Assembly (NCBI GenBank): GCA_023717605.1
Contig: JAMQPH010000601.1
Location: 1 to 42,415 of the forward strand
Origin: Pyrinomonadaceae bacterium
Lineage (GTDB): Bacteria > Acidobacteriota > Blastocatellia > Pyrinomonadales > Pyrinomonadaceae
Direction: 5' to 3'
Length of the DNA: 42,415 nt
The position numbers were made by a program, and so were the translations under genes. Positions 1 through 42,415 of the stretch are shown piece after piece. Under the pieces are notes generated by a model. That model was not told where the DNA came from and ran no database searches. It worked only from the letters and a program-made list of their open reading frames with translations. How positions within the stretch are numbered: the first letter of the stretch is position 1; every line of letters begins with the position of its first letter.

Positions 1-881
1 AGCGGCAACAGCACGATGACGCCTTCCTGCACATCTCTCAGATTACGCAGCAGTGCGGCGCGCTGGCCGGGCGGCAGTCCCACGATCTCCGACCACAGAC
101 GTTGCAGATACGAGCGGCGCTCCACCTCCGCAGCGACGTTAGCCCTCGCGTCAGACGAAGGCTCACCGCGCCCCGCCGATGCCTCCCCCTCATCGTGGTT
201 CGTGGCGAGGGGTAGGTCTTTAATCCCCTGCAAGTCCGCGACCGTGTTGACCAGCGCGTCCAGTTCGACGGGCGCGCCGACCTGTCTGAAAATAGCCCTC
301 AGCAGATCGGCCAGGCTCACGCGCCGGATGTCCTCATACTCCGTCCCGGCCAGCGCCAGCGTTTGCGGAGCATCTCGTAATTGCCGAAGCTGTCCCGTAT
401 CCGCTGGGGAGTCCTTCACACGGGAGCGCCACGCAGCAGAACCGCAGAGCCAGTCCCCGTCACCGCTCTGCCACAGGGCGAGTTCTCGCTGGTGAGTCAG
501 GAGATATCGCACCCGATTCTTCAAGCGCCAACGCTGCGGGTATTTACGTCGCAGGTGTTGGTGACAGGCGTTGTATGTGGTGACGGCGACGTAGCTGCGG
601 AAATCCCCGATGGCCTCGCTGCCGCCGCTGGTCTTGCAGGCGCGGAGGCGCCCGAGCAGTTGGGCGACGACTTCGCCGTACAGGTCTTCCGCGTCCTGCC
701 AGCGGAGACGGTCATCCACGGCGTCGGAGGTGTGCAGCTTGCTCCTGATGATTCCCTTGATGACCGGGCCGGCATGATCGGCCAGAAGCAGCGTCAAGAT
801 CTCCGACTCAGCCTCGGAGGCCGCGTGCAAGAAGGGCGACAGTAGTGCGTCCGAGTGTTGTGCTGCACCCTGGCCATACAT
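1..881 (-). CDS. RNA polymerase sigma-70-like (ECF-like) factor, 3' end outside window
   Basis: Manual reverse translation from ATG at 881 gives an open frame to position 1 (MYGQGAAQHSDALLSPFLHAASEAESEILTLLLADHAGPVIKGIIRSKL...WQDAEDLYGEVVAQLLGRLRA...FRSYVAVTTYNACHQHLRRKYPQRWRLKNRVRYLL...LWSEIVGLPPGQRAALLRNL). Region-2-like and region-4-like segments. Not in the ORF track because it runs off the edge. Confidence 0.7.
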   Translation of the reverse strand, partial: MYGQGAAQHSDALLSPFLHAASEAESEILTLLLADHAGPVIKGIIRSKLHTSDAVDDRLRWQDAEDLYGEVVAQLLGRLRACKTSGGSEAIGDFRSYVAVTTYNACHQHLRRKYPQRWRLKNRVRYLLTHQRELALWQSGDGDWLCGSAAWRSRVKDSPADTGQLRQLRDAPQTLALAGTEYEDIRRVSLADLLRAIFRQVGAPVELDALVNTVADLQGIKDLPLATNHDEGEASAGRGEPSSDARANVAAEVERRSYLQRLWSEIVGLPPGQRAALLRNLRDVQEGVIVLLP

Positions 882-1077
882 CGGCAAATCGCTCAGACTG
901 TTTGCGCGGATCCTATCGGGTAATAGGACCCCAGTATACGCCAACGTGATACCGCCACCTACGCGCTCCCGTGATGATCTCGCGACGGACGCGACCTCTA
1001 ATCCGAAAAGAAAGCGGGGGTAATTGGGAAAGCGCAGTCGTGTTTTTCCCAGGTCCCTATCCCCTATTCCCACGAAT

Positions 1078-1533
1078 TTATCTTTTCCAGTAGTGTCGGA
1101 TTCTTTCCGCCAGGAGTGGGAAAGGCACATACTCGGCGCTGCGACCCGAACGCCGCATCTCTTCCACCATACGCATGGCGCCGTCGGCATTCCTCGTGTG
1201 GACGAGAATGGTTGAGGCGCGTTGCAGGTCCGGGTTTGCCGCGAGCCAGGAAGCGATTGCGTAGCCAGTCCGCTCATCATCCCGGTCGACAGAGTTGTAG
1301 TGCTCGGGATGCAGGTCATGATCCAGAAAGATTGCGTCGTACGAGTTCTCGCCCAAAAGCTGCTGTGCCTGCCTCACGTTGTGGGCCATGTCAATGAAGT
1401 CGCCCTTGAACCGTTCAGCGAACCACTTGTGCCTGCGCTTATCGTCGTCGAGAAGGAAAACTCGGATAGGATTGCGTTCGCTATCAACTTTCCGGATGCC
1501 GAGTTTCGTCAGCAATGAATGTAACAAAGACAT
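1078..1533 (-). CDS. Receiver-like protein, resembling the cyclic-phosphate processing receiver domain family
   Basis: 151 aa; motifs LLDDDKRRHKWF, AIFLDHDLHPEHY, TGYAIASWLAANP, ILVHTRNADGAMRMV. Confidence 0.6.
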   Translation of the reverse strand: MSLLHSLLTKLGIRKVDSERNPIRVFLLDDDKRRHKWFAERFKGDFIDMAHNVRQAQQLLGENSYDAIFLDHDLHPEHYNSVDRDDERTGYAIASWLAANPDLQRASTILVHTRNADGAMRMVEEMRRSGRSAEYVPFPLLAERIRHYWKR

Positions 1534-1751
1534 CGTTGTTAAGATTAAGACCTCCGGTCACGAGAGCGAACATCGCTTCGTCAAGTATCTGAAAAGAGGA
1601 AGCATGAATGGCTCAAAATATACCATACAGATAGAAGACATTTAACACGTCCCAGAAGTGCCTTCGTTGCGTTCCCCTCTGCCGATGCTATAATCCGACC
1701 CGAATAGGAATCGAAGTCGTAGTTCGCAGTCCTTGGTATCCGCAATCGTTA

Positions 1752-2579
1752 ATGCCTCCTGATAATTCCAGCAAACAACTTAGCCCTACGGTCAATGGCC
1801 TTGACAAAGGTCAAGCCAGGGAAGTGTGCAGCGCTTGCTTCGGCACCGGAGTAAGAATTGTTCCCGGTAAGGGTGCAAAGATATGCGATGAATGCCAACC
1901 GCGAGACGGTGATCGTTTACGGGAGGCGGCGCGTATCCCGCGCCGTCATGCTGACTGTACCTTTGATAACTACCGAGTCCCCGCGGGTTCATCATCACTT
2001 CATTGGGCTCTCATGAAGGCCAAAACCCTGGTGAACGATTACCCGGCAGTGGAAAGAGGTCTTCTCTTAACCGGGCCGGTCGGAGTCGGAAAGACACATC
2101 TCGCGGTGGCGATTCTGCAGGGACTGATTGCGAAGGGTGTCTCCTGTTTGTTCTGCGAGTTTGGCTCTCTGCTCAAACAGATTCAGGATTCGTACAATCC
2201 AATATCGAAAACGTCTGAGTTGCGAGTACTGGCGCCGGTTTACCAGGCTGAAGTCTTGGTGCTCGACGAACTGGGCTCCACGATTCCCACGGACTGGGTT
2301 CGCGACACGATGTACCAGATCATTAACAAACGCTACAACGACAAGAAGCTTACGATCTTTACTACAAACTATTTGGACGTACCTCGCATCGAGAAGACTC
2401 AGGAGCATGAGATTGCCAGCAGAACATTTAGTAAGAAGGGATCCTCTGAACGTATTCAGGAAATGACGACGCTGGAAGAGCGCATCGGGACACGCTTGCG
2501 GAGTCGTCTCTATGAAATGTGCAATGCGGTGGTAATCGAAGGCGAAGACTATCGCAAGAGCCGGGATCACCGCCGCTGA
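1752..2579 (+). CDS. DnaC/DnaI/IstB-type AAA+ ATP-binding protein with N-terminal Cys cluster
   Basis: Walker A GPVGVGKTHLAVAIL, Walker B-like VLVLDELGS, sensor-like FTTNYLD; N-terminal CSACFGTG...CDEC. Confidence 0.8.
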   Translation: MPPDNSSKQLSPTVNGLDKGQAREVCSACFGTGVRIVPGKGAKICDECQPRDGDRLREAARIPRRHADCTFDNYRVPAGSSSLHWALMKAKTLVNDYPAVERGLLLTGPVGVGKTHLAVAILQGLIAKGVSCLFCEFGSLLKQIQDSYNPISKTSELRVLAPVYQAEVLVLDELGSTIPTDWVRDTMYQIINKRYNDKKLTIFTTNYLDVPRIEKTQEHEIASRTFSKKGSSERIQEMTTLEERIGTRLRSRLYEMCNAVVIEGEDYRKSRDHRR

Positions 2580-2620
2580 CGTTCGGTCGGTTTGGGAGAC
2601 TATCCATTCTGGTAAAGTGT

Positions 2621-2765
2621 GAGGTCGTTTTCATTTTCCATCTCTCATTTTCCATTTCCCATTTGTCATTTGGGATGCAATCCCTCTGTGGACCCAAAGG
2701 ATTCAAGTGTCAGCCAATGAAAAATGATAAATGGAAAATGAGAAATGGAAAATGAAGACGACCTC
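2621..2765. repeat. Intergenic inverted repeat, A/T-rich catttgtcatttcc-type arms
   Basis: gaggtcgttttcattttccatctctcattttccattt... versus reverse complement of ...aaatggaaaatgagaaatggaaaatgaagacgacctc. Confidence 0.85.
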
Positions 2766-2923
2766 TCTTCAAACCAGTCAAGCTGCTGCCCCGGCAACCT
2801 GGCCCTCTCGCGCGGCTACTCCCTCTCGCAAGCGTTATGTATAATGCCCTCGACCCACAAACTCTTTGGCTGTTAGCGTACTAGTCGCGCTTATGACAGG
2901 CGGGGTGCCTTCGTTCCCAATTA

Positions 2924-5900
2924 ATGCCCAAACGCACTGACCTACACAAGATACTCATCATCGGATCGGGTCCTATTGTAATCGGCCAGGCTTGCGAATT
3001 TGATTATTCAGGCACGCAAGCATGCAAAGCACTCCGTCAGGAGGGCTACAAGACCGTGCTGGTTAACTCCAATCCAGCAACGATCATGACCGATCCAGAG
3101 ACCTCCGACGCTACCTACATCGAGCCACTCACAGTTGAGACAGTTGCAGAAATTATCCGGCGCGAGAGACCGGATGCGCTGTTGCCGACGGTAGGCGGGC
3201 AGACCGCATTAAATCTTGCAATCGCCCTTGCAGATGCCGGGATTCTTGATGAATACGGTGTCGAAATGATTGGTGCGAAGCGCGAAGCGGTTAAAGTCGC
3301 TGAGGATCGACGACTCTTCAAACAGGCGATGGATGAAGTCGGCCTGCCCATGCCGCGAGGAGGTTTCGCGCGTTCCTGGGACGACGCTCAGGAGATCGTA
3401 ACAAACACTGGGTATCCGTCAATCATTCGACCCTCTTTCACTCTCGGTGGTAGCGGCGGCGGCACCGCTTATAACCCCGAGGAGTTTGAAGAGATTGTGC
3501 GCGCGGGCCTGGCCGCTTCGCCGATGCACGAAGTCTTGATTGAGGAATCGATTCTGGGTTGGAAAGAGTTCGAGCTCGAGGTAATGCGTGACCTGGCGGA
3601 TAACGTGGTCATCATTTGCTCAATCGAAAACTTCGATCCGATGGGCGTGCATACCGGAGATTCAATCACGGTTGCCCCAGCGCAGACGCTCACCGATGTC
3701 GAATATCAAAAGCTTCGCGACATGGCCATCACCGTAATTCGTAAAGTCGGTGTCGAAACGGGCGGATCGAACATTCAGTTTGCCGTCAACCCGGAAAACG
3801 GCGAGGTACGAATAATTGAGATGAACCCGCGCGTGTCGCGTTCATCGGCGCTGGCTTCCAAAGCAACCGGTTTCCCGATCGCCAAAATTGCCGCCAAGCT
3901 TGCCGTTGGTTACACGCTGGATGAGATTCCCAACGACATCACTAAAAAAACTCCCGCCTCGTTCGAACCTACTATCGACTATGTGGTAGCAAAGATTCCG
4001 AAGTGGGAATTTGAAAAATTTCGCGAGGCGGAAGACGTGCTGGGTACGCAAATGAAGTCGGTTGGTGAGGTGATGGCAATTGGCCGGACATTCAAGGAGG
4101 CATTGTTCAAAGGATTGCGATCGCTCGAGGCCGTGAAGCCCTTGCGTCTTGAGGACGTGTCTGACGATGAGCTGCAACGCAAGCTTGCGCGTCCAAACTC
4201 TCAGCGGTTTTCCTACATTACTTATGCGCTGCAACATGGCTGGTCGATCGCAGAGATCTATCGCCTGTCGCGGATCGATCCATGGTTTCTGGAGCAGTTG
4301 CAAGATGTAATGGAGATTCAGCGGTCGGTGGAAGGAAAGAAATTGGAGGAGATCCCTGCAGACCTTTTGCGTAGCTTCAAAGAGGCTGCTCTGTCTGATC
4401 GCCGGCTCGCATATTTGACTGCCACGTCGGAAGACGAAGTACGTGCCTATCGGAAGCGCCTGGGTGTGGTTCCAGTTTACAAACGGGTCGACACTTGCGG
4501 CGCTGAATTTGAATCCTTCACGCCTTACCTTTATTCAACCTACGAATCAGAGGATGAGGCGGCGCCCACTGAGCGTCGCAAAATAATGATTCTGGGCTCG
4601 GGTCCCAATCGCATCGGGCAGGGAATCGAGTTTGACTACTGTTGTTGTCACGCCTCCTTTGCCCTGCGCGATGCAGGCTTCGAAACGATCATGGTCAACT
4701 GCAATCCTGAGACAGTGTCCACGGATTACGATACGTCTGACCGTCTCTACTTCGAGCCGCTGACCTTTGAAGACGTAATGAATATCGTTGACGTGGAGAA
4801 ACCCGAGGGCGTGATAGTTCAGTTTGGAGGTCAAACTCCGCTAAATTTGGCGATGCGTTTGCACCGTGCCGGCGTACCGATAATCGGTACTAATGCAGAA
4901 TCGATTGACCTCGCCGAGGACCGCAAACGGTTTGGAGCACTGTTGCATGAGTTGGGCATCCCGCAACCGGCAAATGGAATGGCGGCGACGGTTGCTGAGG
5001 CGAAGCAGGTTGCCGAGACGATTGGCTATCCGGTGTTGGTGCGACCCAGTTACGTGCTGGGCGGCCGGGCCATGGCCATTGTTTATGACGAAGAGAGTCT
5101 GGATAAATATGTCCGCACGGCTGTTGGTTTTACTCCCGACCGTCCAGTTTTGATCGACAAGTTTCTTGAGCAGGCCGCGGAGTTTGATGTTGACGCGCTG
5201 GCTGATGAAACAGCGTGCGTGATTGCCGGAATCCAGGAGCACATAGAAGAGGCAGGCATTCATTCCGGAGATTCATCGTGCGTTTTGCCGCCGGTTCGCA
5301 TCGATCCGGAGCATATAGAAACGATGCGTCACTACACCCGCACGCTCGCGACGGCACTCTCCGTGCGCGGGCTCATGAACATCCAGTTTGCTATCAAGGA
5401 TCACCGGGTGTTTGTGCTTGAAGTGAATCCTCGTGCCTCGCGCACCGTCCCCTTTGTTTCCAAGGCAACAGGAGTTCAGATCGCTCGTGTTGCAGCTCTG
5501 GTTATGGCCGGCAAGCCTCTGGCTGACTTTGCTTTGCCTCAGGATCTGACCGTCAGTCGTTTCTTCATCAAGTCACCGGTCTTCCCCTTCGCAAAGTTTG
5601 CCGGCGTCGATCCCATTTTGGGACCGGAGATGCATTCGACCGGCGAAGTGATGGGTATAGGCGAGACGTTCGGAGAGGCTTACGGTAAAGCGATGATGGG
5701 GGCCGGATTGTCACTTCCGCGCAGTGGAACAGCGTTTCTCAGTGTAAACGACGCCGACAAGGGACAGTCGGTCATTATTGCCCGCAAGCTCGTTCGTCTT
5801 GGCTTTGAAATTATCGCCACGCTGGGGACGGCGGCTCGCTTGAAGGAAGTCGGGCTGAAAGTGGAAACGGTCTTTAAAGTCAATGAGGGACGACCCAATA

Positions 5901-6142
5901 TCGTAGATCACATCAAACGAGGAGATGTGGCATTAGCAATCAACACGCCGTTGGGACGCTCTTCTCACTTTGACGAGCAGGCGATTCGCCGTGCGGCTCT
6001 GCAGTACAACGTGCCCTGTGTGACGACCATGACTGGCGCGCAGGCAATTGTCGAAGCGTTGGGAGCCTTTGGCAGAGATGAACCGGTGAGAGTCCGCTCG
6101 CTGCAAGAGTTGCACGCGGTTACGGCGCCTGTAGGGCGTTGA
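2924..6142 (+). CDS. carB: Carbamoyl-phosphate synthase large subunit
   Basis: 1072 aa; duplicated ATP-grasp halves ([25 protein letters not shown] / [25 protein letters not shown]), C-terminal MGS-like domain. Confidence 0.97.
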
Positions 6143-6246
6143 GAAAGGTAGTCAAAAACAGAGACACCGCGGCGACAGGTCGAATGGTCTACCGCGACCG
6201 GAAGCGGGTGATTCCAGGCTCAAACTAATGAGAACGTCTCGACTCA

Positions 6247-6514
6247 CAGAACCATTTACGGTAGTCAATGGATGCAAGCACTCAACGCTCAGGCCCCCCC
6301 TCGCACAACTGGCGGCGGACGTTATATTGCAAGACCAAATTTGAATGCCATGGTCCATTGGCTACCGCAAACGGTTCTGTATGGATGCACTCAATGCTCG
6401 GGCAAACCGCCACTCACACAAATGGAACATGACACTCACAACTGGTTGGCGGTCGGAAAATTGTAAGGCCAAACTTGAATGCCAGGTTCCATTGGCTACC
6501 GCAAATGGTTCTGT
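6247..6514. repeat. Dispersed repeat cluster, core CAGAACCRTTTGCGGTAGCCAATGGA (1 forward, 2 reverse copies)
   Basis: Copies at 6247-6272 (+), about 6354-6379 (-) and 6488-6513 (-), the latter two within roughly 125-bp diverged tandem units; same core recurs at 28.9-29.3 kb. Confidence 0.85.
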
Positions 6515-6519
6515 AGTGG

Positions 6520-6942
6520 GTGGAGACCTTCTTGGAAATTAACGGTAGAGAGACGATTGAGAAAATCCTGGACGAGTGCCGGACCATAGCTGTCGTAGGT
6601 CTTTCGTCTAATCCCGCGCGGGCTTCTAACAGCGTTGCGTCTTACATGCGGCGGAATGGTTATCAGGTGATTCCTGTCAATCCCAATGAGACACAAGTGT
6701 TTGGTGATAAGTCTTATGCTTCGTTGGCGGACGCTCCTGATGAGATTGAGTTGGTAGACATCTTTAGAAGATCAGAAGAAGCCGGTAAGGCTGTTGACGA
6801 AGCCATTACCATCGGCGCAAAGGCAGTTTGGCTGCAGGAAGGGGTGATTGATCACGCGGCTGCCCAACGTGCGCTCGACGCCGGGCTTTGGGTGGTGATG
6901 GATCGCTGCTGGCTGAAGGAGCATCTCAGGTTTCAGCGGTGA
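6520..6942 (+). CDS. CoA-binding domain protein (YccU-like)
   Basis: GTG start; TIAVVGLSSNPARASNSVASYMRRNGYQVIPVNPNE, ELVDIFRRSEE, AVWLQEGV, DRCWLKEH. Confidence 0.9.
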   Translation: METFLEINGRETIEKILDECRTIAVVGLSSNPARASNSVASYMRRNGYQVIPVNPNETQVFGDKSYASLADAPDEIELVDIFRRSEEAGKAVDEAITIGAKAVWLQEGVIDHAAAQRALDAGLWVVMDRCWLKEHLRFQR

Positions 6943-7012
6943 GCCAACCGCACCCAGAAACCGGGCATCGCTGTGTCTTTAACCGAGGGTTCGCCAGCTC
7001 CTCTCATTCACA

Positions 7013-7153
7013 CCCTGCTTTAGCTGGGTGTAGAAAACTTCGGTGACATTCCGAAACCGTTTGAACGGTTTCCTCGCCGCCGCAAAACCGTTGAAACGGT
7101 TCGGGAGTTTCGCTCCACCCTCGTCACCTATCTGAAGATAGGTGTGAATCAGA
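7013..7153. repeat. Composite stem-loop element (nested palindromes)
   Basis: cattcacaccctgctttagctgggtg ... gaaaccgtttgaacggtttcc ... aaaccgttgaaacggttc ... cacctatctgaagataggtgtgaat; outer ends attcacacc/ggtgtgaat are inverted. Confidence 0.8.
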
Positions 7154-7241
7154 AGCGAGCGCGGTAATCGGAACTGATGCTCGGAACGTGAACTATAATG
7201 TCTGCTAGCTCTCCTCGCGCTAAGAGATCACGGAGAAGTCA

Positions 7242-9311
7242 ATGAAGAAGATTTCAGTAATTGCTTTTGTTCTGTTGATGATTGTCTCGCCCCTACCTTT
7301 GTTTGCGGACGATGGTATGTGGACTTTCGACAATCCTCCGCGGAAGCAATGGAAGGAACGCTACAACTTTGAACCATCCGATGCCTGGCTGGAGCACGTT
7401 AGGTTAGCATCTGTCCGCGTTGAAGGTTCCTCCGGCGCTTTTGTTTCGGCCAACGGCCTGATGATGACCAATCAGCACGTCGCCAGCGGCCAGTTACAAA
7501 AGCTTTCGACCAGTGAGCGCAATCTCCGTCGGGATGGGTTTTATGCATCGACTTCGGCCGAAGAGCTGAAGTGTCCTGACATGGAAGCTCATGTGTTGGT
7601 CTCTTACGAGGATGTGACGGCCCGCGTACAAGGAGCGGCAAAGGAAGGGGCATCTGACAAGGAAAATAACGAGGCCCGCAACGCGCAGAGAGCGGCGATA
7701 GAAAAAGAGTCAACTGACAAGACCGGATTGCGTAGCGAAGTTGTCGCACTCTACCGAGGCGGCGAATACTGGCTCTATCGTTTCAAGAAGTACACCGATA
7801 TCCGGCTGGTTTTTGCGCCGGAGGAACAGATAGCTTTCTTCGGCGGCGACTACGACAATTTCACTTACCCGCGCTACTGCCTTGATGTCACCTTTCTTCG
7901 CGTCTATGAGAATGGGCAACCGTTAAAGACTCAGAATTATCTTAAATGGTCCGCGCAGGGTCCCACCGATGGTGAATTCGTGCTGGCAATCGGCAACCCC
8001 GGATCTACCAACCGCCTGCTTACGTTGGCACAAGTGCAATTCCAGCGTGATCTGGGGAACCCACTTCAGATGCAGGTGTGGAACTCGCGCCGCGAAGCTT
8101 TGCTGCGCTACAGCGCGACTGGTCCCGAGCCTGCCCGCCGCGCTTTGAATACAGTTCGCAGTCTTTCGAACTCCATCAAGAGGCTGGTGGGCCAGCAAGA
8201 TGGATTGAACAACCAACGAATGATGCTCAGGAAAGAGCAGGACGAAAAGGCGTTACGAGCAGCAGTGTCGAGCCGGCCGGAATTTCAGCAGGCTTACGGC
8301 AGCGCCTGGGAGGAGATTGCTAACGCCAACAGAGAGCTTCCGACCTACGCTAAGCGATCTGCTTTCTCGACGATAGCTTATTCCCGCCTGGGCCAAATCG
8401 CCTCGACACTCGTTCGATATTCCGAAGAAGTCGGAAAACCAAACGAAGCACGTTACGAAGAGTTTCGTGACTCAAAGTTGGAATCGCTAAAGTTCAATCT
8501 CTTCTCGCCGGCTCCAATCTATGCAGATATGGAAGAGGCAATCCTCGCATCCTGGCTAGCAGACGCACAACAAGCGCTGGGAGCAGACGATGCTTTCGTT
8601 CGTGCAGCCCTGCAAGGGTCAACTCCGGCGGCGTTGGCTAAGAGCACGGTTGCCGGAACAAAGTTGGGTGACGTAGCGGCACGCAAAGCCCTGTTCGAAG
8701 GTGGGGCCGAGGCAATCAAGAAAAGCGATGATCCGCTGATCATGCTGGCCCGTCGTGTAGAGCCCATCATTCGCGACCTGCGCGCGTGGAATGAGGAGAA
8801 GATTCAGAGTGTGGAAACTGCTGCCGGGCAGAAGATTGCAGCGGCACGCTTCGCCGTACTTGGCCGGAACGTTTATCCGGATGCTACTTCCAGTCTACGC
8901 ATAAGTTACGGCAGAGTACTGGGCTATGAGGAAGACACCACCCTGGTACCTTACAAGACAACTTACAGCGGCTTATACGATCGCGCGGTCAGCTTTGATG
9001 AGAAACCTCCCTTTGATTTGCCTCAGCGCTGGAGGGACGGGAAGGCGAAACTGGATTTATCGACTCCAATGAACTTCGCGTACACCGCGGACACCATCGG
9101 TGGTAATTCCGGTAGTCCAGTCATTAATCGAAACGCGGAAGTTGTGGGCCTCAACTTTGACAGCAACATACAAAAGTTACCCAACCGTTACTGGTATGTA
9201 GACGAAGCCGAGGGTGGTCGCGCCCTGGCGGTTCACAGTGCCGCCATCATTGAAGCTTTGCGACGGTTGTATGGAGCCGAGAAGCTGGCTGCCGAAATCA
9301 CCGGTCGCTAG
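7242..9311 (+). CDS. S46 family serine peptidase (DPP7/DPP11-like), secreted
   Basis: Signal peptide; [52 protein letters not shown]. Confidence 0.92.
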
Positions 9312-9357
9312 TCTGGATACCACAACTCAGGAGGGGAGCAAAACTCAACCTTTGCGC

Positions 9358-9452
9358 CCTCGCAGTCAGGAAGGCGGATCCTGTCCCCGCCTCAAGCTTG
9401 AAAGTCACTCACCGTCAGAGCGGGGACAGGGTCCGCCTTCCTGACTGCGAGG
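9358..9452. repeat. Long hairpin, 32-bp arms (31/32 match), 31-nt loop
   Basis: cctcgcagtcaggaaggcggatcctgtccccg (9358-9389) versus cggggacagggtccgccttcctgactgcgagg (9421-9452). Confidence 0.95.
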
Positions 9453-9514
9453 TGACGAACGTTGAGAGGCCGATTTGCTGGTTAATGGCTATCCAAGTGA
9501 GCTAGGCTCGGGCC

Positions 9515-9799
9515 TCAGAGTGAATTAGGGCAGATGAGCAATAGTCCCTCCGAAGTTTCGAAGTAGTGGACCAATTCTGATTCGACGCGGCGGAAGATGT
9601 CGCGCGAGGTGACACGCGCCTGAAGCGCAGCCTCGTCGGTAGTTAATGGTCTCACGTGATCTGCGCAGGAGAAGCACCAGACCCACGGTCTCGGGTATCT
9701 TTCGTGCCCTCCATTTACAGTCTCTCCGCCAATGTCGCTGAGAATCAGCAGCCTGTCAGTTTCAGTAGTGATTTCGGTTCTGCGCTTCAATACATTCAA
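9515..9799 (-). CDS. Small protein with excisionase/HTH-like C-terminal half
   Basis: 94 aa; WCFSCADHVRPLTTDEAALQARVTSRDIFRRVESELVHYFETSEGLLLICPNSL; starts 6 nt downstream of the preceding minus-strand gene. Confidence 0.5.
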   Translation of the reverse strand: MNVLKRRTEITTETDRLLILSDIGGETVNGGHERYPRPWVWCFSCADHVRPLTTDEAALQARVTSRDIFRRVESELVHYFETSEGLLLICPNSL

Positions 9800-9804
9800 T
9801 TCCT

Positions 9805-11274
9805 TCAGTCGTTAGCTGCTGAGTGATAGACGAGCATGCCGCTCGATGTCTTCTTAGCCACGCTTTTGGGAGGTCGGACGAAGCCCAGCGTGTGGCCGAG
9901 CACTCGAAGAACGATGTTGGGTCGGAAGAGAGCGGAAGGTTGAACCAGCATACCGAATACCTCGAGTAGAACTTGGCGCACGCTTGCGTCGAAGGTCGAA
10001 AGCTTCACAACATGATCCATGTAGTGGTGCATGATGCGAGTAGCCACGCTAGCCGAGCCGCCCTCGGTCTCGCGATATCGATAGTCTTCGCTCGTCGCCA
10101 ACATCCACGGCGCAGCAGTGACTTTCGTGAGTCGCTTCTGAAATCGTCTAGCGAAGTTCTCAAGAACGCCTTTCTCTTCGCATAAACATTCATGCAGTGC
10201 GTTGGCACCCATTGCAGCGATGGTCATACCCTGCCCGTAGACCGGATTGAAGGCGCAGACCGAGTCGCCAATGGCAATGAAGTTTTCAGGCTGGCGACCA
10301 GCACGTTCAAAATGGCGCAAACGGTTCTCGGTGCCCCGATGTCCTTTGATTGGTGAGAGAGGTTCCGCCTGGCGAATCGCGTCGTAGATGATCGGTGACG
10401 GCAGACTTCGAGCGAATTCAAGAAATGCGTCGTTATCCGTTGGGGGGTAGTCGCGGCCACCGCCGATCATGGTCACCAGCCAGCGATCGCCCTCCACTGT
10501 GAACAGAATTGCGCCGCGTTTTCTCTCGGGTGGGGCGGCCTGTACGAAGATGCATTTCCAGTCAGCGCTAAAGCCTTCGGGAATACGGTAAAGGCGGCTT
10601 GCGTATCCAAGGTGTGCATTGATAATCGTTTCTTCGGGCGCGGGATAGCCGAGTTCTTCAAGCCACCGTGGAGCACGCGAAGCCCGGCCGGTCGCGTCAA
10701 CAACCAGGTCCGCCCGCAGCTGCATCTCGACAACCCTGTCGGAGTTTTCACCACCAGTCCTCACGACCGCACCGGCAACTTTTCCGTTTTGTCTGCCGGG
10801 GAGTAAGCGAATGATTTCGGTGTTCTCCATGACGTGCACGCGACAATCGGTAATCAGCCGGCGGCGCACGTGGAGGTCTAGCAATGGACGCGTAAAGGAC
10901 AGAACCTCAAGGTTCGACCTGAAGCGCACTCCCCAGCCTTGCGGCGTCAGCCAAGCCACGTCCTTTCCCATACCAACCAGCGGCGCGCCCGCCGCCATCA
11001 TTTCCTTCTGAAGTCCGGGAAAGAGTTGTTCGAGTATGAGACGACCACGGGGCATCAAAGCGTGAACGTGATTCGCCTGCGGGACGCCACGGCGTGGTGA
11101 GGCGGTGGCCGGAAAGGGATCGCGCTCGACGACAGTGACGCGGTCGAAGTGGTCGCACAAAACGCGCGCCGCCAGCAACCCGGCGAGACTGCCGCCAAGA
11201 ACGAGAGCGTGCCGGCCCGCGGTTGTCGCCTCGGATGCTTCAATCTTGTTGCTGCTCTCTGTTCTCCTGTTCAT
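9805..11274 (-). CDS. FAD-dependent oxidoreductase / monooxygenase-like
   Basis: ALVLGGSLAGLLAARVLCDHFDRVTVVERD; DLVVDATGRASRAPRWL; FIAIGDSVCAFNPVYGQGMTIAAMGA. Confidence 0.88.
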   Translation of the reverse strand: MNRRTESSNKIEASEATTAGRHALVLGGSLAGLLAARVLCDHFDRVTVVERDPFPATASPRRGVPQANHVHALMPRGRLILEQLFPGLQKEMMAAGAPLVGMGKDVAWLTPQGWGVRFRSNLEVLSFTRPLLDLHVRRRLITDCRVHVMENTEIIRLLPGRQNGKVAGAVVRTGGENSDRVVEMQLRADLVVDATGRASRAPRWLEELGYPAPEETIINAHLGYASRLYRIPEGFSADWKCIFVQAAPPERKRGAILFTVEGDRWLVTMIGGGRDYPPTDNDAFLEFARSLPSPIIYDAIRQAEPLSPIKGHRGTENRLRHFERAGRQPENFIAIGDSVCAFNPVYGQGMTIAAMGANALHECLCEEKGVLENFARRFQKRLTKVTAAPWMLATSEDYRYRETEGGSASVATRIMHHYMDHVVKLSTFDASVRQVLLEVFGMLVQPSALFRPNIVLRVLGHTLGFVRPPKSVAKKTSSGMLVYHSAAND

Positions 11275-11461
11275 TACATTTACCTTTCAAAGTTCTCTGT
11301 TGCATCATTTCCGATTAGAATGAGGGTCCCGGATTTGATAAGCAGGTCTGGCTTCACCCGCTACCGCCTGCTTGCTTCTGAAGCGATGTACGATACGCGC
11401 ACGGTCGGCGCGGCGTACTTAGGAAACTCTGAAATTCCTCTGAGATTCTTTTGAAAGACCT

Positions 11462-13339
11462 GTGAAAGCGATGATCAAGGGGCCAGCCAAACGCTTCTAC
11501 GTATTTGGGCTTTTTCGGATAGATGTGACTGAGCGTCAGCTATTCGGCGAAAATGGTGCTGTGCCGCTAACTCCGAAGGCCTTTGACACGCTGCTCTATT
11601 TGGTGGAAAACCACGGGCGCGTCCTCGGCCGCGAGGAGTTAATGGCGCGAGTCTGGCCCGATAGCTTCGTCGAAGAGAACAATCTCGCGCAAAACATCTC
11701 GACGCTGAGGAAGGTGCTGGGCCCGGACGGAGCGAAACTCATCGAAACTGTGCCCAAACGTGGTTATCGTTTCGTCGCAGAGGTGAAGGAAGCTCTCGAA
11801 GATGCGGGCAATTTTATTGTGCACGAACGGGCCCGAGGGCGCATGATCATCGAAGAAGAGATTGACGAGGATAACGCTGAAGCAGTGTTATCTTCTTTCA
11901 GACGCCCACCCACCGTCATTGACATGCCTTCGAGCCTCATCAAACGCTCCCAAGGCGTTGAGTTCCCACTTGAGCATCCTCCTGAGACGATGTACGCCAG
12001 AAGCGGGGATGTGAATATCGCTTACCAGGTCGTTGGCGATGCCCCTCTCGATTTGGTGTTCGTTATGGGCTGGGTCTCCCATCTTGAATACATCTGGCAA
12101 GAACCGAGCTTTGCGCGCTTCCTTCTGCGCCTCGCGTCCTTTGCGCGACTTATTCTCTTCGACAAACGAGGAACCGGACTGTCTGATCGCGTGCCCAACA
12201 ACGAGCTACCAACTCTTGAGCAACGCATGGATGACGTGCGTGTGGTCATGGATGCAGTCGGATCGGAACGCGCCGCCCTTTGCGGAGTCTCTGAAGGCGG
12301 TCCGCTGTGCAGTCTCTTTGCTGCCACTTATCCAGAGAAAACTCGGGCTCTGGTCATGATCGGAACTTACGCTAAGCGCATTCGCGACGATGAATATCCC
12401 TGGGGGCCGACTACAGAAGAGCGAGAATCCTTTTTCGAGGAGATACGCGAGCACTGGGGTGGACCGGTCGGCCTGGAAGAGCGGGCACCGAGCGTTGCCG
12501 GTGATCCCCAGTTTCGTGATTGGTGGGCCACGTATCTGCGAATGGGCGCAAGTCCCGGCGCCGCCCTGGCCCTGACTCAGATGAACGCGGAGATAGACGT
12601 GCGGCAGGTGCTGCCGACAATTCGTGTGCCCACATTGGTTATTCACCGCAGCGAGGACCAGTGTCTCAAAGTTGAAGAGGGGCGCTACGTGGCGGATAGA
12701 ATTCCGGGAGCGAAGTACGTCGAGTTGCCGGGCCGGGACCATCTCCCGTTTGTCGGTGATCAGAACACACTGCTTGACGAGGTTGAGGAATTCTTGACGG
12801 GTGTGCGTCACACGGTTGAGCCGGAGAGTGTGCTTGCCACAGTTTTGTTCACGCGCATCGTTGGCGCGAAGGGACTCTCCGAAAGGATGGGCAAAAGCCG
12901 TTGGGAGGAACTCATTCAGCGATTGCTGGCCCACATACGGAAAGAGATTGAGTGGTTTAGAGGACGAGAGGTCGACATGGTTGGTGATCGCCCGCTCGCG
13001 ATCTTTGACGGTCCGGCGCGGGCAATACGTTGCGCCCATGCTATTACCGAGTACGCCTCTCGTCTGGGGATAGAAATGCGGGCAGGACTGCATACTGGGG
13101 AGTGCGAGATCACGGATGGTAAGGTCGGTGGAATTGGAGCAGAGATTGGGGTGCAGGTGGCAAACAAGGCCGCCCCGGGCGAGGTCATCGTTTCCAGTAC
13201 GGTCAAGGATTTGGTTGCCGGTTCCGGCATTACTTTTGACGACAAAGGCACCCACGAGTTCCCTGGTATTCCAGGTGAATGGCGACTGTTCCGGCCAAAC
13301 CTAACAGCCAAAGCTGACCGAAGAGGGGCGGTGATGTGA
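11462..13339 (+). CDS. Fusion: OmpR/PhoB-type winged helix + alpha/beta hydrolase + class III nucleotidyl cyclase-like domain
   Basis: wHTH: YVFGLFRIDVTERQLFGENGAVPLTPKAFDTLLYLVENHGRVLGREELMARVWPDSFVEENNLAQNISTLRKVLG; hydrolase: ALCGVSEGGPLCSLFAATYPEK...GRDHLPF; cyclase: TVLFTRIVGAK...MVGDRPLAIFDGPARAIRCA...GLHTGECE...PGEVIVSSTVKDLVAGSG. Confidence 0.9.
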   Translation: MKAMIKGPAKRFYVFGLFRIDVTERQLFGENGAVPLTPKAFDTLLYLVENHGRVLGREELMARVWPDSFVEENNLAQNISTLRKVLGPDGAKLIETVPKRGYRFVAEVKEALEDAGNFIVHERARGRMIIEEEIDEDNAEAVLSSFRRPPTVIDMPSSLIKRSQGVEFPLEHPPETMYARSGDVNIAYQVVGDAPLDLVFVMGWVSHLEYIWQEPSFARFLLRLASFARLILFDKRGTGLSDRVPNNELPTLEQRMDDVRVVMDAVGSERAALCGVSEGGPLCSLFAATYPEKTRALVMIGTYAKRIRDDEYPWGPTTEERESFFEEIREHWGGPVGLEERAPSVAGDPQFRDWWATYLRMGASPGAALALTQMNAEIDVRQVLPTIRVPTLVIHRSEDQCLKVEEGRYVADRIPGAKYVELPGRDHLPFVGDQNTLLDEVEEFLTGVRHTVEPESVLATVLFTRIVGAKGLSERMGKSRWEELIQRLLAHIRKEIEWFRGREVDMVGDRPLAIFDGPARAIRCAHAITEYASRLGIEMRAGLHTGECEITDGKVGGIGAEIGVQVANKAAPGEVIVSSTVKDLVAGSGITFDDKGTHEFPGIPGEWRLFRPNLTAKADRRGAVM

Positions 13340-13428
13340 CAAAGGACAACCGGACCCCGATGGTTGTCGTGAACTGTTGCCGGCTAAAGGACCACGTGCG
13401 AAGATAGGAGCCTCTAAAGGAGTTAATA

Positions 13429-14085
13429 ATGGCCACTCTCCTCGAACCGCCGAGAATGATCGAAGTCCTTACAGACGGCGTCCTCCTTCACAACATTAGC
13501 TGGTCTACCTACGAGAGTCTGCTGCGCGATCACCCAGACGCTGCGAGCCCACGATTCACTTACGACCGCGGAGATTTGTTGATCATGGTCACCTCCCCAG
13601 AACATGAAAAAATCAACCGTACCCTCAACCTGCTCGTCGACCTTTTGGCTGAAGAGTTTCAGGTGGAGAGCTGCGCATTCGGCTCGACTACTTATAAGCG
13701 AAAAGATATCAAGCGTGGCTTTGAACCCGATTCGTGTTTCTACTTTAAGAATGAACAGCGTATGCGAGGCAAGAAGCGGCTGAATCTTGCGGTGGACCCC
13801 CCACCGGAATTGGTTGTGGAGATCGATATCTCAAGTCCGAGTCTCAAAAAGCTCCCACTGTTCGCCGCGTTTGGTATTTCCGAGGTTTGGCGGTTCGATG
13901 GGCAGGTACTGGAAATCCTCGTTCTTGAGGACGGGGAATATTGCAGGAGCGAAACTAGCCTGGCTTTACCCAAAGTTACATCAGCAGCCATGACAGGGTT
14001 TCTCCACGAGAGTTTTAAGATCGGTCGCTTGGAATGGATCAAGAAGGTGCGCGCCTGGGCGCAGCAACAGAAAACAGCCGAATAA
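13429..14085 (+). CDS. Uma2 family (DUF820) putative endonuclease
   Basis: MVTSPEHEKINRTLNLLVDLLAEEF, PDSCFYFKN, PPPELVVEIDISSPS, FGISEVWRFDGQ. Confidence 0.88.
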   Translation: MATLLEPPRMIEVLTDGVLLHNISWSTYESLLRDHPDAASPRFTYDRGDLLIMVTSPEHEKINRTLNLLVDLLAEEFQVESCAFGSTTYKRKDIKRGFEPDSCFYFKNEQRMRGKKRLNLAVDPPPELVVEIDISSPSLKKLPLFAAFGISEVWRFDGQVLEILVLEDGEYCRSETSLALPKVTSAAMTGFLHESFKIGRLEWIKKVRAWAQQQKTAE

Positions 14086-14090
14086 TTCCG

Positions 14091-14588
14091 ATGGCTTCCG
14101 TCATACGCGCAGTCGTAATTACGGTCAGCGATGCGTGCTCGCGCGGCGAGCGACAAGACAAGTCGGGTGAGTCGCTTGTTGAACTGCTAATAGAAGTGGG
14201 CGCCGAGATCGTTGAAACGAAAATCGTCTCCGATGATCTTGAGCCGCTTGCTGAGCAGTTGCGCGTTCTAGCTGGACGCGGCGACATTAATCTGATCATT
14301 ACCACCGGTGGCACGGGTCTCGGACCGCGCGATAACACTCCAGAAGCAACACTCCGCGTAATTGAACGCGAAGCCCCGGGCCTTGTCGAAGCGATGCGGA
14401 TGGAAACTTTGAAGAACACCCCGATGTCGATGATCTCGCGCGGTGTCTGTGGTATCTGTTCCGCGACGCTAATCATCAACCTGCCTGGCTCGCCAAAAGC
14501 GGGGCGCGAAGGTTTTGCAGTAATCAAACCTGTGTTAGGTCATGCTGTTGCATTACTCGGAGGCGATACCCACCACGCGGCGCAGTAA
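14091..14588 (+). CDS. mog: Molybdopterin adenylyltransferase / MoaB-Mog family
   Basis: VVITVSDACSRGERQDKSGE, IITTGGTGLGPRDNTPEAT, NLPGSPKAGREGF; ATG at 14091 preferred over upstream track start 14034, which overlaps the Uma2 gene. Confidence 0.88.
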   Translation: MASVIRAVVITVSDACSRGERQDKSGESLVELLIEVGAEIVETKIVSDDLEPLAEQLRVLAGRGDINLIITTGGTGLGPRDNTPEATLRVIEREAPGLVEAMRMETLKNTPMSMISRGVCGICSATLIINLPGSPKAGREGFAVIKPVLGHAVALLGGDTHHAAQ

Positions 14589-14668
14589 CCCCGCAGGTCT
14601 CAAAGTTCAGTATTAATAATTCCGAGTACGCCTCCACCTTCTGATCTTTCGGCTGGAAGGAGTCACAA

Positions 14669-17600
14669 ATGAGCCCCCAACTCCAGATGAGTTTGATTCT
14701 CCGGACGATTGCTATGTTGAGATTCGGTCTTCAGCTTATGGCGGGACTTGTGCTCACCTCCACCTCGCCCCTGTGGATGTCACTCGCGGAGAGCTCGTCA
14801 GTCTATGCCTCGCAGGAAGAATTCCGCACGCTGGAACATAAGACACCGGTCGAGCGAGAGCTGGCCGGCGGACAAGCGCACTCTTATCGAGTCTCCTTAA
14901 ACGCCGGTCAGTACGTTCGAGTCATGGTAGAGCAAAAGGGAATCGATGTCGCAATGACGCTGTTTAGCCCCGACAAAGCAATGCTGGCGGAGATCATCCT
15001 TCCTAATACGCTGCAAGGACGCAAAGTTATCATCGCGGTGACCGACCAGTCGGGAAACCACCGTCTGGAGGTGCGTTCTCAGAAAAAGGATGCAGTCGCG
15101 GGAAGGTATGAAGTGCAGATACTCGATCTGCGAGAGGCCACGGCGGAGGACAGAACGCGCGTTGCCTTTAGAAAGCTGGTCGCCGACGCAATGAACTTGC
15201 GTCTGCAGGGAACGGCTGTATCCCTCAACAGTGCCATCGAAAAACTCCAGGAAGCGCTACCTCTTATTCGCAGCATTCGGGACCGCTATGGAGAGTCCGA
15301 GGCTCTCGGCAATATAGGCGCGGCTTATTTCTCTCTGGGTGGTTATCAGAACACCATCGAGTTCTTCAACCTTGCGCTTGCGATCTGGGAGGAAACGGGC
15401 GACCGCCGAGGACAGGCAGTCGCTTACACTTTTATTGCCAATGCCCAGAATGGTCGGGGTGAATGGGAAAAAGTTGTAGAGACATATAAAAAGGCGTTGC
15501 TGATCTATCAAGGCCTGGGTGACCGGATCAGCGAAGCAATCACGCTCAGTAACATCGGCGCGTTTTACTTTAAAGTAGGTGATCTAGAGAAGGCGCTGGA
15601 GTATGCGAGTCTGGCGCTTCCGATCAGGCGCGAGCTAGGAGACCGAGGGGGCGAGTCCATAACACTGAGTACCATTGGCTCAATCTACAAGGCGTCGGGG
15701 GATCTCAGGAAGGCGATAGAGGTCTTCGAACAGGCACTTGCGTTAAGCCCTCCTGCAGAAAAGAGAGCAGGAGGCGCCAATCGGCTCAACCTCGGCACTG
15801 CTTACGCTGCGATAGGCGATACGCGAGCAGCGCTCGATTACCTGAAGCAGGCCCTTCCCATGTCACGCGAGGCCGGTGACCGTCGAGTGGAGGCATCCGT
15901 GCTTCGGAGTTTCGGAGAGGTCTACCACTTACAAGGGCAGATAGAAACGGCGCTCGATTACTCTAACGAATCGCTTCCTATCGCGCGGGCCATGGGCGAC
16001 CCCGATGGCGAGTCGCGCTCGCTGTACCTTATTGGTCTCATGCACCGAGACCTTAATCAGCTTCGCGAAGCTCGCGTTAACGTCGAGGCTGCGATCAACA
16101 TCATCGAATCGCTCCGCTCGCGGATTTCGGATCAAGAACAGCGCTCTACCTATTTCGCGAGGGTGAGGAGCTACTATGATCTCTACATTGACATCCTGAT
16201 GAGTCAGCGCGACGAGGGGGCTTCGACAGCTAGCAACGTCACCGCAATTGAAGCGAGCGAAAGAGCTCGCGCCCGCAGCTTGCTTGAGCTCCTCTCCGAG
16301 GCCCGCGTAGAAATCCGCCAGGACGTCGATCCGGAGTTGCTCAAGCGAGAACGCACGCTCCAACAATCTCTCAACACCAGCGCCGAACAGCAGATAAGGC
16401 TACTCAGCGGGAAATACACGGCTGAGCAGGCTGAAACGGCAGCCAGGCGTGTCGCATCACTTACGGCCCAGCTTCAAGACGTGAGGACGCAGATTCGCGC
16501 CGCAAGCCCCAGATATGCCGCGCTGACTCAGCCTGAGCCTATCTCATTGAAACAGATTCAAGAGCAGACGCTTGACCCGGAAACCTTGCTTCTGGAATAT
16601 TCGCTCGGCGACAAGCGAAGCTACCTGTGGGCTGTCACGCAGAATTCCATCACCGGATATGAGCTTCCCTCAAGGGCTGAAATTGAGGCGGCAGCACGCT
16701 CCTTCTACGACCTCGCAAAAAACAACGCGAAAAGCGAAGAGATCGAAAAATCTGCCGCCCGATTGAGTCAAATGCTGCTGGCTCCGGCGATCGAACAGAT
16801 GAGGAAACCAAGGCTGGCCATTGTGGCCGATGGCGCTTTGCAATACATACCTTTCGCTGCTCTGCCCGTTCCTGAGACACGGAGATACGGAGACACGGAG
16901 ATGCGGAGGCAAGCGACCGATCTCCGCGTCCCTGTGTCTGCGCGTCCCCGCGTCGGTTCTGTTCCCCTGATCATAGACCACGAAATCGTAATGCTTCCTT
17001 CGGCTTCGACTCTCGCTCTCTTGAGGCGAGAAACCAGAAGACGTACGGTTTCGCCAAAGCTTGTCGCGGTCCTGGCCGACCCAGTCTTTGACAGCGATGA
17101 CGTGCGAGTCAGACGCGCGTCGGCTGAGGGAACGAATTCTAACAACCAATCGAGCGCGCCCGACAAAGGGTCGGGGCTTTTGCGATCCGTTGAAGAGACA
17201 GGGCTGGCCGGCGGCAAATGGCCGCTTCCAAGGCTGCTCGGGACCAGGCGCGAGGCGCAGACTATCCTCTCCCTGGCTCCGGTACAGATGAGACGGCAGG
17301 CGCTCGACTTTGAAGCGAGCCACGAGACCGCCCTGGGCTCAGACCTCAGCCAGTATCAGATAGTACATTTCGCAACTCACGGACTGATAAACAACCGCCA
17401 CCCGGAGTTGTCGGGGCTGGTACTTTCACTGGCGGACAAACAGGGCCGTCCTCAAAACGGCTTTCTGCGCCTTAACGAAATATACAATCTTCGACTGCCC
17501 GCAGAGCTTGTCGTGCTAAGCGCTTGCCAGACAGGGGTCGGTAAGGAGGTTCGCGGTGAAGGCCTGATAGGCTTAACGCGCGGCTTTATGTATGCGGGCG

Positions 17601-17806
17601 CGCGGCGTCTGACGGCGAGCTTATGGCAAGTCGAAGATGCGGCGACGAGCGAGCTGATGGCACGCTTCTATCGCGGGATGCTCGGCGAAAAGAGGTTGAG
17701 ACCGGCCGCCGCGCTCCGCGCCGCTCAAATTGAGATGTGGAAACAGAAACAGTGGCGGTCGCCTTACTACTGGGCGGCTTTCGTGATGCAAGGCGAATGG
17801 AATTGA
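14669..17806 (+). CDS. Secreted TPR-repeat CHAT-domain (caspase-like) protease
   Basis: N-terminal signal-like hydrophobic segment and PPC-like domain; multiple TPRs (LGNIGAAYFSLGGYQNTIEFFNLALAIWEETGDRRGQA...); CHAT motifs IVHFATHG (His904) and VVLSACQTGVG (Cys953), LTRGFMYAGARRLTASLWQVEDAATSELM. Confidence 0.92.
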   Translation: MSPQLQMSLILRTIAMLRFGLQLMAGLVLTSTSPLWMSLAESSSVYASQEEFRTLEHKTPVERELAGGQAHSYRVSLNAGQYVRVMVEQKGIDVAMTLFSPDKAMLAEIILPNTLQGRKVIIAVTDQSGNHRLEVRSQKKDAVAGRYEVQILDLREATAEDRTRVAFRKLVADAMNLRLQGTAVSLNSAIEKLQEALPLIRSIRDRYGESEALGNIGAAYFSLGGYQNTIEFFNLALAIWEETGDRRGQAVAYTFIANAQNGRGEWEKVVETYKKALLIYQGLGDRISEAITLSNIGAFYFKVGDLEKALEYASLALPIRRELGDRGGESITLSTIGSIYKASGDLRKAIEVFEQALALSPPAEKRAGGANRLNLGTAYAAIGDTRAALDYLKQALPMSREAGDRRVEASVLRSFGEVYHLQGQIETALDYSNESLPIARAMGDPDGESRSLYLIGLMHRDLNQLREARVNVEAAINIIESLRSRISDQEQRSTYFARVRSYYDLYIDILMSQRDEGASTASNVTAIEASERARARSLLELLSEARVEIRQDVDPELLKRERTLQQSLNTSAEQQIRLLSGKYTAEQAETAARRVASLTAQLQDVRTQIRAASPRYAALTQPEPISLKQIQEQTLDPETLLLEYSLGDKRSYLWAVTQNSITGYELPSRAEIEAAARSFYDLAKNNAKSEEIEKSAARLSQMLLAPAIEQMRKPRLAIVADGALQYIPFAALPVPETRRYGDTEMRRQATDLRVPVSARPRVGSVPLIIDHEIVMLPSASTLALLRRETRRRTVSPKLVAVLADPVFDSDDVRVRRASAEGTNSNNQSSAPDKGSGLLRSVEETGLAGGKWPLPRLLGTRREAQTILSLAPVQMRRQALDFEASHETALGSDLSQYQIVHFATHGLINNRHPELSGLVLSLADKQGRPQNGFLRLNEIYNLRLPAELVVLSACQTGVGKEVRGEGLIGLTRGFMYAGARRLTASLWQVEDAATSELMARFYRGMLGEKRLRPAAALRAAQIEMWKQKQWRSPYYWAAFVMQGEWN
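16874..16955. repeat. In-frame acacgga/ccgcgtccc inverted-repeat insertion inside the CHAT ORF
   Basis: gagacacggagatacggagacacggagatgcgga (16874-16908) and tctccgcgtccctgtgtctgcgcgtccccgcgtcg (16921-16955), imperfect inverted arms, encoding ETRRYGDTEMRR...LRVPVSARPRV. Confidence 0.75.
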
Positions 17807-17837
17807 GAGACGGCGACTCGAAGACACGGGGACGCGA

Positions 17838-18015
17838 CGACTACAGAACCGGATTGTTTATCATTTGTCATTTGACAGTTTTCATTTGGTCATTTCTGCC
17901 GAAAACGAAAGTTGTGATGGATGCTTCTGAACTCTTAAGCAGTAGTCCAGTACCAAAATGACGCATGAAAACTGTCAAATGACAAATGATAAATAATCCG
18001 GTTCTGATGTAGTCG
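17838..18015. repeat. Long inverted repeat, about 48-bp arms, about 79-nt loop
   Basis: cgactacagaaccggattgtttatcatttgtcatttgacagttttcat (17838-17885) versus reverse complement of 17965-18015; 47/48 aligned bases match plus a 3-nt indel. Confidence 0.95.
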
Positions 18016-18084
18016 AGTGATACTGCAAGCCTTATTGGCCAATATTCTAAACTGCATCAGTTCCCAGTCGCGCGTCGTTTCCGA

Positions 18085-18759
18085 ATGGATGATTCACCAA
18101 GACAGAACAGCTCGCCTGGGTCAGTCACGTCGCCGCATCCCCGTGTCACCGCGTCCCCGGCTCGCTGGGCTCTGACCCAGGAAGCATTTGACACGCTGCT
18201 CACGCAGCTTGACCCGGACCGCGCGCGCGCGGCGGAAAAGTACGAGGAACTGCGCCGCAAGCTGATGAAGTTTTTCAAGTGGCGGGGCTGCCTCCAGTTC
18301 GAAGAGTACGCAGATAAGACTATTGACCGGGTCGCACGCAAGATCACCGAGGGCGCAGAGCTTCAAGCGAAAAACCCTTCGGCGCTTTTCTACGGTGTCG
18401 CCGTCCTCTTGCTAAAGGAACACTGGCGAAAAACAGCTATCAACCAGGAAATCCCTGCGAGCCAGACTGAAGCGTGGAACCCGTCTGAAGATCCGGAAAA
18501 GATCAGGGCGCAAGCAGAGACTTTTCAGGAACAGGAGACACGGCTTGCCTGCCTGCGCCGTTGCCTGGGCGAGCTTCCCTCGGAAAGTGTCAACCTCATC
18601 AAGCAGTACTATTCGGAAGGCGACGTGCTGGACAAGGAGCAGCGAAAGCAGATAGCGCTGCGGCTGAATCTATCGGCCACTGCGCTGCGGAGCCGGGCCT
18701 TTCGAGTCAGAAGCCAGCTTGAGCGATGTGTCAACAATTGCCTCGAGGAAGTCGAGTAG
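18085..18759 (+). CDS. ECF-like sigma-70 factor
   Basis: YEELRRKLMKFFKWRGCLQFEEYADKTIDRVARKITEG (region 2-like); LPSESVNLIKQYY...RKQIALRLNLSATALRSRAFRVRSQLERCV (region 4-like). Confidence 0.8.
   Translation: MDDSPRQNSSPGSVTSPHPRVTASPARWALTQEAFDTLLTQLDPDRARAAEKYEELRRKLMKFFKWRGCLQFEEYADKTIDRVARKITEGAELQAKNPSALFYGVAVLLLKEHWRKTAINQEIPASQTEAWNPSEDPEKIRAQAETFQEQETRLACLRRCLGELPSESVNLIKQYYSEGDVLDKEQRKQIALRLNLSATALRSRAFRVRSQLERCVNNCLEEVE
18128..18158. repeat. In-frame copy of the ccgtgtcnccgcgtcccc repeat in the sigma gene
   Basis: cgtcgccgcatccccgtgtcaccgcgtcccc, encoding SPHPRVTASP; an inverted partner (gagacggcgactcgaagacacggggacgcgacg) lies at about 17809-17839. Confidence 0.7.
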
Positions 18760-18862
18760 GGCTGCAACACTTCTTAATTTTTCGACATTGAGTAAAGGGG
18801 AAAGATAACAAAGTCAGTCGTACTCAACCGCAAAACCGCATAGGTTTTCGCCCGCTTGTCTT

Positions 18863-19846
18863 ATGAAAGATGAAAGAACCAACGAAGAGATGCTCGCGCG
18901 ATACCTGCTGGGCCAGTTGCCGGAGGAAGAACAGCAAAAAATTGAGCAGCACGCTTTCGACGATGACGAGTTCTACCGGCAGCTCCTGGAAGTAGAGGAC
19001 GACCTGCGATGCGCCTACGCTCAGGAGACGCTCTCGCTTGCGCAGAAAGAAATGTTCGAGAAGCGATTCCTGATCTTTGCTGACGAGCGCAAGAAGCTGG
19101 CGCTTGCGCGAGACATGATAGCTGAACTTCGGCAGGCCCCGGTCGCGGATGCCTGGAGCAAGGCCTCTAACCGGGACGAGCGAAAGACCGACCGCAGCTT
19201 GCTCTCCTGGATTCTCGGTTGGTCAAGTCCCGTAACGCGTTACGCAGTGGCGGCAGCCGCGCTGGTAGTCGTCGCAGGAGTGGTCTGGCTTTTATTTGAA
19301 ACAGCGAAACTGCGTAACGAGATAAACCGTCTACAGGCCGAGCGCGCGACAGCCGAGCAGCAGTTTGACGAGCGTTCTGCCGAAGAGCGCGCTCGCGTTG
19401 AGCGGCTAGACAAACAGCTTGGGGAGGAGCGTGACCGGCGGGCCCAACTGGAGCAGGAGCTTTCGAGACGCGGGGAGCAGGCTGACGAGCGATCGACGCG
19501 GCCTGCTGTCGTTGCGCTGTTTCTCTCGCCGGGTGGTATGCGGGGCGGCGGCCAGACAAGGCGGCTCGTCCTGGCGCCAGGCGTAGAACAGGTGCGGCTC
19601 AGGCTCGAATTGACCGGTGACGCTTCCAACAGCTATCGCGCCGTCTTATTGAACGCCGATGGGAAGGAAGTAAGTAGCCGAGCAGATCTCCGGGTGCGTC
19701 TCGAAGGCGGCCGCCGCATCGCCAGCTTGACCCTTTCCGCCCGTCTGCTGGCCGAAGACGATTACGAGTTGAAGCTGACTGGAGTTGGCGCAGACGGCCA
19801 GCCAGAACGGGTGGCCAGCTATTACTTTACCATCCTGAAGAAGTAG
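18863..19846 (+). CDS. Membrane anti-sigma-like protein
   Basis: N-terminal YLLGQLPEEEQQKIEQHAFDDDEFYRQLLEVEDDLRCAYAQETLS; one TM helix (YAVAAAALVVVAGVVWLLF); coiled coil; predicted extracytoplasmic beta-rich C-terminus. Directly downstream of the sigma gene. Confidence 0.7.
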   Translation: MKDERTNEEMLARYLLGQLPEEEQQKIEQHAFDDDEFYRQLLEVEDDLRCAYAQETLSLAQKEMFEKRFLIFADERKKLALARDMIAELRQAPVADAWSKASNRDERKTDRSLLSWILGWSSPVTRYAVAAAALVVVAGVVWLLFETAKLRNEINRLQAERATAEQQFDERSAEERARVERLDKQLGEERDRRAQLEQELSRRGEQADERSTRPAVVALFLSPGGMRGGGQTRRLVLAPGVEQVRLRLELTGDASNSYRAVLLNADGKEVSSRADLRVRLEGGRRIASLTLSARLLAEDDYELKLTGVGADGQPERVASYYFTILKK

Positions 19847-19900
19847 TCCTACCAACATCAATAAGGTCGCCGTTAGAACCTATCGGAATAGTGGTTGACC

Positions 19901-20072
19901 TCTCATTCACACCGCGGCTTTAGCGACTTTGTAAGAACTCAACTTCTCATTCTCGCCAACGTAGGAACACAACTTCTCATTCTCCCCAACCTTTAGGTTG
20001 GGGTTCAGGTAGCATCATGGTCCGGCGGAACCACTTTAGTGGTTTCCCTGGGACCGCCACTCCAACCCATAC
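19901..20072. repeat. Composite stem-loop element related to that at 7.0 kb
   Basis: cctctcattcacaccgcggctttagc, two copies of aacttctcattctc, ccccaacctttaggttgggg, ggaaccactttagtggtttcc. Confidence 0.7.
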
Positions 20073-20258
20073 CTACTCCTCCTGAAAGGCCTGCGTCCCA
20101 TGCGCGTGCGCACAGCCGCAAAAAAACCCACAAATCTCCCACACGGTCTTTTTCACTAGCCCACCGCCCGCGCGCCTCTGCAACACTTTTTCAGAACCGA
20201 CATTAATTCCGTGAAAGGGAATTGAAGGCTGAAGTAACGCCCAACCGAGGAGGTTGCC

Positions 20259-23200
20259 ATGAGAAATCCAAGTCGCCACGTTGCACAACGCACCGCTCGC
20301 ACACTTACACTTGTCTGCCTAGCAGCTCTGCTCGCCCTCGCTGCCTACTCGTGGATGCCGCACATCAGGCAGGCCCTTGCGGGCGGCTTGATGTCATCCG
20401 GACGAGTGGGGGTGAAGGCCGATCACACGCCTGTGCAATTGCGCCCGGCAGTTGAGGGCGACCGTTCCATCAATTTCGGTGCGAGCCGCGACCTGCAAGC
20501 CGAGTATGTCGGCCCGGAAGATGCACGACGCGCACTTGAATCAAACAGCGTGCGGCCAACGGCCCTGGTCGCGGCAGACTTCGATGAGGACGGGATGCCC
20601 GACCTGTTGAGCGGTTACGCGGCTCCCGATGGCGGCGGAATTATTACGCTGCGGCGGGGCAACGTGGACGCGGTTTATCCGAACACGGCGGAAGCGTTGG
20701 CGCGCAAACAGCGGGGCGAGTTTGTGGACTTGCCGTTTCTCGCGCCCGCAATGGTCTTTGAGTTGGCCGTGGCGCCGGACTTTATGGAGGCGGGCGATTT
20801 CGACGCCGACGGGCATTGGGATGTAGTTGCGGCGAACAAAGGCGGAACGGCTTTGCATTGGTTGAAGGGCGACGGGCGCGGACATTTGGCTGAAGCCGTG
20901 CGCGTTGCATTGCCGGGAGCTGTGACGGCGTTCGCGGTGGGCGAGATGAACCGCGCCGACGGCCTGACCGATGTGGTCGTGGGCGTCGAAAGCACGGACG
21001 GCGCGCAAGCTTTGGTTTTCGAGTCGCCGTTGGGCGCGTTGCGCGGCGAGCCGGAAGTTTTCGCTTTACCCGCCCCGGCGACGGCCTTTGGGTTGGGCTT
21101 GTTGGACGAGCATTACGCTTACGACCTGGCGATTGCGGCGGGGCGCGAAGTAAGCATCGTCATCGGACGCGATAGAAAGTTGTCGCTCACCGAAGAGCAG
21201 CGCGCCGGTGTCCAGTCAGCGCGCGTTTCGCGCCATGAGTTTACTGCTGAGGTGAAGACGCTTGCAGTTGGCGATTTCACCGGCGAAGGGCAGACGGACG
21301 TAGCCGTGTTGACGACGGACGGTGTGTTGCAGTTAATGAGGCGCGACGCGCGCGAGCGCCTAAAGTCAGAACCGCCTGCGGTAACGGGCGGGTCGCAACG
21401 CGGCCAAAACTCGCCCGCTACCGCAGGCGGTACTGACCCGGACAGCCAGTCGCCCGGGGCCTCCGCGTGGCAGGTAAACATCGCGATGAGTGTGGAGGGT
21501 ATAGCCGGCGAGTCGCCGCAGCTGAGTGCAACGAGCGTCTCGACGCGTTGGGAAGATGATTTGTTGTTGTTGGACGGCGCGGGCGGCCCGCTGCGTGTCT
21601 TGGTCGCCGATGACGAAACGAACTATGGAAAGCGCAAACGAGAAGGACGAGAAAACATCCCCGTGTCCCCACGTCTCCGCGTCTCCGCGTCCCTCGACGG
21701 CACATCCGTCGCGGCGCTGCCGATGCGTTTGAACATTGACGGGTTGAAAGATTTAGTCGTCCTACGCGCCGGACAGAGCGAACCGTCCGTGCTTCAGTCG
21801 GCGCCGTCGGCCACCTTCGAGATTAACACTACAAATGATACGCCGGACGCCAATCCGGGCAACAGCGTCTGCGCTGACGTAAACGGCCTTTGCTCGCTGC
21901 GGGCGTCGATTCAGGAGGGAAATGCTCTTGGAGCTCTTCTTGTTCTATTCGTCAGGGCAGATCTCATCCTCGAAATCGGACTCGACACTCCACTGCCGGA
22001 CATCAATGTTCCAATAACCTTTGACGGGTCAATCGCGAACGGTCAGAAAGTGGCAATTCGTGATAACCAACCCATTAATCTTCCGCCGCCAAATCCGCCG
22101 CCTATGGCTGTGTTTCGAATTAAATGGTCCGACAGTACTATTAGAGACGCAATCATTAATGGAGCCAAAGACGTTGCGGTTTTAATTGACGCTCCAAACG
22201 CGGTGATTGAAGGCAGTCACTTCGGTTTCCAGCGTGGCGCTATTACCTGCACTAGTGCGGATAGAAACAATCGGGCTATCTACAATAGAGCGGGTGGTTC
22301 AGGCGTCGTGGGCGGGACGAATCCGTTTGCACGCAATCTCTTTGGCTGTAACACGCAAGACGTTTTCAGCGAGTTCGGCGCTGGGCCGCTGTCAATTTTT
22401 GGCAACTTCTTCGGTCTTGATGAGAGCGGCAACGTCGGAATGCCAACGGTGAACGAGAACCTGTCCATCAGCTCAGCCAACAACCGTATCGGCGGCCCAA
22501 TTGTTGGAGCGGGCAACTTCGGTGGCCGGGGCTCTTTCTTCATCCGATATTTTCAAAGCCCGGACGGGACGAGCGGTAATCTCTTTCAGGGGAATCAGGT
22601 CGGCTTAAATGCGGCGGGCACAGCCCCGCTCGGCTATTCACAGTGGGCCATCGATCTGAACAGCGCGCCGGATAATACCTTCGGCGGGACGACTCCAACG
22701 GAGCGCAACGTCATCACCCGCAGTGCCGGCGGCGGCATAAATCTTGGCCTCGGCACGACCGGCACGCTCGTGCAAATGACCTATCTCGGACTGGGCCCGA
22801 ACGGCGTGGACCCGCAACCGAATGCCAACGGCGTCTTCGTGGAAGCGGGCGCGACCAATAACACCATCGGCGGCGTGGTGGAGAGCGCGCGCAACCTCAT
22901 CTCCGCCAACGCGGCCGTCACCGGCGGCATCGGCGTCTTGCTCGATGGCAATGGAAATTTTGTCCTGGGCAATTACATCGGCACTGATGTGACCGGCAAC
23001 TTCGACCGGGGCAACGGTGCGAACGGCGTCCTCATTCAAGGGTCGAACGATAACCTCGTCTGGAACAACACGCTTTCCGCGACCAAAGGCTTCGGCCCCA
23101 TTGGCGGAACGGGCGTGACAATTGTCGGCGGCCTCAGAAACACCATTAGAGGCAACCGCATCGGCACGAACGCAGCCGGCACACAGGCTTTGGGCAACGC

Positions 23201-26200
23201 CCGCGCCGGTGTGTTTATCTTCCAGAACAGCTTTGATAATGCGGTCATAGACAACCTAATCTCCGGCAATGGTGGCTTTTTAGCTGTTGAGGCCACCGAC
23301 GGCACAGGTAATAAAGTGCAAGGGAACTTCGTCGGCACAGACGCAAGCGGCGCTAATCCCATTCCCAATGCTAACAATGGTGTGGCGGCCAATATCGTCG
23401 GCGGTCTCATTCCCGGCCAAGGCAACCGTATCGCCTTCAACGGCGGCGTTGGAGTGTTCAAACTCGGAGGCGAGTATATTCTCGGAAATTCCATCTTCAA
23501 CAACGGCGGCTTCGGCATTACTCACACGACATTCGGCGTGAACACCTTTCCGGTCATCACCCAGGCCATGACGACCGGCGACACCACTACCCTTCAAGGC
23601 ACGCTCAACAGCCAGGCTTCGACCCCTCACCGGATCGAATTCTTTGCCAACAACGAATGCAACGCGGCCGCGCCAAACAATTTCGGCGAAGGCCAGTTCT
23701 TCATCGGCTCCACCAACGTCACGACGGACGCGAACGGTACCGCAGCTTTTAACTCCACGAGCACGACGGCGATCTCCGCCGGTAAAGTCGTCACCGCCAC
23801 CGCGACGCAGCTTGACGCGATGGGCAATCCTGTATCCACCTCCAGCTTTTCACAGTGCCGGCAAGTCACCGGCTCGACCACCTCAGCCGATCTATCCATT
23901 ACCAAGACTGATTCGCCTGACCCTGTCGCTGCCGGCGGTGAGATCACTTACACGATCACCGTCACAAATTCCGGGCCGAATGGTGCCGGCGATGTCTTCG
24001 TCTCGGATTTCTTCCCCGTAGGGACGACTTACATAGAGGGCTCCTGCTCCTCGACCGGCGGTGGCAGATGCGGCGGCTTTGGTGGACTCCGCGCCATCTC
24101 ATTTGATTCGCTAGGCAGCGGTGCTTCTGCAACCATCACGCTGCGCGCCAGAGTGAACGCTTCAGTAGCCAGCGGCACTCTCCTCACCAACTCGGCATTC
24201 GTAAGCTCAGGCATTACGCCCGATCCTGATTCTGGCAACAACAGTGCGAGCGCGACGACCACAACGACCGCGCCGTCCGCCGATCTCTCGATCACCAAGA
24301 CCGCCTCACCCAACCCGGTGGCGCCGGGGGGCGACGTCACTTACACCATTACTGTCACCAACAACGGGCCGAGTGTTACCGGCGACTTCGTCGTCACTGA
24401 CACTATCCCCGCAATAACGACCTTCGTCTCGTGTGCTGCGACCGGCGACGGCCGATGCGGCACCTTTGGTGGCACGGACATCAACATCTTCTTCAGAACG
24501 CTGGGCATCGGCGCGTCGGCAACTATCACTATTGTCGTCAGAGCACCCATGTCAGAGGGCATCACCTTCTTTAACACGGCCACCGTCACACCATCCGTTA
24601 CGCCCGATCCGAATGTGAACAACAACTTGGCGACGGTGGGGGTTACGACGACCACATTCACACCGACCCCAACACCCACGCCGACGCCGACTCCAACGCC
24701 AACGCCCATCCCATCACCCACGCCGTCCGCCGACCTCTCGATTAACAAAACTGGCGCGCCCACCCCGGTTGCGCCGGACGGTGACGTCACCTACACCATT
24801 ACCGTCACAAACAGCGGGCCGGACGCCGCCGACCACGTTCGCGTCGAAGACATCCTCCCTGCCGGGACGCTATTCGACTCGTGCGTGGCGACCGCGGGCG
24901 GTGTCTGCGGTGGCATGGGCAATAATCGCAACGTGACTTTCGCCTCGCTCGGCGCCGGTGCGCAGGCGGTCATCACGCTCATGGTCCGCGCGCCGTTGGC
25001 GGGCGGCGTCATGTTCACCAACACGGCTACCGTCGGTTCAGCTACCTTCGATCCGAATCCCGCCAATAATTCGTCAAGTGTGTCAATCACGACAGCGATC
25101 GCACCCACGCCGACGCCCACGCCAACGCCGATAGTGACACCCACGCCAACGCCGACGCCGACCCCGACGCCATCGGCAAACCTCTCAATCAGAAAAACCG
25201 CTTCACCCGATCCGGTCTTGCCCGGCGCGAACATCACTTACACAATCACGGTCACGAACAACGGGCCGGATGCCGCCGACAACCTGGTTATCACCGATAC
25301 CGTTCCGGCGGGCACAACCTTTGTTTCGTGCGCCAATCTTTTCGGCCCCTGCGTGCTGATGGGTAATTCGGTTAACGCCAGTCGGCCCACGCTTGCCAAC
25401 GTCGACACCTGGGCGATCACTGTGGTTGCGAGTGTGAATCTCTCTGTGAGTCTCGGCGCGACGATCAGCAATCAGGCAGATGTCTCTTCAGCTACGCCCG
25501 ACCCGGTGCCTGCCAACAACACTGCAACGGCAACGACACACACTCCGCCGCCGTCGGTCGTTATCAGCGAATTCCGCACCCGCGGCCCCGGCGGCGTGAA
25601 TGACGAGTTCATCGAGTTGTTCAACCGCAGCGCCGTCGCGGTTGACATCAGCGGCTGGCGCCTCATGACCGCGAACGCGGCGGGCGCAACGACCACTCTG
25701 GTCGTCATCAACAACGGCACGACTCTGCCCGCGGGCGGTCACTTCCTCGCGACAAATTCGGGCGGGTACAGCGGAAACGTCCCTGGCGATCAAACTTATA
25801 ACGCCGACGTGCCGGATGATGGCGGCATCGCTTTGCTGATGCCGGGCAATGTCATCGCCGATCAGGTCGGGATGAGCCTCGGGACGCCCTTCAAAGAGGG
25901 GACGCCTCTGACACCTCTGATTGGCACTCTCAACCAGAGCTACGAACGCAAGCCTGGCGGAACTGGCGGCAATACGCAGGACACTAACGACAACCAAAAT
26001 GATTTTCTGTTGCGCTCGCCAAGCGACCCGCAGAATCTTAACAGTGCGATCGTGCCACTAGTGCAATTCAACGCCGCGATTTACACGGTTGCGGAAAACG
26101 CGGGCACGGCCCTCGTCACAGTGACGCGCACCGGCGACGCGTCGAGCGCGATAACCATTGACTACGCAACCAGCGACGGCAGTGCCTCAGAGCGAAGCGA

Positions 26201-27161
26201 CTACACGACCGCCTCGGGCCAACTGCGCTTTGCGGCCGGTGAGACAAACAAGACTTTCACTGTCCTGCTGACCGACGACCGCTCAGTCGAACCTGACGAG
26301 ACCGTTATTCTCACGCTGAGTAACCCGACCGGTGGCGTCGCGATCGGCAGCCCGAACGTTGCGACGCTGACCATCACCAGCAACGACACCTCGCCGCCTA
26401 CCTCGAACCCGATGGATGAGGCGCAGTTCTTCGTCGAGCGGCACTATCACGACTTTCTCAACCGTCAGCCGGACGCGTCTGGACTCGCTTTCTGGGTGGA
26501 CCAGATCACAAGCTGCGGCGCCGACACACAATGCCGCGAGATCAGGCGGTTCAACGTCTCGGCGGCTTTCTTCCTCTCCATCGAGTTTCAGCAGACCGGT
26601 TTTCTCGTTTACCGCGCCCACCAGGCGGCCTTTGACACGGGGCCCGCGCTCGGCTTCCGCGACTTCCTGCGCGACACGCAGGAGGTTGGTCGTGGCGTTG
26701 TCGTTGGCCAGGCGGGCTGGGAGCAGCAACTCGAGGCAAATACGCAGTCGTTCTTCAGCGACTTCGTCACCCCGCCACAGTTTCTTGTGCGCTACCCCTT
26801 GACGATGACGCCGGCGCAATATGTCGACGCGCTCAACGCGAACACCGCTGGGTCACTCACGCAGGCCGAGCGTGACGCGCTGGTGGCAGGGCTCACCGAC
26901 GGCACTCAAACGCGAGCAAGCGTGATGCGGGCGGTGGCCGAGGATGGCGACTTCCGCGCACGCGAGTTTAACCGGGCCTTCGTCTACATGCAGTACCTCG
27001 GGTATCTGCGGCGCCGGCCGAATGACCCGCCCGATATGAACTTCGATGGGTTCAACTTCTGGCTTGCCAAGTTGAATCAGTTCAACGGCAACTTCATCGA
27101 GGCGGAGATGGTCAAGGCATTCAACCTCTCGGGAGAGTATCGAGGGCGTTTCGGTCCGTAG
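20259..27161 (+). CDS. Giant modular surface protein: FG-GAP/VCBS-like + CSLREA + parallel beta-helix + 4x DUF11 + lamin-tail domain + Calx-beta + DUF4214
   Basis: 2300 aa; signal peptide; AADFDEDGMPDLL-type FG-GAP; NGLCSLRASIQEGNA (CSLREA); repeated ADLSITKTxSPxPVxxGGxxTYTITVTNxGP; VVISEFRTRGPGGVNDEFIELFN; YTVAENAGTALVTVTRTG...DYATSDGSA; FFVERHYHDFLNRQPDASGLAFWVDQI. Confidence 0.9.
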   Translation: MRNPSRHVAQRTARTLTLVCLAALLALAAYSWMPHIRQALAGGLMSSGRVGVKADHTPVQLRPAVEGDRSINFGASRDLQAEYVGPEDARRALESNSVRPTALVAADFDEDGMPDLLSGYAAPDGGGIITLRRGNVDAVYPNTAEALARKQRGEFVDLPFLAPAMVFELAVAPDFMEAGDFDADGHWDVVAANKGGTALHWLKGDGRGHLAEAVRVALPGAVTAFAVGEMNRADGLTDVVVGVESTDGAQALVFESPLGALRGEPEVFALPAPATAFGLGLLDEHYAYDLAIAAGREVSIVIGRDRKLSLTEEQRAGVQSARVSRHEFTAEVKTLAVGDFTGEGQTDVAVLTTDGVLQLMRRDARERLKSEPPAVTGGSQRGQNSPATAGGTDPDSQSPGASAWQVNIAMSVEGIAGESPQLSATSVSTRWEDDLLLLDGAGGPLRVLVADDETNYGKRKREGRENIPVSPRLRVSASLDGTSVAALPMRLNIDGLKDLVVLRAGQSEPSVLQSAPSATFEINTTNDTPDANPGNSVCADVNGLCSLRASIQEGNALGALLVLFVRADLILEIGLDTPLPDINVPITFDGSIANGQKVAIRDNQPINLPPPNPPPMAVFRIKWSDSTIRDAIINGAKDVAVLIDAPNAVIEGSHFGFQRGAITCTSADRNNRAIYNRAGGSGVVGGTNPFARNLFGCNTQDVFSEFGAGPLSIFGNFFGLDESGNVGMPTVNENLSISSANNRIGGPIVGAGNFGGRGSFFIRYFQSPDGTSGNLFQGNQVGLNAAGTAPLGYSQWAIDLNSAPDNTFGGTTPTERNVITRSAGGGINLGLGTTGTLVQMTYLGLGPNGVDPQPNANGVFVEAGATNNTIGGVVESARNLISANAAVTGGIGVLLDGNGNFVLGNYIGTDVTGNFDRGNGANGVLIQGSNDNLVWNNTLSATKGFGPIGGTGVTIVGGLRNTIRGNRIGTNAAGTQALGNARAGVFIFQNSFDNAVIDNLISGNGGFLAVEATDGTGNKVQGNFVGTDASGANPIPNANNGVAANIVGGLIPGQGNRIAFNGGVGVFKLGGEYILGNSIFNNGGFGITHTTFGVNTFPVITQAMTTGDTTTLQGTLNSQASTPHRIEFFANNECNAAAPNNFGEGQFFIGSTNVTTDANGTAAFNSTSTTAISAGKVVTATATQLDAMGNPVSTSSFSQCRQVTGSTTSADLSITKTDSPDPVAAGGEITYTITVTNSGPNGAGDVFVSDFFPVGTTYIEGSCSSTGGGRCGGFGGLRAISFDSLGSGASATITLRARVNASVASGTLLTNSAFVSSGITPDPDSGNNSASATTTTTAPSADLSITKTASPNPVAPGGDVTYTITVTNNGPSVTGDFVVTDTIPAITTFVSCAATGDGRCGTFGGTDINIFFRTLGIGASATITIVVRAPMSEGITFFNTATVTPSVTPDPNVNNNLATVGVTTTTFTPTPTPTPTPTPTPTPIPSPTPSADLSINKTGAPTPVAPDGDVTYTITVTNSGPDAADHVRVEDILPAGTLFDSCVATAGGVCGGMGNNRNVTFASLGAGAQAVITLMVRAPLAGGVMFTNTATVGSATFDPNPANNSSSVSITTAIAPTPTPTPTPIVTPTPTPTPTPTPSANLSIRKTASPDPVLPGANITYTITVTNNGPDAADNLVITDTVPAGTTFVSCANLFGPCVLMGNSVNASRPTLANVDTWAITVVASVNLSVSLGATISNQADVSSATPDPVPANNTATATTHTPPPSVVISEFRTRGPGGVNDEFIELFNRSAVAVDISGWRLMTANAAGATTTLVVINNGTTLPAGGHFLATNSGGYSGNVPGDQTYNADVPDDGGIALLMPGNVIADQVGMSLGTPFKEGTPLTPLIGTLNQSYERKPGGTGGNTQDTNDNQNDFLLRSPSDPQNLNSAIVPLVQFNAAIYTVAENAGTALVTVTRTGDASSAITIDYATSDGSASERSDYTTASGQLRFAAGETNKTFTVLLTDDRSVEPDETVILTLSNPTGGVAIGSPNVATLTITSNDTSPPTSNPMDEAQFFVERHYHDFLNRQPDASGLAFWVDQITSCGADTQCREIRRFNVSAAFFLSIEFQQTGFLVYRAHQAAFDTGPALGFRDFLRDTQEVGRGVVVGQAGWEQQLEANTQSFFSDFVTPPQFLVRYPLTMTPAQYVDALNANTAGSLTQAERDALVAGLTDGTQTRASVMRAVAEDGDFRAREFNRAFVYMQYLGYLRRRPNDPPDMNFDGFNFWLAKLNQFNGNFIEAEMVKAFNLSGEYRGRFGP
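21365..21437. repeat. In-frame inverted repeat, 26-bp arms (24/26)
   Basis: gtcagaaccgcctgcggtaacgggcg (21365-21390) versus cgcccgctaccgcaggcggtactgac (21412-21437), inside the FG-GAP region. Confidence 0.9.
21656..21693. repeat. In-frame copy of the ccgtgtc/ccgcgtc repeat in the giant ORF
   Basis: acatccccgtgtccccacgtctccgcgtctccgcgtcc encodes IPVSPRLRVSAS. Confidence 0.7.
24658..24728 (+). repeat. (ACGCCN)n hexamer tract encoding Thr-Pro linker
   Basis: TPTPTPTPTPTPTPTPIPSPTPS between the second and third DUF11 units. Confidence 0.9.
25105..25175 (+). repeat. Second (ACGCCN)n hexamer tract encoding Thr-Pro linker
   Basis: APTPTPTPTPIVTPTPTPTPTPTPS between the third and fourth DUF11 units. 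Confidence 0.9.
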
Positions 27162-27212
27162 CAGTGGGTAAGCACGATCGACGAAATCACACGAACCGGC
27201 ACGAAAAGATCT

Positions 27213-27340
27213 CCTGAGTGTCCGATATGCTTCAGCTTGTTGTTGAGATTGGGAACTCTCAATTTGCGACGTTACGAGTAATGTCATTGGTCGAGTGTTG
27301 CCAATCTCGACGACAAGCTGAAGCATATCGGACATTCAGG
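27213..27340. repeat. Hairpin with 40-bp arms (37/40), 48-nt loop
   Basis: cctgagtgtccgatatgcttcagcttgttgttgagattgg (27213-27252) versus reverse complement of 27301-27340. Confidence 0.95.
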
Positions 27341-27479
27341 CCGATCCTTTTTACCAACAGACTGAGATCTCATTAGCGGCGGCGTCCAAACTAACAAACG
27401 AACTCCTCGTTGACATTGATCTTGCGCGCCACTTAATATCGTTGCGATCGGAATAGTTCAAAGATTCCTCGGAGCGTCA

Positions 27480-27893
27480 ATGCTTCTTCAAGCAACCGCC
27501 GCAGCCAATCAAACTATTGGTAGCCCAATCACGGCCTACTGGCCGGTGATGATCTTTTTTCTGGTAGCAATCGTGTTTCCGGTGCTCCCCATCGTTCTCG
27601 GCCGATTTATAAGGCCGATCAACTATGGCAAAGAAAAGATGCGCCCGTATGAATGCGGCATCGATCCCAAGACGGAAGCACACGACCGCTTCACAGTGCG
27701 TTATTACATCGTAGCGATGCTGTTTTTGATCTTTGATGTGGAGACGATCTTCCTGCTGCCCTGGGCGATTATTTTCATGGGAGACGACTTCTCGTTTACC
27801 AAATTCGCCCTGATCGAAATGTTTGTCTTTATCGGTATCCTGGTAGTGGGCTATTACTACGCCTGGCGCAAAGGCGCACTGGAGTGGGCTTGA
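27480..27893 (+). CDS. nuoA: NADH-quinone oxidoreductase subunit A
   Basis: [36 protein letters not shown]. Confidence 0.95.
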
Positions 27894-27896
27894 CAA

Positions 27897-28016
27897 GAAT
27901 TTCGGATTGCGGATTTCGAATTTCGGATTTGAAGCGTGTCGTTACGAGCAAGTTTCAAATCTGATTCCAGATCACGAAGACAAAATCCGAAATTCGAAAT
28001 CCGAAATCCGAAATTC
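27897..28016. repeat. nuoA-nuoB spacer inverted repeat, 34-bp arms (33/34)
   Basis: gaatttcggattgcggatttcgaatttcggattt (27897-27930) versus reverse complement of 27983-28016. Confidence 0.95.
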
Positions 28017-28020
28017 CCTT

Positions 28021-28644
28021 ATGGCTGAACATCAAGAAGGATTCGTTCTAACCACGGTCGATTCGATCATGAGCTCGCTCCGCCGCAATGTGGCCGCAAA
28101 GGCGCTCGATCTTGGCGCGCCAGTGGTCAACTGGGCCCGCAAGTCGGCGCTTTGGCCGATGACTTTCGGACTGGCGTGTTGTGCGATCGAAATGATCGCC
28201 ACCGGCGCCGGGCGGTTTGATATTGATCGGTTTGGTGCAGGCGTATTTCGACCCAGCCCGCGTCAGAGCGACCTGATTATTATTGCCGGGACAGTGACTT
28301 TGAAAATGGGGCCGGTCGTGCGCAGAGTCTACGAACAGATGCCTGAGCCGAAGTGGGCTATAGCCATGGGCGCTTGCGCCTCAACCGGCGGACCTTTTGA
28401 TTCTTACTCGACGATGCAAGGCGTAGATCGTTGCATTCCGGTGGACGTCTACATTCCCGGCTGTCCACCGCGACCCGAAGCATTGCTCTATGGCTTGATG
28501 CGGTTGCAAGACATCATCATGCGCGAGGCGCCGTCAGCTTACATATTCGAATCGGACGGGTCGGTGCATCGGCAACGCACTCTTGAAGGTGATGACGAGT
28601 TGGCGGGCGCTCTTGCACGAGACTCGGAAGCGATTCCGGTTTGA
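28021..28644 (+). CDS. nuoB: NADH-quinone oxidoreductase subunit B
   Basis: [41 protein letters not shown] at 28021; the longer track ORF from 27907 reads through the spacer repeat. Confidence 0.95.
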
Positions 28645-28805
28645 GTGTGGCGGCATCATTGGTGCTATTGCTGGTGGCGGGAAAGGTGCGGCCATCGGAT
28701 TGCTCATCGGAGGGGCAGGAGGCGCCGGGCTCGCTGGCTGTTCAAGGAAGCAAGGAGTTGAAGATCGAGTCGGGAACTGAACTGCTGGTCCGGGTCACAC
28801 AGTAG
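28645..28805 (+). pseudogene. Truncated, frameshifted 3' remnant of a glycine-zipper domain protein gene
   Basis: GGIIGAIAGGGKGAAIGLLIGGAGGAG in one frame, then LAVQGSKELKIESGTELLVRVTQ* in another; no N-terminal part present. Confidence 0.65.
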
Positions 28806-28934
28806 AACCCGGCAATCGGCAAGGCGCGCGAACCGCCACGTCGATTTCGTCTAACGGGCGCAAAGCAGAACTTAGTCAGCAAAGAACAACCTCTTTGCGC
28901 TAACGTTCTACTTTGCGCTTTCTCTTTTCTAGCT

Positions 28935-29318
28935 CAACCACAGAACCATTGGCTACCAGCCAATGGATGCTAGATTCAACAGGCCAACATCCGCCCAACC
29001 ACAGAACCGTTTGCTGTAGCCAATGGATGCTAGATTCAACTGGGTCGGCAGCTTAACGGCAGGACCACTTGCAATAGCCAATTCAACGAAGGCCAGAAAA
29101 CCGCTCTACAGACCACTTGCAGTAGTGAAGGGATGTAAATTCAACAGGCTGGCATCCGCTCAAGCGCACATTTGCGGTAGCCAATGAGTGCTAAAGGTTG
29201 AGCGGCTCTGGCCTTCGTTGAGTCCAGCATCCATTGGCTACCGCAAACGGTTCGGTGGTTGAGCGGGTGCTGACTTCGTTGAATTTAACGTCAATTGGCT
29301 ACCGCAAAATGGTTCTGT
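28935..29318. repeat. Cluster of about 60-bp tandem/inverted units containing the CAGAACCRTTTGCGGTAGCCAATGGATGC core
   Basis: Forward units at 28941 and 29001 (60-bp period, ...ggatgctagattcaac), degenerate forward units up to about 29185, reverse copies at 29230-29255 and 29291-29317. Confidence 0.85.
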
Positions 29319-29429
29319 AGTGGAGTTGAGCTGTTTGAGTTAAGTGGTAGTCTCTGAGCCCGGGTATTTGTTGGAAGAAAAATCGAGCAGCCTCCGTCTA
29401 ATGAGAGAAGTGAACGGACGGAGGGACTG

Positions 29430-30020
29430 ATGGAGCGGCTGGCTGCAATGTCCGAACCCTTAGTTGATGATCGGGTAATCAAAGACTGCCAGCAGGGCGA
29501 CCGGGAAGCGTTTCGGCTGCTTTTTGAGGCCTACAAAAACAGAGTGTTCTCCATTGCCGTTTATTCCTTTCATGGAGATCAGACCACCGCTGGCGATGTT
29601 ACGCAGCAGATCTTCCTGAAATTGATGCCCTCGATCGGTCAGTTTCGCGGTGAGTCGCAATTTACGACCTGGTTGCATCGCCTCGCGGTGAATACTTGCA
29701 TCGACGAGCAGAGACGTAGAAAGCGTTATCTCGGTCTTGGTGAGACTGGTGCGTTGCCAAAGCCCGGCGAACGAAAACCGCCTGAGCGACGATACGAGCG
29801 GAAGGAACTAGCCGACGCTGTGAAGGCTGCGATCAGCGAGCTAAAACCAAAGTTTCGCATGCCCGTCCTACTTAAGTATGTTGAGGGACTCTCTTATGAG
29901 GAAATTGCAGTTGTTCTGGGGTGTTCGAAAGGTACCGTGGCCTCTCGCCTCAATCGCAGCCATAAGGAACTGGCGCGACGTTTGGCGCATCTGCGCGACC
30001 AGGTAGTTTTGGGGGAATAG
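29430..30020 (+). CDS. ECF RNA polymerase sigma factor
   Basis: DREAFRLLFEAYKNRVFSIAVYSF, DVTQQIFLKLMPSIGQFRGESQFTTWLHRLAVNTCIDEQRRRKR, LKYVEGLSYEEIAVVLGCSKGTVASRLNRSHKEL. Confidence 0.95.
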   Translation: MERLAAMSEPLVDDRVIKDCQQGDREAFRLLFEAYKNRVFSIAVYSFHGDQTTAGDVTQQIFLKLMPSIGQFRGESQFTTWLHRLAVNTCIDEQRRRKRYLGLGETGALPKPGERKPPERRYERKELADAVKAAISELKPKFRMPVLLKYVEGLSYEEIAVVLGCSKGTVASRLNRSHKELARRLAHLRDQVVLGE

Positions 30021-30022
30021 AG

Positions 30023-31213
30023 ATGTTTGGAAAGCACGTTATCAAGGACTTATCCGCCTATTGCCATGGTGAGCTGTCGCCTCACGACGCGAGCGCGGTT
30101 GCCGAGCACCTGATTGGCTGTCAGCAGTGTCGGGCGGAGTTTGAAGAGATCAAGCTGGGTGTGAAGCTTGCTGAGAGTTTGCCCCAACTCGAGGCCCCGG
30201 ATTCTCTTTGGGACGATTTGGAACTACTCCTCGACAAACAAGCCGATAAGCAACCGCTCAGTATTGTTAAGCCAGCACGGCTTAAGACCAGATCCTGGTT
30301 GCCTCGCTTCGCCGCAATTGCTGCGGCCTTAATTCTTGCGGTTGGGCTTGGTGCATTTTGGTTCTATCGACAGGAATCTCGCGCTTCGTGGGAAGTTGCG
30401 CGTCTTGATGGCGCACCCAGAATTGGCTCAGCGAGAATTAATGACAAGAGTCAATTGGCCATTGGCCAGTGGCTCGAGACCGATGGGGTATCAAGAGCCA
30501 GGATTAATGTCAGCTCAATCGGCAACGTCGAAATCGATCCGAACACGAGGGTCAGGTTGCTCGAGACCAGAGCTACTGAACATCGGCTTGAATTGGCTCG
30601 CGGTCGTTTGAGTGCCAGAATCTGGGCACCTCCGCGGTTGTTTTTCGTTGACACGCCCTCGGCAGTGGCCGCGGACCTGGGCTGCGCGTATACCCTCGAA
30701 GTGGACGACGCCGGCAGCAGCTTGTTGCATGTCACGTCGGGCTGGGTAGCCCTGCAACTGAAAGACAGGGAATCCGTAGTACCGGCCGGAGCAGCTTGCG
30801 CCACCCGTCCGGGAGTGGGACCTGGTACGCCTTACTTTGAAGATGCTTCGCAGGGTTTTCGCACGGCACTTTCGAAAGTGGATTTTGAGTTGCAGGAAAC
30901 TAGTGATTGGAAGCTGGCCCTGGAAACGGTACTCCGTGAATCGCGACCCCGCGACACACTGACACTCTGGCACTTGCTGTACCGGGTTCAGGGAGCTAAC
31001 CGTGAAATGGTCTATGAACGAACGGCAGCTCTTATTCCGCCTCCTGAGGGTGTTACGCGCGAGGGAATTGTGCAACTTGACGAGAAGATGCTTCACCTTT
31101 GGAAGGGTCATATCGAAAACAACTGGAGCAACGATTCCGGGTTGCGGAAGGCTTGGATCAAGGTCTGGACTCGCTCGCTGGGGAAGGTCAAAGGACTGGA
31201 AGGAAAGAAATGA
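30023..31213 (+). CDS. Anti-sigma factor: zf-HC2-like zinc finger + TM + FecR-like domain
   Basis: LSAYCHGELSPHDASAVAEHLIGCQQCRAEFEE; TM FAAIAAALILAVGLGAFWFY; FecR-like QLAIGQWLETDGVSRARINVSSIGNVEIDPNTRVRLL. Confidence 0.88.
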   Translation: MFGKHVIKDLSAYCHGELSPHDASAVAEHLIGCQQCRAEFEEIKLGVKLAESLPQLEAPDSLWDDLELLLDKQADKQPLSIVKPARLKTRSWLPRFAAIAAALILAVGLGAFWFYRQESRASWEVARLDGAPRIGSARINDKSQLAIGQWLETDGVSRARINVSSIGNVEIDPNTRVRLLETRATEHRLELARGRLSARIWAPPRLFFVDTPSAVAADLGCAYTLEVDDAGSSLLHVTSGWVALQLKDRESVVPAGAACATRPGVGPGTPYFEDASQGFRTALSKVDFELQETSDWKLALETVLRESRPRDTLTLWHLLYRVQGANREMVYERTAALIPPPEGVTREGIVQLDEKMLHLWKGHIENNWSNDSGLRKAWIKVWTRSLGKVKGLEGKK

Positions 31214-31310
31214 CTGGAGCACAAACCCCGGGGGAACCGCTAATCAGTTCTTGTTCAAGTGTTCCTTTAGTTTGTGACTCCATGCCAAGTTGATTTGGGA
31301 GGTAATAGTC

Positions 31311-31967
31311 ATGCAAGACACATCGCCTGCTAATCTCGGCCGCAGAAGTTTTCTTAGACACGCGTCTCTCTTCGCAATTGCATTGCCTGCTCTGGAGTTT
31401 GGCACTTTGGGTTTCGGAGGCTGCAACCAGGCGCCTTCTCTCGCAGGAACAGTGCCTGAGCAACCGGCGAACGTACCTTGGAGGACCACGATCGTTGGTG
31501 ATGGTGAACCTGGGGAGCCATTGATTGTGTCAGGAACAATCTATGCTCCGGATGGGCGCACGCCACTCGAAGGAATCAATCTCTTCGTCTATCAGACTGA
31601 TGCCACGGGCGTGTATTCGACGAGCGGCGGGGACGGCGATAATCGCGCCACTCGCATTCACGGGCTGATGCGCAGCAACAAGGAAGGTCGTTACGAGTTT
31701 CGGACCATCAAACCGGGGTCTTATCCAAACAGCCGTAATGCCGCGCACATTCACGCCTACATTTCCGGTCCTAACTATCCCGAGTATTGGATTGACGAGT
31801 ACCTGTTCGAAGGCGATCCGTTTATTTCCAGCGCCGACCATCAGAAGTTTGGTGGAAAGGGAACGTTTTCCTCAATCCTTACTCTCCAGCGCGGCACTGA
31901 TGGCGTACTCAGAGCCGTGCGCGATATCAAGGTTGAGCGTTGCTCGAACAATTGCACGCGCCGCTGA
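31311..31967 (+). CDS. Intradiol ring-cleavage dioxygenase family protein, Tat/lipoprotein-like signal
   Basis: MQDTSPANLGRRSFLRHASLFAIALPALEFGTLGFGGC; SGTIYAPDGRTPLEGINLFVYQTDATGVYS; IKPGSYPNSRNAAHIHAYISGPNY; gggaggt RBS before ATG 31311. Confidence 0.85.
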   Translation: MQDTSPANLGRRSFLRHASLFAIALPALEFGTLGFGGCNQAPSLAGTVPEQPANVPWRTTIVGDGEPGEPLIVSGTIYAPDGRTPLEGINLFVYQTDATGVYSTSGGDGDNRATRIHGLMRSNKEGRYEFRTIKPGSYPNSRNAAHIHAYISGPNYPEYWIDEYLFEGDPFISSADHQKFGGKGTFSSILTLQRGTDGVLRAVRDIKVERCSNNCTRR

Positions 31968-32064
31968 AGGTTTTGTAAAGGCTGTGTGAAACCCAAAGAT
32001 GACGTGCGTAAATTAGCGGGTTTCATTTCGCACTCGCGATTTGTGGCCAAGTTTTTCGTGTCCG

Positions 32065-32130
32065 TTCGTGTGATTTCGTGGATCGTTCTTCATCTCTCAG
32101 CCAAACAAGCGATCCACGAAATCACACGAA
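32065..32130. repeat. Hairpin, perfect 21-bp arms
   Basis: ttcgtgtgatttcgtggatcg (32065-32085) and cgatccacgaaatcacacgaa (32110-32130); a 20/21 copy at 27175-27195. Confidence 0.95.
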
Positions 32131-32180
32131 TCGCCACGAACTGAGAACAGAAAAATGGCGCATCGTTGGAGGTTACGAGC

Positions 32181-32654
32181 GTGAAGAGAGCTTTAAAGGT
32201 CCTAAAATGGGCGGCCCTGGTTGTTGTGGTGGTGCTTGTTGGTTTGCAGTTCGTGAGACCTGCAAGAACCAACCCGGCAGTAGATCAGTCGCAGACGATT
32301 CATGCTCGCCAACAGGTGAATCCACAGGTTGCCGCGATTCTGGATCGTTCCTGTCAGGACTGCCATTCGAACACCACGCGTTGGCCGTGGTATAGCAATG
32401 TGGCTCCGGTCTCGTGGTTTGTAATTGATCACGTCAACCACGCACGAAGTCACATGAATCTTTCAGAGTGGGGCAGTTTGGATAATCGTAAGGCCAGCAA
32501 GAAGCTCGAAGAGATATGCGAGGAAGTTCAAGACGGCGAGATGCCGCTCGAGTCTTACACCTACATTCATTGGAGCGCTAAACTCTCGCTCGATGATGTT
32601 AAGACTCTTTGTGAATGGACCACGGCCGAACGCGCTCGAATTGCATCGCGATAG
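32181..32654 (+). CDS. Haem-binding domain protein with N-terminal TM and CxxCH
   Basis: WAALVVVVVLVGLQFVRP; ILDRSCQDCHSNTTRWPWYSNVAPVSWFVIDHVNHARSHMNLSEW; GTG start after ggagg. Confidence 0.9.
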   Translation: MKRALKVLKWAALVVVVVLVGLQFVRPARTNPAVDQSQTIHARQQVNPQVAAILDRSCQDCHSNTTRWPWYSNVAPVSWFVIDHVNHARSHMNLSEWGSLDNRKASKKLEEICEEVQDGEMPLESYTYIHWSAKLSLDDVKTLCEWTTAERARIASR

Positions 32655-32679
32655 AACCACTTTGGACCAGGCCGGCTTC

Positions 32680-33312
32680 TCACATGTATTCCAGATGCCT
32701 CGTGTCATTGATTGTTAGGACCCGTACGAATCCATCGTCCCGCAGATCGAAGCGACTGATTCCACAGTTTCGACTGGCGACCCACACGGGCTTCAGCTCA
32801 GGTGCGTCCAGAGCTCCCATTATGTGGAGTGCCAGGATGCATATGGTTCCAGTGTGTGTGTAGATCGCGATGCGTCCGCCTTTGTATTGTTCGACCAGTT
32901 CATCGAGTTTCCTTGAAGCGCGATCGAGGGTCTGGCGATAACTTTCGCCACCCAGCAGCACGTGTTCAAAATCACGGCGCAGCAAGGCAGCATACTGTTC
33001 CGGATGTTGAGCGGCAGCTTCTTCGAAAGTTAGTCCCTCCATCACACCAACGCTACGTTCGCGGAAGGCTTCGGCGGTCTGGAGTTCCAGTCCTGCTATC
33101 TTCGCCAGCGGCAATGCCGTCTCAATTGCCCGCGCCAAGTCGCTGCAAACGATGGCGCTGAAGTGCTCAGAAGCGAGCGCTTGAGCGGTTCGTCGCGCTT
33201 CGGCGCGTCCTCGCGGTGAAAGGGGAGTGTCGGTATGTCCACCAAATCGGCCCTCAGCATTACCCTGAGATTGGCCATGACGGATCAATAAGACGTTGGT
33301 GGTGGAAGACAT
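32680..33312 (-). CDS. Histidine phosphatase family protein
   Basis: VLLIRHGQSQGNAEGRFGGHTDTPLSPRGRAEA; IAIYTHTGTI. Confidence 0.92.
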   Translation of the reverse strand: MSSTTNVLLIRHGQSQGNAEGRFGGHTDTPLSPRGRAEARRTAQALASEHFSAIVCSDLARAIETALPLAKIAGLELQTAEAFRERSVGVMEGLTFEEAAAQHPEQYAALLRRDFEHVLLGGESYRQTLDRASRKLDELVEQYKGGRIAIYTHTGTICILALHIMGALDAPELKPVWVASRNCGISRFDLRDDGFVRVLTINDTRHLEYM

Positions 33313-33381
33313 AGTTTCGAGTTCCGAGTTTAGAGTTCCGAGTTCATCTTAACTCGAAACTCGAAACTCGAAACTCGAAAC
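33312..33381. repeat. Hairpin with aactcga-tandem arm
   Basis: agtttcgagttccgagtttagagttccgagtt (33312-33343) versus four-plus tandem copies of aactcga (33350-33381). Confidence 0.9.
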
Positions 33382-33389
33382 TGGAACGG

Positions 33390-34466
33390 TTACGCTGCGA
33401 CGGCCTCTGACTTGAGTTTCTCTGCCTGGTAATGATTAACGAGGGCCTGGATAAACGGGTCCAAATTACCTGCGATCACCTGGTCCAGCTGGTGGATTGT
33501 GAGGCCGATTCGATGATCGGTAACACGGTTCTCTTTGAAATTGTAGGTGCGAATTTTCTCCGAGCGATCTCCCGAGCCCACTTGCGAGCGCCGTTCACTG
33601 GCCAGAGCATCGTGCTGCTTTTGCTCTTCGAGTTCCTGCAGGCGCGCCCGCAAGACTCTCATACCCTTTTCGCGGTTCTTGATCTGCGACTTTTCGTCCT
33701 GCATGGAGACGACCAGGTTGGTCGGAATATGTGTGATTCTTACCGCTGAGTAAGTTGTGTTTACTGACTGGCCACCGGGTCCCGAAGAACAGAAAGTGTC
33801 GATGCGTAGATCCTTAGGATCAATCTTAACGTCCACTTCCTCAGCCTCAGGCAAAACCGCCACGGTTATCGCTGACGTGTGAATGCGGCCGCTGGCTTCA
33901 GTCTGGGGTACACGCTGTACCCGGTGAACACCGGATTCATGCTTGAGCTTGGAGTAAACCTTGTCTCCTTCTATCAAAGCGATGGCTTCCTTGATTCCCC
34001 CAATTCCGGATTCAGATGCATCCAGAATCTCAAAACGCCAGCGCTGCCTCTCAGCGTAACGCTGGTACATCCTGAGCACCTCCGCGGCGAAAAGGGCTGC
34101 TTCGTCACCGCACGTGCCGGCGCGGATCTCAACAATCACGTTCTTTTCGTCATTCGGATCAGATGGAATCAGCAGCACCTTCAACTCAGTTTCTGTCGCC
34201 TCCAGTTTCGCTTGAAGATCCTCAACTTCAAGGTGCGCCATCTCGCGCATTTCATCGTCGTCGGCCGTGTCCAGGAGCTCGCGCGCCCCGGCGAGTTCCT
34301 CTTTGAGAACGTTCCAGGCACGGTATTTCTCCACAATCTCGCTCAGAGCTTTTTGCTGCTTAGCGGCTTTGCTGTATGCGGAATGATCACCTAACAACTC
34401 CGGTGACGAGAGTTCCCGCGAGAGCTCTTCGTAACGCGCTTCAATTTGTTTAAGTCTCTCTAACAT
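33390..34466 (-). CDS. prfA: Peptide chain release factor 1
   Basis: 358 aa; [44 protein letters not shown]. Confidence 0.96.
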
Positions 34467-34516
34467 ATTGGTACTTAGCCTCGCGCTTTGCTTTCGATAG
34501 CCTTAGCAAAATCTCC

Positions 34517-35725
34517 TCACGAAAGTGGCGCTAAGGCCGGTTCTCCAACTTGGGGCTCGAGTTTCAGCGACTCTTTCAATGCTTCGATAGCAACTTCCAA
34601 CTGCTGATCATCAGGCTCCTGCGTCGTAATGTTCTGCAGCCACACGCCTGGCCGTGTAATCAACTTGAAGACCCAGCCGCCTTCTTTCTTTGCTGAAAGC
34701 CGAATGATTTCGTAAGACAGACCAGCTACCAGTGGAAATAGCGCCAGGCGCACCAGGAAATTATAGAGCAGGGAATCAAACTTGATGACCGAGAACAAGA
34801 CTATGGAAACAAGCATCACCACCATTAGAAAACTGGTGCCGCAACGCGGATGCTGTCGCGGTTGAGGCCGTGCGTTGTCCACAGTCAAAGCCAAACCAGC
34901 TTCCCAGGTGAAGACCGTCTTGTGCTCTGCCCCGTGATACTGAAAGACGCGTCTGATGTCTTTCAACAACGAAAAGCTAAAAATCATGATCAGGAAAAAC
35001 GTCATGCGAATGAGTCCATCGATCAGGTTGAAAGAAATCGACGGACGCACGGGATGAAGATAACTGCGGACCGACCGCCAGCTTCTGACATACCAGGCTT
35101 CGCTAGCTGCTGACTGGCCGGCACTGTCCACCGCGGTAGCAGGTGAGTTTCCGGAGTTCGGCGTCGTGGTGGCGGAGACAGCCGCCGGAGCCGGCGATGG
35201 CGCCCAACCGACGGCAATGAAAAGAGCATTAGTCAGTAGCAGAGGCGCGGCGATAAAGAGCAGGATGTTAAAAATGATAGCAAAGATGATTGAGCCAGCA
35301 GCGGCGCTAGTGCCTCCCCTTTTCATTTCATCCTTTGCGCGTTTCTGAGTAGGAATGGGAAACAGCCCGGGCACAGCGCCCGTCACTCCGGCAAAGTCGC
35401 CTTCACCTTCGATAACAGCTGGAGTGAGTGCAACCTGCACCTCTTTCGCGTCCGCCTCTTCGGCGTCCGCGAAAGCCTCATTGGCTGAGTAGTTCAGCGC
35501 CTTAATTCCGAGGCCCATGGACTGCACCAACACCGCGCTGCCTCGCAACACGGGAAGCTTTAGCAGTGGATATTTGTCACTCCACTTGGGAAGCCGCGCA
35601 GCTATGTTGACAATGGTGCCGTCTGCTTTGCGCACCGCTACCGCATAGGCGTTGGGCGTGCGCATCATCACGCCTTCGATGACAGCCTGGCCGCCGACAA
35701 TCAAATCTCTTTCGTTTGTGCTCAA
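34517..35725 (-). CDS. DUF1385 domain membrane protein
   Basis: [42 protein letters not shown]; upstream of prfA and downstream of rpmE on the minus strand, a recurrent neighbourhood. Confidence 0.92.
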
Positions 35726-35777
35726 TTAAATTACCTCGAATTTGACGCAAGAGTTCGACTTCAGTTATCGGTAGTCG

Positions 35778-35872
35778 AAAAAACGCGGATCAGCGCGGAT
35801 CAGAAATCGTGCTCACTCCAGTTGCTTCTTGCTTCTTTTCATATCCGCGATCATCCGCGTTAATCCGCGGCT
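35778..35872. repeat. Imperfect inverted repeat of atccgcg motifs
   Basis: aaaacgcggatcagcgcggatcag ... atatccgcgatcatccgcgttaatccgcggctgatc. Confidence 0.75.
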
Positions 35873-36037
35873 GATCTCTGTTTGGACTCTCAACATAAAC
35901 ACTAACGCCGGCGTTTTTCGGCAGTCGCGTGTGCACTCAGGCAGAACAGCGACCGACGGTTTGCGCCGGCGTTGATTATGAACAGGTCGCTAGTGTCGAT
36001 TCTGGTTCAATATAGTTCCTGGTCTGAAACTTGGCGT

Positions 36038-36265
36038 TTACTGCGTGGCGGCTGTTTCCGGGGTCTTCTTACCGTAACGCTTGTTGAATCGGTCAACGCG
36101 TCCTGCGGTGTCGACCAACTTTTGCTTGCCGGTGAAAAACGGGTGGCAAGCTGAGCAGATTTCCACATGGAGGTCGCCCTTCCGAGTGGAGCGCGTTTTA
36201 AACGTCTCGCCGCAGGCACAGGTGACTGTTATTTCGTGATATGCGGGATGAATTTCTGGCTTCAT
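36038..36265 (-). CDS. rpmE: 50S ribosomal protein L31
   Basis: [64 protein letters not shown]; four-Cys form. Confidence 0.97.
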
Positions 36266-36545
36266 TATCTTCTAGTTCCTTCTTGATAGTGGGCAACTTG
36301 GTGCCCTTTTCAAACAAGTAATCATATGAGGTGGAGGCTCGTATCGTCAAGCTACGTGGGCACTTGCGGGCCGAACCAGCTGTAAGTAACGCAAAAACAA
36401 CTTGGTTGACAGTAAATAAATCGCGTGCTTAAATCCAATTTCGCCGTCCTTCTGAAACTGCATTAACACTTGAGCGCGAAAGCTTTGCGCGGCCAGAACA
36501 CCGGATCGCACATCCGGTAAGAGTGTAATCACGAGTTCCGAGCAA

Positions 36546-37460
36546 ATGGAAGAAGACAAGAACGAGCGAACTCCAGGGCAATCGGACCCAACGCCAGAAC
36601 AATCGCCTGATCGGCCTGACGGCTCAAAGCAGCCGGATTCCTCAGGTACGCCACCTCCCTCAGCAATTCCTCCCGCGGGCGTTCTTGCCGGCGCCGACGA
36701 CGAAAAGGCGGCGATGGTTGAGCAGGCCAAGACCAGAGTTGCAGCCGTCAAAGAATCTCTAAGCGAAAAGGCGCCCGCTGAACCCTCAAGCGCTCCAAAA
36801 GCTCCGGTCAAGAAGAAGGAAGAGGGCCCTAAGCCCGTCGATGCCGCAAATCATCCTCTCGTAAAGAGCCTGATAGCGCAATTCAATGGCGCGGTAATCG
36901 AATCAGTGGAATTCATTGGCCAGCTGTCTGTCCGCATTGACGGTTCGCGGATCGTGGAAGTCTGTGATTTCCTCAAGCGACATCCCCAGACTCCGTTCAA
37001 TTACCTTTCCGACCTGACTTGCGTACACGTGCCTGATCGCAGGGACTCTCCGTTCGAGATTGTGTATAACGTGTATTCCATCTCTGCAAATGAACGAGTT
37101 CGATTAAACGTGGCCACGACCGAAGCTGGACCGGAAAGTGTTACCGGTGTTTGGCCGGCGGCAAACTGGATGGAACGTGAGGTATACGATCTGTTTGGGG
37201 TGAGCTTTAGAAATCATCCTGACTTGCGTCGGCTTTTGCTGCCCCCGGACTGGGAAGGCCATCCCCTGAGGAAAGATGTTTCGTTGGAATTTGTGGAGAA
37301 TGAGTGGACGAAGAAGCACCTTCCGGATATGACGGAGGTCAACCTTGAACAGTTAGAACAGAGGCGCGCCTACGGATTGGGAATCCTTTCGGTGCCGCAA
37401 GAGCGCATGATGCGTGAGATTTTGCAAAGCGGCAAAGAAGTAATGCCAAAGGATAAGTGA
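36546..37460 (+). CDS. nuoC: NADH-quinone oxidoreductase subunit C with long disordered N-terminal extension
   Basis: NYLSDLTCVHVPDRRDSPFEIVYNVYSISANERVRLNV, WPAANWMEREVYDLFGVSFRNHPDLRRLLLPPDWEGHPLRKD; about 100-aa Pro/Ala/Lys-rich N-terminus. Confidence 0.95.
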   Translation: MEEDKNERTPGQSDPTPEQSPDRPDGSKQPDSSGTPPPSAIPPAGVLAGADDEKAAMVEQAKTRVAAVKESLSEKAPAEPSSAPKAPVKKKEEGPKPVDAANHPLVKSLIAQFNGAVIESVEFIGQLSVRIDGSRIVEVCDFLKRHPQTPFNYLSDLTCVHVPDRRDSPFEIVYNVYSISANERVRLNVATTEAGPESVTGVWPAANWMEREVYDLFGVSFRNHPDLRRLLLPPDWEGHPLRKDVSLEFVENEWTKKHLPDMTEVNLEQLEQRRAYGLGILSVPQERMMREILQSGKEVMPKDK

Positions 37461-37468
37461 CTCAGTTT

Positions 37469-37532
37469 ATTGCCGATTGCCAATTCAAGATCCTTCAATA
37501 GAAATTTCAATCGGCAATTGGCAATCGGCAAT
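37469..37532. repeat. Solo hairpin of the gccgattgccaatt family
   Basis: attgccgattgccaatt (37469-37485) and aattggcaatcggcaat (37516-37532), perfect 17-bp arms. Confidence 0.95.
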
Positions 37533-37545
37533 CAAAAATTGAAAG

Positions 37546-37806
37546 ATGACTCCCAAAGAGATCGCCGCTCATTACGAAGCCAAGGTATTTGAGTCGCCCG
37601 AGGCAGCGAAGGTGGCAGGTTTTGTTTTGACGGAGACCGAATCGCCACGAAATGTGTGGAACAAGGCTAGCGCGGCGCAGGCAATAGTTATCAAGCTCGC
37701 GGAAAAACGAGCGAGCGGCGTAGCCAAGGAGATTGGTTTGATAATCGAACCGTGGAGCGTAACCGGCTGTTACCTTCCGGATGCACCGGGGCCGGCGGCG
37801 GCGTAG
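37546..37806 (+). CDS. Conserved-context hypothetical protein (86 aa) between nuoC and nuoD
   Basis: Complete ORF co-directional and tightly packed with nuoD (11-nt gap). Confidence 0.6.
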
Positions 37807-37817
37807 GAACTTTAACA

Positions 37818-38951
37818 ATGCACCAGGTAGAGATCGCCACAACCCGAGAGACTTTGCTTGATAGCCCCGAGATGGTGCTCAACATGGGGCCCCAGCATCC
37901 GTCCACTCATGGCGTGCTGCGCGTGATTTTGAAGTTGGACGGAGAAACGGTTATCGATCTGGACTGCGATATCGGTTACCTCCATCGCGGTATGGAGAAG
38001 ATTGCTGAGAACCGCATGTACACGATGATCGCCCCTTACTGGGATCGTCTGGATTACATCGCAGCGGTTTCGAACGGACTGGTTTGGGTAGAAACCGTCG
38101 AGCAGATGATGGGCCTGGTTGTACCACCGCGCGCTCATTACATCCGCACTATTCTCACTGAATTGAATCGCATCGCTTCTCATTTGCTTTGGCTGGCGAC
38201 CCACGCGCTGGACATTGGAGCAGTGACGGTTCTGCTGTGGGCGTTACGTGAACGCGAGGAGATTCTTAAGATCTTTGAGCGACAGTTTGGCGCTCGCCTG
38301 ACCTGTCATGCCTGGCGCATCGGCGGCATGCCGAACGACACTTATGACGACTTCGAGTCTGACATACGACGCTTCATCAGCAATTTCCCCACGCGTCTGG
38401 ACGAGTACGAAACGGTTCTTTCTGAGAATCGCATCTGGCTGAGCCGTACGGTGGGTATTGGTGTTATCGCTGCGGAGGACGCGATCGCGATTGGTTTGTC
38501 AGGTCCGGCGCTGCGTGGATCGGGAGTCCCCTGGGATGTTCGCAAGTCTCGACCTTATGCGGCTTATGCCTTTATGGATTTTGATGTTCCGCTTGGAGAA
38601 AACGGCGATACCTACGATCGCTACCTCGTCCGACTCGAAGAGATGAGACAGTCGCGGCGGATCGTGGATCAAGCCCTGGACAATCTGCCGGATGGTCCAG
38701 TGAACGCAAAACTGCCCAAAATTATTAAGCTGCCAATCGGCGACTACTACCACTCCATAGAAGGTCCCAAGGGCGAGATTGGTTGTTATCTGGTTTCGGA
38801 TGGCTCGGCTCAGCCCTACCGAGTGCGTGTGCGCCCGCCGTCTCTGATTAATCTCCAGGCGCTGAAACAGATGTGCGTTGGCCACCTGGTGGCTGATGTC
38901 GTGGCGATTATAGGCACCCTCGATATTGTTCTTGGTGAGATTGATCGGTAA
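37818..38951 (+). CDS. nuoD: NADH-quinone oxidoreductase subunit D
   Basis: [56 protein letters not shown]-terminus; ATG at 37818 preferred. Confidence 0.96.
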
Positions 38952-38953
38952 AC

Positions 38954-40294
38954 ATGAAGAGCCTCGTGCTAGTTCTTGCTCCCATAAATTTCGTCGGCGA
39001 TCTGCTGCTGAAGTTTTTCAGCCCCGAGACGATCAATAACGTAGTCTGGCCGTTCATACAGATCGGGCTGGTAGTTACTCTCGTGGCCGGGTGGGTGGCA
39101 TATGCTACCTATCTCGAGCGCAAGATCTCCGCGTTCATGCAAGCCCGATTGGGTCCGATGCGAGTCGGGCCATGGGGCCTGCTGCAACCGATTGCCGACG
39201 CCATCAAGCTGCTTACCAAAGAAGACTTCATTCCAGACAAAGCGGATCGCGGTATCTTTTTTACCGCGCCCTACATCGCAGTCGCATCGGCCTTCATTGT
39301 TATGGCCGTTATTCCGTTTGCCCCTGACTGGGGGATCATCACGGACGTCAATATCGGCCTGTTGTTTGTGCTTGCCGTTTCCAGTGTGGGCGTACTGGCT
39401 CTGATACTTGCCGGTTGGTCGTCAAACTCGAAGTACGCGCTGCTCGGGGGATTGAGATCGAGCGCTCAGATGGTTTCCTACGAAGTCGCGATGGGTCTGT
39501 CGCTGGTCGGAGCGCTGATGTTTGCCCGCACACTTTCGCTTTCCGGAATGGTCAATGCGCAGGGCGCCGATTCCATCTGGTTCGTTTTCTATCAGCCGGT
39601 GGGCTTCTTGATTTTCCTGGTGAGCGGGATCGCCGAAAACAATCGCGCACCCTTTGACCTGCCGGAAGCCGAGTCAGAACTCGTCGCCGGTTTTCACACC
39701 GAGTATTCCGGAATGCGCTGGTCGCTCTTCTTCATGGCTGAGTATGCCGCAATGGTGGTAGTGTCCGCAGTTGCCGTTACAGTCTACCTCGGCGGTTGGT
39801 ACTTTCCCTTCGTTTACAAGTTTACCCAGGCCAACGGCCATCACAATCTCTATGTTATAGTCAGCCTACTGGTCTTTGTCATAAAAGTCTTGGCTGTACT
39901 CTATCTCTACTTCTGGCTGCGCTGGACCTTGCCGCGCTTCCGTTATGACCAGTTGATGGACATAGGGTGGAAGTGGCTAATCCCTTCGTCGCTTATCAAT
40001 ATTGTCCTGTCTGGCCTGGGAATTTTTCTGGTTCAGGCACTTAACGGCTGGCGCGGGTTTAGAACCATTGAGTCGATCTCGTCGGGGTTGGATCTAACCG
40101 CCACGGGTAAGGCGCTGATGATTGCGACGGGTCTTATCGGGCTCCTCATCACGGGTTGGCTGTTGTCGAAAATAAATTGGCGCTCGCGTGATTTCAATCT
40201 GAAGTCGCAGCGCAGAAACATTCGGCTCGTCAATCTACCGAAGGGCAAGCCAGCAGTTCCGGAGGCCGCTCCGGCAGCAACATCTGAGATTTGA
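38954..40294 (+). CDS. nuoH: NADH-quinone oxidoreductase subunit H
   Basis: YLERKISAFMQARLGPMRVGPWGLLQPIADAIKLLTKED; AENNRAPFDLPEAESELVAGFHTEYSGMRWSLFFMAEYA. Confidence 0.96.
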   Translation: MKSLVLVLAPINFVGDLLLKFFSPETINNVVWPFIQIGLVVTLVAGWVAYATYLERKISAFMQARLGPMRVGPWGLLQPIADAIKLLTKEDFIPDKADRGIFFTAPYIAVASAFIVMAVIPFAPDWGIITDVNIGLLFVLAVSSVGVLALILAGWSSNSKYALLGGLRSSAQMVSYEVAMGLSLVGALMFARTLSLSGMVNAQGADSIWFVFYQPVGFLIFLVSGIAENNRAPFDLPEAESELVAGFHTEYSGMRWSLFFMAEYAAMVVVSAVAVTVYLGGWYFPFVYKFTQANGHHNLYVIVSLLVFVIKVLAVLYLYFWLRWTLPRFRYDQLMDIGWKWLIPSSLINIVLSGLGIFLVQALNGWRGFRTIESISSGLDLTATGKALMIATGLIGLLITGWLLSKINWRSRDFNLKSQRRNIRLVNLPKGKPAVPEAAPAATSEI

Positions 40295-40302
40295 AACGAT
40301 GT

Positions 40303-40418
40303 CAGAACCGAGAGCCGTAGCGACCGGGTATGAGATTTCGGATCAGCGAATTCGGATTTGAAACTTGAGATCTCAGATATCTCAGATTTGAAATCTGAAA
40401 TCAAAAATCGGCAATCAA
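40303..40418. repeat. nuoH-nuoI spacer repeat patchwork
   Basis: gtcagaaccgagagccgtagcgaccgggt (cf. 21365) followed by gatttcggatc...gagatctcagatatctcagatttgaaatctgaaatc and aatcggcaatc. Confidence 0.65.
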
Positions 40419-40428
40419 GAATAACTTT

Positions 40429-40962
40429 ATGCCTTTAGTCAAAGTCCCAAAGCCTAAGTTCATCGACAAGCTCAAGCGCTTCTTCATGGCCGATCTCTTA
40501 AAGGGTCTGGGCCTGACGCTGAAGTACAACATCGGCGCGGTTACTGATAGTGATTCAGTGGGCGGCAAGGGCATCTACACTGAGCAGTATCCCAAGGTTC
40601 GACCCGACGTGGCGCCGCGTTTTCATGGAGCGCCGAGATTGAACATGGATCCCGAAACGCACGACACGTTGTGCATCGCGTGCAACCTCTGTGCGATTGC
40701 CTGTCCCGAAGACTGCATTGACGTCCTGGCGATGGATGTAGAGATTGTGGTGGCCGGCAAGCCGCGCAAGAAAAAGGTGCTCGACGAGTTTATCTTCGAC
40801 ACCTCTCGTTGCATGTTTTGCGCGCTTTGCCAGGAAGCCTGTCCCACGTCCTGCCTGGAACTAACTCAAGACTTCGAGTTGGCTACCTATTCGCGCGCAG
40901 GATTTGTCTGGAATCGCGAGATGCTCGAGCAGGGACGGGAAACGGTCAAATACACGAGGTAA
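40429..40962 (+). CDS. nuoI: NADH-quinone oxidoreductase subunit I (2x 4Fe-4S)
   Basis: CIACNLCAIACPEDCID ... CMFCALCQEACPTSCLELT. Confidence 0.95.
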   Translation: MPLVKVPKPKFIDKLKRFFMADLLKGLGLTLKYNIGAVTDSDSVGGKGIYTEQYPKVRPDVAPRFHGAPRLNMDPETHDTLCIACNLCAIACPEDCIDVLAMDVEIVVAGKPRKKKVLDEFIFDTSRCMFCALCQEACPTSCLELTQDFELATYSRAGFVWNREMLEQGRETVKYTR

Positions 40963-40964
40963 TA

Positions 40965-41428
40965 CATTTCCGATTGCCAATTGCCGATTGCCAATTGGCG
41001 AGTTGTTGAACTAAACAGTTTACATGGACACCTCACGCCATGAACGCTGACGATTTAAAGAAACGCACGAAGCAGTTTGCATTAAGAATTCTAAAACTCG
41101 CTGCCGCCTTACCCAACACCGTCGAGGGTAAGGTTGTTAAAGGACAGTTGGTTCGAGCGGGCACTTCGGTGGGTGCTAATTATCGCGCGGCGTGCCGCGG
41201 CCGATCGACGGCCGAATTTGTTGCGAAGATCGGTGTCGTTGAAGAAGAAGCGGATGAGAGCGCGTTCTGGTTGGAGTTGATTATCGAGGCGACCCTGCTT
41301 CAAGCGAGCCGTGTTTTACCACTGCTCCGGGAAGCTAATGAACTAACGAAGATAATGGCACGATCTCGCATATCAGCTTCAAAGCGCGTTAGGCAAAATC
41401 GGCAATCGGCAATTGGCAATCGGAAATG
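40965..41428. mobile_element. Candidate 464-bp cassette: perfect 28-bp terminal inverted repeats flanking a four-helix-bundle ORF
   Basis: catttccgattgccaattgccgattgcc (40965-40992) is the exact reverse complement of ggcaatcggcaattggcaatcggaaatg (41401-41428); fills the nuoI-nuoJ junction. Mobility itself is inferred. Confidence 0.6.
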
Positions 41429-41429
41429 A
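41040..41429 (+). CDS. Four-helix-bundle protein (23S rRNA intervening-sequence / Avd-like family)
   Basis: DLKKRTKQFALRILKLAAALPNTVEGKVVKGQLVRAGTSVGANYRAACRGRSTAEFVAKIGVVEEEADESAFWLELIIEA; C-terminal RQSAIGNRK is encoded by the right inverted repeat. Confidence 0.88.
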   Translation: MNADDLKKRTKQFALRILKLAAALPNTVEGKVVKGQLVRAGTSVGANYRAACRGRSTAEFVAKIGVVEEEADESAFWLELIIEATLLQASRVLPLLREANELTKIMARSRISASKRVRQNRQSAIGNRK

Positions 41430-42112
41430 TCTTAACTGGCTGGGAAGCAGTCTTTTTCTGGGTTTTCTCGATCGCTGCTATCTTTGCAGGTCTCCTGACT
41501 GTGATGGCGCGCAACGCCGTCCACAGTGCCCTATTTCTGATCTCCTCCCTTCTCGCGGTGGCCGCTCTCTTTATCCTGCTGGGCGCGGAGTTCATTGCGG
41601 GCGTGCAGATTCTGGTTTATGTCGGCGGAGTGATGGTTTTGTTTCTCTTCGTCATCATGCTGGTCAACGTAGGCGCGGAAGAGCAGGGACGCTCCGAGAT
41701 TCTCAACAAGCCGCGTCAAGTTGCAGCGAGCCTGGTGGTTTGTCTACTGCTCGTGGCAGGTCTTTTATTTGCGATTAATACAGGCTATCAGGGTTTGCAG
41801 AAGCGAGACGAAGGCAAGTTGAGTGGATCTATCGAGCAGCGTCGTGCGCAGGATGAAAACCTGGCCAAGGGCGCCACGGGAACGAGCAGGATTACGACTG
41901 ACACGCAGCATGTAGGTAACAGTCTTTATAGATTTGCGTCGCTGCCGTTTGAAATTGCCAGCGTCCTTTTACTGGTCGCAATTGTCGGTTCCGTGATGCT
42001 AGCACGCACTCTTAAGCAGGAGGCCGCCGTGGATGACGTCGATCCTGAAGTGTTGCTGGCGAAAGTGGCTCAGGAAGCAGACCTGGCGGAGAACTTGCAA
42101 GAGCCGTCCTAG
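41426..42112 (+). CDS. nuoJ: NADH-quinone oxidoreductase subunit J
   Basis: [68 protein letters not shown]. Confidence 0.95.
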
Positions 42113-42128
42113 CGTATCGAGAGACTCT

Positions 42129-42415
42129 ATGCTTACGTTATTTGCTCCCATCTTTGCTTTCCTGATTCAGCAAGCCGACGGCGGCCGCCTTAATGTGATG
42201 TGGCAGAGCGCCAGGAATCCCGATCTGTCGAAGTTCCTTGTTATTGGTGCTCTGCTATTCATCATCGGTGTGGCGGGAGTGCTCACGCGCCGCAACATCA
42301 TCGTCATCTTCATGTCGATTGAGCTGATTCTCAATGCGGCGAATCTTAACTTCATAGCTTTCTCACGATACCTGCAGGATACAGGCAACATGAATGCAGT
42401 TGCCGGTCAAGTTTT
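42129..42415 (+). CDS. nuoK: NADH-quinone oxidoreductase subunit K, 3' end outside window
   Basis: Manual translation from ATG 42129: [82 protein letters not shown]... Confidence 0.88.

Follow-up and report, generated by a model that had tools for sequence, protein, structure and literature searches.

A four-helix S23 gene flanked by inverted heptamer arrays in the nuoI-nuoJ spacer of a Pyrinomonadaceae genome as a probable copy of a compact mobile element

What occupies the spacer between nuoI and nuoJ in this Pyrinomonadaceae bacterium, and does it belong to the operon or to an element that moves? Within the window, as we call the whole 42,415-nt stretch of DNA analyzed, this spacer is taken up by a heptamer-armed S23 element (40965..41428, + strand) that separates nuoI (40429..40962, + strand, with two 4Fe-4S motifs) from nuoJ (41426..42112, + strand, PF00499). 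The initial annotation had described perfect 28-bp inverted arms bounding the spacer, and these were recovered as the mismatch-free outer part of a 32-nt arm pair with 97% complementarity. The left arm (40965..40996) consists of tandem GATTGCC/AATTGCC heptamers, its outer 28 nt forming the perfect complement of the right arm (41397..41428) with its inverted heptamers; TRF resolved both arms into tandem 7-mers (period 7). The coordinates also bear out that the left arm begins 2 nt past the nuoI stop codon (40960-40962) and that the right arm encodes the final nine residues of a 129-aa ORF (41040..41429, + strand), whose TGA overlaps the nuoJ ATG (41426) as ATGA, the right arm finishing on the same ATG. 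The ATGA overlap would allow translational coupling; in most other copies, the ORF stop precedes the right arm. Shifted-window controls, given below, exclude a chance origin of the arms. The inverted arms first noticed are therefore real, but the proposed ‘28-mer’ is not a unique unit and represents a piece of a heptamer repeat family. This family is dispersed over dozens of other places, which answers a check proposed in the initial annotation, with 102 matches of the arm repeat in the window’s own genome (G000), most of them ORF-less. An Rfam search of 36-42 kb returned no match, and the cassette does not lie within an rRNA gene. The genomes used here are partly draft or metagenome assemblies, with 909 contigs and 5.3% contamination for G000.

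The ORF belongs to the S23/IVP family. PF05635 was its sole Pfam match (E = 1.2e-14, 54.9 bits against a curated cut-off of 33.8), accompanied by TIGR02436 (E = 4e-21, 75.2 bits against a curated cut-off of 24), and an AlphaFold (AF2) monomer model showed four helices at a pLDDT of 96, in agreement with the four-helix bundle initially read from the letters alone. PDB entry 2rld matched the ORF with E = 3e-15; Foldseek with the model also returned 2rld (E = 3e-6, target TM up to 0.90), the closest folds being 2rld and 2gsc, then Avd (8ub7/4dwl). S23/IVP proteins are very common and, to our knowledge, their family has had no assigned role since rRNA intervening sequences (IVSs) were described around 1990. 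The Xanthomonas S23p has been reported as a pentamer. Among orthologues at the same nuoI-nuoJ site, dN/dS of the S23 gene was 0.07-0.11, so purifying selection on it is strong. Between G000 and its relative G010, synonymous divergence of this gene was 1.87, compared to 0.44 for nuoI, a difference that may reflect replacement by another allele. G000 contains about 14 S23 genes in total; a search of phages with one query gave no S23 match.

As a rule, the S23 genes that we examined lie between inverted arrays. In G000, inverted heptamer arrays flank most of them, with a different heptamer at each. Using a spanning inverted repeat with a score of at least 14 as threshold, we detected arms at 35/41 S23 loci in relatives, as opposed to 1/160 shifted windows and 2/205 swapped flanks; 29 of the 35 armed loci had period 7. 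A cross-phylum set, comprising the best 80 matches of a pattern search and covering Planctomycetota, Acidobacteriota, Proteobacteria, Clostridia, Bacteroidota, Chloroflexota, Cyanobacteria, candidate phyla and an archaeon, yielded arms at 55/80 S23 loci versus 1/284 controls, again mostly with period 7 (50/55). Around 30% of distant S23 genes carried no arms at this threshold, but since arms were scored ungapped, the armed fraction is a lower bound. The median arm spans about four heptamers, and all ten S23 genes retrieved from cyanobacterial plasmids were armed. When complementarity was ignored, a test for arrays on both sides found 7-periodicity in 44/118 genes and 0/220 controls, while periods 8 and 9 appeared at one gene each and the remaining periods at none. 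A few S23 subfamilies (L065, L068 and L079) have an arm period of 9 or 8 rather than 7; two 9-mer arms among these accompany similar proteins and share AGTCTAG. The cassette is one copy of a widespread, barely recognized mobile element. Within the open-access literature, to which our survey was confined (subscription journals and preprints fell outside its scope), we found no paper tying S23 genes generally to heptamer arrays.

Arrays of this kind could, in principle, have grown by polymerase slippage at hairpins, with S23 genes merely located there. Two near-identical elements (L288 and L298) differ in arm length by 7-nt steps, as slippage would produce, and heptamers have been reported as the most frequent long simple repeat of many bacteria (PMC4679880), TAACTGA arrays being described from Beggiatoaceae (PMC4679880). 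Slippage, however, yields direct arrays and not matched inverted ones flanking one gene family, and it leaves unexplained the subfamily-specific heptamers, the families common to many loci and the precise insertion with a 5-bp duplication described below. We disfavor this reading as very improbable.

The heptamer itself varies from copy to copy, with no fixed TIR sequence common to all copies of the armed S23 elements as there would be for classical TIR transposons or MITEs. A common NNNNRRK core (A 87%, G 85%, T 63%) runs through the 5' arms, with an information content of 4.06 bits, compared to at most 3.59 bits in shuffled heptamers, and the heptamer strand is fixed relative to the ORF, as random flips lowered this value to 3.03-3.21 bits. 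G exceeded C in the 5' arm at 79/90 loci, with the reverse at 11; the 5' arm in the window is C-rich and therefore falls in the polarity minority. Heptamer distance tracked protein distance (Mantel r = 0.24, p ≤ 0.0002), and a heptamer common within one mismatch was seen in 36% of pairs at least 60% identical versus 3% of pairs at 40-50% identity. Heptamers tend to be particular to an S23 protein subfamily. At the level of sequence comparison, this covariation shows co-inheritance at least; beyond that, we infer that an S23 protein may recognize the heptamer of its own element.

Heptamer hairpins also occur without an ORF. In the window they include one of the GATTGCC family in the nuoC-nuoD spacer (37469..37532), one with GAATTTC/GGATTTC that fills the nuoA-nuoB spacer (27897..28016), where close relatives carry other heptamers, and two further ones with AGTTTCG (33313..33382) and CATTTTC/CATTTCC (2621..2765). 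Across 1.46 Mb of sampled DNA, we identified 131 inverted heptamer pairs, with loops nearly all either below 180 bp or of 380-480 bp, the few longer ones representing pairing of neighboring hairpins. S23 was present in all loops of 180-600 bp that bore an ORF, several of the sampled regions having been chosen for carrying it. Hairpin density was 12-200 per Mb in sampled genomes with 9-17 S23 genes, and 320 kb of sampled DNA from four S23-poor genomes (0-2 S23 genes each) contained no heptamer hairpin. Two exceptions were G024, with 13 S23 genes and few hairpins, and G016 (88% complete), with hairpins at nuo junctions and no S23 gene detected. Of the ORF-less heptamers, 34% were identical to one linked to S23 in the same class, versus 2% when shuffled. 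In other phyla, ORF-less heptamers matched the S23 gene at their own locus in 8/11 cases, 4 of the 11 coming from one cluster, compared to 5% elsewhere. Copies of the hairpin at 27897 have arms in common but not loops. As a candidate explanation, faithful MITE-like copying of ORF-less hairpins was ruled out, as arms are conserved but loops are not, save at paralogous loci. Nested hairpins, in which an outer heptamer array encloses the array of another heptamer, were observed at L205:5648-5931 and at nuoD-nuoH of G011 (L244), as if new hairpins had inserted into the tips of old ones. The window further holds a non-heptameric, perfect-looking 118-bp inverted-repeat element next to nuoA (27219-27336), with copies of 75-90% similarity occurring dozens of times in G007 and several times in G000, which we class as a separate MITE-like family, and a segment of about 250 bp (26900-27160) with 66-79% similarity to many places in G000, G007, G009 and G004, probably another dispersed repeat or a repeated gene end.

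Comparison of nuo junctions in relatives revealed repeated changes of occupancy. Six genomes, including that of the window, share the same S23 element at nuoI-nuoJ (G000, G010, G009, G002, G012 and G015); G014 has a different S23 gene with another heptamer, and in nine genomes the junction is occupied by ORF-less hairpins, whose heptamers are of several kinds. The nuoI DNA of G012, with S23, and of G004, with an ORF-less hairpin of another heptamer, is just 8% different. The initial annotation had proposed looking for an empty site and a target duplication at this junction. A site without the element was indeed found, in G007 with its 28-nt gap, but no duplication is visible around the cassette in the window, and the nuoI-nuoJ copy looks long resident and not recently arrived. 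At nuoA-nuoB, heptamers differ among G000, G007 and G009, while nuoD-nuoH is empty (3-6 nt) in G000, G015 and G017 and occupied by the nested hairpin in G011. Hairpins might instead be retained for a host function, such as mRNA stability or the spacing of operon genes, with S23 as a passenger in their loops. That hairpins with different heptamers fill the same nuoI-nuoJ (16/21 relatives) and nuoA-nuoB (4/5) junctions would fit this idea. Yet relatives make do with spacers of 3-6 nt (nuoD-nuoH) or 28 nt (nuoI-nuoJ), nuoJ-nuoK has a hairpin in only 1/20, the sampled DNA of the four S23-poor genomes lacks hairpins, heptamers track the S23 subfamily, and plasmid sites without the element have normal genes, which together make a host function improbable.

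These plasmid sites, compared at the sequence level, directly support mobility of armed S23 elements. One cyanobacterial plasmid junction is empty in Nostoc linckia, Tolypothrix and Aulosira, with the sequence AAAAAGTAATTAACAAAT; in Trichormus variabilis and Scytonema it holds a full armed S23 element with GTAAT at both ends. Flanks of occupied and empty records are 97.5-98.3% identical, and the empty sites keep normal genes. GTAAT is a clean 5-bp target duplication at this one plasmid site, and TTCTA, with one base difference, is a probable second one at another junction. Over 88 loci, flanking direct words showed no excess (p = 0.14-0.25), so that target duplication does not yet stand as a general feature of these elements. 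Other pairs of empty and occupied junctions (cas6/cas4, TraM/hypothetical, integrase/hypothetical and nrdB/nrdA) were too diverged for their ends to be read. The occupied and empty plasmid sites, together with presence and absence at nuoI-nuoJ in close relatives, lend good support to the initial proposal that a minimal mobile element entered between genes of an operon. Separately, a Nostoc plasmid (C052; L297:749-900) contains a truncated S23 remnant with a left heptamer arm at the site of the Trichormus element, the remnant being fused close to the gene that follows. Cyanobacterial CRISPR operons are also affected: in Anabaena sp. 90 (L285) and Pseudanabaena galeata (L289), two S23 elements with different heptamers independently occupy the position between cas6 and cas4; the element is absent at cas6/cas4 of Dolichospermum, where flanks are 99% identical.

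The closest anatomical precedent is the 23S rRNA IVS of Coxiella burnetii, a segment of about 430 nt with an S23 ORF, a 28-bp inverted-repeat stem and three tandem GACAGAT heptamers in its 5' arm, which is cut by RNase III (PMC4990558); mobility of IVSs was put forward in 1993 as theory (according to PMC4990558). The cassette likewise places an S23 ORF inside an inverted-repeat stem. It differs from the IVS in adjoining protein genes, in having heptamer arrays in both arms, in being accompanied by many ORF-less relatives genome-wide and in its subfamily-specific heptamers. By analogy, the Coxiella IVS looks like a special case of an armed S23 element. As no 16S or 23S motifs matched among the sampled S23 loci, this link rests on the Coxiella paper. 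The same precedent lends weight to a rival in which the element acts at the RNA level: the arms would form an RNA stem, RNase III would cut the S23 segment from the operon transcript, rendering insertion between cistrons harmless, and the protein would bind its own RNA, with movement being either rare and incidental or through RNA/cDNA. Also in its favor, the elements occupy transcribed operon spacers, the numbers of S23 and reverse-transcriptase genes are weakly correlated (rho = 0.42), and the ORF fold matches Avd (PDB 4dwl and 8ub7; four helices, target TM 0.81-0.82), including Avd inside a DGR ribonucleoprotein, although identity to the ORF is 11-12%. Arm mismatches on the sense strand, however, had no G-U excess over A-C (70:86; 18:18 in nuo hairpins), thus giving no sign of RNA pairing as a conserved feature, and some elements are oriented against their neighbors (nrdB/S23/nrdA). 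We consider an RNA-level element rather unlikely. Reverse transcriptases were set aside as mobilizers, their counts being just weakly correlated with those of S23; unlike in a diversity-generating retroelement, whose accessory protein is Avd, no reverse-transcriptase match fell on the window’s contig (C624), and RVT_1 matches in G000 lie on C780, C64 and C59.

The closest working model is provided by REPINs (PMC3116915). As an analogy only, REPIN/RAYT systems share with the cassette inverted doublets that form hairpins, dispersed ORF-less copies and repeats matched to one protein family, whereas the cassette protein is a four-helix S23 protein and not a Y1 (PF01797) HUH transposase. A Y1/RAYT protein as hidden mobilizer was also considered. 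RAYT counts correlate with S23 (rho = 0.58), yet the palindromes at RAYT loci are of REP type and lack 7-nt periodicity, and RAYT was therefore set aside as a separate system. The RAYT (Y1_Tnp) genes inspected (L255-L274) have inverted palindromes of REP/BIME type that are long and in many cases contain GCTA/TAGC. In the P6b region of the Nostoc trnL intron, heptanucleotide hairpins of Class I (TDNGATT) and Class II (NNTGAGT) replace each other, and the authors considered mobile elements possible (PMC4476775). Cyanobacterial trnL/STRR repeats resemble our hairpins in being inverted and heptameric, in the same kind of core (GAT/AGT) and in repeated replacement by another heptamer; no protein has been linked to them there, while S23 is a candidate partner here.

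We judge it probable that the feature between nuoI and nuoJ is one copy, complete with its ORF, of a compact selfish element that is REPIN/RAYT-like but uses an unrelated four-helix protein. Its layout would be a (NNNNRRK)n heptamer array, the S23 four-helix gene and an inverted heptamer array. The S23 protein, a pentamer if family precedent holds, may bind its own element’s heptamer hairpin as a structured nucleic acid and promote its spread, acting in cis on its own copy and in trans on ORF-less hairpins, in the manner of RAYT proteins with REPINs. Because the four-helix fold shows no nuclease domain, cutting and joining would be carried out by host or other enzymes. Spacers between operon genes and the tips of rRNA helices would be places that tolerate hairpin insertion.

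A broader generalization, which we advance tentatively and hold to be somewhat short of probable, is that PF05635/TIGR02436 proteins are sequence-reading factors of mobile hairpins built from 7-nt units and spread across phyla. Each subfamily would read its own heptamer, possibly with one unit per pentamer subunit, and would keep populations of ORF-less hairpins independently of DDE, HUH and reverse-transcriptase elements; 23S rRNA IVSs and cyanobacterial heptamer hairpins would then be members. The heptamer arrays and their link to protein subfamilies give the S23/IVP family a testable function, supply natural protein/DNA pairs for binding experiments and tie together three puzzles: rRNA IVSs, cyanobacterial heptamer hairpins and intergenic heptamer repeats. 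If this is true, many intergenic hairpins read as regulatory would be copies of mobile elements.
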